The notes below the pieces were generated by a model. It was not told the DNA's origin, made no database searches, and saw nothing but the letters and a program-made list of their open reading frames with translations. From a virus, in the IMG/VR virus record IMGVR_UViG_3300036398_004386, positions 1-29,886 of that record: a stretch of DNA of 29,886 nt; one strand, written 5' to 3'. Position numbers and translations under genes: made by a program. Position 1 is the first letter of the stretch. Every line of letters begins with the position of its first letter. Positions 1-29,886 of the stretch are shown one piece after another.

Positions 1-840
1 GTCTTCGGCGCTCTCGTATTCTTCCTCTTCTTTGAGTTCGACGAGAAGTTGCGATTCTGCGTATTCTTTGTCGGCAAAGAGATCTGCGATCTCGTCAACA
101 TCTTTCTTCTTTGGATTTGAGACCTTGACCGCGCCGGCAGGGAAGATCGCAAAGCGACACTTCGCGTAGTCCTCAATCTCGAAGCTGAGGATCGCGCAGC
201 GGTCATTGCCCTGATACAGCATGCAATTGTGACAGTGAACTCCGATCTCCTTGTCGGTGTTTTCTGCCTCAGGCACGTAGCCGACCCAGATTCCGTTTTC
301 CTCAAGATCGAACTTGCCATGTTTTTCAGCGATCTCGGTCAATGCGCTGGCGAGATCCATCTCTGCCGGCGTGTAGTAACCCACATTTCCACCGTCACCG
401 GCAACAAGCGCCGACGCGGTCTTGCTCTTACTGCTGCGCGGATGTGCACGTGGAAGAAGATCGTTGTCCTGCTTGTAGTTTGGGTTGCTCGGACGTCCGC
501 TGCGCAGTAACTTCAAGTACGCATTGACGCGCGCCATCGCCCACTGATCTCGTGTCTTACCTGGGCGATGCGACGACGAAAACGCACCTGCGCCTCTGCG
601 ATACACCGCCTTGAGCTGCGCGAGCGTCGCCTTGCGTCCCTTAGGCGCTTTCTTGTTGTGTTCAGCAACCTTGTTACGAAGCGCCGTGATTGTCCGGTCA
701 GAGAACGTGATTGAGCGTGCGGACTTATCGCTCGATGAAGAACCCTTTGGATTCTTTTTCGAGCCGTAGATACGGTCTTTCTTGGGCGCAGGACGAGAGG
801 CCTGTGCCACAAGCGCGCGATCATTCACGTTTTCTGACAT
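1..840 (-). CDS. Head protein / capsid maturation protease-like (partial, runs off left edge)
   Basis: ATG at 840 opens a frame of 280 codons with no stop before the window edge, so the C-terminal part is missing. Residues about 70-130 contain a block resembling the small domain (DUF5824-like) found at the start of actinophage capsid proteases and head proteins: AVYRRGAGAF, then RPGKTRDQWAMARVNAYL, then SGRPSNPNYKQDNDLLP. A Cys/His module follows (HCHNC, then C after about 8, then C after about 12 residues, ending in AIFPAG), a layout I know from phage proteins that precede an XkdF-type protease domain. After it comes a very acidic, probably coiled segment. It sits 20 nt after the Dps gene and two genes after portal, where head protease/scaffold genes are expected. 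The protease catalytic region itself is not in view, so that activity is inference. Confidence 0.6.
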   Translation of the reverse strand, partial: MSENVNDRALVAQASRPAPKKDRIYGSKKNPKGSSSSDKSARSITFSDRTITALRNKVAEHNKKAPKGRKATLAQLKAVYRRGAGAFSSSHRPGKTRDQWAMARVNAYLKLLRSGRPSNPNYKQDNDLLPRAHPRSSKSKTASALVAGDGGNVGYYTPAEMDLASALTEIAEKHGKFDLEENGIWVGYVPEAENTDKEIGVHCHNCMLYQGNDRCAILSFEIEDYAKCRFAIFPAGAVKVSNPKKKDVDEIADLFADKEYAESQLLVELKEEEEYESAED

Positions 841-860
841 TTACGGATCTTTCTCTTTAA

Positions 861-1349
861 CTACATGCCGAGCTTGGTCAGGTGAGACTTAAGCTGCCAG
901 TCCCACTTCTCATGCATACCTGCACGCGTGGCAAGGTCGTTGAGGATTCCCTCACGACCTGTCTGCTTTGCGACCGCGATCGCATCGGAGATCGAGTTCA
1001 ACGTCACGGTGTTTCCTGCGAGGAGGTCTTGACACATAAGCATCGGATTTCCGCCGACCTCGATGTCTTCGATGCTCGACATCTTTGAGAACTGATAGAG
1101 CGTGTACGGCGCCATCATCTCGCACTTGCGGATGTTTTCAGCGATGGCATCGGTCGCATCATTTAGATCATCGTAGATCATCGCGAAAAACTTATGATAC
1201 TCGGTGAAGTCTGGACCAACGACGTTCCAGTGATGTCCATGTGCCTTGTGCTTCAGAACGACGGTGTTGCTCAAGACCTCAGCCAGCGCCTCGGCGAGTT
1301 CCGGCGAAGCGAGACTCATGCCTGACATTTGCATTTCCATTTCGTACAT
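861..1349 (-). CDS. dps: Dps-like ferritin-family protein
   Basis: This 162-residue protein has the length and signature of the Dps family, dodecameric iron-oxidising DNA-protecting ferritins. The inter-subunit ferroxidase ligands are all present at family spacing: H40 (in HHWNVVGPDF), H52, D67 and E71 (12, 15 and 4 residues apart). The N-terminus is short and Met-rich, without the Lys tail that mediates DNA binding in E. coli Dps, so DNA binding is uncertain. The start at 1349 is 2 nt after the portal stop, with AGGAG about 9 nt upstream inside the portal gene, so translation is probably coupled. Its place between portal and the head-protein gene suggests late, virion-related expression; protection of DNA or metal/oxidant handling is inference. 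Confidence 0.9.
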   Translation of the reverse strand: MYEMEMQMSGMSLASPELAEALAEVLSNTVVLKHKAHGHHWNVVGPDFTEYHKFFAMIYDDLNDATDAIAENIRKCEMMAPYTLYQFSKMSSIEDIEVGGNPMLMCQDLLAGNTVTLNSISDAIAVAKQTGREGILNDLATRAGMHEKWDWQLKSHLTKLGM

Positions 1350-1351
1350 GG

Positions 1352-3046
1352 CTAACTTGCTCCTGTTTCTGTTTCTGTTGTTGTTTCTTGCGGCTGCTCA
1401 ACCGGTGCGGCTTCAGGCGCCGGTGCGGCCTCTTGCGTAGGCTGTTGACCGAGAAGTTGCTGAACCTCCGGTGGAAGCGGCGCGACGCTTGAGGCCTGTG
1501 ACGCCTGGCGGATCGCCTCGATGACCTCAGGCGCGACCGCGCCGAGCATTCCCTCGGTGAGTTCAGGCGAGATGACGCCCTTCTCCATCATCAGACGCAG
1601 CGCGATCTCTTTTGGCGTCGGCGCGTCGGCCTCGGAGAACCCGTGCGTGCGGCGCCATGTGTCGAACGAGACCGCCATACGGTCGAAGCCAGAGTCAGCG
1701 TCAGCCGCACGGTCGTTACGCGTAGAGACCTGTGACGGGTCGTACCAGACGCAGATGCGATCAACGTCGGTCTCGTCAAAGCCGTTTGCGATGAGATACG
1801 GACGCAGATATACAACCGTCAGCGCGTCGGCGATGAGCAGCATCAGCGGCTCGATGTGCGCCTTGTATAGCGACTCGTCGATGTGAATCGCGTTGCTATA
1901 TTTAACGTTCGCCATTCCAGTGACGACATCCTTTGGAACGTCGAGTCCCTGAAGGATACGCTCGAGCACGCGGTCGGCGCGCTGCGCGAGCGCAGGGTCG
2001 AACGAGCGCTCGAACTTGAACTGCTTGATCTTGTCGCCAAGCTCCGCGGGTCCGCGGATGATCAACGGCACGACCGCACTGGCCGAGTCCTCGTCGCGGA
2101 TCGGTGTTGTCATCGCGTCGATGAGCTGATCCTCGAACTCGTCCTGTGCCTCCTCGGGCGTGAAGCCCGAGTCAAGGTCGTACTCGCTGTCGTTTGTCGG
2201 ATAGTTCGGATCAGGACCGGCGGCAACCGAAAGACCGTCGGGCAGGTATAGGGCACCAGCGTTCAGGCGGGAACGCGCCGTCGCACGGAACGTGCGATTC
2301 AACAGCAACAACTCGGCACAGAGGTCGAGCAGGCCGCGAAGTGACGAGTCTGCCTCATCTGTGAAGCGCGGATGCGCGCGCCAGATGCGACCAACAAATG
2401 CGTCAGACGCGAGAGGAATCGCGCCGCGACGTGTCGCGTCGTTACCGATCATCTCACGACGTGGAACGAGGATGTAGCGACCGCGGTTGTCAAGCGCGAC
2501 CTCGTCGATCGAGCGAATGTCCCACGACTCTGGAATCTGATGACCAGGACGCGCGGGAAGCTGCACGAGATAGCACTCGCCCGCGACCGAGATGTTCAGT
2601 GCGGCGTCGCGCAACATTCCAGCCTGACCGCCGTATGCGGAGCTGAGTCGATCGAGCGCGCGCTCGGCGGCTGACGCGAGACGCTGGTCAATTCGTGACG
2701 AGTTACGTACGGCAACCGGCATCTCGGCTGGATTCTCGACGACAGCGGCGTAGAGACGGATGCGCGAGACGACGGACGCAATGAGGTTGAACGCGTACTT
2801 GATCTCGCCGATCGCGTCGTAATACTCCCAGGCCTCCGCCTGCCACGCGGATGACATCGCGTCACGACGCATCTTGAAGCGCTCGGCCTCTCCCTTGTCG
2901 TCAATGCGAACACGCGCGGCGGCGGCAACGAGCGAGCGCGGAGCTGAATACGAGGCGGACACGGCCGCGACGGCGCCGGAGATGGGAATAGGCAAAGCGG
3001 AGCGCTGCGTCACCGCTGGCGTCTCATTGCGCCGAAAAACTCCCAC
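1352..3046 (-). CDS. Portal protein
   Basis: A 564-residue protein of portal length, whose dodecameric ring forms the DNA gate at one head vertex. Recognisable actinophage portal features are the N-terminal YYDAIGEIKYAFNLIASVVS helix region, GECYLVQ near residue 155, the IWRAHPRFTDEADSSLRGLL stretch near 220-240, and a C-terminal Ala/Pro/Glu/Gln-rich tail. It starts with GTG at 3046, preceded by GAGGAG at good spacing. Downstream Dps is 2 nt away; upstream, after about 40 nt, are small late genes in the same direction. Terminase lies further upstream, as in most tailed phages. Confidence 0.88.
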   Translation of the reverse strand: MGVFRRNETPAVTQRSALPIPISGAVAAVSASYSAPRSLVAAAARVRIDDKGEAERFKMRRDAMSSAWQAEAWEYYDAIGEIKYAFNLIASVVSRIRLYAAVVENPAEMPVAVRNSSRIDQRLASAAERALDRLSSAYGGQAGMLRDAALNISVAGECYLVQLPARPGHQIPESWDIRSIDEVALDNRGRYILVPRREMIGNDATRRGAIPLASDAFVGRIWRAHPRFTDEADSSLRGLLDLCAELLLLNRTFRATARSRLNAGALYLPDGLSVAAGPDPNYPTNDSEYDLDSGFTPEEAQDEFEDQLIDAMTTPIRDEDSASAVVPLIIRGPAELGDKIKQFKFERSFDPALAQRADRVLERILQGLDVPKDVVTGMANVKYSNAIHIDESLYKAHIEPLMLLIADALTVVYLRPYLIANGFDETDVDRICVWYDPSQVSTRNDRAADADSGFDRMAVSFDTWRRTHGFSEADAPTPKEIALRLMMEKGVISPELTEGMLGAVAPEVIEAIRQASQASSVAPLPPEVQQLLGQQPTQEAAPAPEAAPVEQPQETTTETETGAS

Positions 3047-3087
3047 TTACAATCTCCTCGCTGTCGTTGTAACGGAACTTGAGCTAA

Positions 3088-3375
3088 CTAACGAACAAGT
3101 GCGGCCATGATTCCCACGGCCGCCGAGAGCGCGAATGTCGCGCACGCGTAGATCGTGGCTGTTGGATAGATACTATACATGAGAACGAGCGGTGCTGATA
3201 TCCACACGCTCGTGCACCAGTCGCATGTGATGAGGTAACCGAGCTGCGTGCTCGGCGGAAAGCGACGCCACCAGCACTCGCGCAGCCGCTCGAGGAGCGT
3301 GTCGGTCGTGATGAGCCGTGTGAGGCGGTACGCCGCAAGGATCAAGATCAGGGCGTCGGTCAGATCCAGGTTCAT
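3088..3375 (-). CDS. DUF1360-like membrane protein
   Basis: A 95-residue protein with the pattern of the DUF1360 family: an N-terminal ILILAAYRLTRLITTDTLLE segment, a central YLITCDWCTSVWISAPLVL segment with the conserved CxxC pair (DWCTSVW), and a C-terminal hydrophobic stretch, together two or three membrane segments. The family is common in phages and Firmicutes/Actinobacteria but has no assigned biochemical role. Its ATG overlaps the stop of the preceding gene by 4 nt (ATGA), so the two are translationally coupled in the pre-portal operon. Confidence 0.75.
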   Translation of the reverse strand: MNLDLTDALILILAAYRLTRLITTDTLLERLRECWWRRFPPSTQLGYLITCDWCTSVWISAPLVLMYSIYPTATIYACATFALSAAVGIMAALVR

Positions 3376-3758
3376 GACGGATCCTGCTCGGACATCACGG
3401 TTCGGTACGGATTCCAGCTTCGCAGGCGACTGCCGCAGCCACAGTTTGGATCATGCTCAACGATGACAAGCTTTCCGGACTCGGAGATCAGGCGCTTCTG
3501 CTCGGAGTTCTTGCGTGGCCAGCTGAGCGAGTCACGGTCATAGCGCTCGCGGAAGATCAAGACCGGACCCGCGTCCGCGTCGGCGGCGATGAGCAGGTGC
3601 TGATCCGTGAGCACCACCCGGACCTTGTCAACCGCGCGGCCGAAGGCACGTGTATACGTATTCAGCTCTGACGCGGCGAGCGCCGCCGCAACATCGGTCG
3701 CGGGTACAACCCGAACACGGGCGGGAAAGAGGTCATACAAGATCTTTGCGGGCGTCAT
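3372..3758 (-). CDS. Conserved late hypothetical protein (CGCGSRLRSWNPY motif)
   Basis: A 128-residue protein. The C-terminal third carries a Cys-rich motif, NCGCGSRLRSWNPY, that I recall from hypothetical proteins near portal genes in other actinophages. The N-terminal part (YDLFPARVRVVPATDVAAAL, then RAVDKVRVVLTDQHLLIAADADAGPVLIF) reads as a compact alpha/beta domain. Both ends overlap neighbours by 4 nt (ATGA), so it is the middle gene of a tightly coupled three-gene set upstream of portal. A structural or head-completion role would fit the location; no function can be assigned from the sequence. Confidence 0.6.
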   Translation of the reverse strand: MTPAKILYDLFPARVRVVPATDVAAALAASELNTYTRAFGRAVDKVRVVLTDQHLLIAADADAGPVLIFRERYDRDSLSWPRKNSEQKRLISESGKLVIVEHDPNCGCGSRLRSWNPYRTVMSEQDPS

Positions 3759-4297
3759 CGCAGCCTCACCCGGCGGTACATCGCGCGGTACGTGACACCG
3801 GCGGCCTCGGCGAGCTCTGGAATCGAGGCGCCGCTCGAGTAGAGCTCACGGGTCAGTCGGGTCAGGTTCTCGTTTGCGATCCTCGCTGGATTTCCAGGAC
3901 TTGTTCGAGGACGGTGCCGTCGAGCGAGCGGCGCGAGCTCTGCGATCCGTGAGACGACGTCCGGTGAGAGTCCAACGCGGCGGCGGCGGGGAGCCGAGAA
4001 CGGACGGACAGGACGAGCACCTGCGTCGGCCGGTGACGACCGCGGATGCGGAGACGGAACCGACGGAGATATGAAAGTGCTTTTTTCCGCGGTTGCCGTA
4101 GGTAATGAGTTGATCCAGACCCTGATCGTCGTTCGAGGACGAGGAGGATCAAACGCCGATGCGAGAGAGGAGAGGGACCAGCCTGCGGTGTACAGCGCGT
4201 GCAGGCGCGCGTTGCGCTCGGGCACGGGCAGGGTACGGAGCAACGAAACCTCGGACACTGGAAGCTCCGCGCTTCGTGCCGCTCTCCTCTTTGTCAT
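3755..4297 (-). CDS. Protein with two helix-turn-helix segments
   Basis: A 180-residue basic protein. An HTH-like segment lies near residues 30-60 (LYTAGWSLSSLASAF) and a second near 140-178 (LTRELYSSGASIPELAEAAG, then VTYRAMYRRVRL), separated by a Pro/Arg/Ser-rich linker. It is therefore probably a DNA-binding protein. It is the first gene after the 708-bp repeat-rich non-coding zone and precedes portal. A role in packaging-site recognition (small-terminase-like) or in control of the late operon is inference from position. No Shine-Dalgarno precedes the ATG; a TACGAT hexamer ends 7 nt upstream, so a leaderless transcript is possible. Confidence 0.6.
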   Translation of the reverse strand: MTKRRAARSAELPVSEVSLLRTLPVPERNARLHALYTAGWSLSSLASAFDPPRPRTTIRVWINSLPTATAEKSTFISPSVPSPHPRSSPADAGARPVRPFSAPRRRRVGLSPDVVSRIAELAPLARRHRPRTSPGNPARIANENLTRLTRELYSSGASIPELAEAAGVTYRAMYRRVRLR

Positions 4298-4489
4298 GGC
4301 TGCATCGTATCACTCCGCGGCTGTGTACATCGGCGCGGCGGAAGATTTTTGTACAGAAGGAGAAGTTGTACTATAAGGTAACTTGCTTGGGCGCGTCAGA
4401 AGCCAGCGGTTATAGCGGGGCCGTCACGCAAGTGTTTCGATGAACTTTTTCGGCAGGCCGGCACGCGTTCGTGCACGCGGCGTGCATCG

Positions 4490-4797
4490 GCGTGATGGTC
4501 ATCAATGGACCATTGTCAATGCGTGCACAAATGCGTGTGAGCACACGCGTGATGGCAGGCGTGATGGACAACGATGTGGACACTTTTCGAAGTGTCAGAA
4601 AGCGTTTGAGTGCACGTGGCAGTGGTGCCTGTGCCAGCGCCTGTGCGCTGAAGCGTGCGTGACGTCTGTGTAAGTACATCAGTCACTTTCAGTTGTCAGC
4701 GCTTCGACGATGTCTGATGAAGCACAGGCAGTCAGGCTGTTCGTGGTTTCTCAAGAAGTGCCAATGGCGATGTGGCTGTTTGACCTATGCGTGATGG
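4490..4797 (+). repeat. Four copies of GCGTGATGG
   Basis: Exact 9-mers start at 4490, 4547, 4559 and 4789. The middle two are 12 nt apart, so they form a tandem pair. All lie in the same orientation inside the non-coding zone. Confidence 0.75.
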
Positions 4798-5003
4798 ACC
4801 ACCAGGTGACTGATGGCTTGTTGAGAAACACGAGTGACTGAAGATGTGCGTGGTTCTAGAGAAGCGCCACTGACGCGAACGTCGATGTCGACGTCGATGA
4901 ACGCCGGTCACGAGAAGATCTCCGCATGTGCAAGCGTGCTCGCGAGAGATGCACCCGCATCACAATCTGACCACCGCATCAGTCGCGGTTTCTGAAGAAG
5001 TCG
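4741..5003 (+). repeat. Three palindromic TTCT-NN-AGAA blocks plus an inverted copy
   Basis: Blocks reading GTGGTTTCTCAAGAAGTGCC, GTGGTTCTAGAGAAGCGCCA and GCGGTTTCTGAAGAAGTCG start at about 4743, 4850 and 4985. A related inverted word (TTGAGAAACACGA, 4821-4833) faces TCGTGGTTTCTCAA at 4741-4754. The symmetric cores suggest a dimeric protein binding site. Confidence 0.6.
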
Positions 5004-5005
5004 TG

Positions 5006-5335
5006 TCAGGCGTCGATGTGAACGATGACGTTGGGATCACCCGCAAACAGCGCGGTGAATGTCTCCGCATCGATGATGCCGGTGCTGGTGAGCTGCACCG
5101 CACTCTGAAAGCTGGCAACCGCGCTGACCGTATTGTCACCGTACCAACCGTCCTTGTCAGCCGTCGCCGCACGATAACCCAACTCCGCAAGGCGGCGTTG
5201 TACGTGGTGGATCGTGAGCGACTTTCGCTCGAACTGGTTCTTCACGACGCACCTCGACAAATACACGTTGTCTTGCGCGGCACCGCTTACCGCATGCTGC
5301 GCTTTTTCAAACTTTGGTTGACGAATGACGGCCAT
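5006..5335 (-). CDS. Peptidoglycan-binding domain protein
   Basis: A 109-residue protein. Residues about 40-95 match a PG_binding_1 fold: LTIHHVQRRLAELGY, then DGWYGDNTVSAVASFQ, then TGIIDAETFTALF, the usual three-helix repeat with the G-x-x-D/G-x-x-T-x-x-A-V-x-x-F-Q signature. There is no catalytic domain and no signal peptide. It starts 9 nt after the terminase stop, so it is probably co-transcribed. Such stand-alone modules may be virion-associated or act with an endolysin; the role here is unproven. The wall-hydrolase-like protein at 26915-27751 carries a second, more diverged domain of this type. Confidence 0.8.
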   Translation of the reverse strand: MAVIRQPKFEKAQHAVSGAAQDNVYLSRCVVKNQFERKSLTIHHVQRRLAELGYRAATADKDGWYGDNTVSAVASFQSAVQLTSTGIIDAETFTALFAGDPNVIVHIDA

Positions 5336-5344
5336 ACAGAAATA

Positions 5345-6766
5345 CTATCCGCGTGGAGTGAAGACACGCCCGCCGCGTCCACCACCATTGCCACCGCGGA
5401 ATGCTGGCAGACGTCGAGCCGCGACTGAACGCGCCGTGATGTTCCCGCCGACGAAGCCCGCAGGTGGTTTGATAAGCAGTGCCGTAAGCGCGTGCACGAG
5501 CGCATCGACACGGTCAGGCGACTTGCCTTCGCCGGGAATCCAGGCGCACATTTGCGATTCGAGGTCGGTCAGGTAGTTGACGTGGTGAACACGGTTCTGC
5601 TCATACGCCAATGTCACCGGCTCCGCACGCAACGCCTTGCCGACCTTCGAGTGAACCTCGAGGACACGCACGTTGGGGTCAATGGTGTTGATCGCGTTGC
5701 GGACTAGAGCGCCGCCCTGGTTGACTTCGGCGACAACAGGACAACCGTACTTGCGCGCCATCGCCACAACGGCGTTCGCCCAGACGTCAGGCGATCCATG
5801 AACAGTTGCGTCTTCGAGGACCCAGGCGTGGCGCTTGTATAGGTCACGCTCGCCTGTGGATGCGCACACCACGATGCCGCATTCGTCACGCGGGTTCTCC
5901 GCGACTGACGGGTCGACACCGATGACGCGCAGCGGCGTGGCGTGCGGAAAGACAGACTGACGGCTGCGCTCGAGAAGTTCAAGCGTCCACAGCGCTCCTT
6001 CGACATCGCTCAACATCTCGCCGTATAGCTCCTGCGCCGCAAGGCGTGTGCCTGCGTAGACGCCTGTGATCGCCTCGAGGTAGGCCTCGGACAGGTTGCC
6101 GGCGTTGTCGAGTGTGGACCCGCGAGAGATGACAACGCGCCCGGTGCGATCAGCCTCGGCGAGGAGTGAGTACAAGACAGGCACACGCTTGGGCGTGGTT
6201 GTCGCGATGATCTGCGGCGCTGCGCCAAGTCGCGTGCCGACTCGAAGGTTGTCCCACGATGTCATGCCAGCCGCGTCAGGCGACTGACGCCACGCCGCAA
6301 CCTCGTCCGCCCATGCGTAGTGAAACTGTGGGCCTCGAAGTGAGTCAGGCTCGTCTGCGGTGAAGCATGTTGCGGTGTTTCCGTTTGGCCACGTGAGACG
6401 TCGCTTCGAAGGCTCGTACAGTGGGCGCTCGCTCGGAGGCGTTACCGCAATGATGCCGGACTCGCCTTCAACGATGACGTCACGCACGTCGGCAGCGGTT
6501 CGAGCGACCAGTGCAAATCGAAGCTGTCCCTTGTCGGTGATCTTCGCTCTGTCACGCACCCATTCAGCGGCGCTGCGCGTCTTGCCTGCGCCTCGACCAG
6601 CGAGGTACAACCAGATCGCCCAGTCATCACCGGGCGGCGGGAGTTGTTCGGGGCGAGCCCAGGCCTTCCAGTCCCAGACCAGTTGATCCATATCGACTTC
6701 CGCGAGGACAGCCATGCGCTCGGCCTCGGGCAGGAGCGCGATCTGCTCCATCAAACTTTTTCCCAT
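5345..6766 (-). CDS. terL: Terminase large subunit
   Basis: A 473-residue packaging motor. The N-terminal ATPase has Walker A GRGAGKT (57-63), Walker B with the DE pair at 154-155 (YAWADEVAAW) and a coupling motif ATTTPK near 189-194. The C-terminal RNase H-like nuclease has acidic residues at D285 (VIGVDPSV), E347 (VVAEVN) and D418/D421 (SPDRVDALVHAL). The order and spacing resemble the Terminase_6/GTA-like group. A Gly/Arg-rich tail ends the protein. Two in-frame ATGs (6766, 6751) are possible; neither has a strong ribosome-binding site, and a TAAGAT box lies 9 nt before the first. A small gene precedes it by 34 nt and the peptidoglycan-binding gene follows. Confidence 0.93.
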   Translation of the reverse strand: MGKSLMEQIALLPEAERMAVLAEVDMDQLVWDWKAWARPEQLPPPGDDWAIWLYLAGRGAGKTRSAAEWVRDRAKITDKGQLRFALVARTAADVRDVIVEGESGIIAVTPPSERPLYEPSKRRLTWPNGNTATCFTADEPDSLRGPQFHYAWADEVAAWRQSPDAAGMTSWDNLRVGTRLGAAPQIIATTTPKRVPVLYSLLAEADRTGRVVISRGSTLDNAGNLSEAYLEAITGVYAGTRLAAQELYGEMLSDVEGALWTLELLERSRQSVFPHATPLRVIGVDPSVAENPRDECGIVVCASTGERDLYKRHAWVLEDATVHGSPDVWANAVVAMARKYGCPVVAEVNQGGALVRNAINTIDPNVRVLEVHSKVGKALRAEPVTLAYEQNRVHHVNYLTDLESQMCAWIPGEGKSPDRVDALVHALTALLIKPPAGFVGGNITARSVAARRLPAFRGGNGGGRGGRVFTPRG

Positions 6767-6775
6767 GATGGGTCG

Positions 6776-6781
6776 ATCTTA
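6776..6781 (-). promoter_or_regulatory. Putative -10 box for terminase
   Basis: TAAGAT, with a CTAGAG-like GTAGAG 9 nt upstream instead of the usual 4. It is a weak member of the promoter family and would give a very short leader. Confidence 0.35.
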
Positions 6782-6800
6782 CCTCGCCCGCTCTACTCGA

Positions 6801-6962
6801 CTAATCGTTGTCCCACATCTCGTATTCGTCATCGCCCATCAAGTTGCGCAGGAACCGCTCGTTGGCGTCCGCGTTGGCCTTCGCGGATCGGCGAAGTTCC
6901 CGACGATCATCATCGATTGTTCGAGGTCCTCCGTCAAGACGAAGAAATTCTGGATGCTTCAT
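6801..6962 (-). CDS. Small hypothetical protein (53 aa)
   Basis: ATG at 6962 has an excellent AAAAGGAGAA ribosome-binding site and a TAAAAT box upstream. The protein begins MKHPEFLRLDGGPRTIDDDR, continues with a charged helix rich in Arg/Asn/Ala, and ends in MGDDEYEMWDND. It has no Cys, membrane segment or recognised domain. It is immediately upstream of terminase. Function unknown; the ribosome-binding site and promoter make it a real gene. Confidence 0.7.
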   Translation of the reverse strand: MKHPEFLRLDGGPRTIDDDRRELRRSAKANADANERFLRNLMGDDEYEMWDND

Positions 6963-6985
6963 ATGTTCTCCTTTTTCTCAAGTCG

Positions 6986-7001
6986 ATTTTACCTGCTCAT
7001 G
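6986..7001 (-). promoter_or_regulatory. Weak promoter for the 53-aa gene
   Basis: CATGAG - 4 nt - TAAAAT, in register with the array motif. The TAA of the -10 box is also the stop codon of the upstream gene. Confidence 0.45.
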
Positions 7002-7162
7002 CGTGGAGCCGCGAGCATGACATCGATGATTGTAAGTGCTTCGCCACAGCTGACGTTGCGGTTGTAGTCGATGACGTCGATGATCAGACTTCTGTACCGC
7101 AACGGAATCTCACGCTCGCGCGCGAGATTCCGCAGCAGACTTCGTTGTTCTTCGGAGATCAG
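6989..7162 (-). CDS. Small helical hypothetical protein, possible CTG start
   Basis: The frame reading LISEEQRSLLRNLARERE, then YNRNVSCGEALTIIDVML looks like a compact helical protein, vaguely like DUF3072-type modules (Q-x-x-L-L...A-x-x-x-I-D-x-L). In-frame ATG is absent. A CTG at 7162 overlaps the preceding TGA by 4 nt (CTGA), mirroring the ATGA/GTGA overlaps seen elsewhere, with GGGG about 8 nt upstream. The alternative GTG at 7225 would overlap the previous gene by 67 nt. The start is therefore uncertain, and coding is supported mainly by tight packing and protein-like composition. Confidence 0.5.
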   Translation of the reverse strand: MISEEQRSLLRNLAREREIPLRYRSLIIDVIDYNRNVSCGEALTIIDVMLAAPRMSR

Positions 7163-7368
7163 AGATGACCCCAGACTCGCTGATGCATTGCCGCAATCTC
7201 TGCGGCCTGCTCTGGAGTTTCGCACTGCATCTTGAACACAACTGAATCGGAGTCATCACCGGTTGGGCTCGAGAACCACAGTTCGAGTGTCGTACCGTAG
7301 CGCATGTATCCGCGGTACGAACCCTTGTTCAACTGCTCAAGGCTGAGCGCTTCGTCTGTCATTGCCAT
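7159..7368 (-). CDS. Small hypothetical protein (69 aa)
   Basis: ATG at 7368 follows GAAAGGAAC and a leader with a hairpin. The sequence has an MRYGTTLELWFSSPTG beta-like stretch, then VVFKMQCETPEQAAEIAAMH and an ending of VWGHL, which suggests a short beta-beta-alpha fold. The later part faintly resembles the protein at 16602-16808 (a beta strand, then acidic residues, then a helix containing W). No function recognised. Confidence 0.65.
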   Translation of the reverse strand: MAMTDEALSLEQLNKGSYRGYMRYGTTLELWFSSPTGDDSDSVVFKMQCETPEQAAEIAAMHQRVWGHL

Positions 7369-7384
7369 GTTTGTTCCTTTCGTC

Positions 7385-7402
7385 TCAGGCGGGCTTGCCT
7401 GA
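7385..7402 (-). promoter_or_regulatory. Leader hairpin
   Basis: A 6-bp stem (TCAGGC/GCCTGA) lies in the 5' leader between the promoter at 7410-7425 and the ribosome-binding site. It has the CCCGCC core seen in two other leaders. Confidence 0.45.
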
Positions 7403-7409
7403 TAAGATC

Positions 7410-7425
7410 ATTATATCGACTCTAG
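7410..7425 (-). promoter_or_regulatory. Array promoter: CTAGAG-TCGA-TATAAT
   Basis: Drives the gene at 7159-7368, with a leader of about 35 nt. Confidence 0.75.
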
Positions 7426-7437
7426 TCATTGAGCCGA

Positions 7438-7458
7438 CCGGCCCGTTCTCCGGGCCGG
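7438..7458 (-). terminator. GC hairpin downstream of 7474-7827
   Basis: An 8-bp stem CCGGCCCG/CGGGCCGG with a 5-nt loop. There is no U-tract; it lies 12 nt before the next promoter. Confidence 0.5.
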
Positions 7459-7473
7459 CCGACGTCGACGTTG

Positions 7474-7827
7474 TTACTTGTACAGGTACGACCCGTACGG
7501 ATCCCACTTGCTCTTGAGATCCTCGACCGAATCCTTGTCGAGAAGGTTGAACCGCTCTCCGTTCAGCGCAGGCTTTTTCCAACTTGCGGCCTTGTAGACC
7601 GAACCAGTCTCCGCGTCGATGAAACAGTGCACGTGACCGCCCGCTCCGAGGGACATCGCTGACGCGATGCGAACGTACTTACGTCCTCCGTCGACGTAAT
7701 AGATACTCGGGGCCAGTGACGGAAAGTGTTCCGCTTTGTGCGCCTCTTCTGCTTCGTTCATGAACCGCACGATATCGATGATCGCTTCGCGAACCATCGC
7801 CTCGCGGCTTGTCGTGGTCGTTGACAT
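7474..7827 (-). CDS. Conserved phage hypothetical protein (KAASWKKPA motif)
   Basis: A 117-residue protein starting at the ATG after GAAAGGACAAA. After a helical N-terminus with a Thr-rich start it contains RKYVRIASAM, HVHCFIDAETGSVYKAASWK and KPALNGERFN. The pattern of an aromatic-rich beta hairpin followed by VYKAASWKxPA occurs in many unrelated phage hypotheticals. No catalytic residues are evident. It has its own promoter (7868) and terminator (7438). Confidence 0.75.
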   Translation of the reverse strand: MSTTTTSREAMVREAIIDIVRFMNEAEEAHKAEHFPSLAPSIYYVDGGRKYVRIASAMSLGAGGHVHCFIDAETGSVYKAASWKKPALNGERFNLLDKDSVEDLKSKWDPYGSYLYK

Positions 7828-7840
7828 TTTGTCCTTTCGT

Positions 7841-7864
7841 CTTGCCGGCGGGATTGCCGGTAAG
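7841..7864 (-). promoter_or_regulatory. Leader hairpin
   Basis: The element CCGGCAATCCCGCCGG, with flanks extending the stem to 9 positions (one mismatch), lies between the promoter and the GAAAGGAC site of 7474-7827. It matches the leader element at 25045-25068. Confidence 0.5.
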
Positions 7865-7867
7865 ACC

Positions 7868-7884
7868 ATTATATAGAGCTTTAG
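7868..7884 (-). promoter_or_regulatory. Array promoter: CTAAAG with 5-nt spacer to TATAAT
   Basis: CTAAAG-CTCTA-TATAAT. The preceding gene's TAA ends just before it. This is the only clear copy with a 5-nt spacer. Confidence 0.65.
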
Positions 7885-8043
7885 TTATTTGTCGAGCGAC
7901 GCCGGAGGCTCCGGGGGATCGAGGTACTCGCGGTTGACCTTGGTCCGGCGTGGGTCAGTCTTCCAGCAGTCGCATCGATACAGCCCATCCTCGCCCTTGA
8001 CCACAGGGTCACCGCAGCGCCAGCACACGACAGGTTTCATCAT
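7885..8043 (-). CDS. Small zinc-ribbon-like protein (52 aa)
   Basis: CWRC (C7, C10) and CDC (C24, C26) form a short zinc-ribbon-like knuckle: VVCWRCGDPVV, then GLYRCDCW. A basic middle and a Pro/Glu-rich tail (YLDPPEPPASL) follow. The ATG at 8043 overlaps the stop of the transglycosylase gene by 4 nt. Possible nucleic-acid or protein-binding module; function unknown. Confidence 0.65.
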   Translation of the reverse strand: MMKPVVCWRCGDPVVKGEDGLYRCDCWKTDPRRTKVNREYLDPPEPPASLDK

Positions 8044-8597
8044 AGCGACCAATGCCCAAGCCCGCCATTCTCGAGAAGGTACCGTGCGACGCTGAGATTG
8101 CAATGCAAATCGAGAAGGGCGAACATGTCCCCGTACGGAGTGCCGCAAATCTCGTGAGTAACCTTCTTCCACGTCGAGTTGATCTGCAGCAGGCCGACGT
8201 CGTATGAACCATCGCGGTTTAGGGTCTTCACAGGTCGACCGGCCGCGTCGAATGTCGCATTGATCAGCCCAGGGTTGCACCGCGTCTCTCGCCAGGCGAT
8301 AAACGAGAACTTTCGCACAGGCTCGAGTCCGTATGAGCGAAACTTCTCTTCGAACTCAGGGCAACTCCTCGGGCGATGTCGTGGCGCTGTCTCAGGAACC
8401 GGTACGGCCTGGGCCTCGACCTTGGTCACAGGCTCTTCGACACCCGCAACCTCGAAGACAGCCTCGGGCTCAGCCGCGACGGTCAGCGTAGTCGTGGGCG
8501 CGGGCTCAGTGACTAGAGCGACGTCATCGGTCACGGGCATCGCAACGACCGCGATCGAGGTGAGCAGTCCGGCAACCAGCGCTACCCAGCGACGCAT
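8040..8597 (-). CDS. Exported lysozyme-like transglycosylase
   Basis: A 185-residue protein with an N-terminal hydrophobic segment (WVALVAGLLTSIAVVAM, about 4-20: signal or anchor), a Thr/Pro/Glu/Val-rich spacer (25-75) and a lysozyme-like domain. SFIAWRETRCNPG places the catalytic Glu at E104, and DVGLLQINSTW (about 133-143) is the family's second hallmark. Cys107, 151 and 166 could form a disulfide outside the cell. Expected reaction: cleavage of the MurNAc-GlcNAc glycan backbone. Its location among accessory genes, away from the holin, suggests a role in wall remodelling or entry as well as, or instead of, lysis (inference). The start overlaps the previous stop by 1 nt (TAATG). Confidence 0.82.
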   Translation of the reverse strand: MRRWVALVAGLLTSIAVVAMPVTDDVALVTEPAPTTTLTVAAEPEAVFEVAGVEEPVTKVEAQAVPVPETAPRHRPRSCPEFEEKFRSYGLEPVRKFSFIAWRETRCNPGLINATFDAAGRPVKTLNRDGSYDVGLLQINSTWKKVTHEICGTPYGDMFALLDLHCNLSVARYLLENGGLGHWSL

Positions 8598-8950
8598 TAG
8601 TGACCCTTGCCTCGAACCAGACGGGCGTCTTCGTCCTCGATGTCGTGCATGATTCCCCAGACACGGGTTGCCGCGTCGTAGAAATCATCGCCGCGGGAGA
8701 CGTGAAGTCGACTCTTGAAATTGGTGTAATCGAGCAGGTCAACTTCAGTCAGCAGATAGCTGAGGTACTGTTCGCGGCCCGCAATCACACGGAACGGATA
8801 GTCGTTGCTCGGCGTCTCGAGAATCTCGAGATCGAACAGATTTGAGATCATCTCGAGCGACTGCTTGTCTCGAGACCGAACCACGATCTTGCTGTGATCT
8901 TTAAAATGTTGCACGGCGCTGATGAACCCGTGCTGAGTGAATGTCCACAT
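8597..8950 (-). CDS. Conserved actinophage hypothetical protein (MWTFTQHGF family)
   Basis: A 117-residue protein that begins MWTFTQHGFISAVQHF and contains VVRSRDKQSLEMISNLF, YPFRVIAGREQYLSYL, DYTNFKSRLH and ATRVWGIMHD. I recognise this pattern from many actinobacterial and actinophage hypotheticals with no assigned function. It has a strong AGGAGAAA site before ATG 8950 and is the first gene of the set leading into the transglycosylase and zinc-ribbon genes, with overlaps of 1 and 4 nt. Confidence 0.8.
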   Translation of the reverse strand: MWTFTQHGFISAVQHFKDHSKIVVRSRDKQSLEMISNLFDLEILETPSNDYPFRVIAGREQYLSYLLTEVDLLDYTNFKSRLHVSRGDDFYDAATRVWGIMHDIEDEDARLVRGKGH

Positions 8951-8991
8951 GTCTTTTTCTCCTGTTGTCTTTTTGTCTTTTGTTTAGTTAT

Positions 8992-9183
8992 TTATTGATC
9001 GGTGTCAGCCGGAAATGAGACGCCCTCGGGAAGATCTGCCATCATCATCGGCGTAACCTCGACGTCGCCATACTCTTCACGCAGCGACTTTGCGTAATAC
9101 TGCTTGAGACGTGGCAGCACGTATGCAACCAGTGGCTCCGCGCCCTGGCGCTTTACAGTGAGCTTATAAACTTCAGCTTCCAC
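8992..9183 (-). CDS. Small hypothetical protein (63 aa)
   Basis: GTG at 9183 lies 5 nt after AGGAGG. An alternative GTG at 9189 overlaps that site and is less likely. The protein is an alpha/beta chain (EAEVYKLTVKRQG, then VAYVLPRLKQYYAKSL, then VEVTPMMMADLPEGV) without Cys or membrane segments. Function unknown. Confidence 0.6.
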   Translation of the reverse strand: MEAEVYKLTVKRQGAEPLVAYVLPRLKQYYAKSLREEYGDVEVTPMMMADLPEGVSFPADTDQ

Positions 9184-9213
9184 GTACACCTCCTGTGTGT
9201 CTCAAGTATCGTA

Positions 9214-9360
9214 TCAATTGTTCAAGTTTAGCATTGCGGCAATCACGCCGGCGAATCCAAGCGCGAGCACGAGCTCGTGCGATCCGCCGAAGACGGCGAC
9301 GATGACTGCGGATGCACCGCAGACCGCAGCCGCAACGGCGGACCACACGATCGAGTTCAT
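9214..9360 (-). CDS. Two-span small membrane protein (48 aa)
   Basis: ATG at 9360 overlaps the TGA of the HTH gene by 4 nt. The peptide has two hydrophobic segments, VWSAVAAAVCGASAVIVAVF (5-24) and LVLALGFAGVIAAML (31-45), with a GGSHE turn between them. Size and topology fit a small phage membrane protein (holin-like, immunity or signalling), but nothing identifies the role. Confidence 0.6.
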   Translation of the reverse strand: MNSIVWSAVAAAVCGASAVIVAVFGGSHELVLALGFAGVIAAMLNLNN

Positions 9361-9566
9361 GCCTGTGGAGTCGACGTCTTCGACTTGCGTGGACGTCCCT
9401 TGAGGCGATCGGAGTGAGTCCGCGTTGCGGTTCCGTTTGCCTTGATGAGCTTTCGCGTGAGGTTGTACGAAATTCCGAGCTCAGTCGAAACCTCTCCCAT
9501 CGTCTTACCGGACAGGTACAGGTTTGCCGCCTGTTCGGGAGTTACTGCTGGGTTGACCGATGTCAT
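9357..9566 (-). CDS. Small helix-turn-helix regulator
   Basis: A 69-residue protein: EQAANLYLSGKTMGEVSTEL, then GISYNLTRKLIKANG (about 11-45) is a recombinase/sigma-region-4-like HTH, followed by a basic AT-hook-like tail (RLKGRPRKSKTS). The ATG at 9566 has AAGGAGAAAA. The same frame stays open upstream to 9737 with a charged helical sequence, so an N-terminally extended form is possible, though its first codon would overlap the -10 box. The promoter region contains a perfect inverted repeat, so autoregulation is plausible. Confidence 0.7.
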   Translation of the reverse strand: MTSVNPAVTPEQAANLYLSGKTMGEVSTELGISYNLTRKLIKANGTATRTHSDRLKGRPRKSKTSTPQA

Positions 9567-9728
9567 TGCTTTTCTCCTTGGTGATGTCTGTTGTTTTACT
9601 TCATTGCCTTCGCTCTGTGGCATGACTGCCAGTGCTTCCCGCGCTCGAGCGACTATCTCGCGGGACTCTTCGAGCAGCTTTTGACTGCTCAAGATCTTGC
9701 TCTCACTTCGACCTCCGTCATTTGTTCT

Positions 9729-9751
9729 AAGTACCACTATATCAGGTACTT
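9729..9751 (-). promoter_or_regulatory. Operator-like inverted repeat around TATAGT
   Basis: AAGTACC-N9-GGTACTT is a perfect 7-bp inverted repeat whose spacer contains TATAGT. TTGACA overlaps the upstream arm (9751-9756). It probably controls the HTH gene, about 165 nt downstream. Confidence 0.55.
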
Positions 9752-9770
9752 GTCAATTTCGGATGATCTT

Positions 9771-10163
9771 CTACCGCGGAGCTACAACGCCCAGAAGCGG
9801 GCGAAGGCGCTTTTCCGCCTGACGAGCCTTTCGACCTGCGAGCTCGGCCTCGAACTCGAGGTCCGCAACCCACGCTGTCTGAAGCAGTCTTCCGGAGAGG
9901 AAGACCAGCCCGCCGCACGCGAACGAGACGCCCACCTCAAATCCCGCACTGAGCACCGATGTCGGAGCGCCTTTGGCGAGCGAGTTGGTGAGAGTGATGC
10001 CCGGGAGCAAGAACGCTCCGATGTAGTACCCGATCACGATCGGCTTCGCGCGACGGAGCTTCTTTCGAAACTCCAGCTGAGCAAGACGGTGAACCGCGAG
10101 CTCAGCCTCGATCTCGTACCGCTCGTCGTCGATGATTGGAAATTCTGCTTTGCGCTTTGGCAT
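9771..10163 (-). CDS. Membrane protein with basic/charged termini (130 aa)
   Basis: ATG at 10163 follows AGGAGAAAT. The sequence is a charged N-terminal helix (DDERYEIEAELAVHRLAQLE), two hydrophobic spans (PIVIGYYIGAFLLPGITL, about 48-65, and VGVSFACGGLVFLSGRLL, about 84-101) and a C-terminal amphipathic helix rich in Arg/Glu. Both ends are predicted on the same side of the membrane. No family recognised. Confidence 0.65.
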   Translation of the reverse strand: MPKRKAEFPIIDDERYEIEAELAVHRLAQLEFRKKLRRAKPIVIGYYIGAFLLPGITLTNSLAKGAPTSVLSAGFEVGVSFACGGLVFLSGRLLQTAWVADLEFEAELAGRKARQAEKRLRPLLGVVAPR

Positions 10164-10250
10164 TGTATTTCTCCTGTTCTTGTTTGTCGTTTGCCGTGCT
10201 CGCCGCAAGCAGTGCGGCGAGGCCAGGCAGTTCTGTCGGGATCTCTTTCA

Positions 10251-10484
10251 TCATGGCAGATTGATGAGCTGCCCTTCTGAAATCTCTGGTCCGTACTTTT
10301 CGACAAGATCGTCAACAGCCGCGCGGACATCGCCTGTGCAGCTCTTCGCCGCGATTGACCAGAGACTTTCTCCAGCCAACGCGATGTGCGTCGCATCGTT
10401 ACACTCATAGTCGGGCTCGATGATCCCGCCGAAGAAATAACCCGCGGCGAAGATCGTGACTCCAATTGCAAATCTCTTCATCAT
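10251..10484 (-). CDS. Membrane-anchored LysM protein
   Basis: A 77-residue protein with an N-terminal transmembrane segment (FAIGVTIFAAGYFFGGIIE) and a LysM-like domain (ALAGESLWSIAAKSC, then AVDDLVEKYG, then ISEGQLINLP), the short glycan-binding fold with its GESLW start and LIxxGQxLxLP end. Two Cys residues may form an external disulfide. Two adjacent ATGs (10484, 10481) follow AAAGAGAG; an upstream in-frame ATG at 10515 overlaps the promoter and is rejected. Likely role: tethering to host peptidoglycan at the membrane, possibly superinfection-related (inference). Confidence 0.75.
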   Translation of the reverse strand: MMKRFAIGVTIFAAGYFFGGIIEPDYECNDATHIALAGESLWSIAAKSCTGDVRAAVDDLVEKYGPEISEGQLINLP

Positions 10485-10512
10485 GTGTCTCTCTTTTCGT
10501 TGTTGTGGTTTC

Positions 10513-10528
10513 ATTGTACTTGCTTTAG
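10513..10528 (-). promoter_or_regulatory. Array promoter: CTAAAG-CAAG-TACAAT
   Basis: Drives the LysM gene; the -10 has one change from TATAAT. Confidence 0.65.
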
Positions 10529-10536
10529 TCTTCGAA

Positions 10537-10560
10537 CCCTCGAGGGTTTTCCCTCGAGGG
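10537..10560 (-). terminator. 10-bp hairpin after the 38-aa acidic gene
   Basis: CCCTCGAGGG occurs twice, separated by 4 nt. Each copy is itself palindromic. There is no U-tract; it lies 8 nt before the LysM promoter. Confidence 0.55.
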
Positions 10561-10575
10561 CCGAACCTCGACGTC

Positions 10576-10692
10576 TTACTCTTCGTCGTCGACGAACCAG
10601 GGTTCGTCGAAATCGACTTCGAACATTTCGTCGAAATCGACTTCAATCTCGTTATTTGGATATGGGATCGTGAAATTCCATGTTGTGGTCAT
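10576..10692 (-). CDS. Leaderless acidic micro-protein (38 aa)
   Basis: ATG at 10692 lies exactly 6 nt after TATAAT, so the transcript should start at or next to the start codon; there is no ribosome-binding site. The protein begins MTTTWNFTIPYPNNEI and then becomes strongly acidic with Phe/Trp residues (VDFDEMFEVDFDEPWFVDD). It is a clear paralogue of the protein at 19236-19358. The charge resembles DNA-mimic or charged-surface-binding phage inhibitors, but this is inference. Confidence 0.75.
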   Translation of the reverse strand: MTTTWNFTIPYPNNEIEVDFDEMFEVDFDEPWFVDDEE

Positions 10693-10698
10693 GTAATT

Positions 10699-10714
10699 AT
10701 TATATCGACTTTAG
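10699..10714 (-). promoter_or_regulatory. Array promoter: CTAAAG-TCGA-TATAAT (leaderless unit)
   Basis: Begins directly after the TGA of the proteasome-like gene; no terminator separates the two. Confidence 0.75.
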
Positions 10715-11305
10715 TCATACAGGCCGGTGCTGGTTGAAAAGCGTAAACGGGGGACCGGAAGCCGCGTCGAGGCGCGCCGCAACAGTGAGGGCTGTCTTGA
10801 CCGCGATCCTCGCCTCGTTGATATCTTTTGTCCCATCGGGCAGCAGGGCGTGCAGCACGCCGACCGCAAAGTCACCACCTGTGCCCATCCCGTACAGGCC
10901 GAGCGCATCTCGAACCCACGAGTAATCTTCGCCGATGACGTAGATCGAACCATTGATAACTGTAAGAACCTGAGAACCTGACTCGGCCGCGCCTGTCTCC
11001 TGGTTGCGTCGATCTCCGTATCCATTCTTTTCGAAGCAGTCGCGGAGCGCCGGAACGAAGTCGCTTGTGATGAAGCGATCCAGCCGCGCGTCAACAAATG
11101 ACTGAGCGTTCGGTGGTCGGAAGACGTAGGCGAGAAGGTTGATCGCACGCACGTCGCCGGCGGCGCCGAGCAGATACTTCTTGTTTCGAGTAACCTTGCT
11201 TCCGGCCTTTGCGAGCGTGTATGTACGTCCGTACTCTTCGGAGATCTGAGAGTCTGAGCCGACCACGGCCCACGTTGGACCTTGGACGGCCGCGATGGTT
11301 GTCAC
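10715..11305 (-). CDS. HslV / proteasome beta-like N-terminal-nucleophile peptidase
   Basis: A 196-residue protein. After removal of Met1 it would expose Thr-Thr-Ile (MTTIAAVQG), like HslV's TTIVSV. Counting from that Thr as residue 1, Asp17 is exactly in place in VVGSDSQIS, and a Lys corresponding to K33 precedes V in AGSKVTRNKKYLLGAAG. The GAAGDVRA glycine loop, YGMGTGGDFAVGVLHALL (HslV: IGSGGPYAQAAARALL) and a late helix EARIAVKTALTVAARLDAAS match the fold order. Expected activity is threonine-type proteolysis in a self-compartmentalised ring. GTG 11305 follows GGAGG. It is the second gene after an HTH protein (15-nt gap) in one unit. No cognate HslU or Mpa is adjacent, so the unfoldase is unknown. 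Confidence 0.8.
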   Translation of the reverse strand: MTTIAAVQGPTWAVVGSDSQISEEYGRTYTLAKAGSKVTRNKKYLLGAAGDVRAINLLAYVFRPPNAQSFVDARLDRFITSDFVPALRDCFEKNGYGDRRNQETGAAESGSQVLTVINGSIYVIGEDYSWVRDALGLYGMGTGGDFAVGVLHALLPDGTKDINEARIAVKTALTVAARLDAASGPPFTLFNQHRPV

Positions 11306-11320
11306 GGCGGTACCTCCGGA

Positions 11321-11521
11321 TTACTTCGAAGCGTTCAACGCCGCAACGGCACGCTTGATCTTCTCGATGTCTGAATTCTTTGACAGAAGCGGGTTCGTGC
11401 AGAACTTTCGAACGATTCCCGCTCGAACGCCGGCCTTGTCGGCAACTTTTTCGATCCCGAGCTTTCGCACAGTCCCGGTCAAGTCAAGCATCGCGTCGGA
11501 GACGCTCACTGTGTACGCCAT
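11321..11521 (-). CDS. Small HTH-like protein (66 aa)
   Basis: ATG 11521 follows AAAAGGAGAA. Residues about 21-60 (KLGIEKVADKAGVRAGIVRK, then SKNSDIEKIKRAVAALNAS) resemble a lambda-repressor/LacI-type HTH followed by a helix. It heads a two-gene unit with the proteasome-like peptidase, so it may regulate that unit or supply a substrate or adaptor; both are inference. Confidence 0.6.
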   Translation of the reverse strand: MAYTVSVSDAMLDLTGTVRKLGIEKVADKAGVRAGIVRKFCTNPLLSKNSDIEKIKRAVAALNASK

Positions 11522-11547
11522 TATGTTCTCCTTTTGTCTTTGACTCT

Positions 11548-11563
11548 AATATATCGACTCTAG
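11548..11563 (-). promoter_or_regulatory. Array promoter: CTAGAG-TCGA-TATATT
   Basis: Drives the HTH and proteasome-like pair. Confidence 0.7.
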
Positions 11564-11575
11564 AAAGCTCAAGCA

Positions 11576-11617
11576 CCGGCGCGGACCCGCCTCTCTGTGC
11601 TGGTTTATCCGCGCCGG
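11576..11617 (-). terminator. 10-bp hairpin upstream of the HTH-peptidase promoter
   Basis: Arms CCGGCGCGGA/TCCGCGCCGG are perfect, with a 22-nt loop. A GAGCTTTC tail runs into the promoter at 11548. Confidence 0.6.
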
Positions 11618-11642
11618 CGCTCGAGTCGCATGGCAGTGCGAT

Positions 11643-11837
11643 CTATGAACTCTGCCCCTGTACCCGCACGACGACGAGTTCGGCGCGGAGCTCCTCGATG
11701 ATCGACGTCAGCCTCGAAATCTCTTGCGCTTGCTCGGCGATTGCGTCGGCACCCGCAAGGAAGAGATCACGAAAACCCTCGCGCGTTGTTATGACCGCAG
11801 CGAGTTCGAGATCTGTACGTACGTCCGCCGGCCTCAC
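11643..11837 (-). CDS. Short coiled-coil protein (64 aa)
   Basis: GTG 11837 overlaps the preceding TGA by 4 nt (GTGA) and has GGAG 8 nt upstream. The sequence is almost entirely helical, and AIAEQAQEISRLTSIIEELR has heptad-spaced I/L residues, so it should dimerise. Function unknown; it is coupled to the zinc-ribbon gene. Confidence 0.6.
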   Translation of the reverse strand: MRPADVRTDLELAAVITTREGFRDLFLAGADAIAEQAQEISRLTSIIEELRAELVVVRVQGQSS

Positions 11838-12037
11838 TTCTTGAGCTCCATCGACACCGAACCGGTTGTCGAGTGTTTTGTCGAATTGCACGTCGGCGGG
11901 TATGTCGGCTTCACGTGAAGCACGATCCCATCGCCGCACTTTGGGCAAACCCAACGATCCTTTCGCTTCGGCAAGCGCTCAATCGGCTCCGGGGTCGACT
12001 GTTGCTCATTCGTTTGTTCTTGCATTGTTTCTGCCAT
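11834..12037 (-). CDS. Zinc-ribbon-like protein (67 aa)
   Basis: A Gln/Glu-rich N-terminus, then WVCPKCGDGIVLHV with YPPTCNSTKHSTT following, gives Cx2C and Cx7H-type ligands for one zinc. I recall similar CPKCG...PPTC proteins in actinophages, without known function. ATG 12037 follows CGGAGAGAAA. It is the first gene of a two-gene unit whose promoter overlaps the end of whiB. Confidence 0.65.
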   Translation of the reverse strand: MAETMQEQTNEQQSTPEPIERLPKRKDRWVCPKCGDGIVLHVKPTYPPTCNSTKHSTTGSVSMELKK

Positions 12038-12057
12038 GCTTTCTCTCCGTTCTGTTG

Positions 12058-12063
12058 GACTAT
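12058..12063 (-). promoter_or_regulatory. -10 box TATAGT overlapping the whiB stop
   Basis: The TAG inside TATAGT is the stop codon of whiB. The CTAAAG half of the array motif is not recognisable here. Confidence 0.45.
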
Positions 12064-12302
12064 AACACTACGTCCTTGATCTTCAGGTGCCCTCGACGGA
12101 TCTTGCGGCGCTGATTTGCCGTAAGACCTCCCCAAACCCCAACCTCGTCTCGAGGAATGGCGTACTCGCGGCAAGCCGCGAGGACCGGGCACGTCGCACA
12201 GATCTTTCGTGCGGACCGCACCTTGGTCTTTGATAGGTCATCGAAGAACAGATCACCGCGGCCTATGCAGGCCGCGTGATCCATCCACATCAACTCTCTC
12301 AT
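12060..12302 (-). CDS. whiB: WhiB-family iron-sulfur regulator
   Basis: An 80-residue protein with all family hallmarks: four cysteines C12, C35, C38 and C44 (Cx22Cx2Cx5C) that bind a [4Fe-4S] cluster, an aromatic-rich HAACIGRGDLFF start, GVWGG at 55-59, and a basic AT-hook-like C-terminus (QRRKIRRGHLK). WhiB proteins bind region 4 of the primary sigma factor and redirect transcription; phage versions can interfere with host WhiB control. ATG 12302 overlaps the preceding stop by 4 nt. It could act on the array promoters (inference). Confidence 0.93.
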   Translation of the reverse strand: MRELMWMDHAACIGRGDLFFDDLSKTKVRSARKICATCPVLAACREYAIPRDEVGVWGGLTANQRRKIRRGHLKIKDVVL

Positions 12303-12694
12303 ACGAGAGCGTTGATCTTCGTCTTGGCAGACTCCGTGAAGAAGTACGTCTTCCCGTCGATGATGTTTACCGCAACGAACGGATACTTGCGGCGGCTCAA
12401 TGCGATGCCCGCAAATGCGTATTCCTGTCCATTACTCGTAAACTTCTTGCCAAGCAGACCTGGCTTGAGGCCGTACGAATCGGCAAATGTCTTGTATGCC
12501 GATGCTTCTTGTGATTCGAGGTTCACGCCATTCTCGCCCAAGACGAGTGGATTGGCTTCAACCTTGAATGCGTAGTGGTCTCCGTAGTTCCACCGCACCT
12601 TGCCGGCCTTGAAGCCATGCTTGGTGAGGATGGCTTCGACCGCCGCGGAGATCTCGTCAGAGATCGAAGCGGCTTGTACCTTTGTCACTGCCAT
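12299..12694 (-). CDS. Conserved phage hypothetical protein (131 aa)
   Basis: ATG 12694 follows AAAGGAGAGC. The first half is helical (ISAAVEAILTKHGFKAGKV) and continues with a WNYGDHYAFKVEA beta stretch. The second half (YGLKPGLLGKKFTSNGQEY, then FAGIALSRRKYPFVAV) looks like a small beta domain that I associate with phage hypotheticals. It overlaps whiB by 4 nt and shares its promoter. Confidence 0.7.
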   Translation of the reverse strand: MAVTKVQAASISDEISAAVEAILTKHGFKAGKVRWNYGDHYAFKVEANPLVLGENGVNLESQEASAYKTFADSYGLKPGLLGKKFTSNGQEYAFAGIALSRRKYPFVAVNIIDGKTYFFTESAKTKINALV

Positions 12695-12734
12695 GTGCTC
12701 TCCTTTGTCGTTGCCGGCGTGTGCCGACGAGTCT

Positions 12735-12750
12735 ATTATATCGTCTTTAG
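12735..12750 (-). promoter_or_regulatory. Array promoter: CTAAAG-ACGA-TATAAT
   Basis: Drives the 131-aa gene and whiB. The upstream gene's stop codon TAA lies within CTAAAG. Confidence 0.75.
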
Positions 12751-13133
12751 AAAAGATCCACCCAGGGCGTCCAGACGAGGTTTCCAGACTCGTCGAGGTT
12801 AGGACAGAGCAGAGCGTCTGTGTCCTCGCAGTGCTTACGCGCCCATCGACAGCAGGGTACGGCGTCGTCGCATGAATGCAGCCCCGGCGGAACCTTCTCC
12901 GCAAGACGTGGGAATGTTTCGAGGAGAGTCACCAAACAGTCATGGCATAGCGACCAGTCAGGTGCCGGCTCGCCCATTGCCGCGCCATCGTGAAAGCCGC
13001 CATGAAAGCCGCACTCCCAAAACCGAATAACGAGACCATTGTCGATGATCGCGGTGTCATCAGATCCCATGAAGCCGGTGAAACCTTTACGTCCGCATCC
13101 GGAACATTCGACCAAAGTTCTTTTGAATGCCAT
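12747..13133 (-). CDS. Cys-rich hypothetical protein (128 aa)
   Basis: ECSGCGRKG (C9, C12) pairs with SLCHDC in the middle to suggest one zinc site; PGLHSCDDAVPCCRWARKHC may form another. The remainder is rich in Gly/Trp/Asp. ATG 13133 shares its A with the previous TAA (TAATG), and the stop lies in the next promoter. No function recognised. Confidence 0.65.
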   Translation of the reverse strand: MAFKRTLVECSGCGRKGFTGFMGSDDTAIIDNGLVIRFWECGFHGGFHDGAAMGEPAPDWSLCHDCLVTLLETFPRLAEKVPPGLHSCDDAVPCCRWARKHCEDTDALLCPNLDESGNLVWTPWVDLF

Positions 13134-13315
13134 TACGACCAAACCACCTGATCTACGGTTAATCCCTTCTTTTCAATCACGCGGCGGACGAAGGCGAGAC
13201 CCTCCTCTTCGTGATCTTCGTCCCAATCGAGCCGGGCGAGACTTCCATTCACCGGATCGACGACCTCGAACTCGAGCCCGCAGGTTGTATGAATGTGTAT
13301 GTCGACTTTGCTCAC
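13133..13315 (-). CDS. Small hypothetical protein (60 aa)
   Basis: GTG 13315 follows AGAGGACAA. Beta strands (KVDIHIHTTCGLEFEVVDP) lead into an acidic turn (DWDEDHEEEG) and a C-terminal helix (AFVRRVIEKKG). Longer frames reach back to a GTG at 13357 overlapping the previous TGA; the ribosome-binding site favours 13315. It is the second of three coupled genes. Confidence 0.55.
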   Translation of the reverse strand: MSKVDIHIHTTCGLEFEVVDPVNGSLARLDWDEDHEEEGLAFVRRVIEKKGLTVDQVVWS

Positions 13316-13353
13316 GACTTGTCCTCTCGTCGCTGATGTGTTGTTCGAGATAA

Positions 13354-13530
13354 TCACGACGACGTCGTGATCATCTCTCGCATTTCGAGATCGTTCGAAA
13401 CGATGTACTCAATATCTGATTTCGTCAGGATCGCGGTTGAAAACATTTCGCACGCGAACTCGACATCGGAATCGTCTCCGAACGTTATTGAATGTTCTCC
13501 GGATGGGACGTTGATTGTGTAGGTGATCAT
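13354..13530 (-). CDS. Leaderless acidic protein (58 aa)
   Basis: ATG 13530 lies 6 nt after TATAAT, with no ribosome-binding site. The protein starts with beta strands (MITYTINVPSGEHSITFGDD) and continues with acidic residues and a helix (VEFACEMFSTAIL, then EYIVSNDLEMREM). It heads a unit of three genes down to 12747. It is not an obvious paralogue of the other leaderless proteins, but similar in size and charge. Confidence 0.7.
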   Translation of the reverse strand: MITYTINVPSGEHSITFGDDSDVEFACEMFSTAILTKSDIEYIVSNDLEMREMITTSS

Positions 13531-13536
13531 GTAACC

Positions 13537-13552
13537 ATTATATCTGCTTTAG
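13537..13552 (-). promoter_or_regulatory. Array promoter: CTAAAG-CAGA-TATAAT (leaderless unit)
   Basis: Fused to the CTTTC tail of the hairpin at 13562-13583. Confidence 0.75.
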
Positions 13553-13561
13553 AAAGGTCTT

Positions 13562-13583
13562 GGCCCTGGCTCTCGCCAGGGCC
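13562..13583 (-). terminator. Perfect 9-bp hairpin, GAGA loop
   Basis: GGCCCTGGC/GCCAGGGCC ends the transcript of 13597-13863. The tail AAGACCTTTC leads straight into the next promoter. Confidence 0.75.
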
Positions 13584-13596
13584 GGACCCGAGTTTG

Positions 13597-13863
13597 TTAG
13601 AAGTTTTTGGCGATTTTGTTCAAGGTCGATGCAAAGACGGGCAGGTCATCGACGTCGTCGATGTCTTGCACCGCGCTTGCAAACTCTCGAACGATCTCCG
13701 GAAACTCGGTCTTTACCGCGACGCCCAACTCCGAATCTTCGTCATCGAACATTTCGCAAGCGTATTGAGCCGCATACCAGGCCTTGACGTTCTTGTCTAG
13801 GGCCTGCTCGAGCATGTCGTCGAACATTGCGTGCAGTTCGTACTTTGCTATTTCTCTCTCCAT
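13597..13863 (-). CDS. Acidic helical protein, member of a local paralogue group
   Basis: An 88-residue protein: AKYELHAMFDDMLEQALDKN, then AWYAAQYACEMFDDEDSELG, then KTEFPEIVREFASAVQ. The order of an A-x-x-A-x-Y-A helix, an acidic patch and a (T/R)xFPE helix also occurs in the proteins at 13961-14302 and 18826-19146. ATG 13863 has AAAGGACC 9 nt upstream; an out-of-frame ATG lies between. Function unknown. Confidence 0.65.
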   Translation of the reverse strand: MEREIAKYELHAMFDDMLEQALDKNVKAWYAAQYACEMFDDEDSELGVAVKTEFPEIVREFASAVQDIDDVDDLPVFASTLNKIAKNF

Positions 13864-13894
13864 TTTTCATGGTCCTTTCGTCGTTGGTAAAACC

Positions 13895-13910
13895 ACTATA
13901 TCGACTCTAG
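13895..13910 (-). promoter_or_regulatory. Array promoter: CTAGAG-TCGA-TATAGT
   Basis: Drives 13597-13863. Confidence 0.7.
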
Positions 13911-13924
13911 AAACTGGAGCAGGC

Positions 13925-13945
13925 GCCGACTCCCGCCGCGTCGGC
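13925..13945 (-). terminator. 6-bp hairpin after 13961-14302
   Basis: GCCGAC/GTCGGC with a 9-nt loop, followed by AGTTTC and then the promoter. It is weaker than its neighbours. Confidence 0.45.
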
Positions 13946-13960
13946 CCCGGCCCGATCGGA

Positions 13961-14302
13961 TTACTTGAGCGCGTCGATGATATCGAGGAGGTCAATCGCG
14001 TACTGATGATCTTTGCGATCACTCCACGCCGCAATCCCGCCTTCAACCCACTTCGCTGTCGCTTTTTCGTACGCCTCGATTTCGTTTGGGAACGTGGCGC
14101 GCAATTCGATGACGAGCTCGGCTTCGACATCGTCATCGTCTGAAAACTCGTCATGATCGGTGAGGCCGATGATCGAGGAACCGAGATAATTCGCGACGTG
14201 ACTCGCCTCGTACGCCGTGTCGAACGGGTCGTACGGGTTGATCATTTCGTACACTCTCTTTATCGCCTCGATGAGTTCATCGCGCAATTCATTCTTCGTC
14301 AT
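13961..14302 (-). CDS. Acidic helical protein, paralogue group member (113 aa)
   Basis: LRDELIEAIKRVYEMINPYD is followed by DTAYEASHVANYLGSS, an acidic loop (DHDEFSDDDDVEAE) and LRATFPNEIEAYEKATAKW. The second and fourth blocks align with YEADYVAHALG and FRMFFPEAREAIANATWAF in the protein at 18826-19146. ATG 14302 with its own promoter and hairpin makes it monocistronic. No known domain. Confidence 0.7.
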   Translation of the reverse strand: MTKNELRDELIEAIKRVYEMINPYDPFDTAYEASHVANYLGSSIIGLTDHDEFSDDDDVEAELVIELRATFPNEIEAYEKATAKWVEGGIAAWSDRKDHQYAIDLLDIIDALK

Positions 14303-14330
14303 TCTTTTTCCTTTCGTCGTTGGTGAAATT

Positions 14331-14346
14331 ATTATATCGACTCTAG
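14331..14346 (-). promoter_or_regulatory. Array promoter: CTAGAG-TCGA-TATAAT
   Basis: Drives 13961-14302. Confidence 0.75.
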
Positions 14347-14363
14347 AAAGGTTGGAGTAGGCG

Positions 14364-14396
14364 ACGCAGCCCGGGCCCCGTCGACCCGGGCCGCGT
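14364..14396 (-). terminator. Two-part hairpin after 14407-14580
   Basis: ACGC/GCGT outer and GCCCGGG/CCCGGGC inner stems, with an ACCTTTC tail fused to the promoter at 14331. Confidence 0.65.
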
Positions 14397-14406
14397 CAAG
14401 ATTCGC

Positions 14407-14580
14407 TTAGGACTCTTGATCGACCGGGCGATAACCCAGGGCGCGCGCGGTGTCTTCAGCGGCTTTCTTTGTCGCGAATCCGGTGAACGTCGGCCCCGCG
14501 ATCTTGATCGTGCTCTTACCTTCGACCGCGTGGCCAAACCAGCGACCATTGGTTTCCTGCAAGATAACCATGTTTGTCAT
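14407..14580 (-). CDS. Small hypothetical protein (57 aa)
   Basis: ATG 14580 follows GAAAGGAGAAAAC. It is a short alpha/beta domain: MVILQETNGRWFGHAVEG, then GFATKKAAEDTARALGY. This is the beta-hairpin plus helix form common in phage accessory proteins. Function unknown. Confidence 0.65.
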   Translation of the reverse strand: MTNMVILQETNGRWFGHAVEGKSTIKIAGPTFTGFATKKAAEDTARALGYRPVDQES

Positions 14581-14611
14581 GTTTTCTCCTTTCGTCATTG
14601 GCGATGAAATT

Positions 14612-14627
14612 ATTATATCGACTTTAG
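14612..14627 (-). promoter_or_regulatory. Array promoter: CTAAAG-TCGA-TATAAT
   Basis: The TAA of CTAAAG is the stop codon of 14624-14818. Confidence 0.75.
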
Positions 14628-14818
14628 AAAGATCCAAGCGCCGGCGCTCGCTTCAGCAGTGACACTGCTTCGTTGAGATCCGGATGCTCGCTGTTTCGTG
14701 CCGAGATGTTTCTCAACATCCATCCTCGATCGAGTGGATCGAGCCTGAACGGCGGCACGTCCATCCCGCGAAGAAGTTGCACGAGCCGCATCTGCTCTTC
14801 GATGGTCAATGGCGTCAC
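14624..14818 (-). CDS. Small helical hypothetical protein (64 aa)
   Basis: GTG 14818 overlaps the previous TGA by 4 nt. IEEQMRLVQLLRGMDVPPFR and DRGWMLRNISARNSEHPDL suggest helices. The stop is inside the next promoter. No recognised family. Confidence 0.6.
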   Translation of the reverse strand: MTPLTIEEQMRLVQLLRGMDVPPFRLDPLDRGWMLRNISARNSEHPDLNEAVSLLKRAPALGSF

Positions 14819-14961
14819 AGGCTATTCCAACGCTTACCGCGACACGCCTTGCGGCTTGCCTCACGGCGCTTGTTTGGGATCGTCGAGGCCCTCAGGACGT
14901 TTCGATCCGCAAAATTCCTGCGATCCTCCGCGGACCACTTTTGTGTAGGTGACGTGTTCAT
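14815..14961 (-). CDS. Leaderless basic protein (48 aa)
   Basis: ATG 14961 lies 6 nt after TATAAT and has no ribosome-binding site. Unlike the acidic leaderless proteins it is strongly basic (QKWSAEDRRNFADRN, then NKRREASRKACRGKRW), suggesting nucleic-acid contact. It is too short for most ORF callers, but promoter spacing and the GTGA overlap with the next gene support it. Confidence 0.65.
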   Translation of the reverse strand: MNTSPTQKWSAEDRRNFADRNVLRASTIPNKRREASRKACRGKRWNSL

Positions 14962-14967
14962 GTAGTC

Positions 14968-14983
14968 ATTATATCGACTCTAG
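14968..14983 (-). promoter_or_regulatory. Array promoter: CTAGAG-TCGA-TATAAT (leaderless unit)
   Basis: Drives the basic 48-aa gene and 14624-14818. No hairpin precedes it. Confidence 0.75.
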
Positions 14984-15002
14984 AAACACCACCTTGCTCG
15001 GG

Positions 15003-15107
15003 CTATCGGCCGCGGCGGCGACCGATCAGCATGCCGACAACGAGGAATACAACGATTCCCCACGTCACGCCAACCGCGGTGTTTGTAATCTCAAGCGAGA
15101 TATCCAC
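15003..15107 (-). CDS. Single-span membrane micro-protein (34 aa)
   Basis: GTG 15107 follows AAAGGAGAC. The peptide has one transmembrane helix (VTWGIVVFLVVGMLIG, about 14-29) and an RRRGR C-terminus that should stay cytoplasmic. It begins 11 nt after the stop of 15119-15367, so it is in the same unit. Function unknown. Confidence 0.65.
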   Translation of the reverse strand: MDISLEITNTAVGVTWGIVVFLVVGMLIGRRRGR

Positions 15108-15118
15108 GCGTGTCTCCT

Positions 15119-15367
15119 TTATTTTTCCTGTCGAAGCATCTCGGTGATGCCCCGCATGATTCCGTTAAAACCCTCTTCGACCTCAAACTCGTGCAAGAAC
15201 GCCTCGACCTTGTCGTTGACCGCAACCATGACGTCGAAGTCGGCATCGAGCTCGTCATCCCGCATCGCGGGCGGTAGCTTTAGTATGCGATCTTGGTACA
15301 GACATACCGCGGTGAACAGCGCCTCTGCCTCACGAGGCGAAAGTACTAACTCAAGTTTAGTTCCCAT
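15119..15367 (-). CDS. Acidic helical protein (82 aa), paralogue of 16040-16285
   Basis: LSPREAEALFTAVCLYQDR begins the protein; the C-terminal block FLHEFEVEEGFNGIMRGITE aligns with VLHDVEHEYEVAVGFDKVMA in the other copy. ATG 15367 has AAAGGAGAC. The helical, acidic character with a preserved EV-x-x-GF turn suggests one small fold duplicated in this phage. Role unknown. Confidence 0.65.
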   Translation of the reverse strand: MGTKLELVLSPREAEALFTAVCLYQDRILKLPPAMRDDELDADFDVMVAVNDKVEAFLHEFEVEEGFNGIMRGITEMLRQEK

Positions 15368-15391
15368 GTGTCTCCTTTTGTCTCTGCTTCG

Positions 15392-15397
15392 ATTCTA
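15392..15397 (-). promoter_or_regulatory. -10 box TAGAAT
   Basis: One nt after the stop of 15399-15590, without the CTAAAG half; serves 15119-15367. Confidence 0.4.
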
Positions 15398-15398
15398 T

Positions 15399-15590
15399 CT
15401 ACGCGAAGCCTTCAGCCGCGAGCATGCGCTCGAACTCGTGTAGTTGTTCTTCATTCAGCGCGAGAGAGAAGTCTTGGGTATCCCGCAGGTTGTCGACATA
15501 CGTCCAGGGATCTTCCGGCATCTCCCTGTTAGCAGCTCGCGAGATCGAGTGCACGAGTCTGCGGACCTGCGCCCGCTCTGCCGGAGTCAC
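15399..15590 (-). CDS. Small helical hypothetical protein (63 aa)
   Basis: GTG 15590 overlaps the previous TGA by 4 nt (GTGA), with GGAG 6 nt upstream. TPAERAQVRRLVHSISRAAN and FSLALNEEQLHEFERMLAAE are amphipathic helices. Coupled to 15587-15778. Function unknown. Confidence 0.6.
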   Translation of the reverse strand: MTPAERAQVRRLVHSISRAANREMPEDPWTYVDNLRDTQDFSLALNEEQLHEFERMLAAEGFA

Positions 15591-15778
15591 GAGAACTCCA
15601 GCGGAAGTTGTTCGGGCGATGCGTTTGCGATGATCTGCGCCGCAGTCGAGTGACGCGCCGAGTCAGAGGCCATGTCGATCGCCTCCCACTCTTCATCAGA
15701 CCAGTTGGCTGTGTCGATGATGATGATGTCCTCAGCTCTTCCGTAGGAGCCATCAGCCGCAAAATAGTAAGTTGTCAT
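15587..15778 (-). CDS. Small acidic hypothetical protein (63 aa)
   Basis: ATG 15778 has AAAGGACAA. It starts MTTYYFAADGSYGRAEDI and continues IIIDTANWSDEEWEAIDMAS, a beta hairpin followed by an acidic Trp-containing helix. First gene of a two-gene unit. Not recognised. Confidence 0.6.
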   Translation of the reverse strand: MTTYYFAADGSYGRAEDIIIIDTANWSDEEWEAIDMASDSARHSTAAQIIANASPEQLPLEFS

Positions 15779-15806
15779 ATTTGTCCTTTCATTGGGTTGT
15801 ACTTTC

Positions 15807-15822
15807 ATTATACTTTCTCTAG
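15807..15822 (-). promoter_or_regulatory. Array promoter: CTAGAG-AAAG-TATAAT
   Basis: The TAG in CTAGAG is the stop codon of 15819-16037. Confidence 0.75.
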
Positions 15823-16037
15823 TTATCGAAGCAGTTGGTGCAGATCCCGCCGAGGTGATCCTCCCAGTAGATCGGGTCGATCCCTGGCCAGTGAATCGAA
15901 AGTACGAGCCTATCTCCGCACGCACTGCAATGAAACTCCGGCAGTGCACCCGGCTGTGGCACGTACGTGTCGAAGCGCTTTCTGATCTGGCGCCGCGCCG
16001 CATGCCGCGCGATGAGATATGTCGTGAAGAGCCCCAA
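15819..16037 (-). CDS. Zinc-ribbon protein (72 aa), TTG start
   Basis: HCSAC (C37, C40) and ICTNC (C66, C69) form a two-knuckle zinc ribbon separated by an aromatic-rich beta stretch (LVLSIHWPGIDPIYW). The N-terminus is a basic helix. The start is TTG at 16037, 2 nt after the preceding stop, with AAGGGA well placed in that gene's end. Possibly RNA/DNA or RNA-polymerase binding (inference). Confidence 0.65.
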   Translation of the reverse strand: MGLFTTYLIARHAARRQIRKRFDTYVPQPGALPEFHCSACGDRLVLSIHWPGIDPIYWEDHLGGICTNCFDN

Positions 16038-16039
16038 GG

Positions 16040-16285
16040 CTATCCCTTCAGGATCTCACGAACGTCGGCCATGACCTTGTCGAACCCAACCGCGACCTCG
16101 TACTCGTGCTCGACATCATGGAGCACCTCGATGAACTCTTCGAGAACCACGCGCTCGCGCTTCGTCTGTGGAGTCTGCACCTCGGGCTGGATCGTGTCGA
16201 TCTCGTCAATCCTCAACAAGATCGCTGTCGCGATCCAATTCAGTTGTTCGATGTCGATCTCAATCATCATCTTCGGTTCGCTCAT
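16040..16285 (-). CDS. Acidic helical protein (81 aa), paralogue of 15119-15367
   Basis: MMIEIDIEQLNWIATAILLR opens the protein, followed by the shared C-terminal block described for the other copy, ending in VREILKG. ATG 16285 has AAAGGAAC. It heads a unit with the zinc-ribbon gene. Confidence 0.65.
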   Translation of the reverse strand: MSEPKMMIEIDIEQLNWIATAILLRIDEIDTIQPEVQTPQTKRERVVLEEFIEVLHDVEHEYEVAVGFDKVMADVREILKG

Positions 16286-16318
16286 CTGTCTGTTCCTTTC
16301 GTCTCTGTGTGTGATTTT

Positions 16319-16334
16319 ATTATATCGACTCTAG
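16319..16334 (-). promoter_or_regulatory. Array promoter: CTAGAG-TCGA-TATAAT
   Basis: Its TAG is the stop codon of 16331-16609. Confidence 0.75.
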
Positions 16335-16609
16335 TCCCACCCGCGGCAACCGCAGTAAAAGCGATCGAACTCGCTGCCGCCTTTTGGCTCGAAGTCGTGA
16401 CCGGCGATCTTCGCGAGGTGCGGATTCTCGATGAGGTCGCGTGCTCTTTCGTGCGCATCAACATGGAACCCGCAGGTCTTGCACCTGTTCATCGCATCAG
16501 TCGAGCCTTCGCCCAAGAACTCGAAGAACGCTAGGTCTGTGCTCGACATCGCCTCTCTGCCGCAACCGCACCTTGCGATTCTGTCTGTCAGATTCATTGT
16601 CTTATGCAT
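16331..16609 (-). CDS. Three-knuckle Cys protein (92 aa)
   Basis: CGC (C14, C16), CKTC (C43, C46) and CGC (C86, C88) give three Cys pairs plus His (GFHVDAHERA), probably one or two zinc sites. An acidic helix and a Gly-rich GGSEFDRFYCGCRGW end follow. The start is ATG 16609 (8-nt overlap with the previous gene) or ATG 16597 (4-nt gap); neither has a Shine-Dalgarno, consistent with coupling. Confidence 0.6.
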   Translation of the reverse strand: MHKTMNLTDRIARCGCGREAMSSTDLAFFEFLGEGSTDAMNRCKTCGFHVDAHERARDLIENPHLAKIAGHDFEPKGGSEFDRFYCGCRGWD

Positions 16610-16808
16610 CGTAAATGTCGTCCCAGTGCTCGTTTACTGGAGCATCCATCGCTACCGAGATGAGAGATTCCCACATCATGTAGCAACCTTTCGCCTCTTC
16701 CTCTGAATCGAGGTCGAACGAAACACTCGAGTTTTCGTCGCCATGTGCGAAGAAGATCGTGACTGTCATGTCATCGATCTCCGCATGGATTGGTGTTCCC
16801 TTGATCAT
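16602..16808 (-). CDS. Small hypothetical protein (68 aa)
   Basis: ATG 16808 follows GAAAGGAAA. Beta strands (IHAEIDDMTVTIFFAHGDE, then SVSFDLDSEEEAKG) precede a helix with WES and a tail ending in WDDIYDA. First gene of a two-gene unit. No recognised domain. Confidence 0.6.
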   Translation of the reverse strand: MIKGTPIHAEIDDMTVTIFFAHGDENSSVSFDLDSEEEAKGCYMMWESLISVAMDAPVNEHWDDIYDA

Positions 16809-16839
16809 ATATTTCCTTTCGTCTTAGGTTGATGATCCC

Positions 16840-16855
16840 ATTATATAAACTTGAG
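16840..16855 (-). promoter_or_regulatory. Array promoter: CTCAAG-TTTA-TATAAT
   Basis: Directly continuous with the T-tract of the terminator at 16856-16878. Confidence 0.7.
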
Positions 16856-16878
16856 AAAAACCCCAACTTTCGTCGGGG
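16856..16878 (-). terminator. Canonical intrinsic terminator
   Basis: CCCCGAC-GAAA-GTTGGGG followed by TTTTT; ends the transcript of 16903-17208. The T-tract runs into the next promoter. Confidence 0.9.
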
Positions 16879-16902
16879 CTTCTCTCGAACTCCGCGCTTG
16901 TC

Positions 16903-17208
16903 TTACTTTCCGTTCCACTCCGACAATCCGCAACGACGACGCTCAATTTCTTCGTCACTCACACTCGCGCCTTCGCCCGCATTCCACTCACGACGACGAC
17001 GTTCCGCTTCTTGCTCGTCGACCTCCGCGTCACGAAGGACCGAATCGTAAACCCACGTCGCTCGCATCGCTTCTTCGTGACCTTGATCGATGACGACGCC
17101 CAACCAACAACCAAACATGATGTCATTGGGCAAACTCAACGCTTCTCGTAACTGATCTTTCTTTACAAATATCGATGACCATTTATTTCCCCATTTGATA
17201 TTCGCCAT
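16903..17208 (-). CDS. Hypothetical protein (101 aa)
   Basis: ATG 17208 has AAAGGACAAGG. The N-terminal part (IKWGNKWSSIFVKKDQLREA, then DIMFGCWLGVVI) looks globular; the C-terminal half is a long charged helix (EVDEQEAERRRREW). It is monocistronic, between the 17241 promoter and a canonical terminator. Function unknown. Confidence 0.65.
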   Translation of the reverse strand: MANIKWGNKWSSIFVKKDQLREALSLPNDIMFGCWLGVVIDQGHEEAMRATWVYDSVLRDAEVDEQEAERRRREWNAGEGASVSDEEIERRRCGLSEWNGK

Positions 17209-17240
17209 TACCTTGTCCTTTCGTCGTAGGTGATGAAATT

Positions 17241-17256
17241 ATTATATCTGCTTTAG
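17241..17256 (-). promoter_or_regulatory. Array promoter: CTAAAG-CAGA-TATAAT
   Basis: Drives 16903-17208. Confidence 0.75.
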
Positions 17257-17280
17257 TCATGCAGTTCGACCGGCGAGAAG

Positions 17281-17318
17281 GGTGCGACTCCAGGGTGACC
17301 AGGCCCTGGAGCCGCACC
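17281..17318 (-). terminator. 14-bp hairpin after 17365-17565
   Basis: GGTGCG/CGCACC outer and CTCCAGGG/CCCTGGAG inner stems with one mismatch and an 8-nt loop. No U-tract; 25 nt before the promoter. Confidence 0.65.
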
Positions 17319-17364
17319 GGGAACGCGCGTGTCCGGAGCGACGATTCTCCGGGCCGCGCCGCGA

Positions 17365-17565
17365 TCAGATGATCGCTGGCGAGAGCGCGTCGACCAGCGG
17401 CTTGACCTGCTCCATGTTTCTGGCGAAGAACGTCGTCGATGCGACTCTGTAGCCGGCGGCGTCGTATGCATCGATTGTCACGGTGACGAAGTCTCCGTGA
17501 TCGCTGATCTTCGCCTCGAGGCGATCGCCCTCGTGGAGGTGGATGTCGTTACTTGCTGCTGCCAT
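17365..17565 (-). CDS. Small hypothetical protein (66 aa)
   Basis: ATG 17565 follows GAAAGGACAAAC. The sequence GDRLEAKISDHGDFVTVTID, then YRVASTTFFARNMEQVKPL suggests a four-strand sheet plus one helix. Monocistronic. Not recognised. Confidence 0.65.
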   Translation of the reverse strand: MAAASNDIHLHEGDRLEAKISDHGDFVTVTIDAYDAAGYRVASTTFFARNMEQVKPLVDALSPAII

Positions 17566-17593
17566 TGTTTGTCCTTTCGTCGTTGATAGATTT

Positions 17594-17609
17594 ATTATAT
17601 CTGCTTTAG
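17594..17609 (-). promoter_or_regulatory. Array promoter: CTAAAG-CAGA-TATAAT
   Basis: The TAA of CTAAAG is the stop codon of 17606-18085. Confidence 0.75.
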
Positions 17610-18085
17610 TCGCCGGAGTAGTTGTTGAAGTGCGTTCGAACGTAGTCCTCTTCGCCGCACTTCGAGCAACCTCGAATATAGCCCGCGTCGTATGTCCCAA
17701 GGACATTGTTGCTGTGCGCGGTGTGACTCCGAAGTTGCACCCACTCGTGTTGACAGATTCGAGCGATGTATTCGAGAGCTTGCGTCGGGCTGTACATGAA
17801 CCACGGGTAGTAACACCGCACCTCGTGGTTGTACCCGGTGACTTTCGCCTGCCAATTCGACATGCGCCATTCGAACTCGGATTGTGTGGTCGAGTGTTCA
17901 CGGGCAACCTTCTCCGCCGCATCCCGCATCTCCGCGGGGATCGCATTCGAATTCTTGTACCACGGCAACTTCGCCGGCGAACGATCCTTGAAGATGCAGA
18001 ATCGGATGACACCGAAACCCGCAACGTCTTCTTCGACTGACTCGAACTTGTATGGCGCTCGCTCTTGATCTTTAAGTACTTTCAT
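17606..18085 (-). CDS. Hypothetical protein with C-terminal Cys/His cluster (159 aa)
   Basis: ATG 18085 has GAAAGGAAC. The N-terminal half (VIRFCIFKDRSPAKLPWY, then AEMRDAAEKVAREHSTTQ) is mixed; the C-terminal half contains ICQHEW, AHSNN and RGCSKCGEEDYVRTHF, a plausible zinc site (CxH...CxxC). Its promoter copy (18114-18129) has a degenerate -10. Function unknown. Confidence 0.65.
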   Translation of the reverse strand: MKVLKDQERAPYKFESVEEDVAGFGVIRFCIFKDRSPAKLPWYKNSNAIPAEMRDAAEKVAREHSTTQSEFEWRMSNWQAKVTGYNHEVRCYYPWFMYSPTQALEYIARICQHEWVQLRSHTAHSNNVLGTYDAGYIRGCSKCGEEDYVRTHFNNYSGD

Positions 18086-18113
18086 CGTTGTTCCTTTCGT
18101 AATTGATGAAACG

Positions 18114-18129
18114 ATCACGTCGACTTGGG
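18114..18129 (-). promoter_or_regulatory. Degenerate array element: CCCAAG-TCGA-CGTGAT
   Basis: In exact register with the array motif but with a poor -10 box. It may be weak, activator-dependent or inactive. Confidence 0.4.
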
Positions 18130-18130
18130 C

Positions 18131-18154
18131 CGCGCCGGCCCTGAGGCCGACGCG
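18131..18154 (-). terminator. 10-position GC hairpin after 18169-18420
   Basis: CGCGTCGGCC-TCAG-GGCCGGCGCG on the - strand, one mismatch, no U-tract. Confidence 0.5.
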
Positions 18155-18168
18155 ACCGCGACGTCGAA

Positions 18169-18420
18169 TTACGCGTCGAGGATAACTTCGTATCCTGACT
18201 CGATCTTCGCCCACTTCTTCGACATGGCTTCTTGCGTCGCACCCGCATTCGTCGCGAACTTTTGTACGTACGTTTGCCTGCGCATCTTTTCAGCCATTCC
18301 CCAAGAGAACGTGACGACGTTGTCACTGATGACAATCTCGTACACTTTCTTCTTGCCTGCCTGTCCTCGACCCATCGGGCCGACCTCGCTCGCTTTCGCG
18401 AGAATGATTCGCTTATTCAT
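18169..18420 (-). CDS. WGR-domain-like protein (83 aa)
   Basis: VYEIVISDNVVTFSWGMAEK matches the first half of a WGR domain (strand, strand, W-G-R/x). It is followed by RRQTYVQKFATNAGATQEAM and KKWAKIESGYEVI, like the helix and final K-x-x-x-GY strand. WGR domains bind nucleic-acid ends or regulate partners in PARPs and in bacterial operons with MoxR/VWA-like proteins. Here it is stand-alone, with ATG 18420 and GAAAGGACA. The Arg of the motif is replaced by Met, so the call is moderate. Confidence 0.6.
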   Translation of the reverse strand: MNKRIILAKASEVGPMGRGQAGKKKVYEIVISDNVVTFSWGMAEKMRRQTYVQKFATNAGATQEAMSKKWAKIESGYEVILDA

Positions 18421-18450
18421 TTTTGTCCTTTCGTTGTAGGTGGTGAAACC

Positions 18451-18466
18451 ATTATATCGACTTTAG
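18451..18466 (-). promoter_or_regulatory. Array promoter: CTAAAG-TCGA-TATAAT
   Basis: Drives the WGR-like gene. Confidence 0.75.
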
Positions 18467-18502
18467 TCATTCCTTTTGGCCTGGCGTCGACTCGCCCGGG
18501 GA

Positions 18503-18769
18503 TTACTTAAATTCGCACATGAATTCTTCGCGGTACATTTCGATGTCGTACTCGTCAAATCCGAAGAATTCCAGACAAGCGTTGAGTTCATCTTCGAGAA
18601 CGACGATCTGGCACTGAGGCCAACCTCCACCGGGACCGTGCGCTTTAACTACTTTTACGAATGCCGATGGCGCTTCCTTCGTCAACTGTTCCAGCATTTC
18701 TTCGAAGTTTTCTCTCACGTTGTCGAATGAGCAATCGATGTCTTCGATGATTATCCACTTTTTTGTCAT
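18503..18769 (-). CDS. Acidic hypothetical protein (88 aa)
   Basis: ATG 18769 has GAAAGGACA. It shows a ferredoxin-like alternation: KKWIIIEDIDCSFDNVREN, then helix EEMLEQLTKE, strand AFVKVVKAHG, a GGGW turn, strand CQIVVLEDEL, then helix LEFFGFDEYDIEMYREEF. Strongly acidic. No function recognised. Confidence 0.65.
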   Translation of the reverse strand: MTKKWIIIEDIDCSFDNVRENFEEMLEQLTKEAPSAFVKVVKAHGPGGGWPQCQIVVLEDELNACLEFFGFDEYDIEMYREEFMCEFK

Positions 18770-18797
18770 TTTTGTCCTTTCGTCGTTTCGTATAGTT

Positions 18798-18813
18798 ATT
18801 ATATCGACTTTAG
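18798..18813 (-). promoter_or_regulatory. Array promoter: CTAAAG-TCGA-TATAAT
   Basis: Drives 18503-18769; 12 nt after the stop of 18826-19146. Confidence 0.75.
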
Positions 18814-18825
18814 TCGAATCGCACC

Positions 18826-19146
18826 CTACCCCTTGCGCTTTGCGATCTCTCGCGCGATACTCACCAATTCACGCCTGTACACGCGCTCGTTCTTGTGTTC
18901 GAAGAATGCCCACGTTGCATTCGCGATCGCTTCGCGCGCTTCCGGGAAGAACATGCGAAAACTCGCATGACGTTCGATGTCGTCGTTGTCGTACGACCAG
19001 CAGTCGCACTCGCAATTTTCGTGAAGACCGAGAGCGTGCGCGACGTAATCTGCCTCGTACGCCATGTCATCTGCGCAATAGATACGCTCGATCAATCCGA
19101 GGATCTCATTTCCGATCTTCGAACGATGTTCAACTTTCGTTGTCAT
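18826..19146 (-). CDS. Helical protein, paralogue group member (106 aa)
   Basis: EILGLIERIYCADDMAYEAD leads into YVAHALGLHE, a Cys-containing acidic insertion (NCECDCWSYDNDDIE) absent from the other copies, and FRMFFPEAREAIANATWAFF. Shared blocks link it to 13961-14302 and, more weakly, 13597-13863. ATG 19146 has GAAAGGACA. No known domain. Confidence 0.7.
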   Translation of the reverse strand: MTTKVEHRSKIGNEILGLIERIYCADDMAYEADYVAHALGLHENCECDCWSYDNDDIERHASFRMFFPEAREAIANATWAFFEHKNERVYRRELVSIAREIAKRKG

Positions 19147-19176
19147 TTTTGTCCTTTCGCTGTAGGTGATGAATTC

Positions 19177-19192
19177 AATATATCAACTTTAG
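19177..19192 (-). promoter_or_regulatory. Array promoter: CTAAAG-TTGA-TATATT
   Basis: Drives 18826-19146. Confidence 0.7.
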
Positions 19193-19198
19193 AAACCA

Positions 19199-19222
19199 GG
19201 GCCGACCCCTGAAGGCCGGCCC
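19199..19222 (-). terminator. 6-bp GC hairpin after the 40-aa acidic gene
   Basis: GGGCCG/CGGCCC with a 12-nt loop and a CCTGGTTTC tail fused to the promoter. Confidence 0.5.
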
Positions 19223-19235
19223 CGGAATCTTCGAA

Positions 19236-19358
19236 TCACTCAAACTCGTCGAGGTCCTCGAACCATCCTTCGACGTCGATATCATTTTCGATGAACTTAT
19301 CGAAATCGTCGTCTTCGTTTTGCGGATATGGGATCGTGATGTTCCATGTCGTTGTCAT
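19236..19358 (-). CDS. Leaderless acidic micro-protein (40 aa)
   Basis: ATG 19358 lies 6 nt after TATAAT with the same AATTAC link as 10692. It begins MTTTWNITIPYPQNEDDD, nearly identical to the other copy over the first 15 residues, then diverges into FDKFIENDIDVEGWFEDLDE. The conserved head and variable acidic tail point to a duplicated functional peptide, not chance ORFs. Confidence 0.75.
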   Translation of the reverse strand: MTTTWNITIPYPQNEDDDFDKFIENDIDVEGWFEDLDEFE

Positions 19359-19364
19359 GTAATT

Positions 19365-19380
19365 ATTATATAAGCTTTAG
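19365..19380 (-). promoter_or_regulatory. Array promoter: CTAAAG-CTTA-TATAAT (leaderless unit)
   Basis: The TAA inside TATAAT is the stop codon of 19366-19611. Confidence 0.75.
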
Positions 19381-19611
19381 AAAGCGTTCCTTTGGCTTGG
19401 GTTCATCGACTTCAATTTCTTTCACGAATGTGATCGATGCGCTTTTTTCATCGACGTCGATCGTGCGTGATCGTTCGATCATCGCGACGTGTTCGCCTCG
19501 ATCGAGAAAGTCGTTGAGCGTGATCGTAAGTTCGGGCTCGCCTTCGGCCTCGACTTCGTATGTCACTGTTTCGATCGAAGCGTACTCAATTCGAACCTGG
19601 TATCTCTTCAC
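19366..19611 (-). CDS. Beta-rich hypothetical protein (81 aa)
   Basis: GTG 19611 follows AAGGAGACA. YQVRIEYASIETVTYEVEAE, then HVAMIERSRTIDVDEKSASI alternates hydrophobic and charged residues as in a beta sheet. The last residues (RFLKLI) are encoded by the next promoter element, so end and promoter must co-evolve. Function unknown. Confidence 0.65.
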   Translation of the reverse strand: MKRYQVRIEYASIETVTYEVEAEGEPELTITLNDFLDRGEHVAMIERSRTIDVDEKSASITFVKEIEVDEPKPKERFLKLI

Positions 19612-19637
19612 GATGTCTCCTTCGTTGTCGTGAGTCG

Positions 19638-19653
19638 ATCTTACTCGCTCTAG
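19638..19653 (-). promoter_or_regulatory. Array promoter: CTAGAG-CGAG-TAAGAT
   Basis: Drives 19366-19611. Its TAG ends the open repeat frame described for 19650-19877. Confidence 0.6.
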
Positions 19654-19877
19654 TCGCCCGTCTGCCTTTGTGGGCCCCCGACGAGCCTGCACGCGGTTTT
19701 GTCGAACGTGCCCGTCTGCTTTTTAGGTTCCCCGACGAGCCTGCACGTGCCCGTCACGCTTTGCGGCGCTACGACGAGCCGGCGTGCCTGCATCGACGCA
19801 TGCCCGTCTCGCTCTGGAGCTTCGCCACGCCTGTCCGTCTGACTCGGAGGCCTTACGACGAGCCTGACGTCACGCGG
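19650..19877 (-). repeat. Tandem imperfect repeats with an open frame (possible 47-aa peptide)
   Basis: About four diverged units of GCAGGCTCGTCG...AGACGGGC (- strand) fill the gap after the VWA gene. Unit spacings of roughly 84, 39 and 54 nt are multiples of 3, and one frame is open through all of them: RLVVRPPSQTD, RLVVAPQSVTGT, RLVGEPKKQTGT, RLVGGPQRQTGD, ending at the TAG of CTAGAG. The only in-frame ATG (19793) gives 47 residues and has no good ribosome-binding site. The opposite strand is also open and repeats PDEPA. Two exact words are shared with genes near 27.5 and 28.0 kb. A real repeat peptide, a gene remnant or a structured RNA are all possible. Confidence 0.5.
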
Positions 19878-19923
19878 TGGGACTTGGGACTTGCGGGACA
19901 GCGTGGACCCGTCCCACCGCGTG
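19871..19923 (-). terminator. 13-bp inverted repeat after the VWA gene
   Basis: CACGCGGTGGGAC/GTCCCACCGCGTG, perfect, with a 27-nt loop, 7 nt after the stop codon. There is no U-tract, so it could also stabilise the mRNA 3' end or be a protein site. Confidence 0.6.
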
Positions 19924-19929
19924 AACGAT

Positions 19930-21759
19930 CTACCGCGCTGAGGCCTTGGCCGTGCCCGTCAGCGCTTGCGCCGCTACCTTGCCGATGTTCTGAGACAGTG
20001 ACGTCGCATCGACGCCCGTCATTCGTGCATTGACGTAGCCCGCGCCCGTTCCGGAGAGGATGCGCTGCGCTTCATAACCGCGATTGTCGAAGTCAATCCA
20101 CGTCACCGCAACACCTGCCTTTGCACACTCATTCAGCCAGCGCTTTGCCGCCTGCGTCTCGGCATGAACGTAGCATCCATCACTCACGACGACGAGCATG
20201 CGTGCGCCATCGCCTGAGAGAAGATTGAGCGAGCCATCAAGCGCTTTGAATGCTTGGTCGAATCGTTCAGTTCCATCAGCCGCAGAGTACACATTGACTT
20301 TGTCGAGGTGTTGTCCTGGCTTGAGTACCGGGAACACACCTTGGCCGTAGTAGACCATCGCCGCACGTCCCTGGACGCGGCGTACCGCTTCGCTGAGGAC
20401 CCATGCTGACACCGCCATCGGCTCCATCGCATCAGACATCGAACCGCTGATGTCGACCATCACGCCAATCGTGAGTGTTGGGTCATCAGTGTGCTTGCGC
20501 ACTGTGCGGCGCCAAGGTTCGACCTGAGTCATCACGCCCTTGGACTTGAGTGCTGCGCCTTGCACCATCGCACGAGTGCGCAGACGTCCAGGAGGAACGA
20601 TTGAATGAATCTCTGCCTCGTCACGATCGCGATACTTTGCCTTCTCAAGAAGAGCGGCAAGCTTGACCGCTGCCGCACGTTCATCAGGACGCGGTGCACG
20701 TTCTTCAATGAGGCGACTGCTCGTTCGATGATCGGCCACCGGACCAGTACCTTTGCCGAAGACGTCACCTGCAGTTGTCTTGTTCTCGCGCTCACGCGTT
20801 GACTTGCTCGAACGAGACGAGACAGTGTCACGCCATTCTTCTGTCGTCTGCTGATCTGCCGCGTCATCGTTTGCGCCAATCGTTGAATCATCGACAGCTT
20901 CGCGCAAGGCTTCCATCACTTCTTCGATGATGTCATCACCGCTTGTGCCATCGCCACTTCCGCCTTCGCCACCTGTGCTGCCATACTCGCTTGACTCGTC
21001 GTCTTCTTCGCCGGCTTCACCAGCGGCTTCTTCGACAAGTCGTGACCACTCGCGTGCGATGACATAGAGCTCCTCGACGTTCGTAGTTGCCTGTGCTTGA
21101 ATCCACAGTTGGCGCAAGCTGTCAAACAGTTCGAGACTGATCTTCTTCGTGATGACCGCCTCGATGCCGGCAACGTCAGTGCCCTTGATTGAACCTGCAT
21201 CGACTCGCGCGGACGTGAGTGCAAGCACCTTGGCTGCCGCACGCGTTGGCGACTCAGAGAGCGGCGCTTCTTCGAGGTCACGCATGACCAGGTCAAGAAC
21301 ACACGCGCGGAGGAAGCACGCATTGTCTGGGTAGATGTTGAGGCCCAGACTTTCGATGCGACCCTCTTCGAGAAGAATCAGTGCCTCGAACTCTTTGCGC
21401 GTGAGTGTTTCCGCTGCCTTGGGAATGTCCCAGTGCGAGAACCTTGCGTGCATCGCCTCGTGAAAGATGAGACCTGTCGCACGCGGCCACTTGAATTGCT
21501 CAGTGCGCTCGAGGAGGTCGCCCACCATGTCTGGCTTCGTGCCCTTGCCGAAGGCGAGTTCAGCGTTGACCTCGACCTCCGCAGTTGTCGGCGCGAAGCA
21601 TGCCGGCGCACCGGATGATGTCGCATCGGCGACGTACGCCGCGATGTCGCCGCGTCCCGCGAAGTAGTTCGTCAGCGCGCCTACCGAGGCGCCTACCTTG
21701 AGCCATTCCGCTGGCGTCGAACCCGAGCGGGTCGTCTTGTTGTAATCAATGTGTCCCAT
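19930..21759 (-). CDS. HExxH metallopeptidase-like + VWA protein (CobT-like), 609 aa
   Basis: The N-terminal region has IFHEAMHARFSHW, giving HExxH (H100, E101, H104), with EEGRIES at 131-137 as a possible third ligand. An acidic Gly/Ser linker spans about 245-305. A C-terminal von Willebrand A domain has the MIDAS motif DxSxS (D436, S438, S440 in VMVDISGSM) and VVVSDGCY further on. The layout recalls CobT of cobaltochelatase and VWA partners of MoxR AAA+ ATPases. ATG 21759 follows AAGGGACAAC. The gene immediately upstream is the matching AAA+ ATPase. Likely function: substrate recruitment or remodelling with that ATPase; whether the HExxH is catalytic is unknown. Confidence 0.8.
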   Translation of the reverse strand: MGHIDYNKTTRSGSTPAEWLKVGASVGALTNYFAGRGDIAAYVADATSSGAPACFAPTTAEVEVNAELAFGKGTKPDMVGDLLERTEQFKWPRATGLIFHEAMHARFSHWDIPKAAETLTRKEFEALILLEEGRIESLGLNIYPDNACFLRACVLDLVMRDLEEAPLSESPTRAAAKVLALTSARVDAGSIKGTDVAGIEAVITKKISLELFDSLRQLWIQAQATTNVEELYVIAREWSRLVEEAAGEAGEEDDESSEYGSTGGEGGSGDGTSGDDIIEEVMEALREAVDDSTIGANDDAADQQTTEEWRDTVSSRSSKSTRERENKTTAGDVFGKGTGPVADHRTSSRLIEERAPRPDERAAAVKLAALLEKAKYRDRDEAEIHSIVPPGRLRTRAMVQGAALKSKGVMTQVEPWRRTVRKHTDDPTLTIGVMVDISGSMSDAMEPMAVSAWVLSEAVRRVQGRAAMVYYGQGVFPVLKPGQHLDKVNVYSAADGTERFDQAFKALDGSLNLLSGDGARMLVVVSDGCYVHAETQAAKRWLNECAKAGVAVTWIDFDNRGYEAQRILSGTGAGYVNARMTGVDATSLSQNIGKVAAQALTGTAKASAR

Positions 21760-21795
21760 GTTGTCCCTTGTTAGTTGCTGTCCCTTGTAAGTACC

Positions 21796-21811
21796 ATTAT
21801 ATCTGCTTTAG
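21796..21811 (-). promoter_or_regulatory. Array promoter: CTAAAG-CAGA-TATAAT
   Basis: Drives the VWA gene; continuous with the terminator's T-tract. Confidence 0.75.
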
Positions 21812-21849
21812 AAAAAGAGGGTGGCCGGCACCTACTACCGACCACCCTC
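21812..21849 (-). terminator. 12-position hairpin plus TTTTT
   Basis: GAGGGTGG(T)CGG/CCGGCCACCCTC arms with a 9-nt loop, then TTTTTC; ends the AAA+ gene transcript. A further CCCGGG pair lies at 21866-21895. Confidence 0.85.
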
Positions 21850-21895
21850 GCCTCGAAGAATCTTTCCCGGGGAGGAAAGGAAGACTCAACCCGGG

Positions 21896-22993
21896 TCAGA
21901 TCTTCGCGGGTCGACACTCTTGTCCGAAGACTCGAGTGAAGACATCTGCCACAACCGGCCTGTCAATCTCGGGCGACGCCGCGAGAAGGTTGGCGATTGC
22001 GAAGTTTGTACCGAAGACTTTCTCAAGGTCACGGAAGGCGAGCAGCTCGCGCATCTGTGGTGCCCACGACGTCTCGGCTGACATCTGCTTCTTCGCCAGG
22101 TTCTGCGCCGCGGTGACCAGCGGAACCGGGACGCCAAGCTTTCGAGCCAGCGACCAGTCAGTGGTCATTTCCGCCTGGACAGTGAAGCGAGAGAGAAGCG
22201 CCTCAGACAGTCGAACACCTGGTGCATTCGGGTTTGTCGCCGCGATGACGTAGAAGCCATCTTTTGCTTTGACAGTGCCGCGCTCAGGATTCGCAGTGAC
22301 AGTGTACTCACGTCGACCATCCATCAGACCGTAGACGATGCTGAGAACCTTCGGGTCGATGAGACCCACTTCGTCGATGAGGAGGACACCGCCGCGCTCT
22401 GCCGCCTTCAGCAGAGGACCATCTTCCCAGATGAATCCACCACTTGGCGTCTGCACGTATCCACCAACGAGGTCGGCGACTTCAGTGTCACCGGAACCGA
22501 GGACAGTGTAGAGACCGCCTGGCTCGTCGGTGAATGCTGCTTCGACCAGTGCAGTCTTTCCGCACCCAGGCGCACCATAGAGCAGAATGTAGCTGCTCAG
22601 GTCTCGCGCCTTTCGAAGGACCATGACGTCGTCATGCTCGCCCCAAGGACGTGAGTAGTAGCTTTCGCCATTCGGGCGAAGGTAACTCTTCTCACCTGTG
22701 AGTGCATCTGCTGACATCGTCTTGACCGGCTTCGGCGCCTTTGCTGTTCGTGGAGCCTTGAGCTTTCCCGCTGAATCGACCATTCCCATGAGAGACGCGG
22801 CTGCGTATGCATCGACGTTCTGCATGACTGTCTGAGCGAGAATTCTCGTCAGCCCCTTGTGCAGACCATCGTAATCAGCGGGTGGTGTTGCGACCGCGGC
22901 TGCCGGAGTCGCTGGCGTTGATGCGCCTGGGACCGCGGCTCCCGCGGCGGGCGTAGGTAGTCCTGTTGCCCATGTAGTTTCTGAGGTTGTCAT
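21896..22993 (-). CDS. MoxR/CobS-type AAA+ ATPase (365 aa)
   Basis: An Ala/Pro-rich N-terminus (1-40) precedes an AAA+ core: Walker A GAPGCGKT (140-147), a pore-loop-like GGYVQTPSGGFIWEDGPL, Walker B VLLIDE (203-208), sensor 1 in VIAATNPNAPG (N254) and an arginine finger in ALLSRF (R269). The insert pattern fits the AAA_5 MoxR/CobS group, hexameric ATPases that remodel partners bound by a VWA protein. ATG 22993 has GAAAGGACAG. The VWA gene follows after a terminator and a second promoter, so the pair is adjacent but separately transcribed, perhaps to set different doses. Confidence 0.9.
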   Translation of the reverse strand: MTTSETTWATGLPTPAAGAAVPGASTPATPAAAVATPPADYDGLHKGLTRILAQTVMQNVDAYAAASLMGMVDSAGKLKAPRTAKAPKPVKTMSADALTGEKSYLRPNGESYYSRPWGEHDDVMVLRKARDLSSYILLYGAPGCGKTALVEAAFTDEPGGLYTVLGSGDTEVADLVGGYVQTPSGGFIWEDGPLLKAAERGGVLLIDEVGLIDPKVLSIVYGLMDGRREYTVTANPERGTVKAKDGFYVIAATNPNAPGVRLSEALLSRFTVQAEMTTDWSLARKLGVPVPLVTAAQNLAKKQMSAETSWAPQMRELLAFRDLEKVFGTNFAIANLLAASPEIDRPVVADVFTRVFGQECRPAKI

Positions 22994-23032
22994 TTCTGTC
23001 CTTTCGTAGGTGTTGCTGTAGGTGTTGAAGTT

Positions 23033-23048
23033 ATTATATCGACTTTAG
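23033..23048 (-). promoter_or_regulatory. Array promoter: CTAAAG-TCGA-TATAAT
   Basis: Drives the AAA+ gene; 3 nt after the stop of 23052-23498. Confidence 0.75.
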
Positions 23049-23051
23049 TCG

Positions 23052-23498
23052 TTAGGACTTAGGCAGGTATTCCTTCGGGAAGCCTTTCGCCCGGCGGACA
23101 CGTTCGATGCGACCGATGAGCTTGTATGGCGTCCTGAAGAGTTGGATGGCTTGCATGTCTTCGAGCGAGACGTCGACAATGATCGGCTCACCGAAGACCT
23201 TGAACTTTGCATTGCCGAGGCGCTCGAGGACGTTCTTAATGAAGTGAAGACGCTGCTCGAGTGTGGCACTGTCATCGAACTCTGCAGGCGATGGGTGCAT
23301 CGTCTTCCACACGCGCTTTGGCTGAATGCGGGTGAGCTGTCGACGGTAGAGCACCGGACGGACAAACGTCGATGGATTGTTTGGCATGCGCACAGGCGGA
23401 GTCAGTAGAAACTGAAACGTGCTGTTGTGCGGCTCGTTGCGAAGCTCGAGGTAGAGGGCTCTGCCGACCAGAGTCGAGCTTTCAGTTGGATTTTTCAT
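23052..23498 (-). CDS. Basic hypothetical protein (148 aa)
   Basis: ATG 23498 has GAAAGGAAAG. The N-terminal part (GRALYLELRNEPHNSTFQFL) and middle (LYRRQLTRIQPKRVWKTM) are basic, and a helix LEQRLHFIKNVLERLGNAKF precedes FGEPIIVDVSLEDMQAIQLF. The protein ends in lysine. It could bind nucleic acid or the AAA+/VWA pair downstream; neither is shown. Confidence 0.65.
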   Translation of the reverse strand: MKNPTESSTLVGRALYLELRNEPHNSTFQFLLTPPVRMPNNPSTFVRPVLYRRQLTRIQPKRVWKTMHPSPAEFDDSATLEQRLHFIKNVLERLGNAKFKVFGEPIIVDVSLEDMQAIQLFRTPYKLIGRIERVRRAKGFPKEYLPKS

Positions 23499-23536
23499 TT
23501 CTTTCCTTTCGTCATTGTGTAGGTTGTACGTAGACC

Positions 23537-23552
23537 ATTATATCTGCTTTAG
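23537..23552 (-). promoter_or_regulatory. Array promoter: CTAAAG-CAGA-TATAAT
   Basis: Directly abuts the hairpin at 23553-23578. Confidence 0.75.
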
Positions 23553-23578
23553 AAACCCGGGGTGTGAACCCCGGGTTT
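23553..23578 (-). terminator. Perfect 10-bp hairpin ending TTT
   Basis: AAACCCGGGG/CCCCGGGTTT with a 6-nt loop; the trailing TTT joins CTAAAG of the next promoter. Confidence 0.75.
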
Positions 23579-23592
23579 CCCGAGCTGACTGA

Positions 23593-23916
23593 TTACTTGG
23601 CCGAGAGGACGGTGTACTTCGTCTCGACCAGCGTCGACTCGTAGGCTTCCGGAAAGGCTGCCTTGAGCGCTTCGCGGTCGATGTTGCTGCGGGTGCGATC
23701 GAGAATGCGAACACGCTCGACTCCATTGATTGCACCAACGGTGTTGTGCTTGAGCAACGCGCGAAGGATGGTGTCGAGGCTCTCCTTGCGAGACTCGAGT
23801 TCCTTGATCGCTGCCTTTGTGTCGTTGAACTCGGCGATGATGACTTCGACGCTTGGGTCGAGGTCAGTCACTGCCTCGGTCGTGGTAACTGTCGTCACCT
23901 TTGTCATTGTGGACAT
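23593..23916 (-). CDS. Conserved phage hypothetical protein (107 aa)
   Basis: A Thr/Val-rich start, then a helical region (AEFNDTKAAIKELESRKESL, then TILRALLKHN), GAINGVERVRILDR and a C-terminal DREALKAAFPEAYES block. I associate this arrangement with small phage proteins near recombination genes (helix pair, G-x-x-x-G-V strand, then (L)K-x-x-(Y/F)PE), but cannot name the family. ATG 23916 has AAGGGAATC. Confidence 0.65.
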   Translation of the reverse strand: MSTMTKVTTVTTTEAVTDLDPSVEVIIAEFNDTKAAIKELESRKESLDTILRALLKHNTVGAINGVERVRILDRTRSNIDREALKAAFPEAYESTLVETKYTVLSAK

Positions 23917-23961
23917 TGCTGATTCCCTTCTGGACTTTCGTCCTGTTGTGATGTTGAAACC

Positions 23962-23977
23962 ATTATATCGACTTTAG
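23962..23977 (-). promoter_or_regulatory. Array promoter: CTAAAG-TCGA-TATAAT
   Basis: Drives 23593-23916. Confidence 0.75.
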
Positions 23978-23979
23978 AT

Positions 23980-24033
23980 AATCCGGCCGGCCGCGAGGGG
24001 AGGCGTGGGGACGCCAGTGCAGCCGGCCGGATT
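23980..24033 (-). terminator. 12-bp hairpin with inner GGCGT/ACGCC stem
   Basis: AATCCGGCCGGC/GCCGGCCGGATT, separated by 30 nt that can fold separately; ends the 24040-24555 transcript. Confidence 0.7.
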
Positions 24034-24039
24034 CTGCTG

Positions 24040-24555
24040 TTAGCAGATCTCGAAACCTCCGCAGCCTTCGAGGAAGGTGGTGAACTCTTCGACGTTCTTG
24101 ACGCTGAACGGATATTCCGCATCGAAGTCGCTGACCATGCCCTCGCCTCCGCACGCGTTGCACCACCCATGAGTGCGGCCAACGACGATCGCGATCTCGG
24201 GTTCGAGCTTCTGGGTTGGCATTCCCATCTCTTGACCCACGTCGTCGGTGCGAATCCCGGTGCCTTCGCAAAACTCACAGTTGTGTCGAGGCAGTGACGC
24301 GATGTACGAGTTGTATTGAATCTCATATGCCGCGGTGTGTCCTTCGTTGAGCATTTCACGCAGGATCTTCGCGAGCTCGTATGCGCCATCTTCATCGAGG
24401 CCATCGCCATCGTTGCAGTGACCATTTACGTTCTCGCATAGTTCAGGTGCAACCTCGATGCAATAGTTCCAGAGTGGTCGCCACCACCACACGTTGTTGC
24501 GGAAGTACTCGCCCTTCTTTGTCGAAGGATTTGTCCCCATTACGTCCATTCCCAT
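24040..24555 (-). CDS. Conserved phage protein, MGxDVxGxxP family with DnaJ-like Cys motifs
   Basis: A 171-residue protein that begins MGMDVMGTNPSTKKGEYFRN, then NVWWWRPLWNYC, a start I recognise from many phage and some bacterial hypotheticals. CEFCEGTGIR and CNACGGEGMV are CxxCxGxG-type knuckles that together could hold zinc, and CENVNGHC may contribute. ATG 24555 has GAAAGGACA. Molecular role unknown; zinc binding is likely from the motifs. Confidence 0.8.
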   Translation of the reverse strand: MGMDVMGTNPSTKKGEYFRNNVWWWRPLWNYCIEVAPELCENVNGHCNDGDGLDEDGAYELAKILREMLNEGHTAAYEIQYNSYIASLPRHNCEFCEGTGIRTDDVGQEMGMPTQKLEPEIAIVVGRTHGWCNACGGEGMVSDFDAEYPFSVKNVEEFTTFLEGCGGFEIC

Positions 24556-24588
24556 TTTTTGTCCTTTCGTAGATGACTTGTAGAAATT

Positions 24589-24604
24589 ATTATATCTGCT
24601 TTAG
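24589..24604 (-). promoter_or_regulatory. Array promoter: CTAAAG-CAGA-TATAAT
   Basis: Drives 24040-24555. Confidence 0.75.
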
Positions 24605-24606
24605 AT

Positions 24607-24638
24607 GCCGGCCGGGAGAACTGTGTCTCCCGACCGGC
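24607..24638 (-). terminator. 13-position hairpin after 24650-25018
   Basis: GCCGGTCGGGAGA/TCTCCCGGCCGGC on the - strand, one mismatch, 6-nt loop, followed by AT and the promoter. Confidence 0.7.
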
Positions 24639-24649
24639 GATGTTCTTAC

Positions 24650-25018
24650 TTAGACGTGAGACGTCGCTGAAAGGAAGACCTCGAAACCGAAGTTCACGAG
24701 ATCTCGCTCTCCGCCGAGTGTCTGCACGACGACAGTGCGATCTGACCACGTGATGACGTGAACGTCGTCGTAGTCTGGGCCCACGAAGTCGCGTCCTCCG
24801 GCACTGATACCGAAGCCAGTCTCCCTGTTCCACGAGTCGCCAATGATCGAAGAGATCGCGATGCGCGTCGCATACGCCGGATCATTCCAGCGTGGCTGTG
24901 CCTTCTCGATCGCCTCCGCGATCTCGTTGACTCTGTTGAATCCGCCCCAGTGGCTGTACAGCCAGATGATCGGAGTTTCTTTCGTGTCGCGGAATCCCAC
25001 GACGTATCTGTCACCCAT
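24650..25018 (-). CDS. Conserved phage hypothetical protein (LYSHWGG family)
   Basis: A 122-residue protein: MGDRYVVGFRDTKETPIIWL, then YSHWGGFNRVNEIAEAIEKA, then ATRIAISSIIGD and ETGFGISAGG. Similar LYSHWGG...TG.GI proteins are common in phages, with no known activity. Its leader holds a GC hairpin and GAAAGGAC before ATG 25018. A longer upstream frame exists but overlaps the promoter and is rejected. Confidence 0.78.
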   Translation of the reverse strand: MGDRYVVGFRDTKETPIIWLYSHWGGFNRVNEIAEAIEKAQPRWNDPAYATRIAISSIIGDSWNRETGFGISAGGRDFVGPDYDDVHVITWSDRTVVVQTLGGERDLVNFGFEVFLSATSHV

Positions 25019-25044
25019 GATGTTGTCCTTTCGTAGGTGTCGTT

Positions 25045-25068
25045 CCAACCGGCGGGATTGCCGGCTGG
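25045..25068 (-). promoter_or_regulatory. Leader hairpin
   Basis: CCAGCCGG/CCGGTTGG-type stem (one mismatch) containing CCGGCAATCCCGCCGG, the same core as the leader at 7841-7864. Confidence 0.5.
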
Positions 25069-25076
25069 TAAGATCC

Positions 25077-25092
25077 ATTATATCTTCTTTAG
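25077..25092 (-). promoter_or_regulatory. Array promoter: CTAAAG-AAGA-TATAAT
   Basis: The TAA in TATAAT is the stop codon of 25078-25320, whose last five codons overlap the element. Confidence 0.75.
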
Positions 25093-25320
25093 AAGAGAGA
25101 ACTCGCGGCTGAACACCTCGAACTCGAGGCACTCCAGGTCGAAGAGCTGCGACTCCTTGTCCTGTGTCGCGAACTCCGAGAGACGCTCGTCGCTCCATGA
25201 CGTGATGTCACACGTAACGATCTGCGCCTCAATCTCTCCCGCGGAGAGTCGCACGGAGTCAGACGCAAGACGCGTGCTCCACTTTCCTGATGCGATCTCG
25301 TAGTCGATGACCTTCTTCAT
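25078..25320 (-). CDS. Small hypothetical protein (80 aa)
   Basis: ATG 25320, 9 nt after the previous stop, with AAGGAGC. KKVIDYEIASGKWSTRLASD, then EAQIVTCDITSWSDERLSEF and FDLECLEFEVFSREF suggest a beta-rich domain. The protein's last residues (LLKKI) are encoded by the next promoter. Function unknown. Confidence 0.65.
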   Translation of the reverse strand: MKKVIDYEIASGKWSTRLASDSVRLSAGEIEAQIVTCDITSWSDERLSEFATQDKESQLFDLECLEFEVFSREFSLLKKI

Positions 25321-25329
25321 GTGAGCTCC

Positions 25330-25740
25330 TTACGCGAGAGCAAGGCGTGGTGCCTTGCTCTCGTTGATTGAGGGTGCACCTTCAATTTCGACGAAGACGT
25401 CGAAGTTGCTGAACGTGTGTCCGCCCATGTTGATCGTCTGCTTTGGCAAGATGAAACCTGGCGAGCATGGACACGAGCATCCTGCATACTGTGACCACTG
25501 CAATTTGCCGAGGTCGAAGATCTGACCGAGCATCGAACTGTGGATCAACGTCTTGTAGACGTTGTACGGACGTCGCTTGCGATTCGCGAGATTCTCCATG
25601 ATCGTCTCATCCTTGACGCTGATGTACAACCGCGGAGCCGCGTAGTACGCATGAGGTTCGTACTTCCAATAGGTCCTCGTGCTCAACGTGATCGTCATGT
25701 TCTTGAGACGGCACGTGTATTTCATTTTCTCTGATGTCAT
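25330..25740 (-). CDS. Conserved phage hypothetical protein (GCSCPCSPGF motif)
   Basis: A 136-residue protein from ATG 25740 (CGAAAGGACAG). YTCRLKNMTITLSTRTYWKY, then YYAAPRLYISVKDETIMENL form beta strands; KLQWSQYAGCSCPCSPGFIL is a compact Cys cluster that I recall from phage hypotheticals. The tail is Ala/Leu-rich. First of a two-gene unit. Metal binding is likely; function unknown. Confidence 0.75.
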   Translation of the reverse strand: MTSEKMKYTCRLKNMTITLSTRTYWKYEPHAYYAAPRLYISVKDETIMENLANRKRRPYNVYKTLIHSSMLGQIFDLGKLQWSQYAGCSCPCSPGFILPKQTINMGGHTFSNFDVFVEIEGAPSINESKAPRLALA

Positions 25741-25771
25741 TTCTGTCCTTTCGGTGTAGGTGGTAATAGCC

Positions 25772-25787
25772 ATTATATCGGCTTTAG
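25772..25787 (-). promoter_or_regulatory. Array promoter: CTAAAG-CCGA-TATAAT
   Basis: Drives 25330-25740 and 25078-25320. Confidence 0.75.
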
Positions 25788-25792
25788 AAAAA

Positions 25793-25827
25793 GACCCGGG
25801 CTCCGCTGGAGGTACGAAACCCGGGTC
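25793..25827 (-). terminator. 8-bp hairpin with TCTTTTTC tail
   Basis: GACCCGGG/CCCGGGTC with a 19-nt loop, then TTTTTC fused to the promoter; ends the 25852-26124 transcript. Confidence 0.8.
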
Positions 25828-25851
25828 GAGACAGATCTTATCGGGCGGGTG

Positions 25852-26124
25852 TTACAGAGTTTCTCTACCGAGACCGGGGAAGAGAACACCGCCCGCGCAG
25901 TCGATGCACACGATCGTGAGCTCGTGGTCGATCTCTTCCTCCTCGTTTCCATCGTCAACAACCGCAGCAAGCACGCATGGAAAAAAGTCGTTGTTCACCG
26001 GACCAACGAGCATACCGCAGTTGTCACACTCGGTGTCGTCGATTTCGAAGTCGTAGATGTCGCAGAACGCGGCGACAATTCCATCTGTCGCAGTCTCAAT
26101 TACGAGTAGTTCGAGGTTGATCAT
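25852..26124 (-). CDS. Acidic zinc-knuckle protein (90 aa)
   Basis: ECDNCG and VCIDCAGG give two CxxC pairs, about 37 residues apart, on an acidic background (FEIDDTE, DDGNEEEEIDHE). The start ATG 26124 has no normal Shine-Dalgarno and is abutted by a strong 11-bp hairpin whose loop is GAAA. Start choice rests on this being the first ATG after the previous gene. Possible metal-binding adaptor; function unknown. Confidence 0.65.
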   Translation of the reverse strand: MINLELLVIETATDGIVAAFCDIYDFEIDDTECDNCGMLVGPVNNDFFPCVLAAVVDDGNEEEEIDHELTIVCIDCAGGVLFPGLGRETL

Positions 26125-26149
26125 TCGGGGTATCTTTCGATACCCCGAA
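26124..26149 (-). terminator. 11-bp hairpin touching the start codon of 25852-26124
   Basis: TTCGGGGTATC-GAAA-GATACCCCGAA, perfect. No U-tract follows. It could be an attenuator, a terminator for 26174-26782, or a translation-control element, because its last pair includes the A of ATG. Confidence 0.65.
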
Positions 26150-26173
26150 CAATACCACCTCGCGATGCGCGAC

Positions 26174-26782
26174 TTACTTCTTGACGAAGATGCTGTTGAT
26201 TCGAGCGAGTGTGTCCTCGAGCTGCGCGACGCGCTTGAGAAGTGCATCACGCTCGGTGACGATCGCGGACACTGAAGAGACGACACTCGAGTGCTCGGCA
26301 GTCGATGCCTTCTGCTTCTTCCTGGCCTTCGCCTTCGCCTTCGCGACGCGCTTCTTCTGATACGCCTTGCGGGCGTACTCCCTCTTCTCGGGTGGCGTCG
26401 CCTGACCATCACCGAGCACGATGTCACTCAGGACCTCGGTGCGACGTGGGACTGACTTTCCTCGGAAGTACAACATGGCCTGTGGACCTCGAGGCGCGCG
26501 CCCACCTGAACGAATCATTCGCTCTTCGGCAGTCTCGATGCGCCCACTGACTCGCTTGAACTCGATGAGATTGCTGAGAACGTTCTGCACGGTAAGCGTG
26601 TAGAGCTTTCGACCGAGTTTCTTCTCGGCGCGGATTCTGATCTCATTCGCTGACAGTGGCTGCTCTGTCTCGTGCAGCACCGCCTCGAAGGCGTCGATCA
26701 CCGATGTGAACATCGACATCTTTGCCTCGATGTGAGGGCGAAGTGGGGTTGGGACCTTTGACAGGTCTGGCTTTTTTGACAT
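26174..26782 (-). CDS. Winged-helix-like N-terminus with C-terminal coiled coil (202 aa)
   Basis: Residues about 25-85 (VIDAFEAVLHETEQPLSANE, then IRIRAEKKLGRKLYTLTV, then VLSNLIEFKRVSG) look like a small winged helix. Then come a linker, a Lys/Ala/Arg-rich stretch (about 140-160) and a coiled coil (VSAIVTERDALLKRVAQLED). It is probably a DNA-binding dimer. ATG 26782 has TGGAGCG. The basic stretch could also be a nucleoid-type DNA contact. Confidence 0.65.
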   Translation of the reverse strand: MSKKPDLSKVPTPLRPHIEAKMSMFTSVIDAFEAVLHETEQPLSANEIRIRAEKKLGRKLYTLTVQNVLSNLIEFKRVSGRIETAEERMIRSGGRAPRGPQAMLYFRGKSVPRRTEVLSDIVLGDGQATPPEKREYARKAYQKKRVAKAKAKARKKQKASTAEHSSVVSSVSAIVTERDALLKRVAQLEDTLARINSIFVKK

Positions 26783-26826
26783 GTGTCGCTCCAGTATGTT
26801 TCGTGTCGACGGATGTCGACCCAGCC

Positions 26827-26842
26827 ATTATACGCGCTTTAG
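26827..26842 (-). promoter_or_regulatory. Array promoter: CTAAAG-CGCG-TATAAT
   Basis: Drives 26174-26782; the most upstream copy of the array in this window. Confidence 0.75.
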
Positions 26843-26868
26843 AAACTGAAGTGCTAACGTCGAATCGT

Positions 26869-26895
26869 CGGGATCTTTGAATTTTTGAGATCCCG
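26869..26895 (-). terminator. 8-bp hairpin after the wall-hydrolase-like gene
   Basis: CGGGATCT/AGATCCCG with an 11-nt AT-rich loop; no downstream U-tract. Confidence 0.55.
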
Positions 26896-26914
26896 GTGTC
26901 GTTCGAAATCTTCG

Positions 26915-27751
26915 CTACTCCGAAATCGAAAATAGCCCGGATTCGAGCCCAAGTCGCTGAAGTGTGCGAAGTTCGGGTTCGCCTGTCGCGTCAGGTCCAA
27001 CGAAGCCGATCGATCGCTGATATCGGGCAAATGCGCGTCGAGTCGGCCCGTCCCACTTTTTCGTTACGCTCAGGCCGGCGTGTCCGTCTACGCGAAGTTT
27101 CCTACCCAGGCCGCTCAGGCCTGGAAGTACTTGAAGCAGCGCTTTCTGGACCAGGCCTGTCGCGTCGTTTGCTCGAGTCGCGCGAAGATGCGCGAGCGGG
27201 ATTTTTGTGCCCGTCTGCGTTTTCGCGTCCTGCTCAGGCCGCTTTCTCAAATTTGGACGCGCGAACATCAGAACATCGTTAATTGACCGTCGAATCACAT
27301 AGATCCCGTCGGGATCCTTCGGCGCTCGAGGCATCGGTGAAGGTACTTGGGCCTCGAGGACGTCGATCTCTCCGTGGGTCGCAAAACGCGATCCGTCTAC
27401 GACAACTCCGACGTGCGGGCCTGTAAAGTGACCCGTCACCGGAAACGCGAAAAATACGAGATCTCCGCGAAGTGGCACGGAGACGATCCGTCTGTCTTTT
27501 ACGAGTTCGCTCAGGCCTGAAACTGTGCCCGTCACGCTTGGCAGTCCTACCAGGCCTGCATCGTGAGCGACGCAGTCGAGGAACGCTCCGTCCCAAGGCG
27601 CGTCATGCGCGCTGTAGCCTACCCGTCTGCCAAACTCATTTACCGTCCCAAGCCTGCATCGATATCCGATGTACTTTTCGGCCTCGTCGACAAACGCGGC
27701 CCGTCCGGCGTTTTCGGCCCCGTCAGGCCTGCTTCTGCGAAAAGTTTTCAC
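26915..27751 (-). CDS. NlpC/P60- or CHAP-like wall hydrolase homologue with C-terminal peptidoglycan-binding domain
   Basis: A 278-residue protein. Residues about 18-165 resemble CHAP/NlpC domains: a YIGYRCRLGTVNEFGRRVGY opening, APWDGAFLDCVAHDAG, LRGDLVFFAFP and GPHVGVVVDGSRFATHGEID with H113. The usual catalytic Cys after W is Asp54 (PWDGAF); a Cys lies 6 residues later (C60), so activity is uncertain. Residues about 195-270 resemble a PG_binding_1 repeat (GLVQKALLQVL, DGPTRRAFARYQR, PELRTLQRLGL). GTG 27751 lies within the previous gene (29-nt overlap). It may be an inactive or altered lysin or a virion component. The gene is unusually rich in CAGGCCTG words. Confidence 0.7.
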   Translation of the reverse strand: MKTFRRSRPDGAENAGRAAFVDEAEKYIGYRCRLGTVNEFGRRVGYSAHDAPWDGAFLDCVAHDAGLVGLPSVTGTVSGLSELVKDRRIVSVPLRGDLVFFAFPVTGHFTGPHVGVVVDGSRFATHGEIDVLEAQVPSPMPRAPKDPDGIYVIRRSINDVLMFARPNLRKRPEQDAKTQTGTKIPLAHLRATRANDATGLVQKALLQVLPGLSGLGRKLRVDGHAGLSVTKKWDGPTRRAFARYQRSIGFVGPDATGEPELRTLQRLGLESGLFSISE

Positions 27752-27899
27752 CCTGCGCCTGCTCCAGCTTTTCGAGCAGCAGTGCCGCGGCGTTCGCGCG
27801 TGCCGACACGCGGATATGCTCTTCGCGTGTCTTCGCCTTCTCGATGTCGCCCGTCAGCTCTGTGAAGAGCTCCCGTGCCGCACCCAATGCTTCGTCCAT
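27723..27899 (-). CDS. Helical protein (58 aa) between terminase-like and wall-hydrolase-like genes
   Basis: ATG 27899 is preceded by GGGAGAG; a GTG at 27908 overlapping the previous TGA is an alternative. The sequence is one long amphipathic helix pair (DEALGAARELFTELTGDIEK, then VSARANAAALLLEKLEQAQG) with a Gln-rich end, and should oligomerise. Function unknown; position suggests packaging or structural use. Confidence 0.55.
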   Translation of the reverse strand: MDEALGAARELFTELTGDIEKAKTREEHIRVSARANAAALLLEKLEQAQGENFSQKQA

Positions 27900-27904
27900 G
27901 ACGT

Positions 27905-28825
27905 TCACTCTCCCTCGACCGCCTCTGCGTCAATGATGTCGTCATGTGTCGTCTCCTCAACCTTGCCCGTCTCGCTCGTCAGCTCCGCGAGCCTGCCTGC
28001 AACCTCGATCGCGCCCGCCGCAAGCCTGGACAGACGTTCGGAGACGATATCAGAGGCGGACCGTGAATCGGTAACATTGAGACTTGCGTCCAGCTCGATC
28101 CCGCCGCGCACGCCGGCACGGTCGAGGATCTCCGTCGACGCCTTCAGCTTCACAGGCTCGGACGTGCCGTTGAGCATGAGATCTTCAAGTACATCGACGG
28201 CGTATGGCGCGGCCTGCGTCAACTTTGCACGTGCTCGGGCGACGTCCTCGCCGGGCTGACGCTTCACGCTCGAGAGATGTACTCGACACAGGCCGTCGTC
28301 CTTCGGCCGTCCCGATGACCACAGCAGACAGCGCAGTCCGTCCTCCTTGACGTGCCGGCAGCGATGTGGAAGTGAAAGTGGCTGCCGTCGAGGAGAGCTT
28401 GGGCCGCCGGCCTCCTGCTCCTTCAGATAGGAGCGTGTCGCGCCGACGACCCACGGCGGAACGAGATAGTCAGCCGAGCTCTCCGCGAGGAGGTCGAGGC
28501 CTGTGAGGTAGTCGGAGTTGTTGATCGTCGGATCAACCAGGATCGAGCGCTTCTCGGCGATCGAGATCAGTCGCCGTCCCTTCTCCATCTCCTGTGACCG
28601 AGCCATGATGAGACCCGTCGGAGTACCGTTCTGTGCGTAGACCGGGATCCAGGTCATCTTCGCCGCACGCAGGATGCGGCGGTTCTCGAAGTTGTCCTGG
28701 CAGACACCGCGCTCAACCTCATCGATTCCAAGATCGCTGAGGATGGGCCGGATGTTCAGCTCGGCGTCGATGACCGGCGGCGAGGACTCGTCGCGATCGT
28801 CAGATGGCGCGGGAACTAATGACAT
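27905..28825 (-). CDS. Terminase small-subunit-like protein (306 aa)
   Basis: A central zinc-knuckle-like motif (CRHVKEDGLRCLLW, then GLCRVHL, about 155-185) precedes a helical region: AKLTQAAPYAVDVLEDLMLN, then SEPVKLKASTEILDRAGVRG. In actinophages a C/H knuckle followed by VxLKAxxxILDRAG is characteristic of proteins annotated as small terminase subunits. The N-terminal half and the acidic C-terminus are not recognised. ATG 28825 has AGAGAGAAG. It lies 21 kb from the large terminase, and the HTH protein at 3755-4297 is a rival candidate for the same role. Confidence 0.5.
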   Translation of the reverse strand: MSLVPAPSDDRDESSPPVIDAELNIRPILSDLGIDEVERGVCQDNFENRRILRAAKMTWIPVYAQNGTPTGLIMARSQEMEKGRRLISIAEKRSILVDPTINNSDYLTGLDLLAESSADYLVPPWVVGATRSYLKEQEAGGPSSPRRQPLSLPHRCRHVKEDGLRCLLWSSGRPKDDGLCRVHLSSVKRQPGEDVARARAKLTQAAPYAVDVLEDLMLNGTSEPVKLKASTEILDRAGVRGGIELDASLNVTDSRSASDIVSERLSRLAAGAIEVAGRLAELTSETGKVEETTHDDIIDAEAVEGE

Positions 28826-28851
28826 GCAAAAGAACTTCTCTCTGTCAACGA

Positions 28852-28894
28852 GAGCCCGCCGGGCAAGGGGAGAGAGGCGGGCACCGGCGGGCTC
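28852..28894 (-). terminator. 11-bp hairpin after the Pro/Lys-rich gene
   Basis: GAGCCCGCCGG/CCGGCGGGCTC, perfect, 21-nt loop, no U-tract. It may attenuate transcription into the terminase-like gene. Confidence 0.65.
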
Positions 28895-28907
28895 CCGAAG
28901 ACGTCGC

Positions 28908-29096
28908 TCAGCCGAGCAGTCTCTTCAAGCGATCGAAGAAGCTGGGCCGGCGAGCGGGAGCCGGCGGGGGAGCCGACTCGGTCTTGGGCTCGGGCTTGGA
29001 CTTCGGCTTCGGCTTTGGTGAAGTGCTTTTCGCCGGGGTTGCCGGTGTGCGCTTCTTCGCCGGAGACGAGTTGGACTTTTTCTGTGCTTGTGACAC
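28908..29096 (-). CDS. Lys/Pro/Ser-rich basic protein (62 aa)
   Basis: GTG 29096, 6 nt after the previous stop. Low-complexity KKSNSSPAKKRTPATPAKST, then PKPKPKSKPEPKTE resembles histone-tail or linker sequences; a short amphipathic end (SFFDRLKRLLG) could insert into membranes or bind a partner. The start lacks a clear ribosome-binding site. It lies between the holin-like and terminase-like genes. Confidence 0.55.
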   Translation of the reverse strand: MSQAQKKSNSSPAKKRTPATPAKSTSPKPKPKSKPEPKTESAPPPAPARRPSFFDRLKRLLG

Positions 29097-29102
29097 CGTG
29101 AA

Positions 29103-29297
29103 CTACTTCGACGAGCCGCGACCGAAGGCCGCGTCCTTTGGATTGAGGTAGCGCAGGATGACAGGAAGTGCCGCGGCCCAAAGTGCATTGAGGGTTGCGG
29201 TGGGATCCTGCGTCGAGACGTAGGTTGCGACGGCGGCGCCGACGACCGAACGTGCATACGATGCGAGCATCGCCTTCTGCTGTGCTGTGAGCTTCAT
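29103..29297 (-). CDS. Holin-like small membrane protein (64 aa)
   Basis: AQQKAMLASYARSVVGAAVA, then TLNALWAAALPVILRYLNPK gives two moderately hydrophobic helices around a TQDPT turn and an AAFGRGSSK tail. Many actinophages carry a small protein of this form (SYxRS.....ALxxAxxPxLLRxLNPKDxAFG) near lysis genes. ATG 29297 has AAGGAGAGAA. Holin function is inference from size, helices and neighbours. Confidence 0.5.
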   Translation of the reverse strand: MKLTAQQKAMLASYARSVVGAAVATYVSTQDPTATLNALWAAALPVILRYLNPKDAAFGRGSSK

Positions 29298-29394
29298 GTG
29301 TTCTCTCCTTATGTGACTTCGGGGATGAAGGTAAGAAAGAACATATATCGTGAAGAGGTGATGAAGATTTTTTGCGAGAGATGTGAGAGACAGG

Positions 29395-29442
29395 CGAGGT
29401 TTTGGGTTCCCTGTATAAACAACGAGGTTTTGACGGTGTCAA
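29395..29442 (-). promoter_or_regulatory. Sigma70-type promoter with direct repeats and a TTGAC-ACC-GTCAA palindrome
   Basis: TTGACA (29437-29442), an 18-nt spacer and TTATAC (29413-29418), unlike the array promoters. Direct repeats CGAGGTTTTG (+ strand) at 29395 and 29423 flank the -10, and TTGAC-N3-GTCAA overlaps the -35. It should start the holin-like operon about 115 nt downstream and may be repressed at these sites. Confidence 0.65.
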
Positions 29443-29479
29443 GTGCTCCGTAGCAATTTGCTTCCAGGAGTGGTGACAA

Positions 29480-29554
29480 TGGAGCCCTCGGTCAGGATTG
29501 AACTGACGACCTACCGCTTACAAGGCGGTTGCTCTACCACTGAGCTACAAGGGC
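29480..29554 (-). tRNA. tRNA-Thr (UGU anticodon)
   Basis: 75 nt including an encoded CCA. Acceptor GCCCTTG/CGAGGGC pairs with one G-U. The D-arm contains GTAGCTCAGTGGTAGAGC; the anticodon stem ACCGC/GCGGT encloses CTTGTAA with anticodon TGT; the T-arm contains the TTCAATC loop. It reads ACA codons, which should be rare in a GC-rich host, so it may supplement the phage's own codon use. Confidence 0.93.
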
Positions 29555-29569
29555 GTGGTACTTACAATG

Positions 29570-29830
29570 TTACTCTTCTTCTTCTTCGCCTCTCACGACA
29601 TCTTGGGCGCGTCGAAGTCCGAGGGTATAGAGCGTGTCGTCCTCGTCGACGCGCGACTCCCAGTCTTTGTAGAGCCGAGTAAGTTCAGCAGAGATCTCGT
29701 CTTGCCAGGTCTTGACGTGGTGCTCAACGAGCTTACCGATCGTGTACGGCGGGACCGGCCACTTCGTCTCATCGGCGATACTGAGCAGTAGATCTATGAC
29801 CTCGTCTCGGATTTGTCTAGGTGTTTTCAT
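29570..29830 (-). CDS. Small acidic helical protein (86 aa)
   Basis: ATG 29830 overlaps the upstream TGA by 4 nt. PRQIRDEVIDLLLSIADETK, then IGKLVEHHVKTWQDEISAEL, then RLYKDWESRVDEDDT is all-helical and ends in GEEEEE. It lies 16 nt upstream of tRNA-Thr on the same strand. Function unknown. Confidence 0.65.
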   Translation of the reverse strand: MKTPRQIRDEVIDLLLSIADETKWPVPPYTIGKLVEHHVKTWQDEISAELTRLYKDWESRVDEDDTLYTLGLRRAQDVVRGEEEEE

Positions 29831-29886
29831 ACTTCGTAAACTGTACTCTTGTGATGACGTACCCTGATGGTTGGGTCGACAAAGAT
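29827..29886 (-). CDS. C-terminal end of an upstream gene (partial)
   Basis: The last 19 codons (ending RHHKSTVYEV) of a frame that enters from the right edge. Its TGA overlaps the next ATG by 4 nt, which supports it being real. Nothing can be said about the product. Confidence 0.45.
   Translation of the reverse strand: MFVDPTIRVRHHKSTVYEV

Follow-up and report, generated by a model that had tools for sequence, protein, structure and literature searches.

A non-coding gap of 708 bp separates the terminase block from the portal operon in the 29,886-nucleotide stretch of DNA from an uncultured phage analysed here (hereafter the window), and within it lies a conserved element of about 70 bp which, judging by sequence comparison, is probably the terminase cut site at which a long direct terminal repeat stops. 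T5 and SPO1 are long-direct-terminal-repeat phages, in which fixed cuts give long terminal repeats, and the likeness to them concerns this scheme. Terminase cut sites are a known kind of site in long-repeat phages, and the motif appears to be undescribed in this group: no description of the element was found in the literature searched, subscription journals being largely outside its scope. The gap and its neighbouring genes are laid out as follows.

Positions 1352–3046, minus strand: portal protein (phrog_776, E = 3.4e-104).
Positions 3755–4297, minus strand: double helix-turn-helix (HTH) protein of 180 aa, encoded at the head of the portal operon (AlphaFold model).
Positions 4298–5005, minus strand: non-coding gap of 708 bp, between the peptidoglycan-binding gene that ends the block of the terminase large subunit (TerL) and the HTH-p128-p95-portal operon.
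Positions 5006–5335, minus strand: peptidoglycan-binding (PGB) domain protein (Pfam PF01471, E = 1.5e-14).
Positions 5345–6766, minus strand: terminase large subunit (Pfam Terminase_6N/6C).

The synteny TerL-PGB-gap-HTH-p128-p95-portal recurs in many viral contigs. The nearest named relative, Actinomycetia phage DSL-LC01 (OQ999401), is a metagenome-assembled genome (PMC10611076). Its TerL DNA is 77% identical to that of the window, the order TerL-PGB-gap-HTH-portal is the same, and its complete genome holds a single copy of the element (at about 46.86 kb), as does the window, as well as a homologue of the terminase small subunit (TerS) at about 20.7 kb. Unlike the window, the DSL-LC01 assembly was closed as a circle, hiding the ends, and its gap repeats are unrelated (CACGCAC-type). 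In the DSL-LC01 record the double-HTH gene at 47062–47670 is unannotated, and the coding sequences recorded at 46238–46735 and 46806–47402, over the gap and in another frame, look spurious.

The gap starts at 4298, just 5′ of the HTH start codon (4297, minus strand), and ends at 5005, just past the stop of the PGB gene. Protein coding within it was rejected, as a long frame common to relatives was not found, and an Rfam search gave no match in the gap. The initial annotation had singled out these 708 bp for four copies of one repeat, three palindromes and an inverted pair, all of which were found in place and beyond shuffle expectation.

Positions 4490–4797, plus strand: four GCGTGATGG copies (at 4490, 4547, 4559 and 4789), without conservation in relatives.
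Positions 4748–4999, no strand assigned: three TTCTNNAGAA palindromes (at 4748, 4854 and 4990), without conservation in relatives.

Any 9-mer occurred four times in 0.04% of 5000 dinucleotide shuffles of the gap, and three TTCTNNAGAA palindromes in none of 5000; inverted pairs include 4746–4758/4817–4829 and 4677–4686/4806–4815. The accompanying description of the genome as packed to single-nucleotide gene spacing was overstated, since its small-gene half has many short promoter-bearing gaps. A search for the repeats elsewhere in the window showed that GCGTGATGG is confined to the gap on that strand, with one reverse copy at 20457, and that TTCTNNAGAA has three further copies, at 8068, 20642 and 25085. 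Neither sequence was present in any of the other gaps examined in relatives, each of which carries its own, different low-complexity repeats, many of them tandem.

A replication origin or partition site with iteron-like repeats, also put forward at the outset, would account for repeats in excess of chance here and for the tandem repeats in the gaps of many relatives. It is nevertheless very improbable: the repeat units differ in every relative with near-random divergence, some relatives are almost spacerless, and replication or partition genes do not adjoin. GC skew in DSL-LC01 rises past the homologous position with a local dip only and no turn, which leaves an origin-like site unsupported, and nothing observed speaks for a partition site.

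The conserved signal lies near the structural-operon end of the gap and, unlike the repeats, is shared by about 60 distinct relatives.

Positions 4346–4414, minus strand: conserved ~70-bp element, proposed terminase cut site and right genome end (nhmmer E = 1.2e-11; alignment of 61 distinct copies).
Positions 4325–4371, no strand assigned: three GTAC palindromes (at 4325, 4351 and 4368), noted for GTAC enrichment before the HTH gene in relatives.
Positions 4407–5005, minus strand: fast-evolving, repeat-rich spacer with C > G on the sense strand, which under the model would be the last ~600 bp of virion DNA.

On its sense strand the element reads TATAACCGC/TGGCTTCTGACGCGCCCAAGCAAGTTACCTTATAGTACAACTTCTCCTTCTGTACA, the slash marking the predicted cut. 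Each locus has a single copy, apart from L029 and the loci identical to it (three identical loci), where a weak, partial second one is present. The element is retained in at least four gene arrangements, among them some with a distant TerL or with an additional gene beside the element. Gap and element precede the HTH gene in clade B, with TerL downstream; portal and TerL are tens of kilobases apart in clade C, where the element stays with HTH-p128-p95-portal; and genes of about 340 aa or more are inserted between element and HTH gene in L086, L087, L088, L126, L036 and L047. In most pairs of loci the element surpasses the neighbouring HTH gene in conservation; the spacer does not. Between L095 and L111 identity was 51% for the spacer, 91% for the element (97% ungapped) and 84% for the HTH gene; the corresponding values between L036 and L037 were 64%, 94% and 97%.

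Two other origins for such conservation were considered and rejected. A structured RNA is not indicated by the 61 copies, for which RNAalifold gave an energy of 0.0 on both strands, with no covariation and an inconsistent z-score. A host-derived element was set aside after a pattern scan of a bacterial and archaeal genome collection gave zero matches.

The spacer, by comparison, diverges nearly at random among relatives, some of which are almost without one, and the gaps of L061–L083 measure about 240 bp only. Such unconstrained evolution would fit a reading that treats the gap with its repeats as neutral filler and the element as a chance remnant. As a whole this is highly unlikely, the ~70-bp element having been kept at high identity over large divergence; conservation refutes it for the element, and for the repeats themselves it remains likely.

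A different role for the spacer is that of a C-rich, G-poor, rut-like Rho-dependent terminator, which would insulate the upstream operon at loci that have no intrinsic terminator. The sense strand of the spacer has C > G in 48 of 65 loci and falls within its own locus's top 5% in 40 of 65, and intrinsic terminators were found within 800 bp before the element in 30 of 62 loci, versus 16% of control windows; by simple scan the window's own spacer has none. However, several groups have G > C, the imbalance in the window itself is modest, and C-richness is not clearly greater in loci that lack an intrinsic terminator (P = 0.09). Composition of this sort is suggestive only, and a Rho terminator here is possible but doubtful. 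It would concern the spacer alone and is compatible with a cut site in the element, so that the likelihoods given to the two overlap.

Genome ends of cultured phages carry most weight for the cut-site reading. Five Microbacterium phages with related TerL were compared: Cece (OP068343), A3Wally (MZ150783), Zooman (OK040793), Pumpernickel (OK040790) and Big4 (ON637770). Direct terminal repeats that are 100% identical, ranging from 15.5 to 20.0 kb, are present in Cece (18079 bp), Pumpernickel (19963 bp), A3Wally (15503 bp) and Zooman (17079 bp), and the right genome ends of these four phages fall in one alignment column, inside the element. In the left copy the repeat ends (slash) as ...CCCGAAATAAGGGC/TTTCTTCTCAGCAGCCAAACG in Cece, ...AATATAAGGAT/TTTCCTCTCAGCGGCCAAACG in A3Wally, ...AAATAAGGAT/TTACCTCTCAGCGACCAAACG in Zooman and ...ATATAAGGAC/TTTGCAGAAATCGGCCAAACG in Pumpernickel. 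Record ends were taken as physical because this is the usual practice for this phage collection and because the repeats are exact, differ in length and share one aligned column.

As a blind test, a profile built from uncultured phages only was searched against the isolates. In Cece its single best match fell where the repeat ends (E = 7.8e-5 in 50 kb, next match 7.4), and so it did in A3Wally (E = 0.0088, next 3.1); the best match in Zooman was also at the repeat end, with an E value of 1.0 that is not significant alone. Several observations count against the cut-site reading. Pumpernickel gave no match to the profile, and its site was placed by alignment only; the Big4 end lies 10 bp earlier in the same sequence (the end alone was compared, not the whole repeat); and the repeat end of GodonK, a further end test, fails to match the element. 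The isolates are also distant from the window, with TerL DNA about 65–68% identical and extra genes between element and TerL.

The isolates share with the window the element (TCTC..GCCAAA..TTAAGGTAC..GTACA), a non-coding gap of roughly 0.6–0.7 kb before it, a double-HTH gene nearby, a TerS-endolysin block at the opposite end of the repeat and the HTH-p128-p95-portal set. They differ in that their repeat stops short of an inverted gene block and of TerL, whereas TerL of the window lies inside the predicted repeat; the HTH-portal operon of the window begins right after the predicted cut, unlike that of the isolates; and the HTH protein beside the site is of type II in the isolates and of type I in the window. 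In all five isolates a second type of double-HTH protein, its N-terminal domain resembling sigma-70 region 4, is encoded by the last gene, or nearly the last, ahead of the gap at the right end of the repeat.

The packaging site suggested by the initial annotation was thus right in kind and is the best supported of its three options, with two corrections: the signal is the element at 4346–4414 rather than the named repeats, and the support is for a right genome end, where the repeat stops, rather than for an initiation site. By homology, the ends of the packaged molecule of this phage would involve the following features.

Positions 4405–4406, minus strand: predicted right-end cut, between 4406 and 4405 (alignment with four isolates).
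Positions 27905–28825, minus strand: homologue of Cece gp1, which is annotated as terminase small subunit (tblastn 40% identity, E = 3e-53).
Positions 28850–28896, minus strand: long hairpin, its loop reading CCTCTC..CCC, immediately 5′ of the TerS homologue and near the proposed left end.

If this phage uses the site as the isolates appear to, its terminase would cut the head-to-tail concatemer within the element and so end the packaged molecule, whose left end would lie a full unit back, close to the TerS homologue at about 28.89 kb. From there to the element would extend a direct terminal repeat of about 24.5 kb, a length that follows from the predicted cut and from a TerS homologue placed at the left-end side as in the isolates, whose left ends are about 22 kb from TerL and about 62 bp 5′ of gp1. 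Next to the cut, the repeat would hold ~600 bp of unconstrained non-coding spacer at an operon boundary, and across the cut a leaderless promoter would start the HTH-portal operon.

The terminase genes are of the same kind as those of phages with direct terminal repeats, by TerL homology and by the TerS homologue with its 40% identity to Cece gp1, the identification of which as TerS rests on its annotation; the predicted structure of the homologue (pLDDT 57) was too low in confidence to use. The TerS homologue is followed by an endolysin-like gene, an order near the left end that is common to the window, Cece and DSL-LC01. A second copy of the element was not found near the TerS homologue, where a conserved hairpin stands instead: its stem of 13–17 bp varies in sequence among more than 20 relatives with pairing kept and loop conserved.

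Contig ends were also surveyed. Of 37 contigs of at least 14.8 kb, 11 break off no more than 1.4 kb upstream of the HTH gene, compared with 0 of 52 upstream of TerL. These ends fit a genome end, but their scatter over about 1 kb makes the variable spacer an equal explanation.

An alternative is that the element mainly controls the late structural operon, as a promoter or operator to which the HTH protein or some phage factor binds, and that its coincidence with genome ends is secondary. A pattern-only scan for the element returned 34 viral contigs, 32 of which have a double-HTH gene downstream; the element remains at the head of the HTH operon where TerL is elsewhere; across relatives, the 200 bp leading up to the HTH gene are 3.65-fold enriched in GTAC; and a sigma70-like match (CTGACG-18-TATAGT) lies within the element at 4399–4370. 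The HTH gene, however, has its own promoter sequence.

Positions 4304–4309, minus strand: −10 box TACGAT (TANNNT), 6 nt before the HTH start codon.

Of 58 distinct relatives, 47 have a TANNNT box that ends 5–8 nt ahead of the HTH start codon, against a background of about 1.4 per offset, and a leaderless promoter of the actinobacterial type is probable ahead of the gene, which would thus start a fresh operon just beyond the predicted cut. Besides this box, 6–7 nt from the start codon, the isolates tell against a mainly regulatory element. They keep it at the genome end without a co-directed HTH gene after it, so it is not merely that gene's promoter, and HTH copies within operons (Cece gp60) lack it. 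An element that is chiefly an operator is therefore unlikely. The proposal of a late operator was partly right, in that the −10 box marks the promoter of the HTH-portal operon.

The AlphaFold model of the HTH protein (pLDDT 85.5) shows a pair of helical HTH domains with a disordered linker between them. A Foldseek search of the PDB gave no match below E = 1 and so no informative solved structure, and comparison with PHROG gave weak TerS matches only. A role as small terminase is not supported, given a separate TerS homologue and a modelled fold that seems to be without a ring-forming domain. We also considered whether the double-HTH protein, whose gene lies close to the cut site in all clades surveyed, might be a new kind of dedicated packaging-site recognition factor acting with the distant TerS, the element being cut site and operator at once and coupling packaging to late transcription; this is a rather unlikely extension of the cut-site reading.

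Should the cut site be used as proposed, it would allow physical genome ends to be predicted from sequence in a large group of actinophages that are uncultured and mostly known from metagenomes. Circular or fragmentary assemblies of such phages hide these ends and would understate genome length by one long terminal repeat. The element also offers a concrete candidate terminase recognition motif for culturable Microbacterium phages.

Other features of the window were recorded in passing. A near-identical promoter-like motif, CTAAAGTCGATATAAT, occurs at 19 sites between 7417 and 25787 on the minus strand, ahead of many small genes, and a short leader usually separates it from the start codon; neither the gap nor the HTH-portal operon contains it. 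A large protein, whose DSL-LC01 counterpart is annotated as a cobalamin biosynthesis protein, lies beside an AAA_5 ATPase (19930–21759 and 21896–22993), forming a MoxR/VWA-like pair. The window also encodes a ferritin-like, Dps-type protein (861–1349), a weakly matching HslV-like protease (10715–11305), a WhiB regulator (12060–12302) and a tRNA-Thr (29480–29554).
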